This document shows positions 1-64,000 of a DNA stretch of 64,000 bases, in pieces. The first letter of the stretch is position 1. Each line of letters opens with the position of its first letter. The stretch comes from an uncultured Spirochaetota bacterium (GTDB lineage: Bacteria; Spirochaetota; UBA4802; UBA5550): NCBI GenBank assembly GCA_937872225.1, contig CALMRZ010000081.1, positions 1 through 64,000 of the forward strand, in the 5' to 3' direction. A program made the translations under genes and the position numbers. The notes beneath the pieces were generated by a model. It was not told the origin of the DNA. It saw only the letters and a list, made by a program, of their open reading frames with translations, and did no database searches.

Positions 1-136
1 CTGATTTCATAGAAAGATTGAGAAGCCCCAAAAACTTATTTGATAAAACGCATCCTCATGCTGTTATCTGTTGTATGATTTACTCTGACACCTGGATTGC
101 AAATATAACAATAAATTCTAAAAAATGAAAAAATCC

Positions 137-186
137 TTGACTTTGCGAGAAACCATTATTACTGTATCAATATATATTGATATAGT
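137..186 (+). promoter_or_regulatory. Promoter and palindromic operator of the sahR-like gene
   Basis: A TTGACT -35 (137-142) is followed after 17 bases by a weak -10 (TACTGT, 160-165). From 165 to 182 lies a perfect 18-bp palindrome, TATCAATATATATTGATA; with one mismatch it extends to 26 bp (161-186). It covers the end of the -10 and the expected transcription start, and the ATG follows 10 bases later. This placement is typical of an ArsR-family repressor site acting by steric block, so autoregulation is inferred. There is no clear Shine-Dalgarno sequence between the palindrome and the ATG. Confidence 0.75.
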
Positions 187-192
187 AATTTA

Positions 193-1107
193 ATGGAAGC
201 AGTACAATATTATAAAGCATTGGCTGACGAAACGCGTCTGCGTCTTCTCAATCTGCTCATTCATCATGAATTGAATGTTAACGAAATTGTAAATGCAATG
301 GGAATGGGCCAGCCCAGGATTTCAAGGCACTTGAAGATACTGACTGAATGCGGTCTGCTTAAGTTCCGTCGTGATGGTTTGTGGGTATTCTATAGTGCAA
401 CCCGGGAAGGGCAGGGAGGCTGGTTCAACAAATTGTTTCAAGATTTTATCGAAAGCGATAATGATGTAAACCTTGATTACGAAAAGATGAAGTTGATCCT
501 CGATGAAGGAATGAGGGAAAAAACCCGTTTCTTTGACTCGATTGCATCGGATTGGGATGATTTAAAACGCGGAATAATCGGGACTATTAATATTTCAGAC
601 GAGATAGTGGGGAGAATAACAAATTGTAATATTGCCGCTGACCTGGGATGCGGAACTGGAGAGTTGCTCCTGCCGATAAAGAAAAAGGCAAAACGTGTCA
701 TAGGTGTGGATAAGTCACCGAAGATGCTTGAGGAAGCCGGGCATAAACTTGCATTAAACGGCAAGGGGATTGAGCTCCGGATTGGGGAAATGGAGCATCT
801 CCCTATGCGCGATCAAGAAGCCGATGTGGCTGTCATTAATATGGTTCTTCACCACCTTCCGTCCCCTGATTCAAGCATACTGGAAGCGGGCCGTGTATTG
901 AAAAAAGGCGGTTTGCTTATTATCGTGGATCTTGAAAAGCATCAGAATGAAGAGATGCGAAAAAAATTCGAGCACCGCTGGCTTGGTTTCACCAGGAAAA
1001 ATATTGAACGCTGGCTAGTTGCTGGAGGATTTGTTCCTAAAGAATTTGTCCAGTATGATGCCAGGGACGATATGAAGATTGATCTTTTTGTTTCTGTAAA
1101 ACAATGA
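193..1107 (+). CDS. sahR: ArsR-family regulator fused to a SAM-dependent methyltransferase domain (SahR-like)
   Basis: A 304-residue two-domain protein. Residues 1-75 form an ArsR winged helix, with the dimer/helix-1 signature ALADETRLRLLNLL and a recognition helix near residues 39-57. Residues 110-304 are a class I methyltransferase fold, with motif I DLGCGTGELLL at 150-160 and the acidic ribose-binding position D173. Regulators of this architecture next to ahcY are known in Proteobacteria as SahR, which senses S-adenosylhomocysteine and controls methionine-cycle genes. ahcY follows 110 bases downstream on the same strand and a palindrome overlaps the promoter, so the same role is inferred here. 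Whether the C-terminal domain still methylates or only binds ligand cannot be told. The start codon has no good ribosome site, but the ArsR domain begins directly after it, so no other start fits. Confidence 0.8.
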   Translation: MEAVQYYKALADETRLRLLNLLIHHELNVNEIVNAMGMGQPRISRHLKILTECGLLKFRRDGLWVFYSATREGQGGWFNKLFQDFIESDNDVNLDYEKMKLILDEGMREKTRFFDSIASDWDDLKRGIIGTINISDEIVGRITNCNIAADLGCGTGELLLPIKKKAKRVIGVDKSPKMLEEAGHKLALNGKGIELRIGEMEHLPMRDQEADVAVINMVLHHLPSPDSSILEAGRVLKKGGLLIIVDLEKHQNEEMRKKFEHRWLGFTRKNIERWLVAGGFVPKEFVQYDARDDMKIDLFVSVKQ

Positions 1108-1175
1108 GTGGTTTGATCCTGCAATGAACGGGCTTGCCATATACTATCAGGAAAAATTCAGGTTTATTATTTTAA

Positions 1176-2660
<1,485 letters not shown>

Positions 2661-2690
2661 AGATATAGCTGTTCTCGGTTTGTGAAATTT

Positions 2691-2727
2691 ACGGGCAGTC
2701 AGATGACTGCCCGTTTGTTTTTTGTGG
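2691..2727 (+). terminator. Rho-independent terminator of ahcY
   Basis: A perfect 10-bp stem, ACGGGCAGTC (2691-2700) pairing with GACTGCCCGT (2705-2714), has a four-base loop and is followed by a T-rich tract (2715-2727). It lies 30 bases after the ahcY stop. Confidence 0.93.
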
Positions 2728-2731
2728 GCAG

Positions 2732-2880
2732 GGGGTCAGAGAAAAGCTATTTTTTCCTGACTGTACTCATATAATGAACAGTAAATTGATATTGTGCACG
2801 AATTATTTATATTATGGGGTCAGAGTAAAAATCATAAAAGAATTATTAAACAATAACTACGCTTGAGTGTCAGAGCAACA
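2732..2880. repeat. Three copies of the dispersed GGGGTCAGAG repeat
   Basis: The gap 2728-2990 holds no convincing gene. It contains GGGGTCAGAG at 2732-2741, GGGGTCAGAGTAAAA at 2816-2830 and the variant GTGTCAGAGCAA at 2867-2878. The same core recurs in many gene borders of this window, always outside or at the very ends of genes. See the finding on composite repeats. Confidence 0.8.
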
Positions 2881-2990
2881 TTGTAGATCAATGAATTAAG
2901 ATACCGGACAATTCTTCGAAATGATTTGACAGTTTGAAATAAATTGCCAGTTATATGATCTGAATAATTTCTATTTATGGCCCAAATATC

Positions 2991-3836
2991 GTGACAGCTC
3001 ATTATATTCCATCAGATATCATTGACTTTCATGTTCACCTGTTCCCTGACAGGATGTTCGACGCCATCTGGGAATATTTCTCAAAGTGTTACAAGTGGGA
3101 CGTCATATACCGGATGTATTACCGGGAATGCATTTCCTATCTGCGAGAAAGAGGAGTTCAGAAGATAGTCTTTTCGAATTATGCCCACCGTGAAGGGGTC
3201 GCCGAAGCATTGAATGCATGGAACCTGGAAATCTTGGAGGGTATTCCGGAACTTTACTGCTTTGCCGCCTATCATCCCGGTGATGAAAATGGCCTGGCCA
3301 TGGCGGATAGGGTTCTTTCTCACCCCCGCGTTCTCGGATTTAAGCTTCAGCTCCTGGTGCAGCGTTTCTTTCCCCATGACAACCGGTTATTCCCGATGTA
3401 TGAGAAGGTAATGGAGCGCGGGAAGCGTATCCTGTTTCATGTGGGTACCGGACCGGTGGGAAACGAATTCGTTGGTCTGGCCGAATTCAACAAGCTCCTC
3501 GATCGCTATCCGGATATACCTGCAAATGTGGCACACATGGGCGCCATGGAATACCGTGGGTTCATGGACCTCCTGGAGGATCATCCGGCGCTATATCTTG
3601 ACACGGCCTTTGCATTCTTCAGGGAATTCCAGGGGAGGGGCGGCTTCAATCTGGGAAATGAGGAACTTGAAAAGCACAAGGACCGCATCCTATACGGGTC
3701 AGACTTCCCAAACCTCATCATGCCCCGTGAATCAGAAATCGCGACGCTGTCGGATTACGGGCTATCGCCGGAATTCTATGAGCGGGTGTTCTACCGGAAT
3801 GCCCGGGAGTTGATTGATTCGATAGTGAACCGATAA
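2991..3836 (+). CDS. Amidohydrolase-family (amidohydrolase 2, TIM-barrel) metal-dependent hydrolase
   Basis: A 281-residue protein of the amidohydrolase-2 group. The metal-binding HxH is in DFHVHLFP (residues 12-19), a further His lies in the AHMGAMEYRG segment near residue 180, and the catalytic-type Asp is in YGSDFPN near residue 238. Family members hydrolyse or decarboxylate small cyclic or carboxylated substrates, but the substrate here cannot be read from the sequence and neighbours give no hint. The start is a GTG without a clear ribosome site; it is chosen because the first beta strand follows at once and the upstream ATG at 2976 is out of frame. It stands alone, flanked by repeat-bearing gaps. 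Confidence 0.8.
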   Translation: MTAHYIPSDIIDFHVHLFPDRMFDAIWEYFSKCYKWDVIYRMYYRECISYLRERGVQKIVFSNYAHREGVAEALNAWNLEILEGIPELYCFAAYHPGDENGLAMADRVLSHPRVLGFKLQLLVQRFFPHDNRLFPMYEKVMERGKRILFHVGTGPVGNEFVGLAEFNKLLDRYPDIPANVAHMGAMEYRGFMDLLEDHPALYLDTAFAFFREFQGRGGFNLGNEELEKHKDRILYGSDFPNLIMPRESEIATLSDYGLSPEFYERVFYRNARELIDSIVNR

Positions 3837-3858
3837 CGGTTTTTCATTGTTTTTTGCC

Positions 3859-3894
3859 CGGGACCAATTCATATGTATATTGGTATTTGTCCCG
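3859..3894. other. Imperfect hairpin downstream of the amidohydrolase gene
   Basis: CGGGAC (3859-3864) pairs with GTCCCG (3889-3894), with CAAT/ATTG pairing further inside. It lies 23 bases after the stop codon and has no T-tract, so it may be a transcript-end or stability structure. Nothing else is seen in 3837-4020 except the repeat at 3959. Confidence 0.4.
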
Positions 3895-3958
3895 ATTATC
3901 ATTGCATCATGCCGTTGTCGGGGTTGTGGCTTCAATGTCTTGATCAGAATGACTTAAA

Positions 3959-3972
3959 GGGTCAGAGTAAAA
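3959..3972 (+). repeat. GGGTCAGAGTAAAA repeat copy
   Basis: A single copy of the dispersed repeat core, about 50 bases upstream of the methyltransferase gene that starts at 4021. Confidence 0.8.
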
Positions 3973-4020
3973 CTATTTTCCCATATCTATCGGAATAAAA
4001 AAATATTTTGGGGGAATCAT

Positions 4021-4650
4021 ATGGATGAAAACAAAAACAAATCCCGCTGGTATGACGGATTATTCTACAGTATTACGATCGATCCCATAGCTGGAAAATC
4101 TTTTGCAAAACCGATTTCCCGCTATGTAAGTGAAAATTCTTCTATTATAGATGTCGGTTGCGGTACCGGAAGTGTTGTTCTGGAGCTGGCTAAGCGTTGT
4201 TACCACGTGACCGGGATTGAGCTGTCGCCCAAAATGGTCAATTTTGCCCGGAAGAGACTTGACGCGGCATCCATCAACAATGCGGAAATATTGCAGATGT
4301 CCGCCACCGAACTTTCATCTAAGGTATCCCGGACATTTGATTATGCCGTGATGACGCAATTCCTCCATGAAATCCCCGCTGAAATTCGGGACAAGGTGAT
4401 GGGGGAGGTGAAGAAGGTTGCCAGGGAATTTATCATCGCTGATTTCATAGCGCCGTACCCCTCCACTCTCCAGGGAATGATGATCCGCTTTGTCGAGATG
4501 AGCGCAGGAAAAGAACATAACGCCAACTTCGGGGATTGGCTGGGGAAGGGGGGGCTTGACGGTTTCCTCAACCGGCATGGTTTAATGGTGATTGAAGAGC
4601 GGACATTCTTGACCGGTGTCGGTAAAATCGTAAAGGCAAAGGTTCGATGA
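4021..4650 (+). CDS. Class I SAM-dependent methyltransferase
   Basis: A 209-residue stand-alone methyltransferase. Motif I reads DVGCGTG (residues 44-50) and the acidic residue closing strand 2 is in GIELSPKM. The rest fits the Methyltransf_11/25 fold, with a post-motif stretch around DYAVMTQFLHEIP. A GGGGGA ribosome site precedes the ATG. The closest functional groups methylate small molecules or quinone/lipid precursors, but no substrate can be assigned. It is separated from alr by only 78 bases and may be cotranscribed. It resembles the C-terminal half of the SahR-like protein only in the general fold. Confidence 0.85.
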   Translation: MDENKNKSRWYDGLFYSITIDPIAGKSFAKPISRYVSENSSIIDVGCGTGSVVLELAKRCYHVTGIELSPKMVNFARKRLDAASINNAEILQMSATELSSKVSRTFDYAVMTQFLHEIPAEIRDKVMGEVKKVAREFIIADFIAPYPSTLQGMMIRFVEMSAGKEHNANFGDWLGKGGLDGFLNRHGLMVIEERTFLTGVGKIVKAKVR

Positions 4651-4728
4651 CAAAGCCTGGATCGGAATGAGTATAGTCATTGACAAATCTTTCTTTCTGC
4701 ATTACCGGTGTTGCAGCGTACCGGTGCT

Positions 4729-5877
4729 ATGCAGATAAATATCGAAACCTATCAGAACCGGCCAACCAGGGCAGAGATATCCCTGGGAAGGATCCGCAAC
4801 AACTTCGAGATCGTGCGGTCCCTCACAGGCCCGAATGTGAAGATCATGGCCATGGTAAAATCCAACGCCTATGGCCATGGCATCAGGACCATGTCCGAAA
4901 CCCTTCTTGATGCGGGCGCCCATTATCTCGGAGTGGCTTATCTAGAAGAGGCGGTCTATCTCCGGAAGAGCGGCATCACCGCGCCGATCCTGGTGTGCGG
5001 CGCCATCAACACTGACCAGGTCGAGGAATTTCTTGAGCATGATATAGAAATAACCAGTTCCTCTTTCGATAAGTCTGTGGCAATTTCCGAGGTCGCCGTG
5101 CGGCTTGGAAAGACTGCCAGGGTGCACCTCAAGATCGATACCGGCATGGAGCGAATCGGGGTGCACTGGTACAACGCCGAGCGGTTTATCGAACGTACTC
5201 TTGAACTGCCCGGCATCAGCGTTAAGGGCATCTTCTCCCATCTTGCCAGGGCGGAATCTGACCGGGAATTCACCGACACGCAGGTCCGACGCTTTGGCGA
5301 GATAGCGGCTTTCATGGCCCGGAGAAATGTCCTGCCCGAGCTGGTCCACCTTGCCAATTCCGCCGGGATTATCGGGAGCCCGGGGTCCCATTTTAACATG
5401 GTGCGGCCCGGCATCATGTTGTATGGATACAACCCTTTTGGGTATGATCCGAACCATCTCTTTCTCGGGCGTAAACTCCAGCCTGCCATGACACTGAAGA
5501 CGAAAGTTTCCTATTTCAAGGTTGTCCCTGCCGGTGTCGGAATCAGCTATAATCATTCATACACCACAAAGAGCCAGACGCGCATTGTAACACTGCCCAT
5601 CGGCTATGGCGATGGATACAGCCGGTTCCTGTCAAACCGCGGGGAGGTGGCCATGCGCGGCAAGCGCTACCCTGTTGTTGGGAACGTTTGCATGGACCAG
5701 GTCATGGTGGACATCGGCATGGACGGTACCGCGTACAACGGCGACGATGTGCTCCTTTTCGGAGAGATGAACGGCTCGGTCATACCCCTGGAGTCCCTGT
5801 GCGATAAGATCGGCACTATTACCTATGAGTTCCTGTGTAACATCAGCCTGAGGGTCCCGAGGATATATGTTGAGTAA
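4729..5877 (+). CDS. alr: Alanine racemase
   Basis: A PLP enzyme that interconverts L- and D-alanine for peptidoglycan synthesis. The PLP lysine is in MVKSNAYGHG (Lys44 counted from the ATG at 4729), and the second catalytic base is the Tyr in the GISYNHSY segment near residue 275. The C-terminal beta domain carries GNVCMDQVMVD. The length of 382 residues matches the family. The ATG at 4729 is preferred to an in-frame GTG at 4708 because the conserved N-terminus (RPTRAEISLGRI) begins a dozen residues later; neither has a strong ribosome site. A 13-bp tandem duplication and the repeat cluster begin right after the stop. Confidence 0.95.
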   Translation: MQINIETYQNRPTRAEISLGRIRNNFEIVRSLTGPNVKIMAMVKSNAYGHGIRTMSETLLDAGAHYLGVAYLEEAVYLRKSGITAPILVCGAINTDQVEEFLEHDIEITSSSFDKSVAISEVAVRLGKTARVHLKIDTGMERIGVHWYNAERFIERTLELPGISVKGIFSHLARAESDREFTDTQVRRFGEIAAFMARRNVLPELVHLANSAGIIGSPGSHFNMVRPGIMLYGYNPFGYDPNHLFLGRKLQPAMTLKTKVSYFKVVPAGVGISYNHSYTTKSQTRIVTLPIGYGDGYSRFLSNRGEVAMRGKRYPVVGNVCMDQVMVDIGMDGTAYNGDDVLLFGEMNGSVIPLESLCDKIGTITYEFLCNISLRVPRIYVE

Positions 5878-5880
5878 GCG

Positions 5881-6201
5881 GCCTTCCGGGGTCGCCTTCC
5901 GGGGTCAGAGTAAAATCTTGGTTCCGGTGGATTGAGGCAAGGATCGCAAAAACTCGACAAAGACAAGAAGCCTGTTTATCGGGATAGTTATCGGTGAACA
6001 GTGGTTAAGGTTTGTGTTATCTTCTGAATCCGGGGTCAGAGTAAAAAAAGAGTAAAAAAAGCTAGGGGTCAGAGTAAACCCCCAAATTATCATTATACCC
6101 CCACGATTGTTATCGGTAAACATCGGTTCGGTTATTCATGATCACAGGTTTCCCTTAGTTTTGATAGTTATCGGCAGCACGGACCCGGGGGTCAGAGCAA
6201 A
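5881..6201. repeat. Cluster of composite dispersed repeats between alr and the PAP2 gene
   Basis: This non-coding gap is almost entirely repeat. It begins with a 13-bp tandem duplication of GCCTTCCGGGGTC (5881-5893 and 5894-5906). GGGGTCAGAGYAAA cores follow at 5901-5915, 6032-6046, 6065-6078 and 6188-6201. Palindromic GATAGTTATCGG-type elements lie at 5983-5994, 6105-6115 (GATTGTTATCG) and 6163-6174. The two element types alternate. The last core supplies the stop codon and the final two Leu codons of the convergent PAP2 gene. Confidence 0.85.
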
Positions 6202-7109
6202 TCCCCATCCTCCCCCCTGAGTACTGCAATTTTCCCGAAAAGATAAGGCGCGCCAAAGGAGCACCAGAAGCCGATGCACCAGTATCGGAAAAACCCCGCT
6301 TCCAGGCTGTTGGGTAGAATGAATTTCAGACCGAACCGGATGGCTGCCACTACGGCGATACCGATAACTATCTTGGCAAACTGGTAGGGAAGCCGGTTCC
6401 TCGGGTTGAAACGAATGCGGTCATCCGTGAGGAGGGCGCCGATAAGGAAACCGGATATGGTCCCCATGGTGGTATTGATGTATTGTCCGGGAACCGTGAG
6501 GTATATACCAATGGGAAAAATAAGCAGAACAATGGTTATAAGTATCGGACTGACCATGCGGTAATACTTCCCGGCGGCCATCGCTGCCGGTAGTATCACG
6601 GCAAGACAGAGAACACCCAGCACCAGCCCCCCGATCACATCGCCCATGTAGTGAACTCCCAGGTGAAGACGGGAGTAGGTAACGAGGATAATCATTGCCG
6701 GGCAGGCGATTCTCACTGCTTTAGTGCCGGCCATGACCGCGATGGTGCCCCAGAATGCCGTCGATCCCTGGGCATGGCCGCTGGGGAAGCCGGGTCCGCC
6801 CGGCTTGTATTGCACGGCCAGTTCCCGGATGCCGTGGATCAGTTTTTCCGGATCGGGCCGGGGATTGTTGAAGAGGTATTTCAGCGCGTCATTCACGGTC
6901 ATGGCGACAAGGAACACGGCCCCGACGTAAATGGCGCGCCGCCGGTCCCAGCACCAGTACAGGATGGGCAGGGCGATCATGTAAAAGGTTTCGCTTCCCG
7001 CCGACGTGATGACCAGCATGGCCATGTCCAGCCACGATCCGGCGAATATATGAATGCTGTTGAGGATGTCTTCCCCGAATAAAAAGGTGTTGGCGAAAAA
7101 AGATTCCAT
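6192..7109 (-). CDS. PAP2-superfamily membrane phosphatase
   Basis: A 305-residue polytopic membrane protein with all three acid-phosphatase motifs: KYLFNNPRP (residues 77-85), PSGH (109-112) and SRLHLGVHYMGD (146-157). These provide the catalytic His pair and phosphate-binding Arg and Lys. Such enzymes dephosphorylate lipid phosphates such as undecaprenyl diphosphate or phosphatidate on the outer face of the inner membrane. C-terminal hydrophobic segments continue to about residue 290, longer than the minimal PAP2 core. It lies 67 bases downstream of the GHKL gene and is probably cotranscribed. The stop codon (6192-6194) falls inside a dispersed repeat copy, so the end of the protein may have been altered by it. 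Confidence 0.9.
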   Translation of the reverse strand: MESFFANTFLFGEDILNSIHIFAGSWLDMAMLVITSAGSETFYMIALPILYWCWDRRRAIYVGAVFLVAMTVNDALKYLFNNPRPDPEKLIHGIRELAVQYKPGGPGFPSGHAQGSTAFWGTIAVMAGTKAVRIACPAMIILVTYSRLHLGVHYMGDVIGGLVLGVLCLAVILPAAMAAGKYYRMVSPILITIVLLIFPIGIYLTVPGQYINTTMGTISGFLIGALLTDDRIRFNPRNRLPYQFAKIVIGIAVVAAIRFGLKFILPNSLEAGFFRYWCIGFWCSFGAPYLFGKIAVLRGEDGDLL

Positions 7110-7176
7110 GGCGCTCCTCTGACCCCCCGGCGGGCGGTCAGTAATTCAATGTAGCGCCGCGCGATGCCAGGGGCGG

Positions 7177-7995
7177 TCACGTGGCGAAATGTTTCCTCAA
7201 TTGGTCCATCGGCAGCGTCAGCATGACCGTGGTATTTATGGATGAAATGATAGTGATCGCCCGTTCGCTGGTGACCCCCATGTTGTATAGGAGGACGTCG
7301 ATCTTGGCGTATCCGAAACCGAATCCCGACTCGCTGGTGTCGATGTTGTCCACGAAAAACTCATGCTCGCGGCCTTCCTCTCGATAGCGGCGGTGTTCGT
7401 CGCGCTTGTCATGTATCCTGTTGATGTCGCGGGTGAGGATCGGGGCCGTGTTGGTGACCTCGATGTACATGAAATCGTCGTCGGCCTGGATGCGCAGCAT
7501 TATCTTGATGTTGTGTTCCCTGATCTGTTTCTGCATGCCCCGTATCATGGAAAGCCCCATGATCTCGTTTTCTTCCTCTCTGGTGTACGACCTCTTCTCA
7601 AGGTAGGCCCTGTTTTTTATGGTAAGCAGCTTTGATTCTTCGTTCAGGATCTCCCTGACAATGGCGGACAGGTCTTCTTTGTTTAGAATCTCCTCCGCCA
7701 TCCGGTTGAAGTTCTCCGCATGTTTCATGAGTGAGTCGATGTTCTGGTTTATTTCTTCCGGGGTCTTGTCGGGCCGCAGCTGCCGGAGCTTTTTGAAGAT
7801 GCGGTCCCTGAGTAGGATGTACTTGTAATCGGCTTTTACCGCGTTTTTTATCAGTTCGTCCACGCAGGCGAACAGGTCCGATGTCATGCCTTCAAGGCCG
7901 GCTGCGGACAGGATTTTTCCCCCGGCCTTCATAATCTGGTCACGGGTCTTCCTGCTGTAGACCTGAATGTATCCTTTTACCTGTACCTGCCGCAT
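7177..7995 (-). CDS. GHKL-type ATPase domain protein, histidine-kinase-like without an H-box
   Basis: A basic, soluble protein. LFACVDELIKNAVKA has the N-box pattern (Glu and Asn that bind Mg-ATP). After a long helical insert, VTNTAPI and SESGFGFGYAKIDVLLYNMG resemble the G1/G2 ATP-lid region, and the end IISSINTTVMLTLP resembles the last strand of a HATPase fold. No phospho-accepting His helix, sensor or receiver is visible, so it may be an atypical kinase, an anti-sigma-like kinase, or a degenerate ATP-binding protein. The frame is open upstream to a GTG at 8124, but that extension is basic and overlaps the leu leader promoter region; the ATG at 7995 is preferred, without strong ribosome-site support. 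It precedes the PAP2 gene. Confidence 0.65.
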   Translation of the reverse strand: MRQVQVKGYIQVYSRKTRDQIMKAGGKILSAAGLEGMTSDLFACVDELIKNAVKADYKYILLRDRIFKKLRQLRPDKTPEEINQNIDSLMKHAENFNRMAEEILNKEDLSAIVREILNEESKLLTIKNRAYLEKRSYTREEENEIMGLSMIRGMQKQIREHNIKIMLRIQADDDFMYIEVTNTAPILTRDINRIHDKRDEHRRYREEGREHEFFVDNIDTSESGFGFGYAKIDVLLYNMGVTSERAITIISSINTTVMLTLPMDQLRKHFAT

Positions 7996-8104
7996 GATCG
8001 GTCCATGTCTTAACCGGGAATAATTGTTGGACCGGCGCCGCAGAAAGTCAAGCTTTAATGATTTCAAGATAGTGGGGCGATATGGAAAAAAACGAAATTT
8101 TCTA

Positions 8105-8110
8105 TTGACA
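8105..8110 (+). promoter_or_regulatory. Probable -35 box of the leucine leader transcript
   Basis: TTGACA lies 84 bases before the leader-peptide ATG. No consensus -10 is seen at 17 bases; GATAAT at 8125-8130 is too close and TATATT at 8138-8143 too far. The promoter is therefore only tentatively placed. Confidence 0.35.
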
Positions 8111-8193
8111 ATAATGGCCGTCACGATAATGGTGCTGTATATTAGTTAGGTGCGACACCGACTATATGAGAGGAATAGAAACCGGCAGCAATT

Positions 8194-8280
8194 ATGAATT
8201 ACACGTTGGCATCACTATCAAACCTGCTTCTCGGCCTGTTGTTATGCCTGGAGGGTTCGCTCCTTGGCCATATTGTGTGA
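8194..8280 (+). CDS. leuL: Leucine-rich leader peptide of the leuA attenuator
   Basis: A 28-codon frame from ATG 8194 to TGA 8280 in which 11 codons are leucine (TTG, CTA, CTG, CTT, CTC, CTG, TTG, TTA, CTG, CTC, CTT), with a dense run between 8224 and 8250. It lies just upstream of an intrinsic terminator and of leuA. This is the classical layout of a leader peptide whose translation senses charged tRNA-Leu. The ribosome site is weak (GAGAGG about 20 bases upstream), which is the main doubt. It has no other recognisable function. Confidence 0.8.
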   Translation: MNYTLASLSNLLLGLLLCLEGSLLGHIV

Positions 8281-8337
8281 TGCCCGCTTGAAAATTGATA
8301 CCAGAAAAAGCCGTCACAGAATGTGGCGGCTTTTTTT
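8208..8337 (+). promoter_or_regulatory. Leucine attenuator with mutually exclusive RNA stems
   Basis: Three competing pairings can be drawn. Stem 1:2 is GGCATCAC (8208-8215) with GTGATGCC (8277-8284), a perfect 8 bp. Stem 2:3, the antiterminator, is ATTGTGTGATG (8272-8282) with CGTCACAGAAT (8312-8322), 11 positions with one mismatch and one wobble. Stem 3:4 is the terminator, 8309-8318 with 8322-8331. Region 1 lies inside the leader peptide at its first Leu codons, so a ribosome stalled there for lack of Leu-tRNA would free region 2 to pair with region 3 and allow read-through into leuA. A ribosome reaching the stop codon covers region 2 and lets the terminator form. Confidence 0.8.
8309..8337 (+). 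terminator. Attenuator terminator upstream of leuA
   Basis: AGCCGTCACA (8309-8318) pairs with TGTGGCGGCT (8322-8331) over 10 bp with one G-U, around a GAA loop, followed by seven Ts (8331-8337). It lies 166 bases before leuA, inside its leader transcript rather than after a gene. Confidence 0.88.
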
Positions 8338-8503
8338 ATATTTTGGGAATGATTTTGAAAATAAGATTAATGAGGCAGGTAATTGAATGGATTTCACTTG
8401 TACAGTCCTGATCCCGGGGAGGTGGCGGGCTATATGCCCCTTGTTGCTTGGGTGAGCGGTATACCCCATGCATCACCACACCGACCAGATAAGGAGGAAC
8501 ATT

Positions 8504-10120
8504 ATGTCAGATAACAGTAAAAATAAAGTCGTAATATTCGATACCACGCTCCGCGACGGTGAACAATCACCCGGGTTCACCATGAACATGAAGGAAAAGA
8601 TGATCTTCGCGGACCAGTTGATCAAGCTCGGCGTCGATGTCATTGAAGCCGGATTTCCCATCGCATCCGATGGCGATTTCGAGGCTGTAAAAATGATTGC
8701 GGACAGGGCCCGGGGCGTGCAGGTTGCCGGCCTTGCCAGGGCGAACCAGAAGGATATCGAAACCGCGTGGAAGGCCATCCAGGGCGCGGATAATCCCCGG
8801 ATCCACACGTTTATTTCCAGTTCCGATATCCATATCCAGCACCAGTTCAAGAAGACCCGCGAGGAGGTGCTGAAGCTGGCCGTCGAGGCGGTGAGGCTGG
8901 CGAAGAGCTACACGGACAACGTCGAGTTCTCGCCCATGGACGCCACCCGGAGCGATCCCGTGTACCTTGCCGAGATGGTCCAGGCCGTGATCGAGGCCGG
9001 CGCTATAACGGTCAATATCCCTGACACGGTGGGATACGCGATTCCCTCGGACTTCCACCGGCTCATACGTTACCTTTTCGAGCATGTTTCCAACATCGAG
9101 AACGCCATCATCTCGGTGCACTGCCACAATGACCTGGGCCTGGCCGTCGCCAACTCCATCGCGGCGATAGAGGCGGGGGCCCGGCAGGTCGAGTGCACGG
9201 TCAACGGCATCGGCGAGCGGGCCGGCAACACCTCCATGGAGGAGATCGTGATGGCCATCAGGACCAGGAGCGACCTTTTCAAGGTCCATACCGGAATCAA
9301 CACGAAGCAGATCGTGCCCACGAGCCGCCTCCTGACGAACATCACCGGCGTGTCCGTTCAGCCAAACAAGGCCGTTGTCGGCAGCAACGCCTTTGCCCAC
9401 GAATCGGGCATCCACCAGGATGGACTTCTGAAAAACGCCATGACCTATGAGATCATGAAGCCTGAGGACGTGGGAATTTCCAAATCGTCCCTTGTCCTGG
9501 GCAAGCACTCCGGACGCCACGCTGTCCTCGACCGCCTCGCCTCCCTGGGCTATAACCTGGACAAGGAGGAAACCGAGCGGTTCTTCCGCCTCTTCAAGGC
9601 CCTGGCCGACAGCAAGAAGGAGGTCTTTGACGAGGACCTCTCGGTCCTGGTAGGGGAGTCCCTCTTCAAGGGTGAGGAACACCGGCGGTACAAGGTCGAA
9701 AACGTGCAGATATCCACCGGCATGTTTTCGCCCCCCATGGCACTGGTAACGCTCAAGGACCACAAGAAGGGAAACCGCGAGGCCTTCGAGGTCGCCCACG
9801 GCAACGGCGGCGTTGACGCCGGCGTGAAGGCTGTCAAGAGGATCACGGGCACCACGGCGATGATCACGTCCTTCAATCTGGTCGCCATCACCGGCGGTTC
9901 TGACGCGATAGCTGAAGTCCACTGCACGGTGTCAGAGGAGCACGAGGGCAGGGAGCTCAAGGCTTTCGGCAGCGCCGCCAATATCGACGTGTCCATCGCC
10001 GGTATCCATTCCTTCGTGGACGCCCTGAACAAGCTGGAATACATGAAGATAGCGGGCCAGCGCCGGCGCGATCTCATGAACGGCGGCAATGGGAACGGTA
10101 GTATCAGCGAGGGAGTATAG
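8504..10120 (+). CDS. leuA: 2-isopropylmalate synthase
   Basis: Condenses acetyl-CoA with 2-oxoisovalerate, the first committed step of leucine synthesis. The 538-residue protein has the HMGL-like catalytic barrel with [13 protein letters not shown] near the N-terminus (residues 13-25) and the metal-binding [13 protein letters not shown] segment. A C-terminal regulatory LeuA dimer domain spans about residues 390-525. The ATG at 8504 follows AAGGAGG at ideal distance; an in-frame ATG at 8468 lacks one. The full regulatory domain argues for LeuA rather than homocitrate synthase, and the leucine-codon leader supports this. Citramalate synthase remains a less likely alternative. No other leu gene is adjacent. 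Confidence 0.93.
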
Positions 10121-10147
10121 CATATTCATATTCATGGAGGCGCGGTT

Positions 10148-10720
10148 ATGAAAAGAAGCACGCTGATAATGATAATGGTTCTACTGGCCGTTCTCGCCGT
10201 TGTTGTACTCGGCGGCGATGTCTTTTCCGCCGGGAACGCGTCACTTGGGATGATATCCGTGGAGGCCCCCCGGGGATGGGACATTTCCGCAGAGGAAAAA
10301 CGGATTATCGGCAAACCTGCATCCGGGAGCACATCGTCCAGAGAGTGGTATGCGCTCGGTTCGGAGCTTTTTGTCATACTGGGTCCCGAGCCTGACCCCG
10401 GCCGGGACCTGTCCGCTGTGCTTAAAAAATTCATGGAAGACACGTTCGTCGGCTATGCTGAGATCGATTTGAAGTCCGTAAATTTGAAACTCCCCTCGGG
10501 CATCGAAAACCTCGGGTTCAGCGGAAGCATGCGAAACAGGAATAGCGGGGACATTATTTATGCCATTGCCCTGGTCCTTCGTCATAAGGGGTCTAACTTT
10601 TTTTTCATTTACGACATTGACCGGGAAGAGAGCTACAAGAAATTTTCAGCCGGTCCGTTGTTGTTCATCATGAATAGCATAAAGGTGGTGGATGGCTCGG
10701 GCAAGAGCGGCGTTAAATGA
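10148..10720 (+). CDS. Small secreted protein of unknown function, possibly DcrB/PsbP-like fold
   Basis: A 190-residue protein with a clear N-terminal signal sequence (basic start, hydrophobic residues 6-21, likely cleavage near VFSAGNAS). The mature part has alternating strands, including SVEAPRGWDIS, a middle segment on absolute values (ELFVILGPE) and a C-terminal FFIYDIDREES region. The pattern PxGW followed by a strand-rich fold resembles DcrB/PsbP-like periplasmic proteins, but I do not recognise a specific family. GGAGGCG precedes the ATG. It lies 27 bases after leuA and ends at a terminator, so it may be the last gene of the leu transcript, though no metabolic link is apparent. Confidence 0.7.
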   Translation: MKRSTLIMIMVLLAVLAVVVLGGDVFSAGNASLGMISVEAPRGWDISAEEKRIIGKPASGSTSSREWYALGSELFVILGPEPDPGRDLSAVLKKFMEDTFVGYAEIDLKSVNLKLPSGIENLGFSGSMRNRNSGDIIYAIALVLRHKGSNFFFIYDIDREESYKKFSAGPLLFIMNSIKVVDGSGKSGVK

Positions 10721-10765
10721 TAATACTGATGCTGTGCGCCGCCGGTGCTGAGCGTGTATGATGGC

Positions 10766-10793
10766 AAAGGCGGGTGTAAGTATCCCCGCCTTT
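10766..10793. terminator. Terminator hairpin between convergent genes
   Basis: AAAGGCGGG (10766-10774) pairs with CCCGCCTTT (10785-10793), a 9-bp stem with a 10-base loop and a short T/A tail. It lies between the secreted-protein gene and the convergent nitronate monooxygenase remnant and could serve both strands. Confidence 0.75.
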
Positions 10794-10845
10794 ATGCTGC
10801 CTTCATGATTATCGTGAGAAACCCGTATCTCCTTCCCGGTGCATG

Positions 10846-11824
10846 CTACTTCATTTTCAGATTGATCGTCTTCCCGATCTCCCGGGCCTCTTTCACTGTC
10901 CCCCTGATGATCTCGGCGACGGGCGGAAGGTAGTGGATAATGCCCTGTACCTGGCCAACGAGCTGCACGCCGTGATCAAGGTCGCCTTCCTGCGCCGCTT
11001 TCTGGATCGCGACGTGTGCGGCGGCCTTGTGGGCGAGGTTCATTCCCATCTTCGGCCCCTGCAGGAGGCCCTGGGACATTGATTTCTTTTTCTTTCTCGC
11101 TTCTGCCGGTGCCGGGACTGAGGCGGATTTTTCTTTTCCCTTGCCTGAAAGTATCGATGTGGCCCGTCCGGTCAATGACAGGTCGAGGCACTTCGCGATG
11201 GCGAAGGAGGCGATGAGACCTTTGGGAAGGTTGCGGCCCCTGCTGATGGCTTTTTCAGCGGCAGGGGTCTTCAGTACCCTGCAGTTAAGACCGTTAAAGC
11301 GGTGTGAATATATGGTGTCTTCAATGCCGGCCTCAATCTGCGCATCAAGGGTCTTGCTGTTAACCGGGCTTTCCTTTGACATGGAAAGCCTCGTCCCAAT
11401 CCCGATCCCCTCCGCTCCCAGGGCAAGGGCGTCGGCGTCCGCTTTTTCCGCCGCCAGGGCATGCTGAAGCGTCGTTACGGTTGTTGTCACCGTGCCGCCA
11501 TAGGCATGGGCCCGCTTAATGATATCCTCGCCTTTTCCCAGTGATATGTTGACGACGGGAACTTTTTCCTGGAGTGCGATCTCGGCATTCTCACGCTCCG
11601 GGCATGATGAGGGCCGCGCCGAAGCCGAAGGGTTTGTCGGTAGGCTCCCGGATCTTCCGTATGGATGCCCGCGTCTGTTCGGGGCTCAAGGGCCCGGTCG
11701 CCAGGTAGCCGTTGCCGCCGGCGTTGCATGCGGCGGCAACCAGATCCGGCACGCTGATCCAGCTCATGCCGGGGAGAATGATCGGGTATTTGATCGTGAA
11801 TAATTCCGTGATCCGTGTGTTCAT
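10846..11824 (-). pseudogene. Nitronate monooxygenase-family FMN protein with a frameshift
   Basis: Read from ATG 11824 (GAGGA ribosome site), the product starts with the TIM-barrel entry typical of nitronate monooxygenase / 2-nitropropane dioxygenase proteins (TIKYPIILPGMSWIS, then AGGNGYLATG). It runs to about residue 76 (FGFGAALIMPGA) and hits TGA near 11597. One base over, the frame continues with family-like sequence (ENAEIALQEKVPVVNISLG, then TVTTTVTTLQHALAAEKADA, then ADALALGAEGIGIGTRL) to a stop at 10846. A single-base change at GGAGCGTGAGAATG restores the frame, giving about 325 residues, a normal length. The downstream FMN-phosphate loop, GAEGIGIGTR, is intact. A sequencing error or a recent inactivation are both possible. 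Confidence 0.8.
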
Positions 11825-11945
11825 GCGTGATTCCTCAGGGTAAGGTCGCGGAGGGGGCACCGTCCGCTGTTACCGGTTTAAAACCCAGGGGCATGCCGGT
11901 GGAGAGGATCACATCCTTTTTTATCTTCCCGCCGGGTTTCCATTA

Positions 11946-12227
11946 TTACAACAGGCGGAGGAAGGCCCTCACCGCGATAAAAACGAGGTTGGCGATTATC
12001 AATCCGATCATGAAAGTGTTGCCGGCGGCCGTATTGCGTATAAACGACCATGCCTTGAAATCGTTCCCCAGCACCATCGTCACCCAGAAGATGTTGATGA
12101 AAAATATTCCCGAGGCCGTGGCGAGGATGCGATCGTTCCAGCTTCTGCCGGTCGCGATCAGGGCAATGCCGACTCCCAGCACGGCCATTTGAAGGATATA
12201 CGGTGTGATTCCCTGCGGTGTTTTCAT
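11946..12227 (-). CDS. Small three-helix membrane protein
   Basis: A 93-residue hydrophobic protein from ATG 12227. Three membrane segments are visible: about residues 8-25 (ILQMAVLGVGIALIATG), 33-52 (ATASGIFFINIFWVTMVLG) and 66-88 (NTFMIGLIIANLVFIAVRAF). I do not recognise a family. It follows the SpoIIE-phosphatase gene by 37 bases on the same strand and is probably cotranscribed, so a role with that membrane phosphatase is possible but unsupported. The frame extends upstream to 12284, but this would overlap the preceding gene and adds a poor N-terminus. The 121-base gap 11825-11945 to the next gene shows nothing. Confidence 0.65.
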   Translation of the reverse strand: MKTPQGITPYILQMAVLGVGIALIATGRSWNDRILATASGIFFINIFWVTMVLGNDFKAWSFIRNTAAGNTFMIGLIIANLVFIAVRAFLRLL

Positions 12228-12264
12228 GAACGCGTCATCCCCTCTTCTTCTGTTGCATGGCGCC

Positions 12265-13647
12265 TCAGAGCACCTCCATGCCAAGGATGCAAATGTCGTC
12301 CATAAAATTGCTGCTCCCCTTGAACTCCACGAGCCTCCGGAATGAAACCGCCACGACGTCCGTGATGGGCATCATGGAAAGTGACGGAAGCACTTTTTCC
12401 ATGAAGGTTGATTCAAAGGACTGGCTTGCGTCGTTTATTTCTTCTATCAATCCGTCGGTGAACAGCAATACCTTATCGCCCGGTTCCAGCTGGACTTCGG
12501 TTTCGGCATAACTGGCATAGGGGTTATAGCCGATCATGCCGCCCTTCGATTTGACCTGGATAACCTTTCCGTCCCTCAGTATCAACGGGTAGGGATGCCC
12601 CGCCCGGGCGAACCTCAGGGTCCGGCTTTGGGAGTCGTAGAGCGCGTAGAGGGCCGTGATGAAGTTGTCGCCGATAATGCCCGAGGCGTGGGTGTTGATA
12701 TGCTGCAGAAATCCCGAGACGGAGAATTTTACTTTTTCTGATGCGGCTATGAGCGACTTGAGCATGCTGGTGATGAGGGCGGCCGGAAGGCCGTGGCCGG
12801 ACACGTCGCTGATGAAGATCCCGATCCTATGCTCTTCGGTGAATTTGATATAGTCATAGTAATCGCCTCCCAGGTCTTCCATGGGCCTGTAGAGCAGGGA
12901 AAACTTCACGCCGGGAACCTCGGGATACACGTCCGGAAGCAGGCGCAGTTGGAGCTGTTTGGCCAGTTCGAGCTCCCGTTTCATCTCCCTGGCGTGCTGG
13001 ATTATCTCCGCGTTCCTGCTCTTGATTTCCTCCTGCTGCAGGAATTCGATTCTCTTGGATATCTCGAAGAGATAGGCAATTATTATGCCCATGATGTTTG
13101 CCCCGAGAAAGAAGAAGTTATTATTGATGAATATCACGCTTTTCGCGTCCGGCGTGCTGCTTGGATAGATTTGCTGGATGAACACCAGGGAAAACTCGTA
13201 GCCGGCAACAAGGCACAGCAGGCAGAACACGGCGTAATGAAATCTCAGCCCGAACAGCGTCGCTATCCCCATGATGACCAGTATGATCCCCGCGTAATAG
13301 AACGTGTACCCGGGCTCGCTCTCCCGGGCCAGGGCCATCATGGCGACAATGCCCAGTCCCATGACCAGCGAACTTGCCGATATGGCAAACTGCATATACC
13401 GGTGGAGCGATTTATTATAGGTCATGAGGTATGTCACCGTGGCCACCGGTATTACAACGGCGAACCGAATGAACCACATGGTGCGGTATGATTCGGGCAT
13501 CAGGAAATAATCGAGGATGCAGAATATCGCATAGAGGATGGTAGCCAGCCAGTACCCCATGCGTATCCCCGGGATGGCTATTTCGGCATAATGCACTAAA
13601 AATGCCTTTTCAAGTTCACGATTGGCAAATCTCAGGTGAGTTTTCAT
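12265..13647 (-). CDS. Membrane-anchored PP2C/SpoIIE-type serine phosphatase
   Basis: A 460-residue protein. About six membrane helices occupy residues 33-205, followed by a short coiled linker (EFLQQEEIKSRNAEIIQHA) and a SpoIIE/PP2C catalytic domain at 240-458. The metal-binding acids are seen in DLGGDYYDY, FISDVSGHG and FMDDICI. Such phosphatases typically dephosphorylate an anti-anti-sigma (STAS) protein in a partner-switching cascade. A STAS protein is encoded at 48.0 kb and a second SpoIIE-type phosphatase at 31.8 kb, so a pathway is plausible, though any pairing is inference. No PAS, HAMP or extracytoplasmic sensor domain is seen; the membrane part itself may be the sensor. Confidence 0.9.
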   Translation of the reverse strand: MKTHLRFANRELEKAFLVHYAEIAIPGIRMGYWLATILYAIFCILDYFLMPESYRTMWFIRFAVVIPVATVTYLMTYNKSLHRYMQFAISASSLVMGLGIVAMMALARESEPGYTFYYAGIILVIMGIATLFGLRFHYAVFCLLCLVAGYEFSLVFIQQIYPSSTPDAKSVIFINNNFFFLGANIMGIIIAYLFEISKRIEFLQQEEIKSRNAEIIQHAREMKRELELAKQLQLRLLPDVYPEVPGVKFSLLYRPMEDLGGDYYDYIKFTEEHRIGIFISDVSGHGLPAALITSMLKSLIAASEKVKFSVSGFLQHINTHASGIIGDNFITALYALYDSQSRTLRFARAGHPYPLILRDGKVIQVKSKGGMIGYNPYASYAETEVQLEPGDKVLLFTDGLIEEINDASQSFESTFMEKVLPSLSMMPITDVVAVSFRRLVEFKGSSNFMDDICILGMEVL

Positions 13648-14084
13648 AATTGATTATGCTGATGATTCCGTCTTCGCAGTCATGACGTCTTGTGGCGGAA
13701 CGCCCCCCATGCATGAATAATAATGGTCTTTTTATATATGAAACGTGATGGTACAGCAGGCATGGTCTCTGTCAAGATATTACTATAATATGTACAGATG
13801 TTCACTTTTCCGGGTGAATAATGATGCCGGCTGGGTGTTCTGATTGGATAATGCTCATTGCGCCGAAGACGGCTATACAGGTGGGGGGGAGGGATAGTTA
13901 TCGGTACTTAACAAAAATGTAGTATTTTTTACTTGACATAATCATGCCGTTCATATATCAATCTTTTCACGGGCCGTGAATTTTTTTTCTACTTTACAAA
14001 AAATATGAGACATAAGCTTTAATATGGTAACGGTATATTCGTATATTCAACATAATCCATCATACATCTATTCGAGGTAATCAA
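13648..14084 (+). promoter_or_regulatory. recA upstream region with promoter, palindrome and repeat
   Basis: This 437-base gap has no gene. A lone GATAGTTATCGG repeat lies at 13893-13904. TTGACA (13933-13938) and TATCAA (13956-13961) are spaced 17 bases apart and form the best recA promoter. Directly after it, at 13966-13980, is TTCACGGGCCGTGAA, a 7+7 palindrome around one base, positioned across the predicted start of transcription. A second possible promoter, TTTACA (13994) with TTTAAT (14018), follows. No site matching the well-known E. coli or Bacillus LexA boxes is seen. Confidence 0.55.
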
Positions 14085-15158
14085 ATGGCTGAACAGAAAG
14101 ACATGAGTCAAAGAGAAAGCAACCAGAAGGCCCAGGCCCTGGAATCGGCAATACTGCAGATAGAAAAACAGTTCGGCAAGGGGTCAATCATGCGCCTCGG
14201 CGACGAGGACAAGGTGGTCCAGATCGAGGCGATATCGAGCGGCTCCCTGGAGCTGGACATCGCCCTCGGCATCGGCGGCGTGCCCCGGGGGCGCGTCGTG
14301 GAGATATACGGGCCGGAGTCTTCCGGCAAGACCACTCTTACCCTGCACATCGTTGCCGAGGCCCAGAAGACGGGCGGCGTCGCCGCCTTCATCGACGCGG
14401 AGCACGCCCTTGACCCTGCCTACGCGTCTAAGCTCGGGGTGAAGACCGACGAACTCCTGGTCTCGCAGCCCGACACCGGCGAGGAGGCCCTGGAGATCGT
14501 CGAAGCCCTGGTCCGCTCCGGCGCGGTGGACATCATCGTCATCGACTCCGTGGCCGCCCTGGTGCCCAAGGCCGAGATCGACGGAGACATGGGCGATTCC
14601 CACATGGGCCTGCAGGCGCGCCTCATGAGCCAGGCTCTGCGCAAGCTGACGGCGGTCATATCCAAGTCAAGGACATGCGTCATCTTCATCAACCAGATCC
14701 GCATGAAGATCGGCGTCATGTTCGGTTCGCCCGAAACGACGACCGGCGGGAACGCCCTCAAATTCTATTCGTCCGTCCGCCTCGATATTCGCAAGATCGA
14801 GACCCTTAAGTCCGGCGAGGAAGCCATCGGCAACCGGGTCCGGGTCAAGGTCGTTAAAAACAAGGTGGCGCCCCCCTTCCGGCAGGCCGAGTTCGACATC
14901 ATGTACGATTCCGGTATATCACGGGTCGGCGATATTCTCGACCTCGGCGTGAAGTTCGATATCGTCAAGAAGTCGGGGACCTGGTTCTCCTACGGGGAAG
15001 AGAGGATCGGCCAGGGGCGCGAGAACGCGAAGAAATACTTCATGGATAACCCCGCCGTGGCGCAGGAAATAGAGAAAAAGATAAAGGCTGCCGCCGGCCT
15101 TACGGACAGGACAAAGGAAAATGGAAAGCCCGAGGCGCCCCAGGCGGCCGAGGCGTAG
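14085..15158 (+). CDS. recA: Recombinase A
   Basis: The 357-residue homologous-recombination and SOS coprotease protein. The Walker A motif is GPESSGKT (residues 76-83), the Walker B strand is [12 protein letters not shown], and the loop/hydrophobic core sequences ([21 protein letters not shown]) are canonical. A GAGG ribosome site precedes the ATG. RecA would also drive self-cleavage of the UmuD protein encoded at 55.5 kb. It is followed within 64 bases by map on the same strand. Nothing unusual is seen in the protein. Confidence 0.98.
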
Positions 15159-15221
15159 GACCGGTGACATGCCGGCGCCTGTTCCGTCGCGGCGCCGGGC
15201 GTCAGGGGCTGATCGAGGATT

Positions 15222-15980
15222 ATGAGAAACAACCGGGTACGGATCAAATCTCCTGACGATATAAAGCGCATACGGGACGCCGGCATCATCATCGCCGATA
15301 TTTTCAAAAAAATTTCACGGATCTCTCTTGCCGGTCTTTCCACCTGGGAAATCGACACGATGATCGATTCAATGATAATCAAGAAAAAGGGGAGGGCGGC
15401 TTTCAAGACGGTGCCGGGCTACAGCGCGGCATCGTGCATATCCATCAATGATGAAGTCGTCCATGGCATCCCATCGAAGAAAAGGAAAATCAGGACCGGT
15501 GACCTGGTGAAAATCGACATCGGTGTGGTCCTGAACGGATACTTCGGCGACGCCTGCAAAACTTTCTCCGCCGGGCGGATCACGGATAACGCCAGGCGGC
15601 TGTCTGAAACGACCAGCCGGTCATTGGAAAAAGCAATTGAAGTGATGATGCCCGGTAACAGGATCGGAGATATCGGCAATGCCATCCAGGAATATGCCGA
15701 GTCGTGCGGCTTTAGCGTGGTGAGGAACTATACCGGCCACGGCGTGGGCTTCGCCCTCCATGAGCCTCCCGTGGTTCCCCACTACGGAAAGAAAAAAACC
15801 GGCATCGTCCTCGAGCCGGGCATGGTCCTCGCCGTGGAGCCAATGATCAATGAAGGGGGGTACGGGGTCCGGCTCCTCGATGACGGGTGGACCGCGGTGA
15901 CGGCGGATGGCAGCCTCTCGGCCCATTTCGAGCATACCATTGCCGTAACCGGCTCCGGGCCTGTTATCCTCACCGCGTAG
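15222..15980 (+). CDS. map: Methionine aminopeptidase, type I
   Basis: Removes the initiator Met from nascent proteins. The 252 residues match bacterial type I enzymes. The five metal ligands can be placed: Asp99 and Asp110 in KIDIGVVLNGYFGD, His in YTGHGVG (about residue 172), Glu in AVEPMI and Glu in FEHTIAV. The substrate-side His is in DEVVHGIPS (His81). CGAGGA precedes the ATG. Here it stands downstream of recA rather than in the ribosomal-protein cluster where map often lies, so it may be one of two copies in the genome. Confidence 0.95.
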   Translation: MRNNRVRIKSPDDIKRIRDAGIIIADIFKKISRISLAGLSTWEIDTMIDSMIIKKKGRAAFKTVPGYSAASCISINDEVVHGIPSKKRKIRTGDLVKIDIGVVLNGYFGDACKTFSAGRITDNARRLSETTSRSLEKAIEVMMPGNRIGDIGNAIQEYAESCGFSVVRNYTGHGVGFALHEPPVVPHYGKKKTGIVLEPGMVLAVEPMINEGGYGVRLLDDGWTAVTADGSLSAHFEHTIAVTGSGPVILTA

Positions 15981-16001
15981 TTCCCTCTTTTCAGTAATAC
16001 C

Positions 16002-16030
16002 TTGACAAAATGACCACCGGTAGGTATTTT
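16002..16030 (+). promoter_or_regulatory. Sigma-70 type promoter of the outer-membrane protein gene
   Basis: TTGACA (16002-16007) and TATTTT (16025-16030) are 17 bases apart. The start would be near 16037, leaving a leader of about 150 bases before the ATG at 16187. Nothing else is seen in this gap. Confidence 0.7.
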
Positions 16031-16186
16031 TAATGTAAGTGTCGTAAACCCGGCCGTGCAGGTCAGTAATGATTAAGAGCGGCTGATGCATAAAAAGGCT
16101 GTTGCGTAATACAGAAACGTCATAAAGCTGTGGGAAATCCATGGTTTTATACCGACAATAGAGGTAATTACCACCCGGGATATTGT

Positions 16187-17218
16187 ATGAAGCGCATACT
16201 GCAGACAGTTCTTTTAACTACATTGTTTTCCTTTATACCGCTGACCTCGGCTTATCCATGGATTTTCGTCGACATGTCCCAGGCGCCTATTGTGCCGATC
16301 CAGGGGGTGCTCACCACCATTCAAGAGCTCGACAACGTCATATGGAAAAATTTCAGGAATTATCCCGCGGCGTTTGCCCTCACCAATGTGGGCGGGTACC
16401 CGGTCGGGGACGCTCTGATCGGCGATTTTCCCCACATGTATTTCGGCGTTTCCTTCACCCTCGGCTGCTCAAACATGAAATATTATGATGAAAGCATACC
16501 GCGGGAAAAGAGCATCTATCCCGCGTACGCCCCCAACCCGGTCCTCAATTTCGGCTTCGGCCTGAAAGGCGGCTTTGACGTGCTCTTCAAATTGATGATT
16601 TTTACCGATGCCATCTACCGGCCCCCGCTGAACCAGAAATCAGCCAAAATGGGCAAGTTCAACTTTTATTCGGCCGGCTTCAAGCTCCGCAAAAATTTGG
16701 TCGGCAAGAAAGATGTGCTGCCCAACCTGCTGGGCTTCGGCGGGTTTACGATTGCCGCCGGCGGCGATTTCATGGACGGGATCACCGGCATCAATGGCAG
16801 TTATGATTACACCCTGCAGAACATCTACGTCGGCGGCAGTTACCGTGATGTCCTTTTTACGGCATATTACAATTTCAACCTGAAATGGCAGATGATCGGG
16901 GCCAACGCCCAGGCCACGGCGTATATCAATTTTCTCTGGATCTTTGATTTGTACGCCGGTTTCGGGTTCGCCCTGACCTGGGGCCGCATCAAGCTCGACG
17001 GAAGCGGCGTCGGCCCCATTACCAGCACGACCCTCGGCTCCCTCGGCTATATCACCGCCCGCTGTGAATATTCAAAGAAGCCGAAGCCCTTCATGGGCCT
17101 TTTCATCGCGGGCCTGGAAATCAACATCTGGATCCTGAAGATCACCCTTGAAACCGACGTCAATATAACCAACGGCAAGGATATCAATCTTCAGCTGGGT
17201 ACGCGGTTCCAGTTTTAG
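16187..17218 (+). CDS. Predicted outer-membrane beta-barrel protein
   Basis: A 343-residue protein with a signal peptide (MKRILQTVLL..., likely cleaved after PLTSA) and a mature part rich in alternating aromatic and glycine strands. It ends ...GTRFQF with a terminal Phe, the usual signature for Bam-dependent barrel insertion. No lipobox is present. I do not recognise a named family. The ATG at 16187 is chosen for its signal peptide; an in-frame GTG at 16130 only adds polar residues. It has its own promoter and is followed by a PpiC lipoprotein gene 148 bases later, a class of chaperone that helps such barrels fold, but the pairing may be coincidental. Confidence 0.75.
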   Translation: MKRILQTVLLTTLFSFIPLTSAYPWIFVDMSQAPIVPIQGVLTTIQELDNVIWKNFRNYPAAFALTNVGGYPVGDALIGDFPHMYFGVSFTLGCSNMKYYDESIPREKSIYPAYAPNPVLNFGFGLKGGFDVLFKLMIFTDAIYRPPLNQKSAKMGKFNFYSAGFKLRKNLVGKKDVLPNLLGFGGFTIAAGGDFMDGITGINGSYDYTLQNIYVGGSYRDVLFTAYYNFNLKWQMIGANAQATAYINFLWIFDLYAGFGFALTWGRIKLDGSGVGPITSTTLGSLGYITARCEYSKKPKPFMGLFIAGLEINIWILKITLETDVNITNGKDINLQLGTRFQF

Positions 17219-17366
17219 GAAAAATCTGTTCCCGTGCCGCGGCAGCCGGGTCTTCCTCCCACCGGCGGTAAAAACCGGCCCCCCGATGAAATTCATTTGA
17301 CATTTTGTAACACGGCCCCTCTGCTATGTCCTTAATCCACAATGTTATTAATTCGGGAGTCGGTAC

Positions 17367-18758
17367 ATGAAAAGGAGCGTCGTTTTTATTTTCGTATTGG
17401 CCGTGATCGTCAGTGCGGCCGCCTGCAAGAGGTCTGGTGATGTTCTTGCCACATACAACGGGGGCCAGATCACCAGGGGGGAATTTTATGAATGGCTCGA
17501 AGCCCGTAAAATGGCTAAAGATGCGATCATAAAGAAGAAATCCGAGCAGAAGAACCACCTTGAGCGTTTTGCCACTGAAAAACTTATTGTCCGGGAAGCG
17601 CGGAAGGCCGGTTTTGACAAGAAGGATGATTTCCTGTTTTTGACAAACCTCGCGACGAGGGGTTTTTATGCGCAGTACCTGGGCAAGCTCATCAGCAGCG
17701 AGGGCAAGTTCAGCGAGGACGCGGCGAAAGCGCGCATCATAAAGCTGACCGTAAAGAACTACAAGATCGATAAAAACAACCGCCAGAAGCTCTCCGATGC
17801 CGAGATCGAGGCGGCCTTCAAGGAGAAAATGGACAAGGCGCGCGGTATCATCGACGAACTGAACAAGGGCGCCACGTTTGATGATCTCGCCAAAAAATAC
17901 TCCGATGACTTTTCCAAGAGAAAGGGCGGCGACATAGGATACATTATCCAGGGCATGCGCGGTGAGGAATTTTCAAAGGCCGTTTTTGCCGTAAAGGAGG
18001 GTGAGTATACAAAGGAGCCGGTGAGGGTCGGCAATGCCGTGTATATCATCAAGGTCGAGGACCGGGAAAAGGTAACCGAGGACAATATCGAGGATGTCAT
18101 CGAGGACAAGAACCAGCAGGCGGGTCTCAAGCGGCGCCTCATGTATAATTCGTCGGTCCGTCTCCAGGATTCGCTGATGAAGTCAAAGGACGTGGTCAAC
18201 AACATCGAGACCGTGTCATTCTTTGACCCGACTGCGTTGATATACAAGGTGGGCCCGGCGGAATTCAAGGTTGCGGACCTGAACAAGCTTGTCGATTTCA
18301 TCATGGACAAGAGGAGAAAAATGGGCCGCCCGGGCATGCCGGTCGATGAAAAAATGAAACGCGAGCTCTCCAAGCGCTTTTTACGGGAGGAGGTGCTCAA
18401 GCGCGAGGCAATCAGGCGGGGCCTGGACAAGGATGAAAAGTTCAAGAACGAGCTGAAATACTTCATCGATTACAACCTCGCCGGCACGTACGAGTCGGAA
18501 GCCGTTCTCACCAACATAACGGTCACTCCCCAGGACGTCCGCGATTATTACACCAAGAACCTCGACCGCATGTACACGAGAAATGTGAACGAGGGAGGCA
18601 AGAGCGTTAAGAAGGTCATACCCTTCGAGGAAGCCAGGCAGAATATCGACCGCAGGATGTATGACATCAAGCGCTCCGAGAAGCGCAAGGCATGGGTTGC
18701 CGACCTCCTCAACAGCAACAAGTTCAAGATAGACGAGTCGGAGCTCGAAGGAAAATAG
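17367..18758 (+). CDS. PpiC-type peptidyl-prolyl isomerase lipoprotein (SurA/PrsA-like chaperone)
   Basis: A 463-residue protein. The signal peptide ends with the lipobox VSAAAC, placing the lipid anchor on Cys20. A parvulin domain spans about residues 145-235, with FDDLAKKYSDDFSKRKGGDIGYI and an AVYIIKVEDRE ending. Flanking helical parts resemble the SurA_N and C-terminal chaperone segments of PrsA/SurA proteins. It should act in the periplasm, attached to a membrane, folding exported or outer-membrane proteins. It lies downstream of a barrel protein gene. The residue after the lipid Cys is Lys, so an inner-membrane retention Asp is not present. Confidence 0.88.
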   Translation: MKRSVVFIFVLAVIVSAAACKRSGDVLATYNGGQITRGEFYEWLEARKMAKDAIIKKKSEQKNHLERFATEKLIVREARKAGFDKKDDFLFLTNLATRGFYAQYLGKLISSEGKFSEDAAKARIIKLTVKNYKIDKNNRQKLSDAEIEAAFKEKMDKARGIIDELNKGATFDDLAKKYSDDFSKRKGGDIGYIIQGMRGEEFSKAVFAVKEGEYTKEPVRVGNAVYIIKVEDREKVTEDNIEDVIEDKNQQAGLKRRLMYNSSVRLQDSLMKSKDVVNNIETVSFFDPTALIYKVGPAEFKVADLNKLVDFIMDKRRKMGRPGMPVDEKMKRELSKRFLREEVLKREAIRRGLDKDEKFKNELKYFIDYNLAGTYESEAVLTNITVTPQDVRDYYTKNLDRMYTRNVNEGGKSVKKVIPFEEARQNIDRRMYDIKRSEKRKAWVADLLNSNKFKIDESELEGK

Positions 18759-18772
18759 GCGGAATGAACAAC

Positions 18773-18794
18773 AGGGGCCTCTCGCGAGGCCCTT
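18773..18794. terminator. Hairpin between convergent genes
   Basis: GGGCCTC (18775-18781) pairs with GAGGCCC (18786-18792) around TCGC, extended by A-T and G-T pairs on each side. The T-run is poor on the plus strand and moderately T-rich on the minus strand. It separates the PpiC gene from the convergent HicB-like gene. Confidence 0.65.
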
Positions 18795-18798
18795 GCAT

Positions 18799-19053
18799 TT
18801 AATTGATCGTATTGGGGTGCTGGCAGCTTGCCGTGTCGTCGAGGGGCTGGTTCATTTCTCCCTCAACGGATATCTCGGTGAGTGATTCGACATCAAGGCC
18901 CAGCTCTTTTGCGGAATCCACGTAAAAATTAATGACATTTTTTATCCTGCGAATCGCTTCATCCTTGTCTGATCCGTAGCAGTTGATATCCAGTTCAGGG
19001 CAATTGGCTATAATCTCTTCATGGTTCTGTATCAGTCTGATAGATAATTTCAT
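18799..19053 (-). CDS. HicB-like (UPF0150 fold) small protein without an adjacent HicA
   Basis: An 84-residue protein whose first 70 residues fit the HicB RNase-H-like fold (MKLSIRLIQNHEEIIANCPELD, then CYGSDKDEAIRRIKNVINFYV). HicB proteins are normally antitoxins encoded beside a HicA mRNA interferase of about 60 residues, but no HicA-like frame is seen on either side. The C-terminus lacks a DNA-binding helix-turn-helix or RHH extension. It is therefore more likely a stand-alone HicB-fold protein than a working toxin-antitoxin pair. Confidence 0.7.
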   Translation of the reverse strand: MKLSIRLIQNHEEIIANCPELDINCYGSDKDEAIRRIKNVINFYVDSAKELGLDVESLTEISVEGEMNQPLDDTASCQHPNTIN

Positions 19054-19465
19054 ACGTTACCCTTGATGGTGTAGTCGCCCCCGGCGTCCCCTGTCGATTG
19101 TCCCGCCAGGCCCGGTGAGCGGCGGCTGCCATGGCCCCTCAGCGGCACCCGCAATCCGTTTTTGATCTGGCTTTTTTATTATCGACATGTCCTGATAGAT
19201 GCTTGAATTTTCATCCTGTTTGTCCTGGCAATTGCAGCAATCCGGCGCATGAATGCGGCTCTGGGATATGCATGATGAAACGGGCCTTCCGAAGGGCGAT
19301 GATTCACCGAACTCAGGGGGAAGGTCATCCCCATAAATTGTTATTTTTCATGTTCAACCAAAAAAACAAAGCGGCCATAATGAAAAACCCTTGACAATTA
19401 CCTAATAAAAAAAATGCTGACAAGTGTAAGTTGAATGTAAAATTTTATCAGGAATTTCGAACTCA
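19054..19465. other. Gap upstream of the ATP synthase operon
   Basis: About 410 bases without a convincing gene. A TTGACA (19391-19396) is the best -35 for the operon, but I see no good -10 at the right distance. An 87-codon frame on the plus strand (19131-19394) has Cys-rich, random-looking composition and no ribosome site. Confidence 0.4.
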
Positions 19466-19720
19466 TTGAATAAGAAAAAAACGAGTTATGCGGTTTTTCA
19501 ATATTCAACGATAGGAATTCAACTTGCCGCGACAGTAACGCTGTTTGTTGTGGGCGGATATAAGCTTGATGAGTACCTGGACAGAACGCCGGTGCTCACA
19601 ATCATCGGGGCCTTTGCCGGAATGGGGATCGGCTTCTACCATCTGATAAAGCAACTTATGGAGATTGATGCAAAAGAGAAGAGTAAGGAAAATCAGGAAA
19701 GAAAAAAATGGCTCAGGTGA
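19466..19720 (+). CDS. atpZ: AtpZ/AtpI-type F0F1 ATP synthase accessory membrane protein
   Basis: An 84-residue protein with two membrane helices (about residues 14-31 and 40-60) and the pattern GGYKLDEYLDRTPVLTIIGAFAGMGIGFYHL, typical of the AtpZ/AtpQ family encoded at the head of F-type operons. Related proteins aid c-ring assembly or Mg transport. The start is a TTG at 19466, with AGGA 12 bases before it; the first helix follows directly. It opens the atp operon. The 157-base gap to atpB (19721-19877) shows nothing clear. Confidence 0.85.
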   Translation: MNKKKTSYAVFQYSTIGIQLAATVTLFVVGGYKLDEYLDRTPVLTIIGAFAGMGIGFYHLIKQLMEIDAKEKSKENQERKKWLR

Positions 19721-19877
19721 ATTAATCTTGATTTTTAACACTTATTTTTTTAAATGGTCATCAATAGAGAGTATATTTATAGCGGCACTGGAAAACAGGA
19801 TAATTGGTTAAGAGCATCTTACTGATGCGCTTTAGGTTGGATAGATAAAAAGTAAACCAAAGTTGTAGGAGATTCCC

Positions 19878-20828
19878 GTGAAACGGATAATTCCACTTGT
19901 CATAGTAATTGTTGCTTATGTTCTTTTCCTGATGCTGGTTATGGCTCCCTCCGAGCATCCTCATGAAGTGAGCGGTGTCGGTGAACTCGTTACCAGCCAC
20001 CTTACTGACAACGTCATTAAACATCAACACGCCTCACACAAAGATAATGTAATCACCACACAGTTGAAAGCGATCAACAACGCCATCGCCCATGTCAATG
20101 AGGGTCCCCTCAAGGACAAGCTCTTCGGCGTATTCGACATGCGGATAACCCGGTGGGTCATGATGATGTGGCTTGCCTTCCTCCTCTGCCTCGTTGTTTT
20201 CATTCCCCTCGCGTTCAAACTGAAAAGAGAAAAAATGGGCTCCGATTCGAAATGGGTAAACATGTGGGAAGCCCTGATAATTTATTTCGTGTATGATAAC
20301 ATCGTTGAGCCAAATTTTGAAGGGAAGTATGTGAAGAAGGCCATCCCTTACTTCGCGACGCTTTTCTTTTTCGTGCTGTTCTGCAATCTGCTGGGACTTC
20401 TGCCCGGCATGTCGACAGCAACCGGCAACCTGGCGGTGACCGGCGGGCTGGCGGTCCTGACCCTCTGCGGCATGATCGGCGTGGGCGTTGTCAAGCAGGG
20501 CCCGCTCTGGTTCTACAAGGGCACGGTTCCCCACGGCGTGCCCTTCATACTCGGCATTCTGCTCCTGTGGCCCATTGAGCTTGTGGGATTGGTGATCAAG
20601 CCGTTTGCGCTCACTGTCCGTCTCTTTGCGAACATGACCGCGGGACACGTTGTCATCCTTATATTCATATTTCTTGTCATGATGTTCCAGAACTTGTTCG
20701 TGGGGATAGGATCGGTCCTCGGGTCCCTCATGATCTACATGCTGGAGCTTCTGGTGGCATTCATCCAGGCGTTCATCTTTGCCGGCCTGTCGGCCATGTT
20801 TATCGGCTCATCGATGCACGCGCATTGA
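19878..20828 (+). CDS. atpB: ATP synthase F0 subunit a
   Basis: A 316-residue membrane subunit that forms the ion half-channels with the c-ring. The essential Arg is in PFALTVRLFANMTAGH (Arg248). The N-terminal 120 residues are longer than usual: one hydrophobic segment (residues 3-23), then a His-rich soluble stretch of about 65 residues (EHPHE, HQHASHK), then the first conserved helix. It ends MHAH. The start is GTG with AGGAGA five bases before it. E. coli subunit a is about 270 residues, so the extension explains the extra length. Confidence 0.95.
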   Translation: MKRIIPLVIVIVAYVLFLMLVMAPSEHPHEVSGVGELVTSHLTDNVIKHQHASHKDNVITTQLKAINNAIAHVNEGPLKDKLFGVFDMRITRWVMMMWLAFLLCLVVFIPLAFKLKREKMGSDSKWVNMWEALIIYFVYDNIVEPNFEGKYVKKAIPYFATLFFFVLFCNLLGLLPGMSTATGNLAVTGGLAVLTLCGMIGVGVVKQGPLWFYKGTVPHGVPFILGILLLWPIELVGLVIKPFALTVRLFANMTAGHVVILIFIFLVMMFQNLFVGIGSVLGSLMIYMLELLVAFIQAFIFAGLSAMFIGSSMHAH

Positions 20829-20847
20829 TGACAAGGGAGATTGCACA

Positions 20848-20875
20848 TAAATTAATTTACTTGTAAATTAATTTA
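20848..20875. other. Perfect AT-rich inverted repeat between atpB and atpE
   Basis: TAAATTAATTTAC (20848-20860) pairs with GTAAATTAATTTA (20863-20875), 13 bp around a two-base centre. There is no T-tract, and the operon continues, so it is not a terminator. It lies 45 bases upstream of the atpE ribosome site and may form an mRNA stability or processing hairpin that lets the c subunit be made in excess. Confidence 0.7.
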
Positions 20876-20920
20876 ACATAAAGGGGTAAAATTAAGTATC
20901 AAAACACCTAGGAGGAAATG

Positions 20921-21214
20921 ATGGAATATTTAGGATTGTCGTATCTGGGAGCTGGTTTAGGTGCTGGTCTTGTTGTTATCGGCGCTGCAATGGGTATCGG
21001 CCGTCTGGCCTCTGGCGCTATCGAAGGCATGGCTCGTCAGCCTGAATTGAGCGGCGACCTCAGAACGGCTATGATTATCGCAGCGGCTCTTATCGAAGGT
21101 TTTACGTTCTTCGCTCTCGTTATTACCTTCATGCTCGCCATCCAGAAGCAGCAGACGCCGGTTCAGCCCACAGCTGAAAAAGCTCCTGCGGCAGCGGAAG
21201 AAGTGAAAAAGTAA
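20921..21214 (+). CDS. atpE: ATP synthase F0 subunit c
   Basis: A 97-residue proteolipid of the rotor ring. Two helices flank the polar loop ARQPELSGD; the ion-carrying carboxylate is Glu59 in AALIEGFTFF. The Gln and Ser/Thr ligands that mark sodium-specific rings (for example Ilyobacter) are not at the matching places, so proton coupling is inferred. After helix 2 there is an unusual Pro/Ala/Glu/Lys tail of about 22 residues (QKQQTPVQPTAEKAPAA...), longer than in typical c subunits. GGAGG lies five bases before ATG 20921, preferred over ATG 20918. Confidence 0.96.
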   Translation: MEYLGLSYLGAGLGAGLVVIGAAMGIGRLASGAIEGMARQPELSGDLRTAMIIAAALIEGFTFFALVITFMLAIQKQQTPVQPTAEKAPAAAEEVKK

Positions 21215-21286
21215 TAAAAGCCTAAGCAGTTGCCTTTTCTTGCATACGCTTAGTAGAGTTTTAGCTTTTTAAAGAAGGTAAGTTAT

Positions 21287-21796
21287 ATGGAATTCTTGAA
21301 AGAAGGATTGCTCAGGGTCGATCCAGGTCTAATGCTGTGGACGATCATTACATTCATCGTGCTTGTCCTGATCATGTGGAAAGCCGCGTGGAGGCCGATT
21401 GTCGACGCACTGGACGCCAGGGCAGAAAAGATTCGATTTGACATCGATAACGCAGAGCGGACCCGTCAGGAAGCTGAAAAGCTGCTGAGCCAGCACAAGG
21501 CCATGATGGACAACGCCCGCAATGAGGCGTCTCAGATCATTGCCAAGGGCAGGGAAGAGGCCGAGAAAATGAAGGCCGAGATCGTGGAAAAGGCGACCAC
21601 CGAATCCAGGACTATTGCGGATCGCGCCAAGAAAGAGATCGACCTTGCGAAGGATAAAGCGCTTTTGGACATCAAGACGGAAGTTGTTCTGCTGTCGACT
21701 GAAATTGCGTCGAAGATAATAAACAAGAACATTAAGCCTGAAGATCAGAAAGCTCTTGTCGAAGAAGCTTTGAATAAAATAGGGACAGTTCAGTAA
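21287..21796 (+). CDS. atpF: ATP synthase F0 subunit b
   Basis: The 169-residue peripheral-stalk subunit: one N-terminal membrane helix (about residues 14-32, LMLWTIITFIVLVLIMWKA) followed by the conserved W(R)PI and a long charged coiled coil to the end. The length is typical and a single b gene is present, so the stalk is expected to be a b2 homodimer. The TAA stop lies inside a strong inverted repeat (21783-21811). Confidence 0.96.
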   Translation: MEFLKEGLLRVDPGLMLWTIITFIVLVLIMWKAAWRPIVDALDARAEKIRFDIDNAERTRQEAEKLLSQHKAMMDNARNEASQIIAKGREEAEKMKAEIVEKATTESRTIADRAKKEIDLAKDKALLDIKTEVVLLSTEIASKIINKNIKPEDQKALVEEALNKIGTVQ

Positions 21797-21811
21797 TTTG
21801 CTGAACTGTCC
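21783..21811. other. Perfect inverted repeat spanning the atpF stop codon
   Basis: GGACAGTTCAG (21783-21793) pairs with CTGAACTGTCC (21801-21811), 11 bp with loop TAATTTG, where the loop starts with the atpF TAA. The following bases are not a T-run and the operon continues into atpH 32 bases later. It could be a processing or translational-coupling structure. Confidence 0.7.
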
Positions 21812-21842
21812 TCATATTTAATCTTTATAACAGGGTAATAAC

Positions 21843-23919
<2,077 letters not shown>

Positions 23920-23938
23920 ACTACGAAGGTATTAGACT

Positions 23939-24820
23939 GTGGCTACTCAAAGGGATATAAAAAAGAGGATAAAATCCGTCAGCAATACCCGGAAGATCAC
24001 CAGTACCATGGAGATGGTGTCGACCGCGAAGATGAAGAAGATGCAGGGACGGCTCGAAATGACCAAACCGTACGAGCTGAAGGTCAATGAGATTCTAGCT
24101 AACCTGGTCAACTCGGGCGTCACGGTATCGGAAGACCCCCATTTCAGGGAATCTGATGATCCGGCGCGGGTCCTGGTGTTGCAGATTACGGGTAATCGTG
24201 GACTGTGCGGCAGCTATAACACCAACGTTATAGAAAACACGATGAACTTCAAGAACAAGCTTGCCGAAGAGCAGAGAGACACGCAGGTGTATGTCGTGGG
24301 TAAAAAGGCAATCGCTTTCTACAATTTCATGAAGATGCCTATGTTCAAGTCCATGATAAACCCCGAGGACAAGCTGAACTTTGAAGATGCCGCAATTATA
24401 GGGAACGAGTTGAGGAGCCTCTTCCTCAGCGGTGAGTTCCATGAGATCTGGATATCCTATACAAAAGTGAAATCGTCATCTTCTCAAAAGCCGACGATGA
24501 CCAGGCTTCTTCCGATTCTTCTCGAAGAGGAGGAAATCAAAGACATGTATCCCGGGGCGCAGCTCGAATTTTACTTCGAGCCGAATCCCACGAGGATTTT
24601 CGCCTACCTCATTCAGCTGTATCTGAAAGTGAAGCTGTACACTTGCTTCCTCGAGTCTTCCTTTTCAGAGCAGTTCGCGCGGCGGGTGGCCATGAAGAAT
24701 GCAAGCGACGCATCTTCTGAAATGATCCGGGATCTTACGATCACATATAACCGCGCCCGTCAGGCCAAGATCACCAAGGAGATTTCGGAGATCGTCGGCG
24801 GCGCCGCGGCTCTCAAATAG
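23939..24820 (+). CDS. atpG: ATP synthase F1 subunit gamma
   Basis: The 293-residue central rotor shaft. Conserved ends are present: an N-terminal KKRIKSVSNTRKITSTMEMV helix, the GNRGLCGSYN signature in the middle and a C-terminal NRARQAKITKEISEIVGGA helix. The start is GTG with GAAGG about ten bases upstream. The length is normal. Confidence 0.97.
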   Translation: MATQRDIKKRIKSVSNTRKITSTMEMVSTAKMKKMQGRLEMTKPYELKVNEILANLVNSGVTVSEDPHFRESDDPARVLVLQITGNRGLCGSYNTNVIENTMNFKNKLAEEQRDTQVYVVGKKAIAFYNFMKMPMFKSMINPEDKLNFEDAAIIGNELRSLFLSGEFHEIWISYTKVKSSSSQKPTMTRLLPILLEEEEIKDMYPGAQLEFYFEPNPTRIFAYLIQLYLKVKLYTCFLESSFSEQFARRVAMKNASDASSEMIRDLTITYNRARQAKITKEISEIVGGAAALK

Positions 24821-24841
24821 AAATATATATTCGTTGATTGA

Positions 24842-26275
<1,434 letters not shown>

Positions 26276-26281
26276 TAACCA

Positions 26282-26686
26282 ATGAAGAAGATAAAATGCA
26301 GCATCTTAACGCCGGACCGATATCTTTACGAAGGTGAAGTCGCATTTGCCGTGGTGCAGGCGCACAATGGCGAGATGGGCTTCCTCGTCGATCATGCTCC
26401 ACTTATTTCAGAACTGGGTATCGGTGAAGTTCGGTTGCAGGACGGTAAAACGACCGAATACTTCGTCGTGGAAGGCGGTGTTGTGGAGATACGCGACAAT
26501 AAGCTGATTATCATTGCAGAAACAGCGAGCAAGAAGGATGAACTGGACAAGGCCGCCCTTGAAGAAAAGCTGAAAGAGCTGAAAGAGCAAAAGGAAAGGG
26601 AGATCAAGGCGTTTTCCCCCGAATGGGTCAGGTTCCAGGGCGAAGAGAAACGTGTCAAGGCGCGAATTAAGGTTGCCAGCAGATAA
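26282..26686 (+). CDS. atpC: ATP synthase F1 subunit epsilon
   Basis: The 134-residue subunit has an N-terminal beta-sandwich (CSILTPDRYLYEGEVAFAVV, GEMGFLVDHAPLIS) and a C-terminal helical hairpin that can inhibit hydrolysis. Six bases separate it from atpD. It closes the operon and a strong terminator follows. Confidence 0.96.
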   Translation: MKKIKCSILTPDRYLYEGEVAFAVVQAHNGEMGFLVDHAPLISELGIGEVRLQDGKTTEYFVVEGGVVEIRDNKLIIIAETASKKDELDKAALEEKLKELKEQKEREIKAFSPEWVRFQGEEKRVKARIKVASR

Positions 26687-26710
26687 AAAACTATCTTATA
26701 ACTCAATATA

Positions 26711-26744
26711 AAAAAAGGATGGCAGAAATGCCATCCTTTTTTTT
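26711..26744 (+). terminator. Rho-independent terminator of the atp operon
   Basis: GGATGGCA (26717-26724) pairs with TGCCATCC (26729-26736) around a GAAA tetraloop, flanked by six As and eight Ts. Confidence 0.95.
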
Positions 26745-27025
26745 ATGGCGGAGGATCAACAGGATCGGACTTTGCAAGCTGATACACCTGCAGAAACAGG
26801 GTGTTTCCGGAACTGGCCGCATTGACAATATCCCTAGGAAGTATGGATATAATGGATGGGCCGTGCCGGATTAACAAAAATTGTCATTACTATCATGTTC
26901 GCATTATATGATGGTTTTTAATGCCGTTTTGGAAAGGATACTTAAATATCTTGATTTATTTTGCAGAATAATCGATATTATATACAGGTAAATCTGTCCT
27001 GGAATAGGGGCAGGTTATGTCGCAA

Positions 27026-27055
27026 TTGACGGACTTTAATAAACTGAATTATAAA
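27026..27055 (+). promoter_or_regulatory. Sigma-70 type promoter of the signalling block
   Basis: TTGACG (27026-27031) and TATAAA (27050-27055) are 18 bases apart. Transcription would start near 27062, only about 14 bases before the ATG at 27076, with no Shine-Dalgarno sequence, so translation may be nearly leaderless. The rest of the 26745-27075 gap shows nothing I can name. Confidence 0.6.
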
Positions 27056-27075
27056 GGGTCTGTGCTGATTACCAT

Positions 27076-29103
27076 ATGGCTAAAGACATAATACAACAGG
27101 CGGGCGGCAAGGCCGACAGCACCATTATAAGCTTACCGGAAAGTGTTAAGAAGAGCCTGCCCAGTGATTTTGACATTGGCGCTATCGGGAAAATTGACCT
27201 GCGGGAAGCCGAATCGATCGCCAATGAAGACATTCTTCTCATCAAGGAAAGTGAGCTCATTGAAGGGCTTGATAATTTCGACATTATACCCATCGAGGAG
27301 GATGGTAAAGCCTCGTCTGCTGATTTGTCACGGGTGGACGACCGGAAAATAGCCCTTACGGCGGAGATAGAACGTATTGTCGATCGTATAATAAAACATG
27401 GCAGAAAAACCGAAGAGGCGCCCGCCGAGGAAGATGAAAAGACGGAATACGAAGAAGAAACCGCGCCGGTAATTGAGATAAAAAAGAAAGACGAGCTGGA
27501 GTATGATGACGGCCGTACATGGATATCCCTTGAAGAATTGGAAAAGTACGATGAACATGGCCATAAATGGACACCGCTTGAGGAGCTTCTTCTGGAAGGC
27601 GGCAAGGATGATCGTGAAGCAGGGAGAAGGGAAGAGAAGAAGGACGGCAGGCCATCCGGGGAAGCCGCGGCCGAAAAGACGGAGGGAATCAGAAGTGAAA
27701 AACCTCTCATGGTTGAGGGCTATATAGAGAGTGACGATGAATACGTCATCTGGGACATGCCTCCCGAGAAGAGGGTTGAAAAGGTACAAGCAACCGCCAA
27801 ACCCGTAAGTCTGGGAAAAACGGCCCCCTCGACCGACGGTGAACAGAAAAAAACGAACGAGATACATGAAAAAGATACCGTAACGAAAGAGGACGAGGTC
27901 GTCATTTCAATGGAAGACCTCGATGGGCCCGTAAAGGTAGAAAAGAAAAATGCCGAGGAACTGGCGCCTGTTGAATTTACGGATACGCTGAAGCAGACTG
28001 AACCAGGTGTCGATGTCATAGGAAAACCGGAACGTTTGAGTGAAGACCGTCAAAGCCAGCAGTACAGGGACCTGGTCTTGTCAGGCATGATCGGGGACTC
28101 GCGGGAGATCGGAGAGGTTTACTTCATCGATGACGCAACGAACGGGAAGGAACGGGAAGAAAAGAGCATCTTCGACGAGAGCGATCTTGACAAGATCATA
28201 TCGGGAATCGTGCAGGTGGATGAAGGTTCGGCCTATATGCTCGGCGAAGCCAACGTGGAAGAAGACAGGGAACGGATTGCCGTTATAGCCGGTGAATTGA
28301 TGCAGGCCCATGAAGACCTTTTCGTGGATCTGGATTACAAATACGGCGATGAAGAGCTTGACTATATACATGCGGCTATAGTTGAAGAGGACTATGCCGG
28401 TTACATCCGGGAAATTGACGAATTTTTCGGGATTCCCGGGGGCCGGACCATCCCGGCGGCAGTGGAGCTCCTCGGCCTTACGGCCGATGAGTTCGACACC
28501 ATTGAGGACACGCTGTTCCAGGATGAATTCAAGGATATCCATCTATATGACCGGTATCACCTGTATGAATTTGACCGCGCCTCCCGCGCAGGGGGGGGGC
28601 GTGACAGGAAGAACTGCCGGTATCTTCTTCCCGAAGAAAACAGCCTGATGGATGATGAACGGGACTCCATAGAAAGCGATGTCTCTTCCGCCAGCGCCCT
28701 GATTTTCGAGGAAGACATACAGGACATCACCGAGCAGCTCATCAAGCGGACCGGAAAGACGGAGGCCGAGATCCGTGACCTGGTGGAAAAAACGTTCGGG
28801 ATTGAATCACTGATCGAAGGCCCCGGTGAAGCAACGGGGGTGGCCGCCGTTCATGAAGAAGAAGGGCCGTCAGCCGCAGAGGGGATCACCGATATCACCG
28901 ACCGTGTCGTGATCCTTGACAACGAGGCCGACGTGGACCGTTTTGTGAAAGAATTTCCGGAAGGGAAGCAGATGAATATCAAGATGCTCCTCAAGTACCT
29001 CGATGGACTGTTCGAAACCCTGCCGGAAGAAATTATTAAAAAATTCGCCAGCTCCGAGTATTTCGAGTTGTACCTGAAAGTGTTGAATGAACTGGGTGTG
29101 TAG
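27076..29103 (+). CDS. Large acidic protein of unknown function
   Basis: A 675-residue, strongly acidic soluble protein without signal peptide or membrane segment and with no domain I recognise. Short Glu/Asp-rich stretches alternate with predicted helices. Notable parts are IDLREAESIANEDILLIKESELIEG near residue 35, a WISLEELEKYDEHGHKWTPLEELL segment with a repeated W-[TI]-[PS]-LEEL pattern near 150-170, and a more folded C-terminal half from about residue 400 (YIREIDEFFGIPGG, then ITEQLIKRTGKTEAEIRDLVEKTFGI). It is the first gene of a block of signalling proteins, two bases upstream of the GAF protein, so a scaffold or partner role is a guess from context. The start codon has no ribosome site. 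Confidence 0.75.
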   Translation: MAKDIIQQAGGKADSTIISLPESVKKSLPSDFDIGAIGKIDLREAESIANEDILLIKESELIEGLDNFDIIPIEEDGKASSADLSRVDDRKIALTAEIERIVDRIIKHGRKTEEAPAEEDEKTEYEEETAPVIEIKKKDELEYDDGRTWISLEELEKYDEHGHKWTPLEELLLEGGKDDREAGRREEKKDGRPSGEAAAEKTEGIRSEKPLMVEGYIESDDEYVIWDMPPEKRVEKVQATAKPVSLGKTAPSTDGEQKKTNEIHEKDTVTKEDEVVISMEDLDGPVKVEKKNAEELAPVEFTDTLKQTEPGVDVIGKPERLSEDRQSQQYRDLVLSGMIGDSREIGEVYFIDDATNGKEREEKSIFDESDLDKIISGIVQVDEGSAYMLGEANVEEDRERIAVIAGELMQAHEDLFVDLDYKYGDEELDYIHAAIVEEDYAGYIREIDEFFGIPGGRTIPAAVELLGLTADEFDTIEDTLFQDEFKDIHLYDRYHLYEFDRASRAGGGRDRKNCRYLLPEENSLMDDERDSIESDVSSASALIFEEDIQDITEQLIKRTGKTEAEIRDLVEKTFGIESLIEGPGEATGVAAVHEEEGPSAAEGITDITDRVVILDNEADVDRFVKEFPEGKQMNIKMLLKYLDGLFETLPEEIIKKFASSEYFELYLKVLNELGV

Positions 29104-29105
29104 TT

Positions 29106-30881
29106 ATGGGTCTGCTGGAAAAAGCGTTAAATTTCAAAAAAGAAATAAGCGGTAACGGGAAAAAAACCATCATGGACCGGATAACAGGCCCTGCTGAAAC
29201 CGGTCTTCCCGGGGAAAAGCCTGCCGCATCGGCAGCCGGACGGGAAGAAGCCGATATTCTCTACCTCGGCCGTGAGGACCTCGTGTCCGTTGACGATGAA
29301 ACCGCGGGTAAAGACGCTGCGTCGGAGCCGCAGACAGCTGCGGGATCCGGGGGCGGGGCGCGGTCTGACGCAAAACCGAAATTCACCATCGAAGCGGAGG
29401 AAAAGTCTGCCGGGCCCCAGACGAAACAGGCATGGGATGACAGCGGAGTGCTCCTCGACAACCTGGCGCTCTATGAACTCAGCAGGGACCTGCTGAAGGC
29501 GGCATCGACAAAAGAGCTCTTTGACGTGATACTGTTTTCGGTCATGGGCCAGGTTGGCGCGTCGTCCTCGTCAATAATGATGCCGAGCAAAGAAATCCCC
29601 GATGAGTGGGAAATAGAAGAATCGCGCGGTGTCACCATCAATAAAGACGAAGTGGTATTCAGGCCCCACGCTGGCATATTAAAGGAGCTGATCACGAGAA
29701 AAGAGATCCTCGATATGGACGAATTCAAGGATGATCCCGCTTTCAGCGACGATTATTACAACTATATATCCATAGACGCCAAGCTCCTGGTGCCCATCAC
29801 GTTCAACGATGATATCCTGGGCGTCATTGTCCTGGGCAACAAGCTGAACAACATGGATTACACCGGAGAAGAAAAGGGATTTTTCAATATTATTGCTGAA
29901 TACTCGGCATTTTCATACCGGGCAATACGCTTCAAGGAAGTGAATGATGCCGGGAGCGGTCCGGGGTCCCATATCTCCGCGGTTGACAGGATCAGGGGCA
30001 GGATAGCCGCTGAGGGAGGGATCGGCAGGGTGCGTGAAATCATCCGGGATGAATTCACGGGACTCGGGATAACCGGCTTCTCGATTTTTGTGAAAGATGA
30101 AGGCAGCAGGGACTTTGTATTTTTCACTGCCGAGCTGGAAAACCGGCTCAAGCTGGATGAACCGGATTTCCGAATTCCGTCAACGGCCACACTGATCCAG
30201 GACATCGCCCGCTCGGAAAGCCCCATCATGTTCAACGAGCCGCAGCGGTCCAAGTCGCTCATCGAGATATTTACCGACAGGCAGTTGAAGGCAATGTCGA
30301 TCCTTGACCTGTTTACCTTCAAACTGGCCAACGATCTTCTGGGGTTCGTGATGATCTATGAAATGTCGGATTCATCGCCGCTGGACTATATCCACGCCAG
30401 GATCATGAAATTCATGGATTTTATCTTTCCGTATGTCACCATTGTGAGGGAGATGGAATACCGCCGCGGGTCATACATGGACACGATAGAAAGGGTGTTC
30501 CACCGTGTTAACGACGAGATAAAAAATGCCAGGGATCTTTCCATCCCGGTAACGCTGGTGCTGATCTCGATAAAAAATTTCAAACGCTACCAGGCGTTGT
30601 TCGGAAACGAAAAAGTGAAAAGCATGTTCATCCATTTCGAGAAATTTTCCCGGACCAGGCTCGGCGAACGGGACTTCTCGGTCCGTTTCGACCGGAGCAA
30701 GATCCTCCTTGTCCTGCCGGGCAAGGACAAGAAATTCGCGGTTCCCCTGGCGAATGCTATCTGCAATGAGATGACCCAGTCCTTCAGCACCAGGGACGTG
30801 CAGTTGCTGGTTACGTTCCTGGCCGCGGAATACCCGATTGACGGAAAAGACGCCTACGCCCTGGTGGACGCGGTTAGTTAG
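29106..30881 (+). CDS. GAF-domain protein with a degenerate GGDEF-like C-terminus
   Basis: A 591-residue cytosolic protein. After an acidic low-complexity linker (residues 20-120), a GAF domain spans about 125-280 (LYELSRDLLKAASTKELFDVIL to YSAFSYRAIRFKE). A second GAF-like region covers about 290-450. The C-terminal 120 residues have GGDEF-fold order (PVTLVLISIKNFKRYQALFG, then a strand ending in VRFDRSKILLVLPG), but the catalytic GG(D/E)EF loop is replaced by FDRSK. It therefore should not make c-di-GMP and may bind nucleotide or act as a dimer/receiver module. Gene order and near-overlap with the acidic protein suggest the two work together. Confidence 0.8.
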   Translation: MGLLEKALNFKKEISGNGKKTIMDRITGPAETGLPGEKPAASAAGREEADILYLGREDLVSVDDETAGKDAASEPQTAAGSGGGARSDAKPKFTIEAEEKSAGPQTKQAWDDSGVLLDNLALYELSRDLLKAASTKELFDVILFSVMGQVGASSSSIMMPSKEIPDEWEIEESRGVTINKDEVVFRPHAGILKELITRKEILDMDEFKDDPAFSDDYYNYISIDAKLLVPITFNDDILGVIVLGNKLNNMDYTGEEKGFFNIIAEYSAFSYRAIRFKEVNDAGSGPGSHISAVDRIRGRIAAEGGIGRVREIIRDEFTGLGITGFSIFVKDEGSRDFVFFTAELENRLKLDEPDFRIPSTATLIQDIARSESPIMFNEPQRSKSLIEIFTDRQLKAMSILDLFTFKLANDLLGFVMIYEMSDSSPLDYIHARIMKFMDFIFPYVTIVREMEYRRGSYMDTIERVFHRVNDEIKNARDLSIPVTLVLISIKNFKRYQALFGNEKVKSMFIHFEKFSRTRLGERDFSVRFDRSKILLVLPGKDKKFAVPLANAICNEMTQSFSTRDVQLLVTFLAAEYPIDGKDAYALVDAVS

Positions 30882-30941
30882 ACCGGGGCAATCCGGGCCG
30901 TTATCCCGCCGGAACAATGACATCAGCGACCGAAAATCCAA

Positions 30942-31742
30942 ATGATCTTCAATGAGTCCGAGTACATCAGGATCCCGGTCGGGGATTATTCAATCGGAAT
31001 TTCCCCCATGGTGCTGGATACGGCAATCGGCGCCCTGAAGGAAGGTGCCGTCAGGAGCGAGTTCCTCGCCAATGCATGTCCAGAACATGTTGTCCATGTC
31101 GATGACGTCTTTATCAGGAAGACCCTTGCGACTTATCGCGATTTTTTGGCCTTCGCGCAGGACACCGGGTACCTGACCGAGGGAGAACGCCAGGGGTGGG
31201 GCTGGATATGGCAGGATGGGCGGTGGCAGAAGAAATCGGGCGTCAGCTGGAGATGTCCCTTCGGCACTTCCGATGATAAACGGTACCGGAACAACGATGA
31301 TATGCCGGTCATGCAGGTGAGCTGGAATGACGCGGCGGCATACTGTGCATGGTTTTCCGGCAGGGCGGGTCGCTCGGCGCGCCTGCCGCGTGAGGCGGAA
31401 TGGGAGGTTTTCGCGGGGATAAGCGGCGTATGCGGCATGGGGGATTGGGCCCGGGGAACATCGGATCCTCCCCCGAAACCGAACCTGCTGGAAGCAATAC
31501 GCGAGCTCCCTGGAGGAAGCGGTCATGCAACGGGACTTCTCTGGGAATGGGTTGATGACTGGTATGACCGTTATCCAGGAGGGAGTGATCACAGGGATTT
31601 CGGAACTGTTTACAAGGTTCTCCGCGGCGGTTCTGTGCTGAGTCTCCCCGTGCAGAAAACGCGGGAATTCAGGCTCAGGAAATGCCCCACTGCCCGGAGT
31701 CCCTATTATGGATTCCGGGTCGCCTGTTTCGTCAACCACTGA
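30942..31742 (+). CDS. SUMF1/FGE-sulfatase-fold protein lacking the catalytic cysteines
   Basis: A 266-residue protein with the formylglycine-generating-enzyme fold: PVMQVSWNDAAAYCAWFSGR, RLPREAEWEVFA, LLWEWVDDWYD, then VLRGGSVLSL and YYGFRVACF at the end. True FGE enzymes have two Cys just after the RGGS strand; here that region reads SVLSLPVQ, so sulfatase activation is not expected. Most bacterial members are binding or signalling modules fused to or encoded near kinases and phosphatases, which fits this neighbourhood. No signal peptide is seen. Confidence 0.85.
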   Translation: MIFNESEYIRIPVGDYSIGISPMVLDTAIGALKEGAVRSEFLANACPEHVVHVDDVFIRKTLATYRDFLAFAQDTGYLTEGERQGWGWIWQDGRWQKKSGVSWRCPFGTSDDKRYRNNDDMPVMQVSWNDAAAYCAWFSGRAGRSARLPREAEWEVFAGISGVCGMGDWARGTSDPPPKPNLLEAIRELPGGSGHATGLLWEWVDDWYDRYPGGSDHRDFGTVYKVLRGGSVLSLPVQKTREFRLRKCPTARSPYYGFRVACFVNH

Positions 31743-31794
31743 GAGTTCCGGTTTTTTTATTGTCATTCGCCTGCCGTTTTATTACTGTTACACC

Positions 31795-33327
31795 ATGACA
31801 TCGGAACGGAATGAAAACGAGTCGACTGGCGCCATGTATGAATCGCTTTTCGAGGAGATCGGCATGGCACTGTATGTCCTGGACGGCGAAGAGCGGTTCG
31901 TGCGGATCGCTCCGCTGTTCGAGAAGCTGACCGGGTACAGCCAGCAAGACCTGGCGGGAAAACCGTTCAAGTCAATTGTGTTTTCCGGCATAGACGCGGC
32001 CGTCGATGGGCTTTTCAGGGGAGGGGAGGGGGTCGCCCTGAAAAGAGAAATGTTCATCATGAAGAAAGATGCCGCCCCGGTCACATGCATGGTGGCCTGC
32101 ATAAAGATGAACGCAAGCGGGGAAGGGAAATACGTCGGTGTCATCGTGCCGAAACAGCAGCCCGATCCGGAGATGGAGGAGAAAGTCAGGGTCTTCGCCA
32201 TGGCTGTTGAACAGAGTCCCGCCACGGTTGTCATTACGGACAGGCAGGGCTCTATCGAGTATGTCAATCCCAAGTTTACCAGCCTTACCGGGTATACCTT
32301 CAACGAGGCCCTCCGGCATAATCCCAGGATTTTAAAATCAGGGATGCAGTCCCGCGAGTTCTATGATGATCTCTGGCAGACCATAACATCGGGAAAGGAA
32401 TGGCGCGGCGATTTCCATAACAGGAAAAAGAACGGTGAAGTGTACTGGGAATCCGCGTCGATATCACCTATAATCAATAATAAGGGTGAAATTACGCATT
32501 TTGTTGCGGTGAAGGAGGACATCACCGACCGGAAAAAAGCCGAAGAAGAGATCAGGATTGCCGGTGCAATACTCAAAGAGAGAAACGATGAAATGGTAAG
32601 GGAACTGGCTGATGCCCAGGTCGTCACCGCCATGCTTCTCCCCGGGGCCCCTCCCGAACATGATCGCCTGCGAGCTGCCTTCAGGTTTAAGCCCCTTGAA
32701 GCGATCGGGGGAGATTTTTTTTCATTTAATACTTTACATGAGCATCGTGTTGGTGTTTTCATTGGAGACGTTGCCGGTCATGGGGTGTCAGCGGCGCTTT
32801 TTCTCACGCTTCTCAGGTCGTTGACCGACCGTTTAAACGGCGCTGTCGGGACCAGCCCGTCCGGTTACCTGAAAGGCTTGAACGGCGCCCTTATTGACGG
32901 TGGCGTTTTTTTCTTCATAACCGCACTGTACGGAGTGTTTGACCTGGCCGGTGATGGAGCGGCATTCAGGTTCGCAAAGGGAGGGCACATGCCGCCGATT
33001 CTGCATCGCGCCGGTGCGGGATCGGCCGAAGTCCTGTGGTCCGGGGGGATTCCGGTCGGACTTTCCGGATCGGCGGAATTCCAGGAGATCACCGTTGATC
33101 TGAAGCCGGGAGACAGGATATATCTGTACACTGACGGCGTGACGGAGATCAGGAACGAAAAGGGTGAGATGATAGAGCCGGAGGGATTGCGGGACATGAT
33201 AGCGCGAAGCGGTTCGATGGGTCTCGAGGAATCCCTTGATCATATCGTGGATGAGGCCGGCCGGTTCCAGGGCGCCAAGACATTTGAAGATGACATCATT
33301 ATTATCGGTTTTGAAGTGATATATTAG
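31795..33327 (+). CDS. PAS-PAS-SpoIIE (PP2C) serine phosphatase
   Basis: A roughly 510-residue cytosolic sensor phosphatase. PAS 1 is about residues 15-125 (LYVLDGEERFVRIAPLFEKLTGY) and PAS 2 with its PAC end is about 130-255 (VVITDRQGSIEYVNPKFTSLTGY, then FVAVKEDITDRKKAEEE). A short coil leads to a SpoIIE-type PP2C at about 285-505, with metal acids in AIGGDFFSF, FIGDVAGHG and FEDDIIII. It should dephosphorylate a STAS-type partner in response to the PAS ligand. The start is uncertain: the frame opens inside the previous gene at 31708, ATG 31795 is chosen because it clears that overlap, and ATG 31834 is also possible. Confidence 0.88.
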   Translation: MTSERNENESTGAMYESLFEEIGMALYVLDGEERFVRIAPLFEKLTGYSQQDLAGKPFKSIVFSGIDAAVDGLFRGGEGVALKREMFIMKKDAAPVTCMVACIKMNASGEGKYVGVIVPKQQPDPEMEEKVRVFAMAVEQSPATVVITDRQGSIEYVNPKFTSLTGYTFNEALRHNPRILKSGMQSREFYDDLWQTITSGKEWRGDFHNRKKNGEVYWESASISPIINNKGEITHFVAVKEDITDRKKAEEEIRIAGAILKERNDEMVRELADAQVVTAMLLPGAPPEHDRLRAAFRFKPLEAIGGDFFSFNTLHEHRVGVFIGDVAGHGVSAALFLTLLRSLTDRLNGAVGTSPSGYLKGLNGALIDGGVFFFITALYGVFDLAGDGAAFRFAKGGHMPPILHRAGAGSAEVLWSGGIPVGLSGSAEFQEITVDLKPGDRIYLYTDGVTEIRNEKGEMIEPEGLRDMIARSGSMGLEESLDHIVDEAGRFQGAKTFEDDIIIIGFEVIY

Positions 33328-33342
33328 CTGAAGGAGCATTGG

Positions 33343-34797
33343 ATGGCTGCTGAAGAATCGTGGGGAACATGGGCTTCACTGGTGGAGACTGCGGTTGAGA
33401 TGGACGGAACGGGCGTCTGTATCTGCGATATGGAGGGGGCTGTCAGATATGTCAACCGCGCTTTTCTCCGTATCCTCGGCCATGACGAAACCGCGGCGCT
33501 GTTTTCCGGAAAAATTACCGATCTGGCCGGTGAATTCGGAGAAATGCTGGCAGCGGTACAGAACAGCCGTGACGCGGTGAGGAAAACGTTCACTGTGACA
33601 TTGAAATCTTCGGCGATCCGGCAGCTGTTATGTTCAGCCAGCCTGCAGGGGAACGGCGATGCACGGGCGGCGGTTATCATGGTCCGGAACCTTACGGCGG
33701 AGATGATGGGAAACAGCGGCGACACATGGCACGCGATCATTGACAACCTTGAAGACGGTTATTACGAGTGCGATCTCCGGGGAAATTTCACGGTCGTCAA
33801 CAACGCCATGTGCCGGATAAGCGAGTACGACCAGGACGAGTTCATCGGCATGAATTTCAGCAAGTGGTTCACCGGGGAGTATTCCGACGCGGTGTACCAG
33901 CGTTACAACGAGGTCTTTAAGACGGGAAAACCGGCACGCCTGTTGAACTTTACGGCAGTCACCAAGAGCGGAAGAAAGAAGAAGATCGAGCTTTCCATCG
34001 CCCTCATCCGCGAGGCGGATGGAAAAATCAAGGGATTCCGCGGAATCGTCAGGGATATAACTGATAAAAATAAGATGGAGATGGAGCTCCTCAGGGCGCG
34101 GAAGCTCGAAGCGATCGGGATCCTTGCGGGCGGCATCGCCCATGACTACAACAATGTCCTGACGGCGATCCTGGGAAATATATCCCTCGCCAAGATGGAA
34201 GTGAACCCGGAAAACAGGAGCCTGATGGAAGTCCTGAACGACGCCGAGGTGGCATCCCTCAAGGCCGTGGAGCTGACACGGCGGCTCAGCACCTTCGCCC
34301 GCGGGGGCAAGCCCGAGCGCCGGATCATTGATTACAGCGAGTCTCTCAAGTCGATTGTCGATTCGGTTCTGCGTAATTACGCGGGCAGGCATGAACTGGT
34401 AATCAAGGACAGGCTCTGGGAGGTCGAGGTCGACGAGTTCCAGATCGGGCAGGTGGTGACCTATATCCTCCACAACGCCATGGAGTCCATGCCGGTTCCG
34501 GGATTGATACGGATCACGGCGGACAATGCCGTGGTGGAGAAAGAGGCGTCGCACCATGAAATATCCCTCCAGCCGGGTAACTACGTCCGCATATCGATCA
34601 GCGACGAAGGGGTGGGGATACCGGCTGAATCCATACAGAATATTTTCGATCCATACTTCACGACCAAGGAAATGGCAAGCGGCCTTGGCCTTGCCACCAG
34701 TTACGCCATTATCAAGCGCCATCACGGGTATATCGATGTCCAGTCAATGGAAGGAAAGGGATCGACGTTTTACGTGTATCTGCCGGTGGCCCATTAG
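33343..34797 (+). CDS. PAS-PAS hybrid-type sensor histidine kinase without a receiver
   Basis: A 484-residue soluble kinase. PAS 1 is about residues 10-120 (GTGVCICDMEGAVRYVNRAF) and PAS 2 with PAC about 130-245 (VVNNAMCRISEYDQDEF, FRGIVRDITDKNKMEMEL). The phospho-acceptor H-box has His267 in LAGGIAHDYNN. The HATPase domain is complete, with the N-box in YILHNAMES, G1 in SDEGVGIP and G2 in ASGLGLATSYAI. No response regulator is encoded nearby. Fifteen bases separate it from the phosphatase gene, so the two are coexpressed. Confidence 0.93.
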   Translation: MAAEESWGTWASLVETAVEMDGTGVCICDMEGAVRYVNRAFLRILGHDETAALFSGKITDLAGEFGEMLAAVQNSRDAVRKTFTVTLKSSAIRQLLCSASLQGNGDARAAVIMVRNLTAEMMGNSGDTWHAIIDNLEDGYYECDLRGNFTVVNNAMCRISEYDQDEFIGMNFSKWFTGEYSDAVYQRYNEVFKTGKPARLLNFTAVTKSGRKKKIELSIALIREADGKIKGFRGIVRDITDKNKMEMELLRARKLEAIGILAGGIAHDYNNVLTAILGNISLAKMEVNPENRSLMEVLNDAEVASLKAVELTRRLSTFARGGKPERRIIDYSESLKSIVDSVLRNYAGRHELVIKDRLWEVEVDEFQIGQVVTYILHNAMESMPVPGLIRITADNAVVEKEASHHEISLQPGNYVRISISDEGVGIPAESIQNIFDPYFTTKEMASGLGLATSYAIIKRHHGYIDVQSMEGKGSTFYVYLPVAH

Positions 34798-34917
34798 TAC
34801 CGGCATAAGCGTATGCTTGCACCAATACGGATCAACTGAAGAATCGCGCCGTGCGCCGGAAAATACAGATAGAACCTGACTGTCCGGACACAGAACAGAC
34901 AGAACCTCGAGGTAAAG

Positions 34918-37476
34918 ATGGCTATTGTAAAAAAATTTAAAGTTGTACCAAACCTGCCAGAAAAGCTGAAACCACTCCTGACCATCGCCAACAACATGTG
35001 GTGGGTATGGAATTTTGAGGCTATCGAGCTGTTCAGGAGGCTTGATGTCGAACTTTGGCGCATCGTTTCCCATAACCCGGTGAAGATGCTCGGCTCGATA
35101 TCCCAGAACCTCCTGGAAGAGGCCGCGGCATCGGAGAGTTTTCTGGCCCACATGGAAAAGGTCCAGCAGGAACTGGAGTGGCACATGACCAGGAGGACCT
35201 GGTACGATGAGCACCAGCAAGGGTTCGAACAGGCGGGCATCGCCTATTTTTCCGCCGAATTCGGGATCCATGAAAGCCTGCCCATGTATTCCGGCGGCCT
35301 GGGGGTGCTTGCCGGGGACCACCTCAAGTCGGCGAGCGAGCTGGGTCTTCCGCTTTTCGGCGTCGGCCTTTTTTACCGCCTCGGCTATTTTCACCAGTAC
35401 CTCAACCTTGACGGATGGCAGCAGGAGAGCTTCCCTGAAGTTGATTTCCACAACATGCCTGCGCAGCTGGTCAGGGATGCCGGCGGGAATCCCATCATGA
35501 TATCGGTTGATCTCCAAGGCCGCGCCGTCTACGCCCAGGTCTGGGCAGTTACGGTAGGAAAGATCATGGTGTATCTCCTGGACACCAATATCGATAAAAA
35601 CGAGTTGGAAGACCGCTCCATAACGGACGAGCTCTATGGCGGCGACAATGAGATGCGCATCAAGCAGGAGATCGTGCTGGGCGTCGGCGGTGTGCGCGCC
35701 CTCAAGGCGATGAACAGGCGCGTGACCGTCTACCACATGAACGAGGGCCACGCGGCATTTCTGGCCCTTGAGAGGATCAGGGTCGCCATGGAAGAGCACC
35801 GGCTGAGCTATCCTGAAGCCTATGAGTTTGTCACCGCAAGCAACGTATTCACGACCCATACACCGGTCCCCGCGGGTAATGACCGGTTTCCGCCCGAGAT
35901 GATAGAGGCGTATTTTGCGGATTATTACAAGGCAATGGGTCTTTCCCGTGACCAGTTCATGGCCCTTGGCCGTGAAGCGCCCGATGATAAAAAGGAATCA
36001 TTCTGCATGACAGTGCTGGCCCTGAAGACGGCGGCGGGGTGCAACGGGGTATCGCGTCTCCACGGGAAGGTCTCCCGGAACATGTGGAGGCAAATCTGGC
36101 CCGACCTGCCGGTCCACGAGGTGCCCATCGATCATATCACCAACGGCGTCCAGACCCTGTCGTGGACATCCGACGAGATGATGCGTCTCTTCAACCGCTA
36201 TCTCGGGCCGCGATGGATAGATAACCCGGCGGACAATACCATATGGCATAACGTCGACCATATTCCTGATTCCGAGCTGTGGCGCTGCCGGGAGCGGCTC
36301 AGGGAACGCCTGGTTTCTTTCGTCAGGCAGAAGCTCCGGGACCAGCTCCTGGCGCGGGGCATCTCCCCCAAGGAGGCGGACATCGCCAATTCAGTCCTCG
36401 ACCCGGACACGCTGACCATAGGGTTCGCGCGGAGGTTTGCCACCTACAAGCGGGGCACGCTGATCCTCCGCAGCATCGAAAAGCTTGCTCAGCTTCTTCA
36501 GGACAGGGAGCGGCCCATGCAGATAATTTTTGCCGGCAAGGCGCACCCGCGGGACAACATGGGGAAGGAGCTGATCAGACAGATCATCCACTTCTGCGGC
36601 GATGAGCGCTTCAGGCGGAAGATGGTATTCATCGAGGATTATGATATTAACATTGCCCGGTACCTGGTCCAGGGGGTGGACGTGTGGCTCAACACGCCGA
36701 TCCGGCCGAAGGAGGCTTCCGGCACCAGCGGCATGAAGGTCGTTCCCAACGGCGGCATAAACATCAGCGTCCTGGACGGCTGGTGGGACGAGGCGTACAA
36801 TACCGCCAACGGGTGGGCCATCGGCAACGGCGAGGAATATGATGACCTGTCCTACCAGGACGATGTCGAGAGCCTTTTCCTGTATAACATCATCGAGAAG
36901 GAAGTGAAGCCGGCCTTTTACAGCCGCGGACTAGACGGGCTGCCCCGTGAATGGGTTGCCCGCATGAAGGAATCTATGAAAAGCAATACCGCCATATTCA
37001 ACACCAACCGCATGGTAAAGGATTACACCGAGAAATTCTACAAGGTCGCCCACCAGAATTACATGAGTTTCGGGGAGAATAATTTCAGGCTTACCCGCGA
37101 GTTTTCCTCCTGGAAGTCCGATATTGCGAAAAAATGGGACACGGTAAAAATCGTTTCCGTCGATATTTCCGGGGAAAAGGAAATAAAGGTGAATACGCAG
37201 ATAACGGTGCGGGCCGAGGTCTTTCTGGGGGACATCCAGCCCGAGCATGTGCAGGTCGAGCTTTATTTCGGCGCCCTTGACCGGAACGGTGAGATCGTCG
37301 AGGGTGTTGCCCTGCCGATGCGGGAAAGCGGCCATGCCGGAAATGGGCGCTGGCTCTTCCAGGGACAGATGCTCTGCCTGCAATCCGGGCAGTTCGGGTT
37401 CACCGTCAGGGCCATGCCGCAGCACCCCCGCGGCACGCGCAAGTTCTATCCCGACCTGAAGATAACCTGGGCGTGA
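34918..37476 (+). CDS. glgP: Alpha-glucan (glycogen) phosphorylase, GT35
   Basis: Releases glucose-1-phosphate from glycogen or maltodextrins. The 852-residue protein is the bacterial/archaeal subtype that starts with the DUF3417 region (PNLPEKLKPLLTIANNMWWVWN). The PLP-binding Lys607 is in EASGTSGMKVVPNGG. About 120 residues after the catalytic core (from VDISGEKEIKVNTQI) form an extra beta-rich domain, as in other members of this subtype. CGAGG precedes the ATG. Two near-identical 13-base direct repeats (34865-34877 and 34895-34907) lie just upstream, in the 120-base gap after the kinase gene. Confidence 0.96.
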   Translation: MAIVKKFKVVPNLPEKLKPLLTIANNMWWVWNFEAIELFRRLDVELWRIVSHNPVKMLGSISQNLLEEAAASESFLAHMEKVQQELEWHMTRRTWYDEHQQGFEQAGIAYFSAEFGIHESLPMYSGGLGVLAGDHLKSASELGLPLFGVGLFYRLGYFHQYLNLDGWQQESFPEVDFHNMPAQLVRDAGGNPIMISVDLQGRAVYAQVWAVTVGKIMVYLLDTNIDKNELEDRSITDELYGGDNEMRIKQEIVLGVGGVRALKAMNRRVTVYHMNEGHAAFLALERIRVAMEEHRLSYPEAYEFVTASNVFTTHTPVPAGNDRFPPEMIEAYFADYYKAMGLSRDQFMALGREAPDDKKESFCMTVLALKTAAGCNGVSRLHGKVSRNMWRQIWPDLPVHEVPIDHITNGVQTLSWTSDEMMRLFNRYLGPRWIDNPADNTIWHNVDHIPDSELWRCRERLRERLVSFVRQKLRDQLLARGISPKEADIANSVLDPDTLTIGFARRFATYKRGTLILRSIEKLAQLLQDRERPMQIIFAGKAHPRDNMGKELIRQIIHFCGDERFRRKMVFIEDYDINIARYLVQGVDVWLNTPIRPKEASGTSGMKVVPNGGINISVLDGWWDEAYNTANGWAIGNGEEYDDLSYQDDVESLFLYNIIEKEVKPAFYSRGLDGLPREWVARMKESMKSNTAIFNTNRMVKDYTEKFYKVAHQNYMSFGENNFRLTREFSSWKSDIAKKWDTVKIVSVDISGEKEIKVNTQITVRAEVFLGDIQPEHVQVELYFGALDRNGEIVEGVALPMRESGHAGNGRWLFQGQMLCLQSGQFGFTVRAMPQHPRGTRKFYPDLKITWA

Positions 37477-37735
37477 CGGCGTACGGCCCGATTGTACGCT
37501 GTCGCTGCCTATTGACCCGTCGGATTAACGTGGCCCTGGCCCTCGGCGGGAGGTTCCGTTGCCTGGGGATCGCCGATATCGAAAAAAAGAATTGTATCGC
37601 GGACGGGCGGCACGAAATGCCGGGCGGGATAAACCTGACGGTATACCTTCAGCCTGACTGCGCCGGCGGCTGGCAGGGAAGGGAGCATTTGCCGCATCGG
37701 CAGTCACCCCGGGGCCTTGCCGGATGAACGGCCTC

Positions 37736-37867
37736 TCATTGTTGAAGGGCCTTCATATGGTTCATCTGATAGAGTGAGACTCTCCTCATCACAAGCATAA
37801 AACCAAAGACGATAGAAAGGGCGATACCGCTCAGGACAAGCGTCAGAAACACCGCTGCTTTTCTCAT
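37736..37867 (-). CDS. 43-residue single-pass membrane protein of unknown function
   Basis: A short minus-strand gene with an excellent ribosome site: GGGGAGGA lies five bases before ATG 37867. The product begins MRKAAVFLTLVLSG, has one hydrophobic segment (about residues 5-27, through IALSIVFGFMLVM) and a short polar, Met-rich end (RRVSLYQMNHMKALQQ). Such proteins often bind and modulate larger membrane complexes, but there is no evidence for a partner. The rest of the surrounding gap (37477-38019) shows no other gene and only a weak ACCAATA/TATTGGT inverted repeat at 37926-37964. Confidence 0.65.
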   Translation of the reverse strand: MRKAAVFLTLVLSGIALSIVFGFMLVMRRVSLYQMNHMKALQQ

Positions 37868-38019
37868 GTTAATCCTCCCCGGTGCCATACTGTGGGCCGG
37901 GATCCATCCTGCTCAACGGTTCTACAACCAATATCGGCGTGCTGTGGGGATTTGATTATTGGTTCTTGCTCGTCGCGCGGGACCTGGGTGTGGATGCCCC
38001 GGATGCCGTGTAAAAGGCG

Positions 38020-38679
38020 TCAGAGCAGGTTTTTCACTTCATCCTGGAGGCGCTCGAAAAAGGCGACCATGAAGCGGTGCCGTTCTTCCGCCAGGCGACG
38101 GCCCTCCGGTGTCAGCATCCGGTCGTGGATAAACCTCAGCTTCACCAGGTATTCGCGGTAGGCCGTGTCTTCCTTGCCGTATGCTTCGGTCAGGTTCACG
38201 TCGATATCGGGATTGTGGAGCCGCGCTCCGACTTCACCGGAAAAAAGGAAGGCCCTGCCGATCCCGACGGCGCCTATTGAATCAAGTTTATCGGCATCGT
38301 ACAGTATCTTCGCTTCGATGGATTCCGGATGATGGTCGTTCCGGTAGCGGTGCGAAAGTATGCAGTCGCGGATTTTATCGGCCCTGTGCTGTTCGAGACC
38401 GATTGAAAGCAGGAATTCATGGGCCATCCTGCTTCCCCGCTCTGCATGGCAGTTTTTCCCTGTGCTGTCCACTTCATCGATGCGGGCTATGTCATGGAGT
38501 ATTGCCGCTGTTTTTACGATAAAAAGGTCCGCGGCCTGCTCCGAAGCCGCGATTTTTTCCGCCAGGCTCGCCACGCGCTCCACGTGGTCCCAGCCGTGGC
38601 TTGAGTGGAGCGGGGCCATTCTCTCTTTCGCGAAATTTGTGGCCGCTTCGATTATTTGGAGTTCCTGCCGGTTCATCAT
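38020..38679 (-). CDS. HD-domain metal-dependent phosphohydrolase
   Basis: A 219-residue stand-alone HD protein. The metal ligands are visible as His in SSHGWDHVERV, the HD pair in AAILHDIARID, further His in CILSHRYRNDHH and Asp in ILYDADKLDS. This set matches the YedJ-like group, which act on phosphate-containing small molecules or nucleotides; the substrate is unknown. The end reads NLL followed by TGA within TGCTCTGAC, the same nine bases found in the dispersed repeat that ends the PAP2 gene. A GATAGTTATCGG palindrome lies 13 bases upstream of the ATG. Confidence 0.88.
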   Translation of the reverse strand: MMNRQELQIIEAATNFAKERMAPLHSSHGWDHVERVASLAEKIAASEQAADLFIVKTAAILHDIARIDEVDSTGKNCHAERGSRMAHEFLLSIGLEQHRADKIRDCILSHRYRNDHHPESIEAKILYDADKLDSIGAVGIGRAFLFSGEVGARLHNPDIDVNLTEAYGKEDTAYREYLVKLRFIHDRMLTPEGRRLAEERHRFMVAFFERLQDEVKNLL

Positions 38680-38690
38680 ATTTTAGAGGA

Positions 38691-38810
38691 CCGATAGTTA
38701 TCGGTAAACAATTGTTCAATGTATGGCTCTGCTGGATATGGGTTGCCAGGTTGCTCTGACCCCTCATTGCCACGATAGTCATCAGTCATCGGTCAAACCG
38801 ATAACTATCG
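38691..38810. repeat. Composite repeat unit between the HD gene and lepA
   Basis: CCGATAGTTATCGG at 38691-38704, TTGCTCTGACCCC (reverse of the GGGGTCAGAGCAA core) at 38751-38763, CGATAGTCATC at 38773-38783 and ACCGATAACTATCG at 38797-38810. The first and last elements are near-identical palindromes bracketing the core, the clearest complete unit in the window. No gene lies in 38680-38851. Confidence 0.85.
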
Positions 38811-38851
38811 TCGGGCATGATCCCCTAAGCATGGTCCGATGACAATCGGTG

Positions 38852-40648
<1,797 letters not shown>

Positions 40649-40760
40649 GGGTCTCTTGGTTGCATTAATGGTTATGTGCAGATAGTTTTAGATGTTCATT
40701 ATTGGCAAGTATTTTTTCCAGGATTATACTGGTGTCAAGTAAAAATGATTCGCTGTTTTC

Positions 40761-40852
40761 GCTTCAGAAAAAAGCTTCAGGGCCTGCGGAAATCGGAGAT
40801 AGCCTTGGTAGACTCAAACAGTCCTCGGCCTTTCAGCTCTTTTTTCTGAAGC
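40761..40852. repeat. 92-bp unit bounded by perfect 14-bp inverted repeats
   Basis: GCTTCAGAAAAAAG (40761-40774) is the exact reverse complement of CTTTTTTCTGAAGC (40839-40852). Inside, GGCC tetramers and TTCAG/CTTTCAG stretches allow partial further pairing. It lies in a 313-base gap between the rlmB end and the lepA start and contains no frame. It could be a miniature inverted-repeat element, a structured RNA or a long-stem terminator. It is unrelated to the GGGGTCAGAG repeats. Confidence 0.65.
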
Positions 40853-40912
40853 TTGCTAATCCAAACTGGATTACTCAACCGGTAATAGTTATCCATGAGT
40901 AGTTAAACCAAG

Positions 40913-40938
40913 AAGGGGCCCAAGTGGCGGGGCCCCTT
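40913..40938 (-). terminator. Hairpin after the cysS-rlmB operon
   Basis: AAGGGGCCC (40913-40921) pairs with GGGCCCCTT (40930-40938), a 9-bp stem with an 8-base loop. Read on the minus strand it is followed by CTTGGTTT, a modest T-tail. A CCCCTGCAGGGG palindrome (40946-40957) also lies just after the rlmB stop. Confidence 0.65.
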
Positions 40939-40961
40939 GCAATACCCCCTGCAGGGGAACA

Positions 40962-41705
40962 TCATGAATGCATGATCTGGTACAGGACAATGCCGGCGGC
41001 GACTGACGCGTTGAGGGAGGATATCTTCCCGGCAAGGGGGATGCGGACGATGTAATCGCATTTTTCGGCAGTGAGGCGGCGCATGCCGGAGTCCTCGCTG
41101 CCGATTATGACCACGGCCGGACGCACCATGCCGAGTTTCGGCAGGTCCCGGTTCCCGGCGTCGGCGGTGCCGATGATCCAGAACCCGTGCTTTTTCGCCT
41201 CATCCAGGAACGATGCCACGTTGCTGATCTGCTGGATTTCGATGTGGGCCGTTGCCCCGGCCGATGCCTTGATGACGGCGGAGGTTATCCCGGAGGAGCG
41301 CGCCTTCGGGATAATGACGCCGTCGCAGCCCAGGGCTTCGGCGGTGCGGATGATGGAGCCGGTATTGTGCGGATCGGTGATCTGGTCAAGGAGCACCAGG
41401 ACGCCCTTGCGGCCGGCTGATCTGGCGAAGAGGCCCTCCATGCCGGCGCCGTCAGCAGTCGGGTCCGGGACCTGGAGTTTCAGGGCAACGCCCTGGTGTC
41501 GGGAGGAAGATCCCAGGCGGGCGAAAAATTCCCGGTCCATGGGGCTGACCGTTACCTTCTTTTCCTTCGCCGCGGTCACGATCTCTTCAATGATTTTGCC
41601 GTGGGCGGTGTTTGCCACGTACAGTTCGGCGTGCGGAGCCGGACCAGACGCCCGAAGATATTCCAAGACGGGGTTGCGGCCGAAAATCAGCTCTTTATTT
41701 TCCAC
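40962..41705 (-). CDS. rlmB: 23S rRNA 2'-O-ribose methyltransferase, TrmH/SpoU family (RlmB-like)
   Basis: A 247-residue SPOUT enzyme. The N-terminal L30e-like RNA-binding part (GRNPVLEYLRA, then VAPMDRE-type SPMDREFF) is followed by the SpoU core with LLDQITDPHNTGSIIRTAEALG, VIIGSEDSGM and IPLAGKISSLNASVAAGI, the three knot motifs. RlmB methylates G2251 of 23S rRNA; this assignment is by family, and other TrmH-group targets are possible. The start is GTG 41705 with AAGGAAGG before it, overlapping the end of cysS by 19 bases. Confidence 0.9.
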   Translation of the reverse strand: MENKELIFGRNPVLEYLRASGPAPHAELYVANTAHGKIIEEIVTAAKEKKVTVSPMDREFFARLGSSSRHQGVALKLQVPDPTADGAGMEGLFARSAGRKGVLVLLDQITDPHNTGSIIRTAEALGCDGVIIPKARSSGITSAVIKASAGATAHIEIQQISNVASFLDEAKKHGFWIIGTADAGNRDLPKLGMVRPAVVIIGSEDSGMRRLTAEKCDYIVRIPLAGKISSLNASVAAGIVLYQIMHS

Positions 41706-43117
41706 CGGGTGCCTTCCTTGGTGTCTTCGAGGACGATCCCCTTTTCCGTAAGCTCTGCGCGGATCTCATCGGCGCGCTTGAAGTTCCTGTCTTTCTTTGC
41801 CTGGATCCGCTCGGCGATCATCGACTCTACCCAGGAGGCGTCTATGTCCGTCTTTGCCGGCCGGGCATAGAATATGACACCCAGGACCGAATCGATTTTT
41901 TTCAGGACCCCCATGATCATGTCCGCGTCGGAGCGGCTGAGGCGCTCTTCGTTTATCATGGTGTTCACACGGTGCAGGAACTCGAAGAAGACACCCAGGC
42001 CGCGGGATATGTTAAGGTCGTCATCCACCGCTTCCGTGAATCCCGCGATCATCTCCTCCGCCAGCTTTACCGCATCGGGACTGGTGCCGCCGTCTTGATG
42101 GATGTCCTTGAGGCGCACGATGAGGTTGTCGATCCTCTCGAGCGCCTGGTCGGCCTGGCCGATGCCTTCAAGGGTGAAGTTGAACTGCTTCCGGTAATGC
42201 GCCGAGACGAGAAGATAGCGGATCGACCGCGGCGAATAGCCTTTATCAAGGAGATCGCGGAGGGTGTAGAAGTTCCCCAGCGATTTCGACATCTTGGTGC
42301 CGTTGACCAGGAGATGCTCGGCGTGGATCCAGTGCCGCACGAACCTCTCGTCGTAGGCCGCCTCGCTCTGGGCGATTTCATTCTCGTGGTGGGGGAACAC
42401 CAGGTCAACGCCGCCGGTGTGTATGTCGATGGTCGTTCCGAATATCTTCCGTATCATGGCGGAGCACTCGATGTGCCAGCCGGGCCTCCCCTTGCCGAAG
42501 GGCGTTTCCCAGTAGATTTCGTTCTCCTTCGGCGCCTTCCAGAGTGCGAAATCGCGCACGTCGTCCTTGGTGTATTCGTCGGTGTCGTATCGGAGGCCGG
42601 TTTTTATCTCGCGGGTATCAAGGCGCGAAAGTCTTCCGTACTTGTGGAATTTCGCGATGCTGAAATAGAGTGAGCCGTCCTTTTCGTACACGTAACCCTT
42701 CGCGCGCAGGTTTTCAATGATATCGATCATCGCGTCGATGGATTCGGTCGCCTTCGGCATGTGCTCCACGGGCTCGATGTTGAGGCACTTCAGGTCTTCC
42801 AGAAAGATGGCCGTGTAGCGGCCCGTGTATTCCTGGAGGCTTATGCCCTCGCTGTTGGCGCCGGCGATGATCTTGTCTTCGACATCCGTTATGTTCATGG
42901 CATGGTTCACCTTGTAGCCCCTGAACTTCAAGTATCTTCGCAGCAGGTCATTGAAGATAAAGGTGCGGAAGTTGCCGATATGGGAATAGCTGTAAACGGT
43001 GGGGCCGCATGAGTATATGGTGACAGGGGGATAATCTTCTATTCGTTCCTTCCGGACGCCCCCGGGGACCAGTTCGTCCTGCGTGCCGGTGAGGGTGTTA
43101 TAAATTGAAAGGGCCAT
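41687..43117 (-). CDS. cysS: Cysteinyl-tRNA synthetase
   Basis: A class I synthetase of 476 residues. The HIGH motif is HIGN in YSCGPTVYSYSHIGN, which also contains a Zn-binding Cys, and KMSKSLGN is the second signature. Further Zn ligands appear in WHIECSAM and HHENEIAQSE. The C-terminal DALR-type anticodon region is present and the length is typical. It overlaps rlmB; this cysS-rlmB order is found in many bacteria. The gap 43118-43259 upstream shows nothing. Confidence 0.97.
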   Translation of the reverse strand: MALSIYNTLTGTQDELVPGGVRKERIEDYPPVTIYSCGPTVYSYSHIGNFRTFIFNDLLRRYLKFRGYKVNHAMNITDVEDKIIAGANSEGISLQEYTGRYTAIFLEDLKCLNIEPVEHMPKATESIDAMIDIIENLRAKGYVYEKDGSLYFSIAKFHKYGRLSRLDTREIKTGLRYDTDEYTKDDVRDFALWKAPKENEIYWETPFGKGRPGWHIECSAMIRKIFGTTIDIHTGGVDLVFPHHENEIAQSEAAYDERFVRHWIHAEHLLVNGTKMSKSLGNFYTLRDLLDKGYSPRSIRYLLVSAHYRKQFNFTLEGIGQADQALERIDNLIVRLKDIHQDGGTSPDAVKLAEEMIAGFTEAVDDDLNISRGLGVFFEFLHRVNTMINEERLSRSDADMIMGVLKKIDSVLGVIFYARPAKTDIDASWVESMIAERIQAKKDRNFKRADEIRAELTEKGIVLEDTKEGTRWKIKS

Positions 43118-43259
43118 GCCGGGATCCTCGGAAATAAATGGACGGAGTCGCGCGACGGGCCCGGGCCGTGAAGCCGCTCCCGCGCGGTGCGCCGTTACAG
43201 GTATGTCGCCATTTGTCGGGAGATGTTGTCAAACATTTTTTGGGAGGCTGCGGGGATGA

Positions 43260-43784
43260 TCACTTGCGCTTTTTTAAGTCGGCATCAACCGGGAATTCCG
43301 TCTCTTCCACTTCTTCGAACTCCAGCTCCCGCTCGGCCCTGTCCGTGATGGTGGCGCTCAGGGTCTGCATGAGCACTTCGGGCGAGACCTTGATCTTCTT
43401 GAGCTCCTCCTCGTCGGCCGACAGGTGGGCGAGGAGGAGGTGAAGCTTCTTGATATAGTCGATCAGCTCTTTGAGCTTCTTGTTCTTACGGTCGATCTTG
43501 GCCCGCGCGTCGGTGATGACTTTCTTCAGGAGCTCGCCCTGCTGGTGAAGCTTTTTTTGAAGCTGCATCGCCATTTCGTAGTATTCCTTGTTTACCTTCT
43601 GGAAATCGATGCGGGCGAGGATTATTTCATCGGACTCGCTGCTCTTGTCGATGGATTCGATGATTTCATTCAGCTCTTTGATGGAAAAAAGGTCCTCGGT
43701 GGAGGTCTGGATCCATTTTTTCCCGTCCGCATCGGTGTATTCGGTTAAATCGGGTATCCCGGCCTTTTTGGTGGTCTTTTTCAT
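43260..43784 (-). CDS. Coiled-coil protein of unknown function
   Basis: A 174-residue soluble protein. The first 60 residues contain an EYTDADGKKWIQTSTEDLFSI patch, and residues 60-125 are a charged coiled coil (KEYYEMAMQLQKKLHQQGELL, KIDRKNKKLKELIDYIKKL). An acidic tail ends in a Lys/Arg cluster. I do not recognise a family. Its position upstream of cysS on the same strand suggests a transcript of housekeeping genes. The 249-base gap beyond it (43785-44033) holds a CCGGTAATAACCGG hairpin with Ts (about 43843-43866) but no gene. Confidence 0.7.
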   Translation of the reverse strand: MKKTTKKAGIPDLTEYTDADGKKWIQTSTEDLFSIKELNEIIESIDKSSESDEIILARIDFQKVNKEYYEMAMQLQKKLHQQGELLKKVITDARAKIDRKNKKLKELIDYIKKLHLLLAHLSADEEELKKIKVSPEVLMQTLSATITDRAERELEFEEVEETEFPVDADLKKRK

Positions 43785-44033
43785 TGAAATTCGTTCCGGT
43801 CCTGTCTACTAGATACTATCGGTATATTCATCGACAACGCTTACCGGTAATAACCGGCCTTTTTTGTTGCCAGTGCCAGCCGGTAATATAATTGACATAA
43901 ATGGAGTTCTATCTGTTATTGAAACAGCATTTTTTATATGGACATTGTTTAGGGCCATTTTGCCCTGCCGGTCAATTAAAAAAATGATTTTTTTCAATTA
44001 ATAATCAGTAATAATCAGCCGGAATATGGCATT

Positions 44034-44954
44034 ATGAATATACCAGAGCGAGTGATAGACGCCCTCCGGGAGTGGGGGGAGGTCAAAGAATCGGAGCCTC
44101 TCAGGCACTACACGACCTATAAAACAGGCGGCCCCGCCGATGCGCTGGTGCTTCCCCGCGACAATGCATCGGTGCCCCGTATCGTATCCCTGGTGCGCAG
44201 TGAAAAACTCCCCCTGACCGTGATAGGGGGCGGTTCAAATCTCCTGGTGAGCGACCGCGGCATAGAGGGAGTGGTGATGCGCATCTGTGAAGACGGCTCA
44301 CGACGACCGAAAATGGCCGTTCTTGAAGACGGTACGGTTTACGCCGACGCCATGGCGGGCAAGGAGAGCCTCATAGAGTTTGTCATTGCGTCCGGATTCG
44401 GCGGGATCGAGTTCATGGCGGGCATCCCCGGCTGCATTGGGGGCGGCATCATGATGAATGCCGGCACTTTCATGGGGTCCTTTGCCGGGGTCCTCATGGA
44501 TGTAGATATTGTTGACGGTCGGGGCTCCAGGCGCGTTGTCGCGATAGATTCATCAATGTCTTCATACCGGCATATGGATATCGGTGATGACGTCATCATC
44601 ACCGGCGCCCGTTTCAGGTTTCCCGCCGCCGATGACCCTGCCGGCGTCAGGGCAAAAGTCGAGGAGATACTGGCTGACCGGCGGAACAAGCATCCCCTGG
44701 AATATCCTTCCGCGGGGTCCGTGTTCAAGAATCCCCAAGGACATTCGTCCTGGAAGCTGATCAACGACGCCGGCCTCAAGGGAAAAACCGTCGGCGGGGC
44801 CCGCGTTTCCGATCTGCACACGAACTTCATCATCAATGCCGGCAATGCCACGTCGGACGATATACGGAACCTGATAGACCTCGTCCGCGAAACGGTATAT
44901 AATAAATTCGGGATCCGGCTGGAGCCGGAAGTTAAGATGCTCGGCTTGTTTTAA
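44034..44954 (+). CDS. murB: UDP-N-acetylenolpyruvoylglucosamine reductase
   Basis: An FAD enzyme that reduces UDP-GlcNAc-enolpyruvate to UDP-MurNAc in peptidoglycan synthesis. The 306-residue protein is a type II MurB. It has the FAD phosphate loop TVIGGGSNLLVSD, the MAGIPGCIGGGIMMNAG segment, the catalytic Ser in PSAGSVFKNP and a C-terminal EPEVKMLG with the acidic residue. There is no strong ribosome site before the ATG. Three bases separate it from the exonuclease gene. Confidence 0.96.
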   Translation: MNIPERVIDALREWGEVKESEPLRHYTTYKTGGPADALVLPRDNASVPRIVSLVRSEKLPLTVIGGGSNLLVSDRGIEGVVMRICEDGSRRPKMAVLEDGTVYADAMAGKESLIEFVIASGFGGIEFMAGIPGCIGGGIMMNAGTFMGSFAGVLMDVDIVDGRGSRRVVAIDSSMSSYRHMDIGDDVIITGARFRFPAADDPAGVRAKVEEILADRRNKHPLEYPSAGSVFKNPQGHSSWKLINDAGLKGKTVGGARVSDLHTNFIINAGNATSDDIRNLIDLVRETVYNKFGIRLEPEVKMLGLF

Positions 44955-44957
44955 GCC

Positions 44958-45776
44958 ATGATTGACACCCGCAAAAGCATTTCCGAAACCATATTCTGCG
45001 CCCTGGACCTGGAAACGACGGGGACCAATGCCGCTCTGCACATGATTGTCGAAGTTGGCATCGTGCGCTTTACCATTGACCGGATCATTGAAACCTATGA
45101 AAGCCTGGTGAACCCGGGCGTGAAGATACCCGGGGATGTCGCAGCCATTCACGGTATCAGTGACGATATGGTGCGGGGTGCGCCTCGCATAACGGACATT
45201 CTCGGCGACATATCGCGCGTTATCAGGGATTCGGTCCTCGTTATCCATAATCCCGGCTTCGATCTCTCCTTCCTGGGATGGGCCTTCCTGAAAGGAGGGC
45301 GCGTTTCGCCGAGGATGGAGGCTGTGGACACGGTCCGCATCGCGCGCCGGGCATGGCCCGGGCTGAAGAACTACAAGCTGGAAACAATCTGCGAGCACCT
45401 GCGGCTGAACATGACACCGCACCGGGCGATACCCGACGCCATGGCGTGCATGGAGGTGTTCCGCAGCGCGGTCAGGAAGGAAGACCGCGCGGGCCGCTGG
45501 GTGATGGACGACCTTATCGGCTACCATGGAAACCTGATCCGCTTCATCAGGGTCAAGGGGAAGAGGATTACCGAAAAAGGGAAGGCCCTGATGGGTCTGC
45601 GTCTGGGAGCAAAGGCCGAGATCACCTATGAGGACCACTCGGGTTCGGTCACCGTCAGGACAATACTGCCCATCGAGTTCATCACTGCCGACGGCGAAGC
45701 CTATGTGCTGGCCCACTGTTACCTGAGGGATGACCGGAGATATTTCAATATGAGCCGCATAATCGACATCAAGTGA
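44958..45776 (+). CDS. DnaQ-type 3'-5' exonuclease fused to a C-terminal WYL-like domain
   Basis: A 272-residue protein. Residues 10-180 are a DEDDh exonuclease: Exo I ALDLETTG (15-22), Exo II VIHNPGFDLSFLG and Exo III HRAIPDAMAC. The C-terminal 75 residues (ITYEDHSGSVTVRTILPIEFI, then EAYVLAHCYLRDDRRYFNMSRI) match the WYL fold pattern of a strand pair, a P-x-x-[FL] turn and a terminal R-x-F-x-x-x-R-I. WYL domains bind nucleic acid or nucleotides and are common in DNA-repair and defence regulators. This is therefore more likely a stand-alone repair or nucleic-acid-turnover nuclease than the replicative epsilon subunit. It is probably cotranscribed with murB. Confidence 0.85.
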   Translation: MIDTRKSISETIFCALDLETTGTNAALHMIVEVGIVRFTIDRIIETYESLVNPGVKIPGDVAAIHGISDDMVRGAPRITDILGDISRVIRDSVLVIHNPGFDLSFLGWAFLKGGRVSPRMEAVDTVRIARRAWPGLKNYKLETICEHLRLNMTPHRAIPDAMACMEVFRSAVRKEDRAGRWVMDDLIGYHGNLIRFIRVKGKRITEKGKALMGLRLGAKAEITYEDHSGSVTVRTILPIEFITADGEAYVLAHCYLRDDRRYFNMSRIIDIK

Positions 45777-45819
45777 CGCGACCCGATTCCAGGGATGACC
45801 GCCGTCCTCGGGACCCGCG

Positions 45820-47592
45820 TTACCACTTGTTGTAGATGTTGAAGTACAGGTATCCCTCGTGTCTCTTGGTCGACAGAAGGTAGTCCCATCCGTATTGCAG
45901 GTAGAGCTCAAAATGATCGATGATCAGGATGCGCACCGTGGGGCCGCCGACCACCGCGAATTGGGCCCCCTTGATGTCGCGCCCCGATCCTTCGAAGAGC
46001 GTCATGTCGAAGAAAACGCCGACATACAGAAAGTCCTGGTACACTGATATGCGGTATTCATTGGCGATGGAAAGGGCGTTCCGGGAGAAATACGCCCATC
46101 TCTGCAGGCCCATGAAATTAAGGCTGCTTACGGATGATTCCTTGTAAAACGGCGTATCGCCATAGGCAAACTGATAGGTGATGCCGCCGGAATATATGCT
46201 GTGGTCCTTGAATTCATAATCGAAGTTTCCAAGAAGCCGGATGGTATGAAAATATTTTTCCATGATGTAAAAGTCATATGCCAGGGCAATGTCTTTTTTA
46301 AGCCTGTTTTTCCTCAGTTCGTATACTTTTCCGCTTTTTTTACTGAAGTCGTAAATAAGGCCAACTTCAAGATAGGCGTAGGTGTCAACGTGATTGTCCA
46401 CCTTGCGTAAAAAGGTCACCATGTCATTGAGCGCCTTTGACTTCTCATACGAGTTGCCTCCGAATACGATCTGTGAGGGAAGAAACTGCAGAAAGAAGAA
46501 GGGATTCTTTTTACTGTTGAAGATAAAGGCGGATTCAACGCCGACGCCGGTATATATGTTGAATTTTTTCAACAGGGTTATACCCGGGGCAAGCATGGCG
46601 TTCAGCAGGAGAAAGCTGTATTGCCTGAGGCCAAGGTCCGGCCGGGCTGCCTTGCTCTGATACAGGTCTATTCTCACCAGCGGGGTGAAAACATCCTTGA
46701 AGGTCGGCGTGAAGAAATAGTTCAGGTTAAGGTTGAAATATGTTTCACGGGGTGGCCGGGTGAATTTGCGGTCAAGACCGTACATGAACCCGGCAGAGGT
46801 TTCAGCCATGAAAAAATCCCCCTTCGATATCAGCCCGAGATGATAATACTTCAGATACGGGATAACGCCCTTGTAGTAGTTGATCTTTAAGCCGTAATCG
46901 AATTTATTCAGCGTCAATTTTTTACCGGCCGGTCTTTTCCTGTCCGTTCCGATAGTTTCCGACTCGGTTTTCTTGTCCCTTCCCAGGGTCTTGTCTTCCA
47001 GCTCCGGGATATCGCCCCTGGTGAAAATAATTATCAGGTCATACCGGGGGCTGTACCTGTCGAAGAAAGCGAGTTTCATCTTTCTCATGATTTCGAGGTT
47101 GAGGGCCCGGTCAATCTGCACCAGGGATGCGTCGTAATCCTTCACGGGCTTTAATTGCCATGTGACGTATTTCCATCGCTTGCCTCTTTTTAACTTCTCG
47201 ATATTCTCTTCAACGGCATAGTAGTTGAAGATCTTGTTCTTGAGCTTGAATACGATCTTGAGGTACAGTGTGGTGAAATCATCCATGTTAAGAAATATTA
47301 TTTTCCCGAGGGCCCCCTCGTCGACATAAATCTTCAGGAACGAATCGGTCTCTTCAATGAGATATACCTTGACCAGGGTATAGCCCGATCCGCTGTAGAA
47401 GGATATTATGGCGTCAGTGACTTCTTTCGAGGTCATCCGTCCGCGTTCATACCGCTCCAGGTTAAGCAGGCTGTACAGCTGGTCTTCGGTGTATATCTTC
47501 AGGCCGGATATTTCCAGTGTGCGCTGGTTTGGTAATGATGCATGGGGGAGACAGAGGAATATAAGAAGTGATATTGCAGCGCGTTTTGCCAT
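45820..47592 (-). CDS. Predicted outer-membrane protein with POTRA-like N-terminus and beta-barrel
   Basis: A 590-residue exported protein. After a signal peptide (residues 1-21, ending near SLP) comes a POTRA-like region (LEISGLKIYTEDQLYSLLNLERY, then a strand-helix repeat SGYTLVKVYLIEE with IYVDEGALGKIIFL) to about residue 170. The remaining 400 residues are aromatic-rich strands ending YLYFNIYNKW with a terminal Trp. This plan resembles Omp85/TamA/two-partner-secretion transporters, but no canonical barrel motif such as xRGF is obvious, so it may be a divergent member. The start codon directly abuts the ArsR stop (TAAATG), so the two are translationally coupled. Confidence 0.75.
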   Translation of the reverse strand: MAKRAAISLLIFLCLPHASLPNQRTLEISGLKIYTEDQLYSLLNLERYERGRMTSKEVTDAIISFYSGSGYTLVKVYLIEETDSFLKIYVDEGALGKIIFLNMDDFTTLYLKIVFKLKNKIFNYYAVEENIEKLKRGKRWKYVTWQLKPVKDYDASLVQIDRALNLEIMRKMKLAFFDRYSPRYDLIIIFTRGDIPELEDKTLGRDKKTESETIGTDRKRPAGKKLTLNKFDYGLKINYYKGVIPYLKYYHLGLISKGDFFMAETSAGFMYGLDRKFTRPPRETYFNLNLNYFFTPTFKDVFTPLVRIDLYQSKAARPDLGLRQYSFLLLNAMLAPGITLLKKFNIYTGVGVESAFIFNSKKNPFFFLQFLPSQIVFGGNSYEKSKALNDMVTFLRKVDNHVDTYAYLEVGLIYDFSKKSGKVYELRKNRLKKDIALAYDFYIMEKYFHTIRLLGNFDYEFKDHSIYSGGITYQFAYGDTPFYKESSVSSLNFMGLQRWAYFSRNALSIANEYRISVYQDFLYVGVFFDMTLFEGSGRDIKGAQFAVVGGPTVRILIIDHFELYLQYGWDYLLSTKRHEGYLYFNIYNKW

Positions 47593-47877
47593 TTAACAGA
47601 AGTTGTTTTTCAGGGTCTCCATCAGTTTGAGTATATTGTTGTCCTTGATAGAATAGAACATAAAGTTGGCTTCTTTGCGCCTGTCGATGATGTTGGCTTT
47701 CCTGAGAACGGTCAGGTGCTGTGAAATGTTGGATATGGTTGATCCGAACTGCTGTTCGATTTCACCGACGTTTTTTTCACCTTCCATCAGGAAACAGAGG
47801 ATCTTCATCCTGATGGGATGGGCTATTGATTTCAATAATTCAGTTACCGTGTCGACCTGCTGTTCGTTGAATTTCAT
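47593..47877 (-). CDS. ArsR-family transcriptional regulator
   Basis: A 94-residue winged-helix protein: SIAHPIRMKILCFLMEGEKNVGEI, the recognition helix STISNISQHLTVLRKANII and a RRKEANFMFYSI wing. The metal-sensing ELCVC motif of helix 3 is absent (it reads GEKNVGEIEQ), so the signal is probably not arsenic or cadmium; two Cys remain, at residue 38 and at the C-terminus (NNFC). It is the first gene of a two-gene unit with the POTRA/barrel protein. Upstream (47878-48015), ACAAGG and CCTTGT half-sites lie about 30 bases apart, a possible but weak operator. Confidence 0.88.
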   Translation of the reverse strand: MKFNEQQVDTVTELLKSIAHPIRMKILCFLMEGEKNVGEIEQQFGSTISNISQHLTVLRKANIIDRRKEANFMFYSIKDNNILKLMETLKNNFC

Positions 47878-48015
47878 TGGCGTGCCTGTACAAGGAATTT
47901 TAGTATTTTACAATCCTCTCATGTACCTTGTGTATGTCAATAATTTTTCATGGACGCGGCGAAATAGCGTGACACCCGTTTATGAAGACCCGCATGGCGT
48001 GTTTCCGCCGAATAA

Positions 48016-48318
48016 TTATGCGGATTTTTGATTAATAACGGTAATTATTTCCGGCGAGAAATAATCTATTATATTCAGCATGATAAGGATTTTTTCCAGT
48101 GTCAGAGAAAGGACCAGCTCCAGTTTGCCGCCGTTTCTTTCGATATTCTGCTTCGCATGGAGCAAAAATCCGATAAATGAGGAATGAATGTTTACCGTTT
48201 TACTTAAATCAAAAGTTATTGTTTCAACAGGTTTGACATATTTCAACCGGTCAACATAAGAAGAAACCTGTTCTATGCTGATGCTTTTGGGGAAATTCCA
48301 TGATTTATAATCATCCAT
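48016..48318 (-). CDS. STAS-like (anti-anti-sigma type) protein
   Basis: A 100-residue single-domain protein. FDLSKTVNIHSSFIGFLLHAKQNIERNGGKLELVL matches the STAS core, where the Ser pair after IH is the usual phosphorylation site, followed by LEKILIMLNIIDYF. Such proteins are kept inactive by kinase phosphorylation and reactivated by SpoIIE phosphatases, two of which are encoded in this window. No anti-sigma kinase is adjacent. AAGGAGG precedes the ATG. The 357-base gap upstream (48319-48675) is AT-rich and shows no gene. Confidence 0.75.
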   Translation of the reverse strand: MDDYKSWNFPKSISIEQVSSYVDRLKYVKPVETITFDLSKTVNIHSSFIGFLLHAKQNIERNGGKLELVLSLTLEKILIMLNIIDYFSPEIITVINQKSA

Positions 48319-48675
48319 GATTAACGATCCCTCCTTGGGGGGGGAATTTTTATTTCCATGTAATTATATCGACATAATTCATTAAATGCATTAGCAAAAT
48401 GATTGGAATTAAGGGTGCTTATTAAGTATTTACTACCTATACATTCCAGTGAATTATGACAAAAAATCAAGTTGTGTGCATTATTATAATTTCATTATAT
48501 ACCGTTTGGAGAAAAAAGTTTAGATGAATTGACCGGCCTGACTAATCGTTGTTATATTCTTTTTGCTGATTGTTGCTCTTGCGGGATAAAATTGCTTGAA
48601 AAAAGCCTGTTTCTCGCGACAGTGGTAACATTTTATTATAAATGTCTGCAGGGCCCATTAATAAGATATATAAAA

Positions 48676-50403
48676 ATGTACACATATTTAAAAAAGAAAG
48701 AACTCCACGGACCATCGTTAAAGGCTGATATGGCCCAGCTGAAAAAGCTCTTTATCATGCCTGATTCTCCTGACAAGTTTCTCGAATTCGGTACCGAACT
48801 GCTGGACCTGATCCATAATTTTTTCAAGGAGAAAGGCGGGATCCACAGCGAAATCCCCCTGTCGGAGCTGGAAAAAATTTTTTCCAATGTGAACATCCCC
48901 AAACGTCCTCAGCTTTTAAAGGATGTCCTCCTGGAAATAAAGAAGAAAATCATCGCGCACTCGGTAAAGGTCGGCAACCCGTATTATATCGGCCACATGA
49001 CCAGCGCGATACCGTATTTCATGATACTCCTGGAAATGATCATCGCGGCCCTGAACCAGAACCAGGTGAAGATCGAATCGGCCAAAGCGTCATCCTTCGT
49101 GGAAAGGGAACTCATCGGCTGGATGCACCGGCTGGTGTATAATAAAAATGCCAGCTTCTACAAAACCAACATTCAGCGGTGGGAGGTAGCCCTGGGCAAT
49201 GTCACCACCGACGGGACCATGGCGAACCTGACCGCCCTTCTTGTCGCACGGAACAAGGCCTTCCGGCCGGACGGTGATTTCCCCGGCATCCGGGTAGCCG
49301 GTTTGCATGAGGCCTTTCTCCACTACGGATACCGGAGGGCGGTCATCCTTGTTTCAAAAAGGGGCCATTATTCCATTGACAAGGTCGCCCGCACTATCGG
49401 CATCGGCAACGACAATGTCATCAAGATCCCGGTCAACTCGAAGAACAAGGTGGACATCATCGAGCTCGGAAGGATATGCAGGCAGATCAGGGACCACAAT
49501 GAACGCGGGCAGGACCGCATCAAGATCATGGCGATAGTCGGCATAGCCGGTACCACGGAAACCGGGAACATCGACAACCTGCAGGAAATAAGGACCATTG
49601 CCGACGAGTGCGGAGCCCATTTTCACGTTGATGCCGCCTGGGGAGGTTCGGTGCTGATAATCGACCAGCTCCGCTATTTTTTCAACGGGATACAGGAGTC
49701 CGACTCCGTCACTGTCGATGCGCACAAGCTGCTTTATTCGCCGGCGTCCATGGGCATGGTTCTTTTTAAAAACGAAACCGACCTCGATTACCTGAAGCAT
49801 TTCTCAAACTATATCATACGGCAGGATTCGGTGGACCTCGGGAGATTTACCGTGGAAGGCTCCCGGCCCTTTGCCGCCCTGAAGCCGTGGGCGACCTTCA
49901 AGATACTGGGGACCGACGGGTTCAGGCTCCTTTTCGAGCATGCCTTTGAGTTGACCTCGGTCCTCCGAGGGCTGGTGGAGATGCACTGCAATTTTGAGCC
50001 GATGAACCAGCCCGAGCTGTTCATCTTCAATTACCGGTTCGTCCCGAAAGAGGTCCAGGAAAAGATTGAAAAGCTCATGATGAAGATAAGCAGCGTGCGG
50101 CAGGACCTGCCGGAGCACCAGATACAGAATAAATGGCTCCGCCGCCTCCACAACATCAACAGCGTCCTCAACGAGTTGAACATCGAACTCCATAAAGAGC
50201 TGCGGGAAGACGATAACACCTTCGTGTCGAGGACCATGCTCGATTCGCCCATTTATTACTACCAGGATATCGTCGTCCTCAGGGCCATTACCATCAATCC
50301 CCTGACCACGCCTGAAATACTGAAGGAAATCATTGAACTCCAGAATACCCTCGGCAAGAAAATCTACAAAGCCCAGTTTGAAAGCCGCCTTGAGAAACTT
50401 TAA
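48676..50403 (+). CDS. panP: PLP-dependent group II decarboxylase, PanP-like aspartate 1-decarboxylase
   Basis: A 575-residue protein. Glutamate/aspartate decarboxylase signatures are HVDAAWGGSVLI and the PLP-binding Lys351 in TVDAHKLLYSP. The N-terminal stretch (YYIGHMTSAIPYFMILLEMIIAALNQNQVK) and the RGHYSIDKVARTIGIG segment agree best with the PanP type that makes beta-alanine for pantothenate, rather than with glutamate decarboxylase; this is by family resemblance. The frame opens at 48529, but the first 49 codons look non-coding, so ATG 48676 is preferred. It overlaps the next gene by 14 bases. Confidence 0.8.
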   Translation: MYTYLKKKELHGPSLKADMAQLKKLFIMPDSPDKFLEFGTELLDLIHNFFKEKGGIHSEIPLSELEKIFSNVNIPKRPQLLKDVLLEIKKKIIAHSVKVGNPYYIGHMTSAIPYFMILLEMIIAALNQNQVKIESAKASSFVERELIGWMHRLVYNKNASFYKTNIQRWEVALGNVTTDGTMANLTALLVARNKAFRPDGDFPGIRVAGLHEAFLHYGYRRAVILVSKRGHYSIDKVARTIGIGNDNVIKIPVNSKNKVDIIELGRICRQIRDHNERGQDRIKIMAIVGIAGTTETGNIDNLQEIRTIADECGAHFHVDAAWGGSVLIIDQLRYFFNGIQESDSVTVDAHKLLYSPASMGMVLFKNETDLDYLKHFSNYIIRQDSVDLGRFTVEGSRPFAALKPWATFKILGTDGFRLLFEHAFELTSVLRGLVEMHCNFEPMNQPELFIFNYRFVPKEVQEKIEKLMMKISSVRQDLPEHQIQNKWLRRLHNINSVLNELNIELHKELREDDNTFVSRTMLDSPIYYYQDIVVLRAITINPLTTPEILKEIIELQNTLGKKIYKAQFESRLEKL

Positions 50404-51433
50404 CATCATAGTGCTCCTTGCCCTATCGGCGGTCGTGCTGATGCGGCAGCCTGTCCTCCGTGCCGGAGATAATGCGGATGGGGTTTATTCCGTTGAGACT
50501 GGAAAAATCCGCATCTATGCCGGAGACTCCGTCCGGTCTGTTGCCGTTGGCGGGCCGGTTGACTGGCATTGCCGGGGGGATGGGGGGGTCTATTATGTCA
50601 CCGTGAAGGCCGCAGGGGGTTCCGGCGTGCCCCATATTGGATTTGTGGACCTTCAATCAGGCGATGTGAAGTTTGAGAAAAAGCTCCCGGTCGGCCTTGA
50701 TGAATATGCGGTAAGGAAGTTCATGGTGAGCGAGGGCATTGCCTATATCCTTGCAGAACTTAAACTATCGACCGGAACGGAGAGAATCCTTGAAAGGATC
50801 AACATTAATTCCATGGCGAGCGACCGGCGCAAGGATGTGCTGGATTTTCATGTTGAGGGCCGGGACCTTCTGGTGTTGGCGAAAAGCGGCTCCGACATAG
50901 CGTTGACCAATAATGAAATCTCCGTGCCGATAACACTCCCGGGGGAGGGGGGTCTCAGGATAAGCGCCATAATAGACGGCAGAATGGCCTTTGTCACCAA
51001 TGGCGATGAAACCGAGATCGCGGATATGCGCTCAGGCAGGGCCCTGTATCGCTATGCAAACAATAAGGAGTTCCTGACCCCTGAAAGCCACAACATGGTT
51101 ATCCAGGCAGTCGACAGCAGGGTGTCAGAGCAGGATGACCGGGAAATGATATTCTACAAGGTATTTGTGAATGGCACTGAATCAGGCAGGACCAATTCAG
51201 GCCCGGCAAACCTGTTGAGGGAATTCCGTATAAAGGTTAATGCCAATGAATATCACCTGGTGAAGCTAGAGCGATGGGTGCTCAATACTGCAAAAGGGAG
51301 ATATGACCGGGAAAATAATATCCGGCAACCGCAGGTGGAACGCATTTTTATACCCATGAACAGAATTGTGAAGATTATGGTAAAATTTGACGGTAAGAAA
51401 TATCATTTTGACGTGTCACCATTATATAAATAA
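50390..51433 (+). CDS. Secreted protein of unknown function, possibly beta-propeller-like
   Basis: About 347 residues from a TTG at 50390, which gives a clean signal peptide (MRNFNIIVLLALSAVVLM, cleavage near VLRA). The mature part is built of short strands with recurrent G-x-x-Y/V turns (DGVYSVETGKIRIYAGDSV, GIAYILAELKL), as in beta-propellers, but no named repeat is clear. It ends with a basic segment (RIVKIMVKFDGKKYHFDV). The frame is open further upstream inside panP, but those codons are not signal-like. The 14-base overlap with panP suggests coexpression. Confidence 0.65.
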   Translation: MRNFNIIVLLALSAVVLMRQPVLRAGDNADGVYSVETGKIRIYAGDSVRSVAVGGPVDWHCRGDGGVYYVTVKAAGGSGVPHIGFVDLQSGDVKFEKKLPVGLDEYAVRKFMVSEGIAYILAELKLSTGTERILERININSMASDRRKDVLDFHVEGRDLLVLAKSGSDIALTNNEISVPITLPGEGGLRISAIIDGRMAFVTNGDETEIADMRSGRALYRYANNKEFLTPESHNMVIQAVDSRVSEQDDREMIFYKVFVNGTESGRTNSGPANLLREFRIKVNANEYHLVKLERWVLNTAKGRYDRENNIRQPQVERIFIPMNRIVKIMVKFDGKKYHFDVSPLYK

Positions 51434-51490
51434 ATATGAACATAATTGACATATAGTATAAAGTATATTTTCCCACATATTTGATTCTTA

Positions 51491-51504
51491 TTTGCTCTGA
51501 CCCT
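51491..51504 (-). repeat. Reverse copy of the GGGTCAGAGCAAA repeat
   Basis: TTTGCTCTGACCCT is the reverse complement of the dispersed core with one change. It lies between the secreted-protein gene and the heat-shock promoter. Confidence 0.75.
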
Positions 51505-51540
51505 CAACATTCTTTTTTTTGGAAAAATTTTTTGATTATA

Positions 51541-51600
51541 TTGACGAATAAAATAATTTTTTGTATTTTATTGTTAGCACTCTATATGGATGAGTGCTAA
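51541..51600 (+). promoter_or_regulatory. Heat-shock promoter with CIRCE operator
   Basis: TTGACG (51541-51546) and TATTTT (51564-51569) are 17 bases apart. TTAGCACTC (51574-51582), nine bases, GAGTGCTAA (51592-51600) is a perfect CIRCE element, the binding site of the HrcA repressor. It overlaps the expected transcription start. CIRCE usually controls groESL and dnaK; here it controls small heat-shock genes. Confidence 0.97.
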
Positions 51601-51628
51601 CAATAAAATCAAGTAAAGGAGGTGCGCC

Positions 51629-52084
51629 ATGCAATTTGGTATCAAGAAAAGAGATAATTTCTATGGCTCTGAGATCGATGCATTCAGAAGAAGCATCTCG
51701 AGTTTATTTGATGACTTCTTTTCGATCAAGCCGGGTAGCATGTTTGAAACAGACTGGGTGCCTACCATGGATGTCCATGAGGATGCGAAGGCTATTTATG
51801 TAAAGGCCGAGATTCCCGGAATGGATGAAAAGAATATTGAGGTGAACATTGAAAATAATTATCTAACCATCAAAGGAGAGAAATCAGAGGAGCGCCACGA
51901 AGGAGACGACAAACGTTCCCTGGTTACTGAAAGAAGGTTCGGTTCATTCCAGAGGACGGTGCGGCTGCCTGAAGGGATCAAGGCCGATAAGGTAAAGGCT
52001 GAATTTAAGAACGGGGTATTAAGCATTGATATCCCCAAAGATAAAATAGAAGAGCCTAAAAAAATTAAAATCAATGTCAAATAA
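51629..52084 (+). CDS. Small heat-shock protein, Hsp20/alpha-crystallin family (first of three)
   Basis: A 151-residue holdase chaperone. The alpha-crystallin domain runs from about residue 45 (DWVPTMDVHEDAKAIYVKAEIPGM) to 140, with the conserved A/G-x-L motif as FKNGVLSIDIPK. A short N-terminal arm contains SLFDDFFSIKPG. AAAGGAGG precedes the ATG, 28 bases after the CIRCE operator. It is the closest of the three to the standard bacterial class A Hsp20. Confidence 0.96.
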   Translation: MQFGIKKRDNFYGSEIDAFRRSISSLFDDFFSIKPGSMFETDWVPTMDVHEDAKAIYVKAEIPGMDEKNIEVNIENNYLTIKGEKSEERHEGDDKRSLVTERRFGSFQRTVRLPEGIKADKVKAEFKNGVLSIDIPKDKIEEPKKIKINVK

Positions 52085-52095
52085 GGAGGAAGGTC

Positions 52096-52503
52096 ATGTA
52101 TACCTATGATATTTTTGATGACATCTTCAATTTAAGAGATACGGTTAATAATTTTTTCAACGATTATACCGGCCGGTGGAGAGGCAGGGAGTTTCCCAAC
52201 ATGGAGATATACGAAGGAAAGGACGATCTTGAAATCAGGGCCTTGGTGCCGGGAATAAAGGCCGCTGACCTGAATATTCACCTGGTCGATAACAATCTCA
52301 TCATTGAAGGGGAAAAGAAAAATGATTATGCTGATAATCCCTATATCCGCAGGGAGCGGCAGTTCGGTTCATTTAAAAAATCCTTTACGCTTCCGTACAA
52401 GGTTAATGCCGATGCCATAAGCGCGGACCTGATAAACGGCATTCTTCATATAAGACTACAGAAAAGCGAAGATGCCAAGCCCAAGAAAATTGAGATTAAA
52501 TAG
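52096..52503 (+). CDS. Small heat-shock protein, Hsp20 family (second of three)
   Basis: A 135-residue paralogue of the preceding protein. It starts MYTYDIFDDIFNLRDTVNNF, has the crystallin domain from about residue 40 with LVPGIKAADLNIHLVDNNL, and the LINGILHIRLQK motif. Eleven bases follow the first gene, with an AAGGAGG ribosome site. The three proteins differ enough in the arms to suggest hetero-oligomers or distinct clients. Confidence 0.95.
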   Translation: MYTYDIFDDIFNLRDTVNNFFNDYTGRWRGREFPNMEIYEGKDDLEIRALVPGIKAADLNIHLVDNNLIIEGEKKNDYADNPYIRRERQFGSFKKSFTLPYKVNADAISADLINGILHIRLQKSEDAKPKKIEIK

Positions 52504-52514
52504 GAGGCACGGCC

Positions 52515-52889
52515 ATGTTGAAAGAAATGGTAAAAAAGGAGAATAATTCAAGGGAAGAACGCGTCCTGGTTCCTCTCACGGACATTTACGAGACGACCGA
52601 TCAGTATACCCTGAAGCTGGAAATGCCTGGTATAACTAAAGATAAATTGGAAATAACCATGGAAAATGACGAGCTTGAGATCAGGGGGACGGTAGACCCG
52701 TATAAGCCGGAGAGCAAGGAATTGAAGTATTCAGAATTCTCACAGTATGACTACTTCAGGAGATTTACCGTCGGTAATGATATTGACAGGGATAAAATCA
52801 GCGCTACTCTTGAAGATGGGGTATTGACCCTGGTGCTGCAGAAACATGAATCTGTCAAACCGAGGAAGATATCGATCAACGTGCATTAA
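52515..52889 (+). CDS. Small heat-shock protein, Hsp20 family (third of three)
   Basis: A 124-residue short Hsp20. The crystallin domain begins at about residue 18 (LVPLTDIYETTDQYTLKLEMPGI) and ends with LEDGVLTLVLQK. The N-terminal arm is reduced to about 17 charged residues, so oligomerisation may differ from the other two. The C-terminal I-x-I-type tail reads KISINVH. Confidence 0.95.
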   Translation: MLKEMVKKENNSREERVLVPLTDIYETTDQYTLKLEMPGITKDKLEITMENDELEIRGTVDPYKPESKELKYSEFSQYDYFRRFTVGNDIDRDKISATLEDGVLTLVLQKHESVKPRKISINVH

Positions 52890-52923
52890 TTTAATGAGTA
52901 CAAGCAAAAAAGGAAGGATGACC

Positions 52924-52953
52924 AATAAAGGCGGGCTCTGGCTCGCTTTTATT
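52924..52953. terminator. Bidirectional terminator between the hsp20 operon and the convergent small gene
   Basis: AATAAAGGCGGGC (52924-52936) pairs with GCTCGCTTTTATT (52941-52953) through 13 pairs, including two G-T, around loop TCTG. The A/T flanks supply a T-rich end on both strands. Confidence 0.82.
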
Positions 52954-52957
52954 GCGT

Positions 52958-53131
52958 TTATGCTTCGATGTCCAGATTTTCTCCGACCCCGGCTTCTACA
53001 TTGGCCGTAACATTCGCCTTCATCAATTTTTCATCCACTCCGAGCTTGGCTGCTGCAATCATCTTCAGCAGATCATTACTCTTCTGGATGCTTTCGATCA
53101 CTATCTGGTTTTCACTAGCTTTTACATTCAT
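52958..53131 (-). CDS. 57-residue protein of unknown function
   Basis: Start ATG 53131 is supported by AAGAGG five bases upstream; the frame extends 19 codons further without better support. The product is hydrophilic with a central helix (QIVIESIQKSNDLLKMIAAAKLGVDEKLM) and an acidic end (VEAGVGENLDIEA). The pattern loosely recalls the small YjfB-like putative motility proteins, but the match is too weak to name. It is convergent with the hsp20 operon. Confidence 0.6.
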   Translation of the reverse strand: MNVKASENQIVIESIQKSNDLLKMIAAAKLGVDEKLMKANVTANVEAGVGENLDIEA

Positions 53132-53246
53132 ATGAACCTCTTTGGTGCGACTCAAATATAACTTTCTCTCCAGTTCATTTATCGACAAAACCAGGAAAAA
53201 ATTTACATATTTTTGATAATTGTCATAAAAAATTGGTTTTTTTATG

Positions 53247-53395
53247 TTTTACTCTGACCCCCAAAAAAACCTGTATCATGGCCAGGACCGGGGTCAGAGT
53301 TAATGAAACATCCGTATAAATAATCCTTGAAGAATATAATAATGATTGTTATACCATTGCTTGTTAGACTGATATTAGCTGGTGTCAGAGTAAAA
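53247..53395. repeat. Three GGGGTCAGAG repeat copies before the SRAP gene
   Basis: TTTTACTCTGACCCCC (53247-53262, reverse), GGGGTCAGAGTTAA (53290-53303) and GGTGTCAGAGTAAAA (53381-53395). The first two face each other, forming an inverted pair about 27 bases apart. The gap 53132-53419 has no gene. Confidence 0.82.
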
Positions 53396-53419
53396 TTCAT
53401 TTAAATAAGGATTCGCTCA

Positions 53420-54085
53420 ATGTGCGGTCGATTTGCCCAGATAGAGCCTATCGGCAAGATTATAAAGACTTTTTTTATTGATGAGGTCCTGACTGATCTA
53501 GTCCCGAGTTATAATATTGCTCCCGGAGGCCGTATCCTTTCGGTGGTAGTAAGGGATGGAAAACATTACCTGGTGGATCACCAGTGGGGTCTAATACCTT
53601 ACTGGGCCAAGGATCCCTCCATAGGGAATAAATTGATAAACGCGAGGGGAGAGACAGTAAACCAGAAACCGAGTTTCAGGAATGCTTTCAAATCAAGGCG
53701 TTGCCTCATCCCTGCCAGCGGTTTTTATGAATGGAAAAAGGAAGGCAAGATCAAGATTCCGTATTATGTAAAGCTGAAATCAGGCAGCGCCTTCGGTTTC
53801 GCCGGCCTCCATGAAACATGGATATCCCCATCCGGAGAGGAGGTGCGTACCTGTACCATAATCACCACGGGAGCCAATGCCTTAATGGAGCCGATCCATG
53901 ACAGGATGCCGGTCATTATCCCCCGGGACAGGCATGTTCAATGGCTCGATACAACAGGTACGCCGGATAATGTGCTCGGCCTGATTGCGCCATACCCGGC
54001 CGAAGAGATGGAGTTGTACCAGGTTTCCCCAATGGTTAACTCGCCGAAAAACAATTCAGCTGAATGTATCACACGTCTGCAGTAA
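53420..54085 (+). CDS. SRAP/HMCES-family abasic-site processing protein (YedK-like)
   Basis: A 221-residue SRAP protein that crosslinks to abasic sites in single-stranded DNA through Cys2, exposed after Met removal (MCGRFAQ). Other active-site parts are visible: NARGETV, the catalytic Glu in PASGFYEWKKEG, and His in EPIHDRMPVI. It is often found near SOS genes; umuD and umuC lie 2 kb away. A repeat copy ends 25 bases before its start. The frame ends four bases from the convergent thioesterase gene. Confidence 0.95.
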   Translation: MCGRFAQIEPIGKIIKTFFIDEVLTDLVPSYNIAPGGRILSVVVRDGKHYLVDHQWGLIPYWAKDPSIGNKLINARGETVNQKPSFRNAFKSRRCLIPASGFYEWKKEGKIKIPYYVKLKSGSAFGFAGLHETWISPSGEEVRTCTIITTGANALMEPIHDRMPVIIPRDRHVQWLDTTGTPDNVLGLIAPYPAEEMELYQVSPMVNSPKNNSAECITRLQ

Positions 54086-54089
54086 CCGG

Positions 54090-54551
54090 CTATTTTTTTC
54101 GTTCAGTTATATGCATGTTAATAGTAGCTCTCATCACCTCGGTTCCTTTCGTATCGGTCACGCTTACATTCACCGGCGGTGACCCTTTCCCTTTTATTGA
54201 TTCAGCGGGTATCACGCATGTCCCGGTCAGGTCTTTTTTTGCGATCCTGAGGTATTCCACCTCCATGCCGCTGGGGATCCACCTCAGGTGCGAGGGCAGG
54301 GTGACATCAAGGGTGGTCCCCCCGGCAAGTTCGCAGAGGTTACACATGGCAACGGCATGGGCGCTGTTCAAGTGATTCCGAACGGCCCTGCGGTTCTTCA
54401 TGGTAATTCTGCCATAGCCCGGCCTGAGTTCCGCAAACCAGGGCCTGATCGTTTTAAAGCAGGGAGCCATCAGGCATACTGCCTTTGAAAGAATATATTT
54501 CACCATGGGAAGCCCTTGTAATTTGTTGTACGCCGTCAATACAGAGATCAT
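54090..54551 (-). CDS. DUF4442-type hotdog-fold (thioesterase-like) protein
   Basis: A 153-residue single hotdog domain: RPGYGRITMKNRRAVRNHLNSAHAVAMCNLCELAGGTTLD, where HLNSAHAVA opens the central helix, then strands to the end. Such proteins hydrolyse acyl-CoA or acyl-ACP or bind acyl chains; the substrate is unknown. GGAGGGG precedes the ATG. Seventeen bases separate it from the MarR regulator upstream, so it is likely the regulated target. Confidence 0.82.
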   Translation of the reverse strand: MISVLTAYNKLQGLPMVKYILSKAVCLMAPCFKTIRPWFAELRPGYGRITMKNRRAVRNHLNSAHAVAMCNLCELAGGTTLDVTLPSHLRWIPSGMEVEYLRIAKKDLTGTCVIPAESIKGKGSPPVNVSVTDTKGTEVMRATINMHITERKK

Positions 54552-54568
54552 ATCCCCCTCCGTTCATC

Positions 54569-54988
54569 TCACTTGAATTTTATTAAAAAGCTGCTGAGAA
54601 TGCGCTTAAAGATTTTGATTTCATCCTCGCTGAATCCTTCTTTGAGCATGGTATTGATTCTATGCGCGATCACTTTCGACTTATACGCCTCTACAATTCC
54701 TTTATCAGTGATATAGATCAGGCATTTCCTCCTGTCGCCAGCATCCTGTTCGCGTGTAACCAGCCCGTTGCGTTCGAGGAGGTCCACATGGCGCGTGACT
54801 GCCGCATTATCTATGGAGATAAGTTCACTCAACTGGTTCATCGAAAGTCCGTTGCGTAATTTCAGCGAAAACAGTATGCCGCTTTGTGCCGGGGAAATTG
54901 CGACGCCTCCGGTGGTGAATTCCCTTTTCAGGTAATTCTTTAATGTGCGTTGGGCCTTTGACATGAGAAAAAGAAGTCTGTCGTCCAT
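54569..54988 (-). CDS. MarR-family transcriptional regulator
   Basis: A 139-residue winged-helix repressor from ATG 54988: SPAQSGILFSLKLRNGLSMNQLSELISIDNAAVTRHVDLLERNGLV and the DAGDRRKCLIYITDKG wing are canonical. The frame extends 19 codons upstream, but that stretch lies over the operators and has no ribosome site. It is followed by the hotdog protein gene. Two palindromes directly upstream make autoregulation very likely. The ligand is unknown; a link to acyl compounds is suggested by the partner gene. Confidence 0.93.
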   Translation of the reverse strand: MDDRLLFLMSKAQRTLKNYLKREFTTGGVAISPAQSGILFSLKLRNGLSMNQLSELISIDNAAVTRHVDLLERNGLVTREQDAGDRRKCLIYITDKGIVEAYKSKVIAHRINTMLKEGFSEDEIKIFKRILSSFLIKFK

Positions 54989-55006
54989 AGTTATCCTGCA
55001 AATTGT

Positions 55007-55036
55007 TTGATAAGTCAAATATTGACAAGTCAAATA
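55007..55036 (-). promoter_or_regulatory. Tandem MarR-type operators
   Basis: Two abutting 15-bp units, TTGATAAGTCAAATA (55007-55021) and TTGACAAGTCAAATA (55022-55036), differ at one base. Each contains a palindrome, TTGATAAGTCAA with one mismatch and TTGACAAGTCAA perfect. The 15-base spacing would put bound dimers on nearly opposite helix faces. They lie 20-50 bases upstream of the MarR ATG, over its likely promoter. Confidence 0.8.
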
Positions 55037-55094
55037 AATTTGCAAGTTTTTTCAAGAAAGAGGATATTATTAAAAATAATATACTAAACATTTG

Positions 55095-55123
55095 TTGACA
55101 TATAATGGCTGATTTCCTATATT
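55095..55123 (+). promoter_or_regulatory. Consensus sigma-70 promoter of the DUF3795-umuD unit
   Basis: TTGACA (55095-55100) and TATATT (55118-55123) are 17 bases apart. Transcription would start near 55130. A reverse repeat copy, TTGCTCTGACCCC (55137-55149), lies in the leader, and a GTTATCGG element overlaps the start. It is divergent from the MarR operators 60 bases away. Confidence 0.8.
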
Positions 55124-55173
55124 GTTATCGGAGGAGTTGCTCTGACCCCCATGTTGATAGCAAGGAGGTATGC

Positions 55174-55521
55174 ATGCGTGAAATAACGATAGATAAGAAT
55201 CTCATAGCCTTTTGCGGGCTCTATTGTGCTGCCTGCTCACGGTATATCAAGAAGAAGTGTCCCGGATGCAGCCAGAATAAAAAGGCTGCCTGGTGCAGAG
55301 TGCGGGCCTGTTGTCTGGAACGAGGGTATGGATCCTGTGCTGATTGCACCGATTTTCGGGAAGCCCGGGAATGCGGCACTTTCAACAATTTCATGGCCCG
55401 GATATTCGGATTCATCTTCCGGTCAGATAGGGCCGCCTGCATCGCCATCATCAGGGCAGAAGGTTATGAGGCCTTTGCCCGGGACATGGCCGTGCGCCGT
55501 GCACGAACCATACCGAGGTAG
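55174..55521 (+). CDS. DUF3795 Cys-rich, probably zinc-binding protein
   Basis: A 115-residue protein from ATG 55174 (AAGGAGG ribosome site). The first half carries many Cys in C-x2-C and related spacing (FCGLYCAACSRYI, KKCPGCSQNKKAAWCRVRACCLE, SCADCTDF, ECGTF), the DUF3795 pattern, and the second half is helical. The function of the family is unknown. It lies 11 bases before umuD and shares its promoter. Confidence 0.85.
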   Translation: MREITIDKNLIAFCGLYCAACSRYIKKKCPGCSQNKKAAWCRVRACCLERGYGSCADCTDFREARECGTFNNFMARIFGFIFRSDRAACIAIIRAEGYEAFARDMAVRRARTIPR

Positions 55522-55532
55522 CGGAGGCGTTT

Positions 55533-55997
55533 ATGGGAGTCGCTGAAAAGATTCGGGCGGCCCGTGACAGCTCCATTGCCTCCATACATCATGCCGGTGG
55601 ATGCAATCCAGCGCGATTTCCGCTGTTTGTGGCCAGGATACCGGCCGGTTTCCCTTCTCCGGCCGATGACTATGTGGACAGGGGACTTGATCTGAATGAG
55701 TTCCTCGTGCGGCATCCCGCAGCCACGTTTTTCGTCCGTGTCTCCGGCGATTCCATGACGGGGGCGGGCATTTATTCCGGCGATGTCCTCGTTGTGGACC
55801 GGGCTGAGACCGCCCGGGACCGGAGCGTCATCATCGCGGCGCTGAACGGCGAGCTCACGGTAAAGCGCTTCGTCCGTGAAGGCGGCCGCGTTTACCTTGC
55901 TTCGGAGAACCCGGCATATGAGCCCCTGGAGGTGACCGGCGAAACGGGGTTCGAGATATGGGGCGTCGTGGTGCATGTCATACACAGTTTCAGGTAA
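55533..55997 (+). CDS. umuD: UmuD-type SOS mutagenesis protein (S24 self-cleaving peptidase)
   Basis: A 154-residue protein that, after RecA-stimulated self-cleavage, forms UmuD' and activates DNA polymerase V. The cleavage site is Ala38-Gly39 in IPAGFPSPADDY. The catalytic pair is Ser74 in SGDSMTGAGI and Lys111 in ELTVKRF. There is no N-terminal DNA-binding domain, so it is not LexA. umuC is not adjacent as usual; a 145-codon gene lies between them. Confidence 0.95.
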   Translation: MGVAEKIRAARDSSIASIHHAGGCNPARFPLFVARIPAGFPSPADDYVDRGLDLNEFLVRHPAATFFVRVSGDSMTGAGIYSGDVLVVDRAETARDRSVIIAALNGELTVKRFVREGGRVYLASENPAYEPLEVTGETGFEIWGVVVHVIHSFR

Positions 55998-56022
55998 CGT
56001 TTGCCTGTTGGATAAACCTGCG

Positions 56023-56077
56023 TTGACCGGCTGAATTTTTTTCATTATTATGATCTCCGTTCGTATATCAGCTGATA
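56023..56077 (+). promoter_or_regulatory. Internal umu promoter with operator-like palindrome
   Basis: TTGACC (56023-56028) and TATTAT (56046-56051) are 17 bases apart, so transcription would start near 56058. A perfect 12-bp palindrome, TATCAGCTGATA, lies at 56066-56077, just downstream of that start, and the RHH gene follows at 56108 with a GGGGAGG ribosome site. This is a good position for repression by the RHH protein itself or by an SOS regulator. Confidence 0.65.
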
Positions 56078-56107
56078 GACATTCAGTGAAGGGCGGGGAG
56101 GTAATAC

Positions 56108-56545
56108 ATGGAAACTACACTCAATGTTCATGCTGACATCCTGGAAAAAATCAACTGGGCCGCGCGGTCACGCCGCGTTTCACGGTCCGAGATGATTATC
56201 GTGCTGATCAAGAGAATAATGGATGATGCTTCAAACTCCGTGCGCTTCGGCAGGATGGTCCGGTACCAGGAGAGAAACAGGCCGGATATGTGGCATACTG
56301 TTCATGTGAAGCTTAGGATGGATGACTACGAATACCTCCTGGATCTCAGGCGGTTGCTCAAGATGTCTGTTTCATTAATTCTTGCGTATGCAGTGAGGAA
56401 ACACTTGAATGAAATAATGAAAAAGAAAGCTACCGATAACAATCAATATAAGAATTATGTTCTCATTAAAGAGATATTTAATGCCACAGTATGCTGGAAA
56501 CTAATATGGGGATATCCCCCCGACATGGGAAAACTGCTCCCCTGA
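56108..56545 (+). CDS. Putative tandem ribbon-helix-helix protein encoded between umuD and umuC
   Basis: A 145-residue basic protein. Residues 1-40 (METTLNVHADILEKINWAA, then SRRVSRSEMIIVLIKRIM) fit a ribbon-helix-helix fold, with a strand, helix, turn and helix. Residues 60-105 (WHTVHVKLRMDDYEYLLDL, then RRLLKMSVSLILAYAVRKHL) repeat the same plan, so one chain may supply both strands of an RHH DNA-binding unit. The last 35 residues are variable. It is not part of the usual umuDC operon and I do not recognise a named family. Its own promoter and palindrome suggest a local regulator of umuC. The stop lies 26 bases before the umuC start. Confidence 0.75.
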   Translation: METTLNVHADILEKINWAARSRRVSRSEMIIVLIKRIMDDASNSVRFGRMVRYQERNRPDMWHTVHVKLRMDDYEYLLDLRRLLKMSVSLILAYAVRKHLNEIMKKKATDNNQYKNYVLIKEIFNATVCWKLIWGYPPDMGKLLP

Positions 56546-56571
56546 AACTTCATCAGGGACAGGCGGAAATC

Positions 56572-57843
56572 ATGAAGAACCTCTGCTGCCTAATCGATTG
56601 CAACAATTTCTATGTTTCCTGCGAGCGTGTCTTCAGACCGGAGCTCCAGACGAGGCCCGTGGTGGTGCTCTCCAACAACGACGGCAACGTCGTCGCCCTG
56701 TCCAACGAGGTGAAGGAGATGGGTCTGCCTTTCGGCGCTCCATTTTTCAAGGTGAAGGATCTGATCAGGGAAAAACGGGTGGCGGTTTTCTCCTCCAATT
56801 ATACCCTGTACGGCGACATGTCGCGGCGGGTCATGGAATGCCTGGCGCGGTTTTCCCCGGAAATGGAAGTCTATTCCATTGATGAGGCCTTTCTGTCCCT
56901 GGGGGGCATGCGCGCCGATCCGGTGGAATACGGCATGATGATACGGGATGCTGTGAAACAGTGGACCGGTATACCGGTCAGCATTGGCATAGCCCCCACC
57001 AAGACGCTGGCAAAGCTCGCCAGTAAAATCGGGAAGAAGGACCCCGACTGCCGTGGCGTCTTTGACCTTGTCGACCGCGATCGCGTTGACGGCGTGCTGG
57101 AGGCCACGGACGCGGGCGATGTGTGGGGCGTCGGCCGCCAGTACCGGCAGCTCCTGCACCGCAACGGCATCCGCACTGCCCGGCAGCTCCGCGACGCGCC
57201 GGACAAGTGGGTCCGCCGTAACATGACCATCATGGGCCTCCGCACCGTGTGGGAGCTGCGGGGCGTGCCCTGCATTCCCTTCGACGAGCTCCCGGCGCCG
57301 AAGAAGGGCATCGTTAGCTCCCGTTCCTTCGGCAGGCCTGTGGAGTCCATCGACGAGCTCCGGCAGGCCATTGCCGCGTACGTGAGCCGGGCCGCGGAAA
57401 AGCTCCGCGCCCAGAAGGGCGTCGCCGGGTCGGTGACGGTGTTTCTCTCCACCAACCGGTTCAAGGAGGATGATCCCCAGTATTCCAGCGGCATCTCCTG
57501 TCGCCTGCCGGTTCCGTCGTCGTACACGCCGCGCCTCATCCAGGTGGCGGGCCGCCTCCTGGAGGGGATATACCGGCGGGGCTACCGCTACAAGAGGGCG
57601 GGGGTGATGCTCTATGAGATCATGCGGGAGGGGGACGCCCAGCTGGATCTGTTCAGCCGTTTCCATGACACGGACCGCGCGCGGCGCCTCATGGGCGTGG
57701 TGGACGGCATCAACCGCGATCTGGGCCGGCACACCATTCATTTCGCCGCCGAGGGAATCGCCAGGCCGTGGCAGATGCGGCGCGAGTTCCTGTCGGCGCG
57801 CTACACCACCCACTGGGACGAGATCCCGGTGGTGCGCGCGTAG
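56572..57843 (+). CDS. umuC: DNA polymerase V catalytic subunit (Y family)
   Basis: A 423-residue translesion polymerase, the usual UmuC length. The catalytic acids are in CLIDCNNFYVSCE and YSIDEAFLSL; the nucleotide-binding part is RPVVVLSNNDGNVVALSNE; the thumb region has IGIAPTKTLAKLASKIGKK. The C-terminal little finger and UmuC-specific DUF4113 region are present (LDLFSRFHDTDRARRLMGVVDGINR). Start ATG 56572 gives the standard N-terminus; upstream codons overlap the RHH gene. It ends eight bases from the convergent folK gene. Confidence 0.97.
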   Translation: MKNLCCLIDCNNFYVSCERVFRPELQTRPVVVLSNNDGNVVALSNEVKEMGLPFGAPFFKVKDLIREKRVAVFSSNYTLYGDMSRRVMECLARFSPEMEVYSIDEAFLSLGGMRADPVEYGMMIRDAVKQWTGIPVSIGIAPTKTLAKLASKIGKKDPDCRGVFDLVDRDRVDGVLEATDAGDVWGVGRQYRQLLHRNGIRTARQLRDAPDKWVRRNMTIMGLRTVWELRGVPCIPFDELPAPKKGIVSSRSFGRPVESIDELRQAIAAYVSRAAEKLRAQKGVAGSVTVFLSTNRFKEDDPQYSSGISCRLPVPSSYTPRLIQVAGRLLEGIYRRGYRYKRAGVMLYEIMREGDAQLDLFSRFHDTDRARRLMGVVDGINRDLGRHTIHFAAEGIARPWQMRREFLSARYTTHWDEIPVVRA

Positions 57844-57851
57844 GGGCGCGG

Positions 57852-58298
57852 CTACAGGAAATCGCGATAGTACTCGTTTGTTATCGGGTCTTTCAGCTCC
57901 GGGTCAAGCTCGACCAGGTGCCGGATGATGAATTGACGGTTCTTGATCTCCGGATGGGGGATGATGAGGTCGCCGGTGCTGAGAATGATGCTGTCATACA
58001 GCAGAATGTCCAGGTCGATTGTGCGGGGCCCTTTGGGGACCGTCTTCCGGCGGCCCAGTTCCAGTTCAATTCTCCCGGTTGTTTCCAGAAGTTCGTGCGG
58101 AGCAAGGGCCGTTTCCACGACGATGATCATGTTGAGAAACAGCGGCTGGTCGAGGTAATCGATGGGCTCCGTCTCGAGAATGGAACTCTGCTTCAGAGGC
58201 GTAATGGACGGAAGGGATGCAAGGGCGTTGATTGCGTCTCTCAGGTTTTTTTCGCGGTCGCCCAGGTTTGAACCGAGGCCAATGTAAACAATCGCCAT
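57852..58298 (-). CDS. folK: HPPK: 2-amino-4-hydroxy-6-hydroxymethyldihydropteridine pyrophosphokinase
   Basis: A 148-residue folate enzyme. It begins IVYIGLGSNLGDREKNL, the signature strand and turn; the metal and ATP-binding part is GPRTIDLDILLYD; and PHPEIKNRQFIIRHLVELDP ends the core. The ATG directly abuts the stop of the DnaC-like gene (TAAATG), indicating coupling. No other folate gene is near. Confidence 0.95.
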   Translation of the reverse strand: MAIVYIGLGSNLGDREKNLRDAINALASLPSITPLKQSSILETEPIDYLDQPLFLNMIIVVETALAPHELLETTGRIELELGRRKTVPKGPRTIDLDILLYDSIILSTGDLIIPHPEIKNRQFIIRHLVELDPELKDPITNEYYRDFL

Positions 58299-59117
58299 TT
58301 ACAGCTTTTCCCTGTAATCTTCACCGCTGATTTCCATGATGCGGCACATTTCTTTTATCCGCGAAAGGATCCTGCCCTGCGACAGGTCTTTGAGGGCCCT
58401 GTGGGGATTGTTGTTTGACGTGAAGATGGTGAACTTCTCGGCCTCGTACCGGGCGTCCACCAGGTCATACAGCGTTTCCTGCTTCCACTCGGTGTCTTTC
58501 TGTATCCCGAAATCGTCGATCACCAGGATGTCCACGTCGGCCAACTCCTTTTCTATCCTGCCCGATTCCCCGTAGGTTTCCGAGCCCTCGTGGAAGGATT
58601 CCTGGAGGGTCTTGAAAAAGTTCCGGGAAATGCTGATGAACCTGCCTTCCACGGCATGGCGGATGATGATCTCGGTAAGGATGATCGATGCGAGCAGGGT
58701 CTTGCCGGTGCCGGCGTTGCCCCAGAGGTACAGGCCTTTTCTTGCATTGGGGAACTGCCTTACGATATCATAGGCGGCGGTCTTGGCCTCGTCGGCCAGC
58801 TTGTTGACGGACTTGAAATGATTGAGCTGTTTCCACAGGTATTTTTTATTGATCCCCGACCGGTTGTAAATCATGTTGATTTTCATGATTTTCATCCTGG
58901 TTTCGCGGCAGAAGCATTCTTCAATCCTGCCATTATTATTGTAGTAATACGGGTCCTCCCCACCGCAGGTGCATTTTTTTATCACGCATTTGGGGCAGGG
59001 GACAAGGGCATTTTCGCCCAGCTCTTCAAAATGGGGGTTATGGATTATGCCTGTCCTATCGCAGAAATCGCAATACTTCGGGCTGATTACGGGTTTTATC
59101 TGGGTCTTCATGGCCAT
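58299..59117 (-). CDS. DnaC/IstB-like AAA+ ATPase with N-terminal zinc-finger cysteines
   Basis: A 272-residue protein. Residues 15-70 hold four Cys pairs (CDFC at 16-19, CPKC at 41-44, CTC at 49-51, CFC at 68-70), likely Zn sites. Walker A is GNAGTGKT (133-140), Walker B is DVDILVIDDFG, and sensor 1 is in FTIFTSNNNPHR. This is the DnaC/DnaI helicase-loader type; with no transposase beside it, a replicative loader or related role is more likely than an IS21 helper. The start could be residue 1 or Met3. Confidence 0.88.
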   Translation of the reverse strand: MAMKTQIKPVISPKYCDFCDRTGIIHNPHFEELGENALVPCPKCVIKKCTCGGEDPYYYNNNGRIEECFCRETRMKIMKINMIYNRSGINKKYLWKQLNHFKSVNKLADEAKTAAYDIVRQFPNARKGLYLWGNAGTGKTLLASIILTEIIIRHAVEGRFISISRNFFKTLQESFHEGSETYGESGRIEKELADVDILVIDDFGIQKDTEWKQETLYDLVDARYEAEKFTIFTSNNNPHRALKDLSQGRILSRIKEMCRIMEISGEDYREKL

Positions 59118-59214
59118 GAACTTGAGTTCGCAGATTTGACCAGGGACGCGATAATGTCAAGAATATTTATGAGACATATCACTGACATTTTATAACGGGA
59201 TCCGGCATTTATTA

Positions 59215-59243
59215 TTGAAAAAAGTATGAATATTTCATATTAT
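59215..59243 (+). promoter_or_regulatory. Promoter of the FcpA-like gene with spacer palindrome
   Basis: TTGAAA (59215-59220) and TATTAT (59238-59243) are 17 bases apart. The spacer contains TATGAA-TAT-TTCATA (59225-59239), a perfect 6+6 inverted repeat, placed where a repressor would block polymerase. The gene starts 85 bases downstream. Confidence 0.65.
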
Positions 59244-59328
59244 TAGGCCGATATGGTAGTGTGGTAGTGCACCGGGATCGTTGGCGTGCATTCACGGTCG
59301 GAATTATTTTGCGGTAAGGGGTTACTAT

Positions 59329-60204
59329 ATGAAACCAGAAACTATGTATAAGGCAGTCATTGCTGTCCTGATCGGGGCGGTGCTTTTCACCTTCGGGCCC
59401 GTTTCCCGGGTGTCCGCACAGCAGGCTGATGATAAGAAGAAGGATGAAAAGAAAGACGCGACCCTGCTCAATGAATTCAGCGATGTGGAAGTCTCCGGCT
59501 GGAGGATCAGGGATTTCAAACCGTATATCAAGGCCATCCAGGAGCTGGAAAAACTGAACAAGGAATACTCCGACAACCTGTTGAAGCTGGCGATCGACGA
59601 ATACTCCACCGGCCTGGATATTCTCGAAGACATGGAAAACGAGGTTATCAAGATCAGGACTACCAATAAGGAGAAGAAAAACCTTCAGGAACGGTGGTAC
59701 TGGCAGGAGATAGACCGGAAGAATGCCGAACAGCGTCTTATATGGTCCAAAAAATCGGAAGCAAAAATGAAATCAGTGACCTACCTCACCAAGGCTATAA
59801 ATTATCTTGACCAGATACAGCACCAGGAGATTAGGCAGGAGCCCCGGTTCCTCAACTTCCAGACCAGGCTGTTCCAGGTGTACGTGTCAACCCAGTATGA
59901 CCTCCAGAATTTTCTGCCCTGCATAGCCATCCTTGAACGCTATATAACCCTTTCGGACAAGAACGCGAAGGACATCTGGGCTTACAAGTACATGTCGAGC
60001 TGCTACGGCTACATGGAAAAGGTTCTTGAGAAGTACAAACATGCCTCTGAAGACGAAATCAACACCTATAAGAACAAGAAGAACAGGAGCATGCTCCAGG
60101 CCGTTGAGCTGAAATACGGAATTGAATCGCCGCATTACAAGCATATGCAGGAGCTGGTCGAGCAGGATGAGAAGAAGAGCGAGCGTATAAACGATTACAA
60201 GTAA
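59329..60204 (+). CDS. Secreted helical protein, candidate flagellar coiling protein (FcpA-like)
   Basis: A 291-residue exported protein from ATG 59329 (AAGGGG ribosome site), with a signal peptide cleaved near VSAQQADD. The mature protein is almost all alpha-helical and rich in Lys, Glu and Tyr, with segments such as VSGWRIRDFKPYIKAIQEL, IDEYSTGLDILEDMENEV and FQVYVSTQYDLQNF in a TPR-like series. Size, location and this helical order agree with FcpA, the periplasmic flagellar sheath protein of Leptospira, as far as I recall that family. If so it would bind the periplasmic flagellum and shape it. No other flagellar gene is in view, so the name is tentative. Confidence 0.6.
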   Translation: MKPETMYKAVIAVLIGAVLFTFGPVSRVSAQQADDKKKDEKKDATLLNEFSDVEVSGWRIRDFKPYIKAIQELEKLNKEYSDNLLKLAIDEYSTGLDILEDMENEVIKIRTTNKEKKNLQERWYWQEIDRKNAEQRLIWSKKSEAKMKSVTYLTKAINYLDQIQHQEIRQEPRFLNFQTRLFQVYVSTQYDLQNFLPCIAILERYITLSDKNAKDIWAYKYMSSCYGYMEKVLEKYKHASEDEINTYKNKKNRSMLQAVELKYGIESPHYKHMQELVEQDEKKSERINDYK

Positions 60205-60221
60205 CCTGCGGTAACATTACG

Positions 60222-60250
60222 AAAAAAACCCGGCTTGAGCCGGGTTTTTT
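60222..60250. terminator. Bidirectional terminator
   Basis: CCCGGC (60229-60234) pairs with GCCGGG (60239-60244) around TTGA, flanked by seven As and six Ts. It serves both the FcpA-like gene and the convergent reductase gene. Confidence 0.93.
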
Positions 60251-60261
60251 ATGCATGTGAA

Positions 60262-61104
60262 CTATATCTTTTTGCTTAACCGCTGTTTTGCCTTTTTAAA
60301 TTCTCCATCCATGATTTTGTGCGCGAGATTCGGGGCGTGGCGGACAATGGCCCACAACAGGCGGGACTGACCGGGATGGATGTAGAACTTATTCTGCATT
60401 ATCCCCTTTATGAGCTTTTGCGCCACTTCTCCGGGATCAAGGAGCCCCCCGGTTTCCGACATTATCATGACCTCGGCAGGCTTGGTCCTGTTCTCGTTAT
60501 CAAAGCCGGGGGTCTGCGTATCGGGAGGATACAGGACCGAAAACCTGATGCCCTGGGGTGCCAGTTCGCTCCGGAGGGCTTCAGTCAGGCCGCATATGGC
60601 GAACTTGGTGGGGCAATAGGTCGCGTAACCTATCATGCCGAGGTATCCGAGCAGGGAGGAGCAAGTTACGATATGTCCCGACCGCCTCTTTATAAAATGC
60701 GGCAGGACGATAATAATCGGGACGAGCTGGCCGTAGTAATTGGTTTCCATGTTTTTCTTGAAATCTTCAATTGTATAATCCTGGATGTAGCGCGGTTGCG
60801 CGTATCCCACAAAATTCATCAGGTAATCCGGGACCCCGCTTTTTTTTATATGGGCCTCGATGAGGGGCTTCAGCTTTTTCATGTCCGTGGTGTCGCAGGA
60901 AATTGTTGTCACCGACTGGCTGTCGATGATGCGGGCGTTGCTGATTTCATCAGAAGCCGTCTTCAGATCATTTTTATTCCTCGCTATGATGCAGACGCTG
61001 CCGCCGGCTTTCACGAATTCCAGAGCCACGGCCTTGCCGATGCCTTTTGATCCGCCTGAAATTATTGCTGTCTTACCTGAAAAATGTTGTTTTACGCTGG
61101 CCAT
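60262..61104 (-). CDS. Short-chain dehydrogenase, 3-ketodihydrosphingosine reductase-like
   Basis: A 280-residue NAD(P)H-dependent SDR. The dinucleotide loop is SGGSKGIGKA, the second glycine-loop residue pattern NFVGYAQP replaces NNAG as in KDSR-type enzymes, and the active site has TCSSLLGY and YATYCPTK. The stretch VLYPPDTQTPGFDNENRTKP is the feature that most recalls eukaryotic KDSR and bacterial CerR-like reductases. No signal peptide is seen, but the C-terminal third has a hydrophobic, possibly membrane-associated helix (SRLLWAIVRHAPNLAH). Start Met at 61104 has GGGGG nine bases before it. It is divergent from the acyl-AMP ligase gene. Confidence 0.82.
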   Translation of the reverse strand: MASVKQHFSGKTAIISGGSKGIGKAVALEFVKAGGSVCIIARNKNDLKTASDEISNARIIDSQSVTTISCDTTDMKKLKPLIEAHIKKSGVPDYLMNFVGYAQPRYIQDYTIEDFKKNMETNYYGQLVPIIIVLPHFIKRRSGHIVTCSSLLGYLGMIGYATYCPTKFAICGLTEALRSELAPQGIRFSVLYPPDTQTPGFDNENRTKPAEVMIMSETGGLLDPGEVAQKLIKGIMQNKFYIHPGQSRLLWAIVRHAPNLAHKIMDGEFKKAKQRLSKKI

Positions 61105-61635
61105 GTGCATGATCCCCCGGATGTAGTTGTTGGAAAAAGAGAAAATGAGATCAGATGTTATATGTCAATGAATATTCGGATTATGATAAAGGTAATGCAA
61201 AACCGGTGTTCAAAAAAGTGCTAACTGGATTTCAGTTGCATATATGATACGTGGTGTGGACTTTTTTTAATACGTTTCAGATTTTTTTATTTAATGGCCT
61301 TAAATTAAAGAATAAGGTGGAAAATGCGGGAAAAATAAAAAAATATTTGGCATAAAACTTGCATATTAATTATTCAATGCTTAAAAAGTCACAAGACATA
61401 ATCAATAATTAAAGGATAGGTTATTTTCTTTCTTGACATTGAGCCAAAATAAAAAGAAGTATCTTGTTTTTTTAGAACAAGGGTATTACTAAAAAATATA
61501 ATTATGAGATTTCGTCAATAAAATCGTTTCAGAATTATTTTACATAGCTTCTTTGCCGCTTCCAACGGCAGCGCCGCGTATAAATAATTTCTTATGCCAG
61601 AGCAGTTTGATGGCCTTCATGGTAAGGAAGGACAG
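61105..61635. other. AT-rich divergent intergenic region
   Basis: About 530 bases with no gene. It holds a sigma-54-type promoter at 61348-61363 and an isolated TTGACA (61433-61438) without a good -10. Otherwise it is AT-rich with homopolymer runs and no repeat copies. Confidence 0.6.
61348..61363 (+). promoter_or_regulatory. Sigma-54 (RpoN) type promoter upstream of the acyl-AMP ligase gene
   Basis: TGGCAT, five bases (AAAAC), then TTGCA matches the -24/-12 consensus TGGCAC-N5-TTGCW at all but one position with exact spacing. The start of transcription would be near 61375, leaving a 260-base leader. RpoN promoters need an enhancer-binding activator, whose sites I cannot identify. Confidence 0.65.
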
Positions 61636-63498
61636 ATGTATATGCTAAAAAAATCTATTAAGGATATGCACATGAATGCAGCACCAGTAGCAAACAAGGC
61701 GGCACACCTGAAAAATCATTCCAGGTATGAATTGAAAGCCCAGACACTTATCGAATCTCTTGAAAAAAGAGCGGGATTAAAACCGGAATTCCTGATATTC
61801 ATGGACTTGAAAAACAAGGAAACGAGAGTATCGGCGCTGGAGGTCCTGGAAAAGGCCCGGTCGGCTGCACAGTACCTCATGGCCAGGGGGCTGAAGCAGG
61901 GCGATAAGGTCGTCATCATGCTTCCCACGGGCCAGAATTTCGCTTATATCTATTTCGGCGTTATTATCGCCGGCGGCGTCCCGGTGCCCGTCAGCCAGCC
62001 TGCCGGAACCAACAACCTTGCCAAGTATCTTGACAACCTTACCCATATCATACATGATTGCGAAGCCAGGTTTTTCATCACCTACGACAAGATAAAGCTC
62101 ATCGCGGGAAGCCTGATGAATATCTCAAACCTGGTAAACGGTTTTCTCTTTGATGAAGAGATCTTCGCCAACCCGGTGCCGGCGGAGCACCACAGGAAGT
62201 TCCCCGTGGTAAGGACAGACGACCTGGCCCTTATCCAGTATACCTCCGGGACGACGGGAAAGCCCAAGGGCGTCATGCTCTCCCACCGCAACCTGCTCCA
62301 CAACATACACGGCATCGGCGTTGCCAGCGCCATGACCGACAGTGACGTGGGCATCAGCTGGCTTCCCATGTACCATGACATGGGGCTCATCGGCGGCTTT
62401 TTATCGACCATGTACTGGAACATATCCCTGGTGCTCATGGCGCCGGAAGCCTTCATATTCAGGCCCTTCTGGTGGCTTGAAAATATCTCGAAGTACCGTG
62501 TCACCATGGGCGTGGCGCCCAATTTCGGCTACCATTACTGCGTTACCCGGATTGACGATAAAGATTTACATAAGCTTGACCTCAGTTCGTGGCGTCTTGC
62601 CCTGAACGGCGCGGAGCCGGTGGACCGGAACACCCTGAACAAGTTCCTCGACAAGTTCAGGCCCTGCGGGCTCAGGGACGACATCTTTCTCCCGGTCTAC
62701 GGAATGGCGGAGGACAGCCTGGCCGCGACCTTCCCGGCGCTGGATAAAACCACGGTGGTGCGGCGGTTCGTGCGCAGCGTCCTCGAGGAGGAGGACCGCG
62801 TCGTCGATTCAGCCAGCGAGAACACGCAGGAGTACATAGACCTGGTGTCGGTCGGCTATCCCCTGGTGGGTCAGGAGATCAAGATCGTCGGCGAGCATGG
62901 CAGGACATTGAACGAGCGGGAGGTCGGGGAGGTGTGCGTGAAGAGCCCCAGCCTCATGAGCGGCTATTACAAGAATCCGAAAGCCACGAAGGAAGCGGTC
63001 AGGGACGGATGGCTCCATTCCGGCGACATGGGCTTCATCCTTGACGGCATGCTCTACATATCGGGCCGGAAAAAGGAGATGATCATCAAGCGCGGCAAGA
63101 ACATCTATCCCTATGACGTGGAGAGGATCGCCCAGACGGTCAGGGGGATCCGCAAGGGGTGCTGCGCCGCCTTTGACGTCCATAACGAGGAACAGGGGAC
63201 CGAAGACCTTGTGCTGGTTTGTGAAACCACGGTGAAGCACAAGCATGAACTGGAGCGGATCAGGCAGGAAATCCATAACGAGATCCTGGCCAAGCTGGGC
63301 ATAGCGCCGGACGATATCAGGCTGGTCCCCAGGGAAACGATCCCGAAGACCACCAGCGGGAAGACCCAGCGGATCCTGTGCAAGAAGATATACCTCGAGG
63401 GCGAACTCATCCCGAGGAAAAGCAAGAACCTCTTGGTGCTGGCCAGGACCTTCCTGATGAGCCATTTCCATCTCTTCAGAAGGCGCCTCAAGCAATAG
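61636..63498 (+). CDS. Fatty acyl-AMP ligase / long-chain acyl-ACP synthetase-like
   Basis: A 620-residue ANL-superfamily enzyme that should activate a fatty acid as acyl-AMP and load it on a carrier protein. The AMP-binding loop is YTSGTTGKPKG, the A4/A5 region has WLPMYHDMGLIGG, and NGAEPVDRNTL with VYGMAEDSL are typical of FAAL proteins rather than acyl-CoA ligases. The hinge is YISGRKKEMIIKRGKNIYP and the catalytic Lys is in TTSGKTQR. ATG 61636 has AAGGAAGG at good distance; a more upstream ATG (61594) lacks one. The small ACP encoded next is the natural acceptor. Confidence 0.9.
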   Translation: MYMLKKSIKDMHMNAAPVANKAAHLKNHSRYELKAQTLIESLEKRAGLKPEFLIFMDLKNKETRVSALEVLEKARSAAQYLMARGLKQGDKVVIMLPTGQNFAYIYFGVIIAGGVPVPVSQPAGTNNLAKYLDNLTHIIHDCEARFFITYDKIKLIAGSLMNISNLVNGFLFDEEIFANPVPAEHHRKFPVVRTDDLALIQYTSGTTGKPKGVMLSHRNLLHNIHGIGVASAMTDSDVGISWLPMYHDMGLIGGFLSTMYWNISLVLMAPEAFIFRPFWWLENISKYRVTMGVAPNFGYHYCVTRIDDKDLHKLDLSSWRLALNGAEPVDRNTLNKFLDKFRPCGLRDDIFLPVYGMAEDSLAATFPALDKTTVVRRFVRSVLEEEDRVVDSASENTQEYIDLVSVGYPLVGQEIKIVGEHGRTLNEREVGEVCVKSPSLMSGYYKNPKATKEAVRDGWLHSGDMGFILDGMLYISGRKKEMIIKRGKNIYPYDVERIAQTVRGIRKGCCAAFDVHNEEQGTEDLVLVCETTVKHKHELERIRQEIHNEILAKLGIAPDDIRLVPRETIPKTTSGKTQRILCKKIYLEGELIPRKSKNLLVLARTFLMSHFHLFRRRLKQ

Positions 63499-63611
63499 GT
63501 CCCTAATCCTGCAACCCAAAATATTCATTGAAAATATAGCGGCGTATATCACAATGTGCTGTCGGGTGCAGTGCCGCACGGCGCGTGCATATTCCCGCTA
63601 AGGAGACAACA

Positions 63612-63863
63612 ATGGGAAGTGTTACAGCGGATCAGATTCGCAAGGATTTTCTCGCCATCATAGCCAAGCTGTCGGGTAAAAAACCGGACCAGCTGAAGGA
63701 CGGGGACCGGTTCAGGGAGGACCTGGGATTCGACAGCCTCAAGAGCATGGAGGCCATATCCCGGATCACGGAAATGTATGATTTCGATCCCGACCTGGAC
63801 GAGGTCATGGAACTCCAGACAATCGTCGAAGTCATCAGGTACCTTGAGAAAAAGCTTATGTGA
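63612..63863 (+). CDS. Acyl carrier protein
   Basis: An 83-residue four-helix carrier with the 4'-phosphopantetheine Ser in [19 protein letters not shown] precedes ATG 63612. It is acidic in helix 2 but differs from the housekeeping AcpP, which normally sits beside fabF and has DSLD or DSLDTVE. Its place right after the acyl-AMP ligase suggests a dedicated carrier. Confidence 0.93.
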
Positions 63864-63921
63864 GCCGCGGCGGCGCACGGGCTGAAGAACACGCCGATAT
63901 TTTTCAGAGTGAGGATGTTAC

Positions 63922-64000
63922 ATGAGTCAGTTAGTCAGCGATGCGATGAAGCAGCAGGCTGCGCTCCTGTCGATGCTGCGCAGGGAGAACATATACACCT
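63922..64000 (+). CDS. Start of a further gene, cut by the window edge
   Basis: ATG 63922 has GAGGA at good distance and opens a frame to the end of the window (26 residues, with VSDAMKQQAALLSMLRRENIYT). An amphipathic helix followed by a Tyr is compatible with the N-terminus of an alpha-oxoamine synthase such as serine palmitoyltransferase, which would fit an ACP and a KDSR-like reductase, but 26 residues cannot show it. Confidence 0.55.
   Translation, partial: MSQLVSDAMKQQAALLSMLRRENIYT

Follow-up and report, generated by a model that had tools for sequence, protein, structure and literature searches.

The described control of umuDC is that exerted by LexA within the SOS response. The umu locus presented here resembles that system in that a putative SOS box heads the operon and a similar motif lies before dinB, and differs from it in carrying a second promoter-like element inside the operon. 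The leptospiral SOS box is TTTGN5CAAA (PMC3789691), from which the SOS-like motif at the umu operon differs. A further point of comparison is the SigX/ComX regulon of streptococci, whose core SigX targets include dprA, radC and ssbB (PMC5069739). In the present case ssb, dprA and radC carry the promoter-like element, although the organism and the promoter sequence are different, comM and paralogs of a putative DNA-binding protein are added, and uptake genes are missing from the matches. In Gram-negative bacteria, ComM acts as a helicase in transformation. To our knowledge, neither a competence-type regulon nor its promoter has been described in the Spirochaetota, and a literature search on spirochaete competence returned nothing on point.

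The protein encoded between umuD and umuC has described counterparts of its own. TraY of the F plasmid likewise has two ribbon-helix-helix (RHH) units in one chain and is its best structural match. DUF1564 (PF07600), from Leptospiraceae-like spirochaetes and a sister family, also belongs to the Spirochaetota, has more than 20 paralogs per genome and shows an RHH-RHH layout. We know of no described function for DUF1564, and a literature search found no paper naming it.

The reading favored here, with a probability of roughly two in three, is that insertion of an RHH gene brought umuC under the control of a competence-like DNA-processing promoter as well as SOS. It yields a motif that can be put to the test, along with a set of target genes, and gives a context to a large family of putative DNA-binding proteins that has no name and resembles the equally unexplained, expanded DUF1564 of Leptospira; it also suggests a route by which an error-prone polymerase could uncouple from UmuD and join a second programme.

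The umu operon and its SOS-like head

The window (the whole 64-kb stretch of DNA that was analysed) carries a DUF3795 gene, umuD, a gene for a 145-residue putative RHH protein and umuC, in that order on the plus strand, with the following features:

55084-55099, plus strand: SOS-like operator CTAAACATTTGTTGAC, overlapping the -35 of the operon promoter
55095-55123, plus strand: sigma70-type promoter TTGACA-N17-TATATT heading DUF3795-umuD, matching the consensus at 11/12 positions
55174-55521, plus strand: DUF3795 protein gene (Pfam DUF3795, E 3.6e-5), with AAGGAGG upstream of its start
55533-55997, plus strand: umuD (NCBIfam UmuD subfamily, E 1.3e-46, over the cut-off; Pfam Peptidase_S24, E 2.3e-32)
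56033-56067, plus strand: bipartite promoter-like element, comprising an A/T block at 56033-56042, N17, and TTCGTATA at 56060-56067
56066-56077, no strand: palindrome TATCAGCTGATA, 12 bp, judged incidental, the window having 27 perfect palindromes of this length
56108-56545, plus strand: gene for the putative tandem RHH protein, 145 aa, of an order-specific expanded paralogous family
56572-57843, plus strand: umuC, 423 aa (NCBIfam UmuC subfamily, E 7.7e-129)

The products of umuD and umuC belong to the UmuD autoprotease accessory proteins and the UmuC Y-family polymerases, respectively, the latter scoring 430.3 bits against an NCBIfam cut-off of 431 and exceeding the Pfam cut-offs for IMS and IMS_C. 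The start of umuC was corrected to 56572 (MKNLCCLIDCNNFY...), which lies 26 nt beyond the RHH stop codon, and the resulting 423-aa frame is kept in 25 genomes. The start at 56491 in the list of open reading frames merely gave the longest frame, overlaps the RHH gene and was rejected. The DUF3795 gene probably starts at 55174, which is preferred because a start at 55105 would fall inside the promoter. Its product is cysteine-rich, and the gene is the first of the umu operon in G000, G001 and G004; it was not detected at the umu loci of G003 and G005.

Most genomes of the order have CTAAACATTTGTTGAC, or a motif similar to it, ahead of umuD. With up to two mismatches allowed, the motif has 9 matches in the genome versus 2 in controls, and a copy with two mismatches is found 25 bp before dinB. 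Given its recurrence before umuD in genomes across the order and its presence before dinB, CTAAACATTTGTTGAC is probably an SOS operator, and LexA would presumably bind there. Besides dinB, an SOS-like motif is also seen before a DEAD-box helicase gene and, farther off, a Cas3-like gene. Other neighbors of the operon include an apparent SRAP/YedK (HMCES-like) gene at 53420-54085 (plus strand, read from the translation), and in G005 a similar gene seems to end immediately before umuD. A gene for a MarR-like regulator at 54569-55045 (minus strand) is divergent from the DUF3795-umuD operon and is similarly placed in G003.

Adjacency of umuD and umuC had been taken as the norm in the initial annotation, and this holds for the order, in which umuC is present in 25 of 46 genomes and adjoins umuD directly in 22 of those 25. 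The splitting of the pair by a 145-codon gene was likewise confirmed. That such a gene would occur in related umu loci proved true of three congeneric species (G000, G003 and G004) but not of the other 22 umuC-bearing genomes, the genomes compared being draft assemblies and the named relatives metagenome-assembled genomes. Comparison of the three species gives the inserted gene a dN/dS of about 0.09-0.14, close to the values for umuD and umuC. This indicates that the gene is under purifying selection, and it is therefore taken to be functional.

In two other genera, paralogs of the RHH gene also flank umuDC: the one in G015 precedes umuD by about 240 bp, and the one in G020 follows umuC at a distance of about 40 bp. 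By our own rough arithmetic, 0.26 genomes outside the genus would be expected to have a paralog flanking umuDC (P about 0.03), and this proximity is only suggestive. In a weakly resolved tree, the copies from G015 and G020 are placed apart from those linked to umu within the genus; a single ancestral origin of all umu-linked copies, which was considered, is not shown by that tree.

A dispersed family of predicted tandem RHH proteins

An AlphaFold2 model of the 145-residue protein, built with 15 homologs (mean pLDDT 76), shows strand-helix-helix twice followed by a C-terminal hairpin. The first unit is predicted to consist of a strand at residues 2-8 and helices at 9-21 and 26-52, and the second of a strand at 62-68 and helices at 71-84 and 88-105, with the hairpin at 117-134. 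The model thus contains two strand-helix-helix units of the kind that defines the RHH (MetJ/Arc) superfamily, as the initial annotation had expected, and at the level of prediction that expectation was borne out. Searched as a single sequence, the protein gave a sub-threshold Pfam RHH_1 match at residues 4-30; the best RHH_5 match among family members has an E value of 6e-6, with the window copy below the cut-off. The best solved fold was that of chains of the F-plasmid relaxosome (Z 10.7, 2.5 Å over 100 residues), which we interpret as the tandem RHH protein TraY, and the structural matches also include AvtR (Z 8.1) and AtaR. The model supports assignment of the protein as a tandem RHH protein with a putative role in DNA binding. 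It differs from TraY in its sequence (15% identity) and in its extra C-terminal hairpin, and its family is chromosomal and dispersed, with no conjugation genes seen adjacent.

In both the RHH family and DUF1564 an invariant YQ stands between the two units and the second unit has a conserved Ser, and hhalign matches the two families over 94 columns (E 1.6e-5, probability 79, about 15% identity) with the YQ aligned. Membership in DUF1564 was rejected since none of 39 genomes of the order had a match above the Pfam gathering cut-off; weak matches occur in two genomes of the order, one of them on a member of the RHH family, and DUF1564 is retained only as a plausible distant relative. DUF1564 itself appears to be a tandem RHH family too.

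The genome from which the window derives has 18 paralogous loci whose products are 34-55% identical to the umu-linked copy. Copy numbers are 4-16 in other species of the genus and reach 48 within the order, while outside the order a sample of 198 Spirochaetota genomes yielded one weak match. Genes next to the paralogs, as read from translations, include polA, murA, CTP synthase, valS and cob genes; these neighbors are mutually unrelated, and several of the loci are syntenic between species. From these sequence comparisons, the RHH family is a dispersed, order-specific family of the Spirochaetota. No recurrent partner gene was found next to the paralogs across 38 loci, and a role as a type II toxin-antitoxin antitoxin was rejected for want of a recurrent small partner gene.

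This dispersal bears on the earlier proposal of a dedicated umu regulator, according to which the RHH protein would bind beside its own gene and tune umuC specifically as a private layer over SOS. While the predicted RHH fold, the purifying selection at three syntenic umu-linked loci and the paralogs flanking umuDC in two other genera are in keeping with such a role, the 18 paralogous loci have the same upstream element and diverse neighbors, the flanking copies in those genera fall apart from the umu-linked copies of the genus in the weakly resolved tree, and the palindrome named in that proposal is not conserved. A dedicated role is thus improbable for a protein encoded at one of so many dispersed loci with unrelated neighbors. 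Even less probable is that the RHH gene and its element form a mobile, non-autonomous unit for which the umu position is one insertion site, as the high copy number and varied neighbors might be taken to indicate. The dispersal must be old given the divergence of the copies and the synteny of several between species, no DNA in common was seen past the stop codon, and the element also lies upstream of unrelated single-copy genes.

The bipartite element between umuD and the RHH gene

The element at 56033-56067, which like the SOS-like box was missed in the first reading, lies 41 nt before the RHH start codon. Its consensus is an A5T5 block of 10 nt, a spacer of 17 nt, and TTCGTWTA, located 34-50 nt before the start in most copies, and the A5T5 block (AAAAATTTTT) is a perfect dyad in the consensus. 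The element was found at fixed spacing upstream of all 37 family copies tested from six species. With a leave-one-out matrix (22.6 bits in total) scored against shuffles, 36 of the 37 copies had p <= 0.01 and the remaining copy had p = 0.027; the umu copy scored 28.1 versus a shuffle mean of -9.1. The element occurs once in the window, and all three umu-linked loci retain it. Elsewhere in the order, it is partly recognizable by eye in families f2, f4 and f5 and, by the same criterion, absent from the RHH copies of f7, suggesting that the RHH family and the element can be separated. An element at the same spacing was not seen by eye upstream of DUF1564 genes.

The initial annotation had placed a control region here and a possible second start for umuC, and the conserved element upholds that part of it. 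The sequences it named fared less well. The TTGACC-N17-TATTAT promoter is present at 56023-56051 but its TTGACC -35 is not conserved in an orthologous locus that is 83% identical, and the 12-bp palindrome, although present, is not conserved in orthologous loci.

Any transcript starting at the element would have to run on into umuC, because umuC is on the same strand 26 nt downstream of the RHH gene and no terminator is predicted on the plus strand between umuD and umuC. The shared strand and the absence of a predicted terminator would equally permit readthrough from the SOS promoter, and it is possible that the insertion is neutral, with umuC read through from upstream and the element serving the RHH gene alone. 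That umuDC is without the inserted gene in most other species agrees with this view, but it is unlikely given that a start at the element could not avoid transcribing umuC and that the element is preserved in all three species. In addition, the RHH stop codon overlaps the umuC start in G004, which suggests translational coupling of the two genes.

Genes sharing the element and the proposed control of umuC

A pattern built from the RHH copies alone matched 90 sites in six genomes versus 7 in reversed controls; a first, loose pattern had not been clearly enriched (19 versus 11 in controls), and fixing its spacing gave 34 versus 8. Among 28 sites with unbiased flanks, 75% lay outside long open reading frames with a start codon 5-120 nt downstream, compared with 5% of random positions. 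Clustering of the 79 downstream proteins, whose identities were checked with NCBIfam and Pfam, gave RHH paralogs as the largest class (19). ComM/YifB and an LTD/Big_2 protein recurred in five of the six genomes, SSB in four, and a UvrD-like helicase, a tyrosine recombinase, a REP-type Y1 transposase, ORF6N and a second secreted protein in three each, while DprA (G000) and RadC (G004) were targets in one genome each. A common promoter-like element thus lies upstream of DNA-processing competence genes (comM, ssb, dprA and radC). DNA-uptake genes (comEC, comEA, pili) were not among the exact-pattern matches in the six genomes. RmuC was dropped as a target, as its spacing differs and the family scan gave no name.

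Because the element is common to all tested paralogs of the genus and to DNA-processing genes, it would serve as a promoter for a whole regulon and not as a switch private to umu. In the favored account, an RHH copy with its own promoter-like element came between umuD and umuC in an ancestor of the three sampled congeners, although the umu-linked copies could alternatively reflect repeated gain or loss. The element would be the shared promoter, or an activator site plus -10, of a regulon that unites the RHH paralogs tested in the genus with genes for DNA processing and recombination, several of the latter typical of competence regulons. From the sequence evidence umuC probably has two inputs, one from the SOS start upstream of DUF3795-umuD and the other from the shared element, from which it would be transcribed together with the RHH gene. 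By inference, transcription would begin at the element and umuC would be expressed from there, and the RHH paralogs would feed back on what is taken to be a competence-like programme. The label "competence-like" is used on account of dprA, radC, ssb and comM, and with caution since uptake genes are absent from the matches. It may overstate the case, as transposases, ORF6N and toxin-antitoxin genes among the targets suggest a mobile-DNA theme.

Alternatively, the bipartite element may function as an operator and not as a promoter. The palindromic AAAAATTTTT block could be bound by tandem RHH dimers, which would auto- and cross-regulate the paralogs and the DNA-processing genes. The block is a perfect consensus dyad located where a regulator overlapping the -35 would bind, and the RHH paralogs are the biggest class of targets. 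Against this, the f7 RHH copies are without the element, and the TTCGTWTA half resembles a -10. Binding by the RHH proteins is a tentative proposition with appreciable odds, and we lean toward a promoter or activator-type site. These readings are not mutually exclusive, and the confidence attached to them overlaps.

The broadest form of the favored account, which we regard as speculative and slightly less probable than the operator, posits a Spirochaetota programme with an A5T5-N17-TTCGTWTA promoter that co-expresses ComM, SSB, DprA, RadC, recombinases, transposases and the RHH paralogs that regulate it. UmuC would have been recruited to this programme by insertion of a paralog, and mutagenesis would thereby be tied to DNA uptake without dependence on UmuD or SOS.

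Two families of secreted proteins carry the element in most species of the genus, one having lamin-tail and Big_2 domains and the other being unnamed, an unexpected association for a DNA-processing regulon. Tyrosine recombinases of about 370 aa that resemble integron integrases also carry the element in several species.
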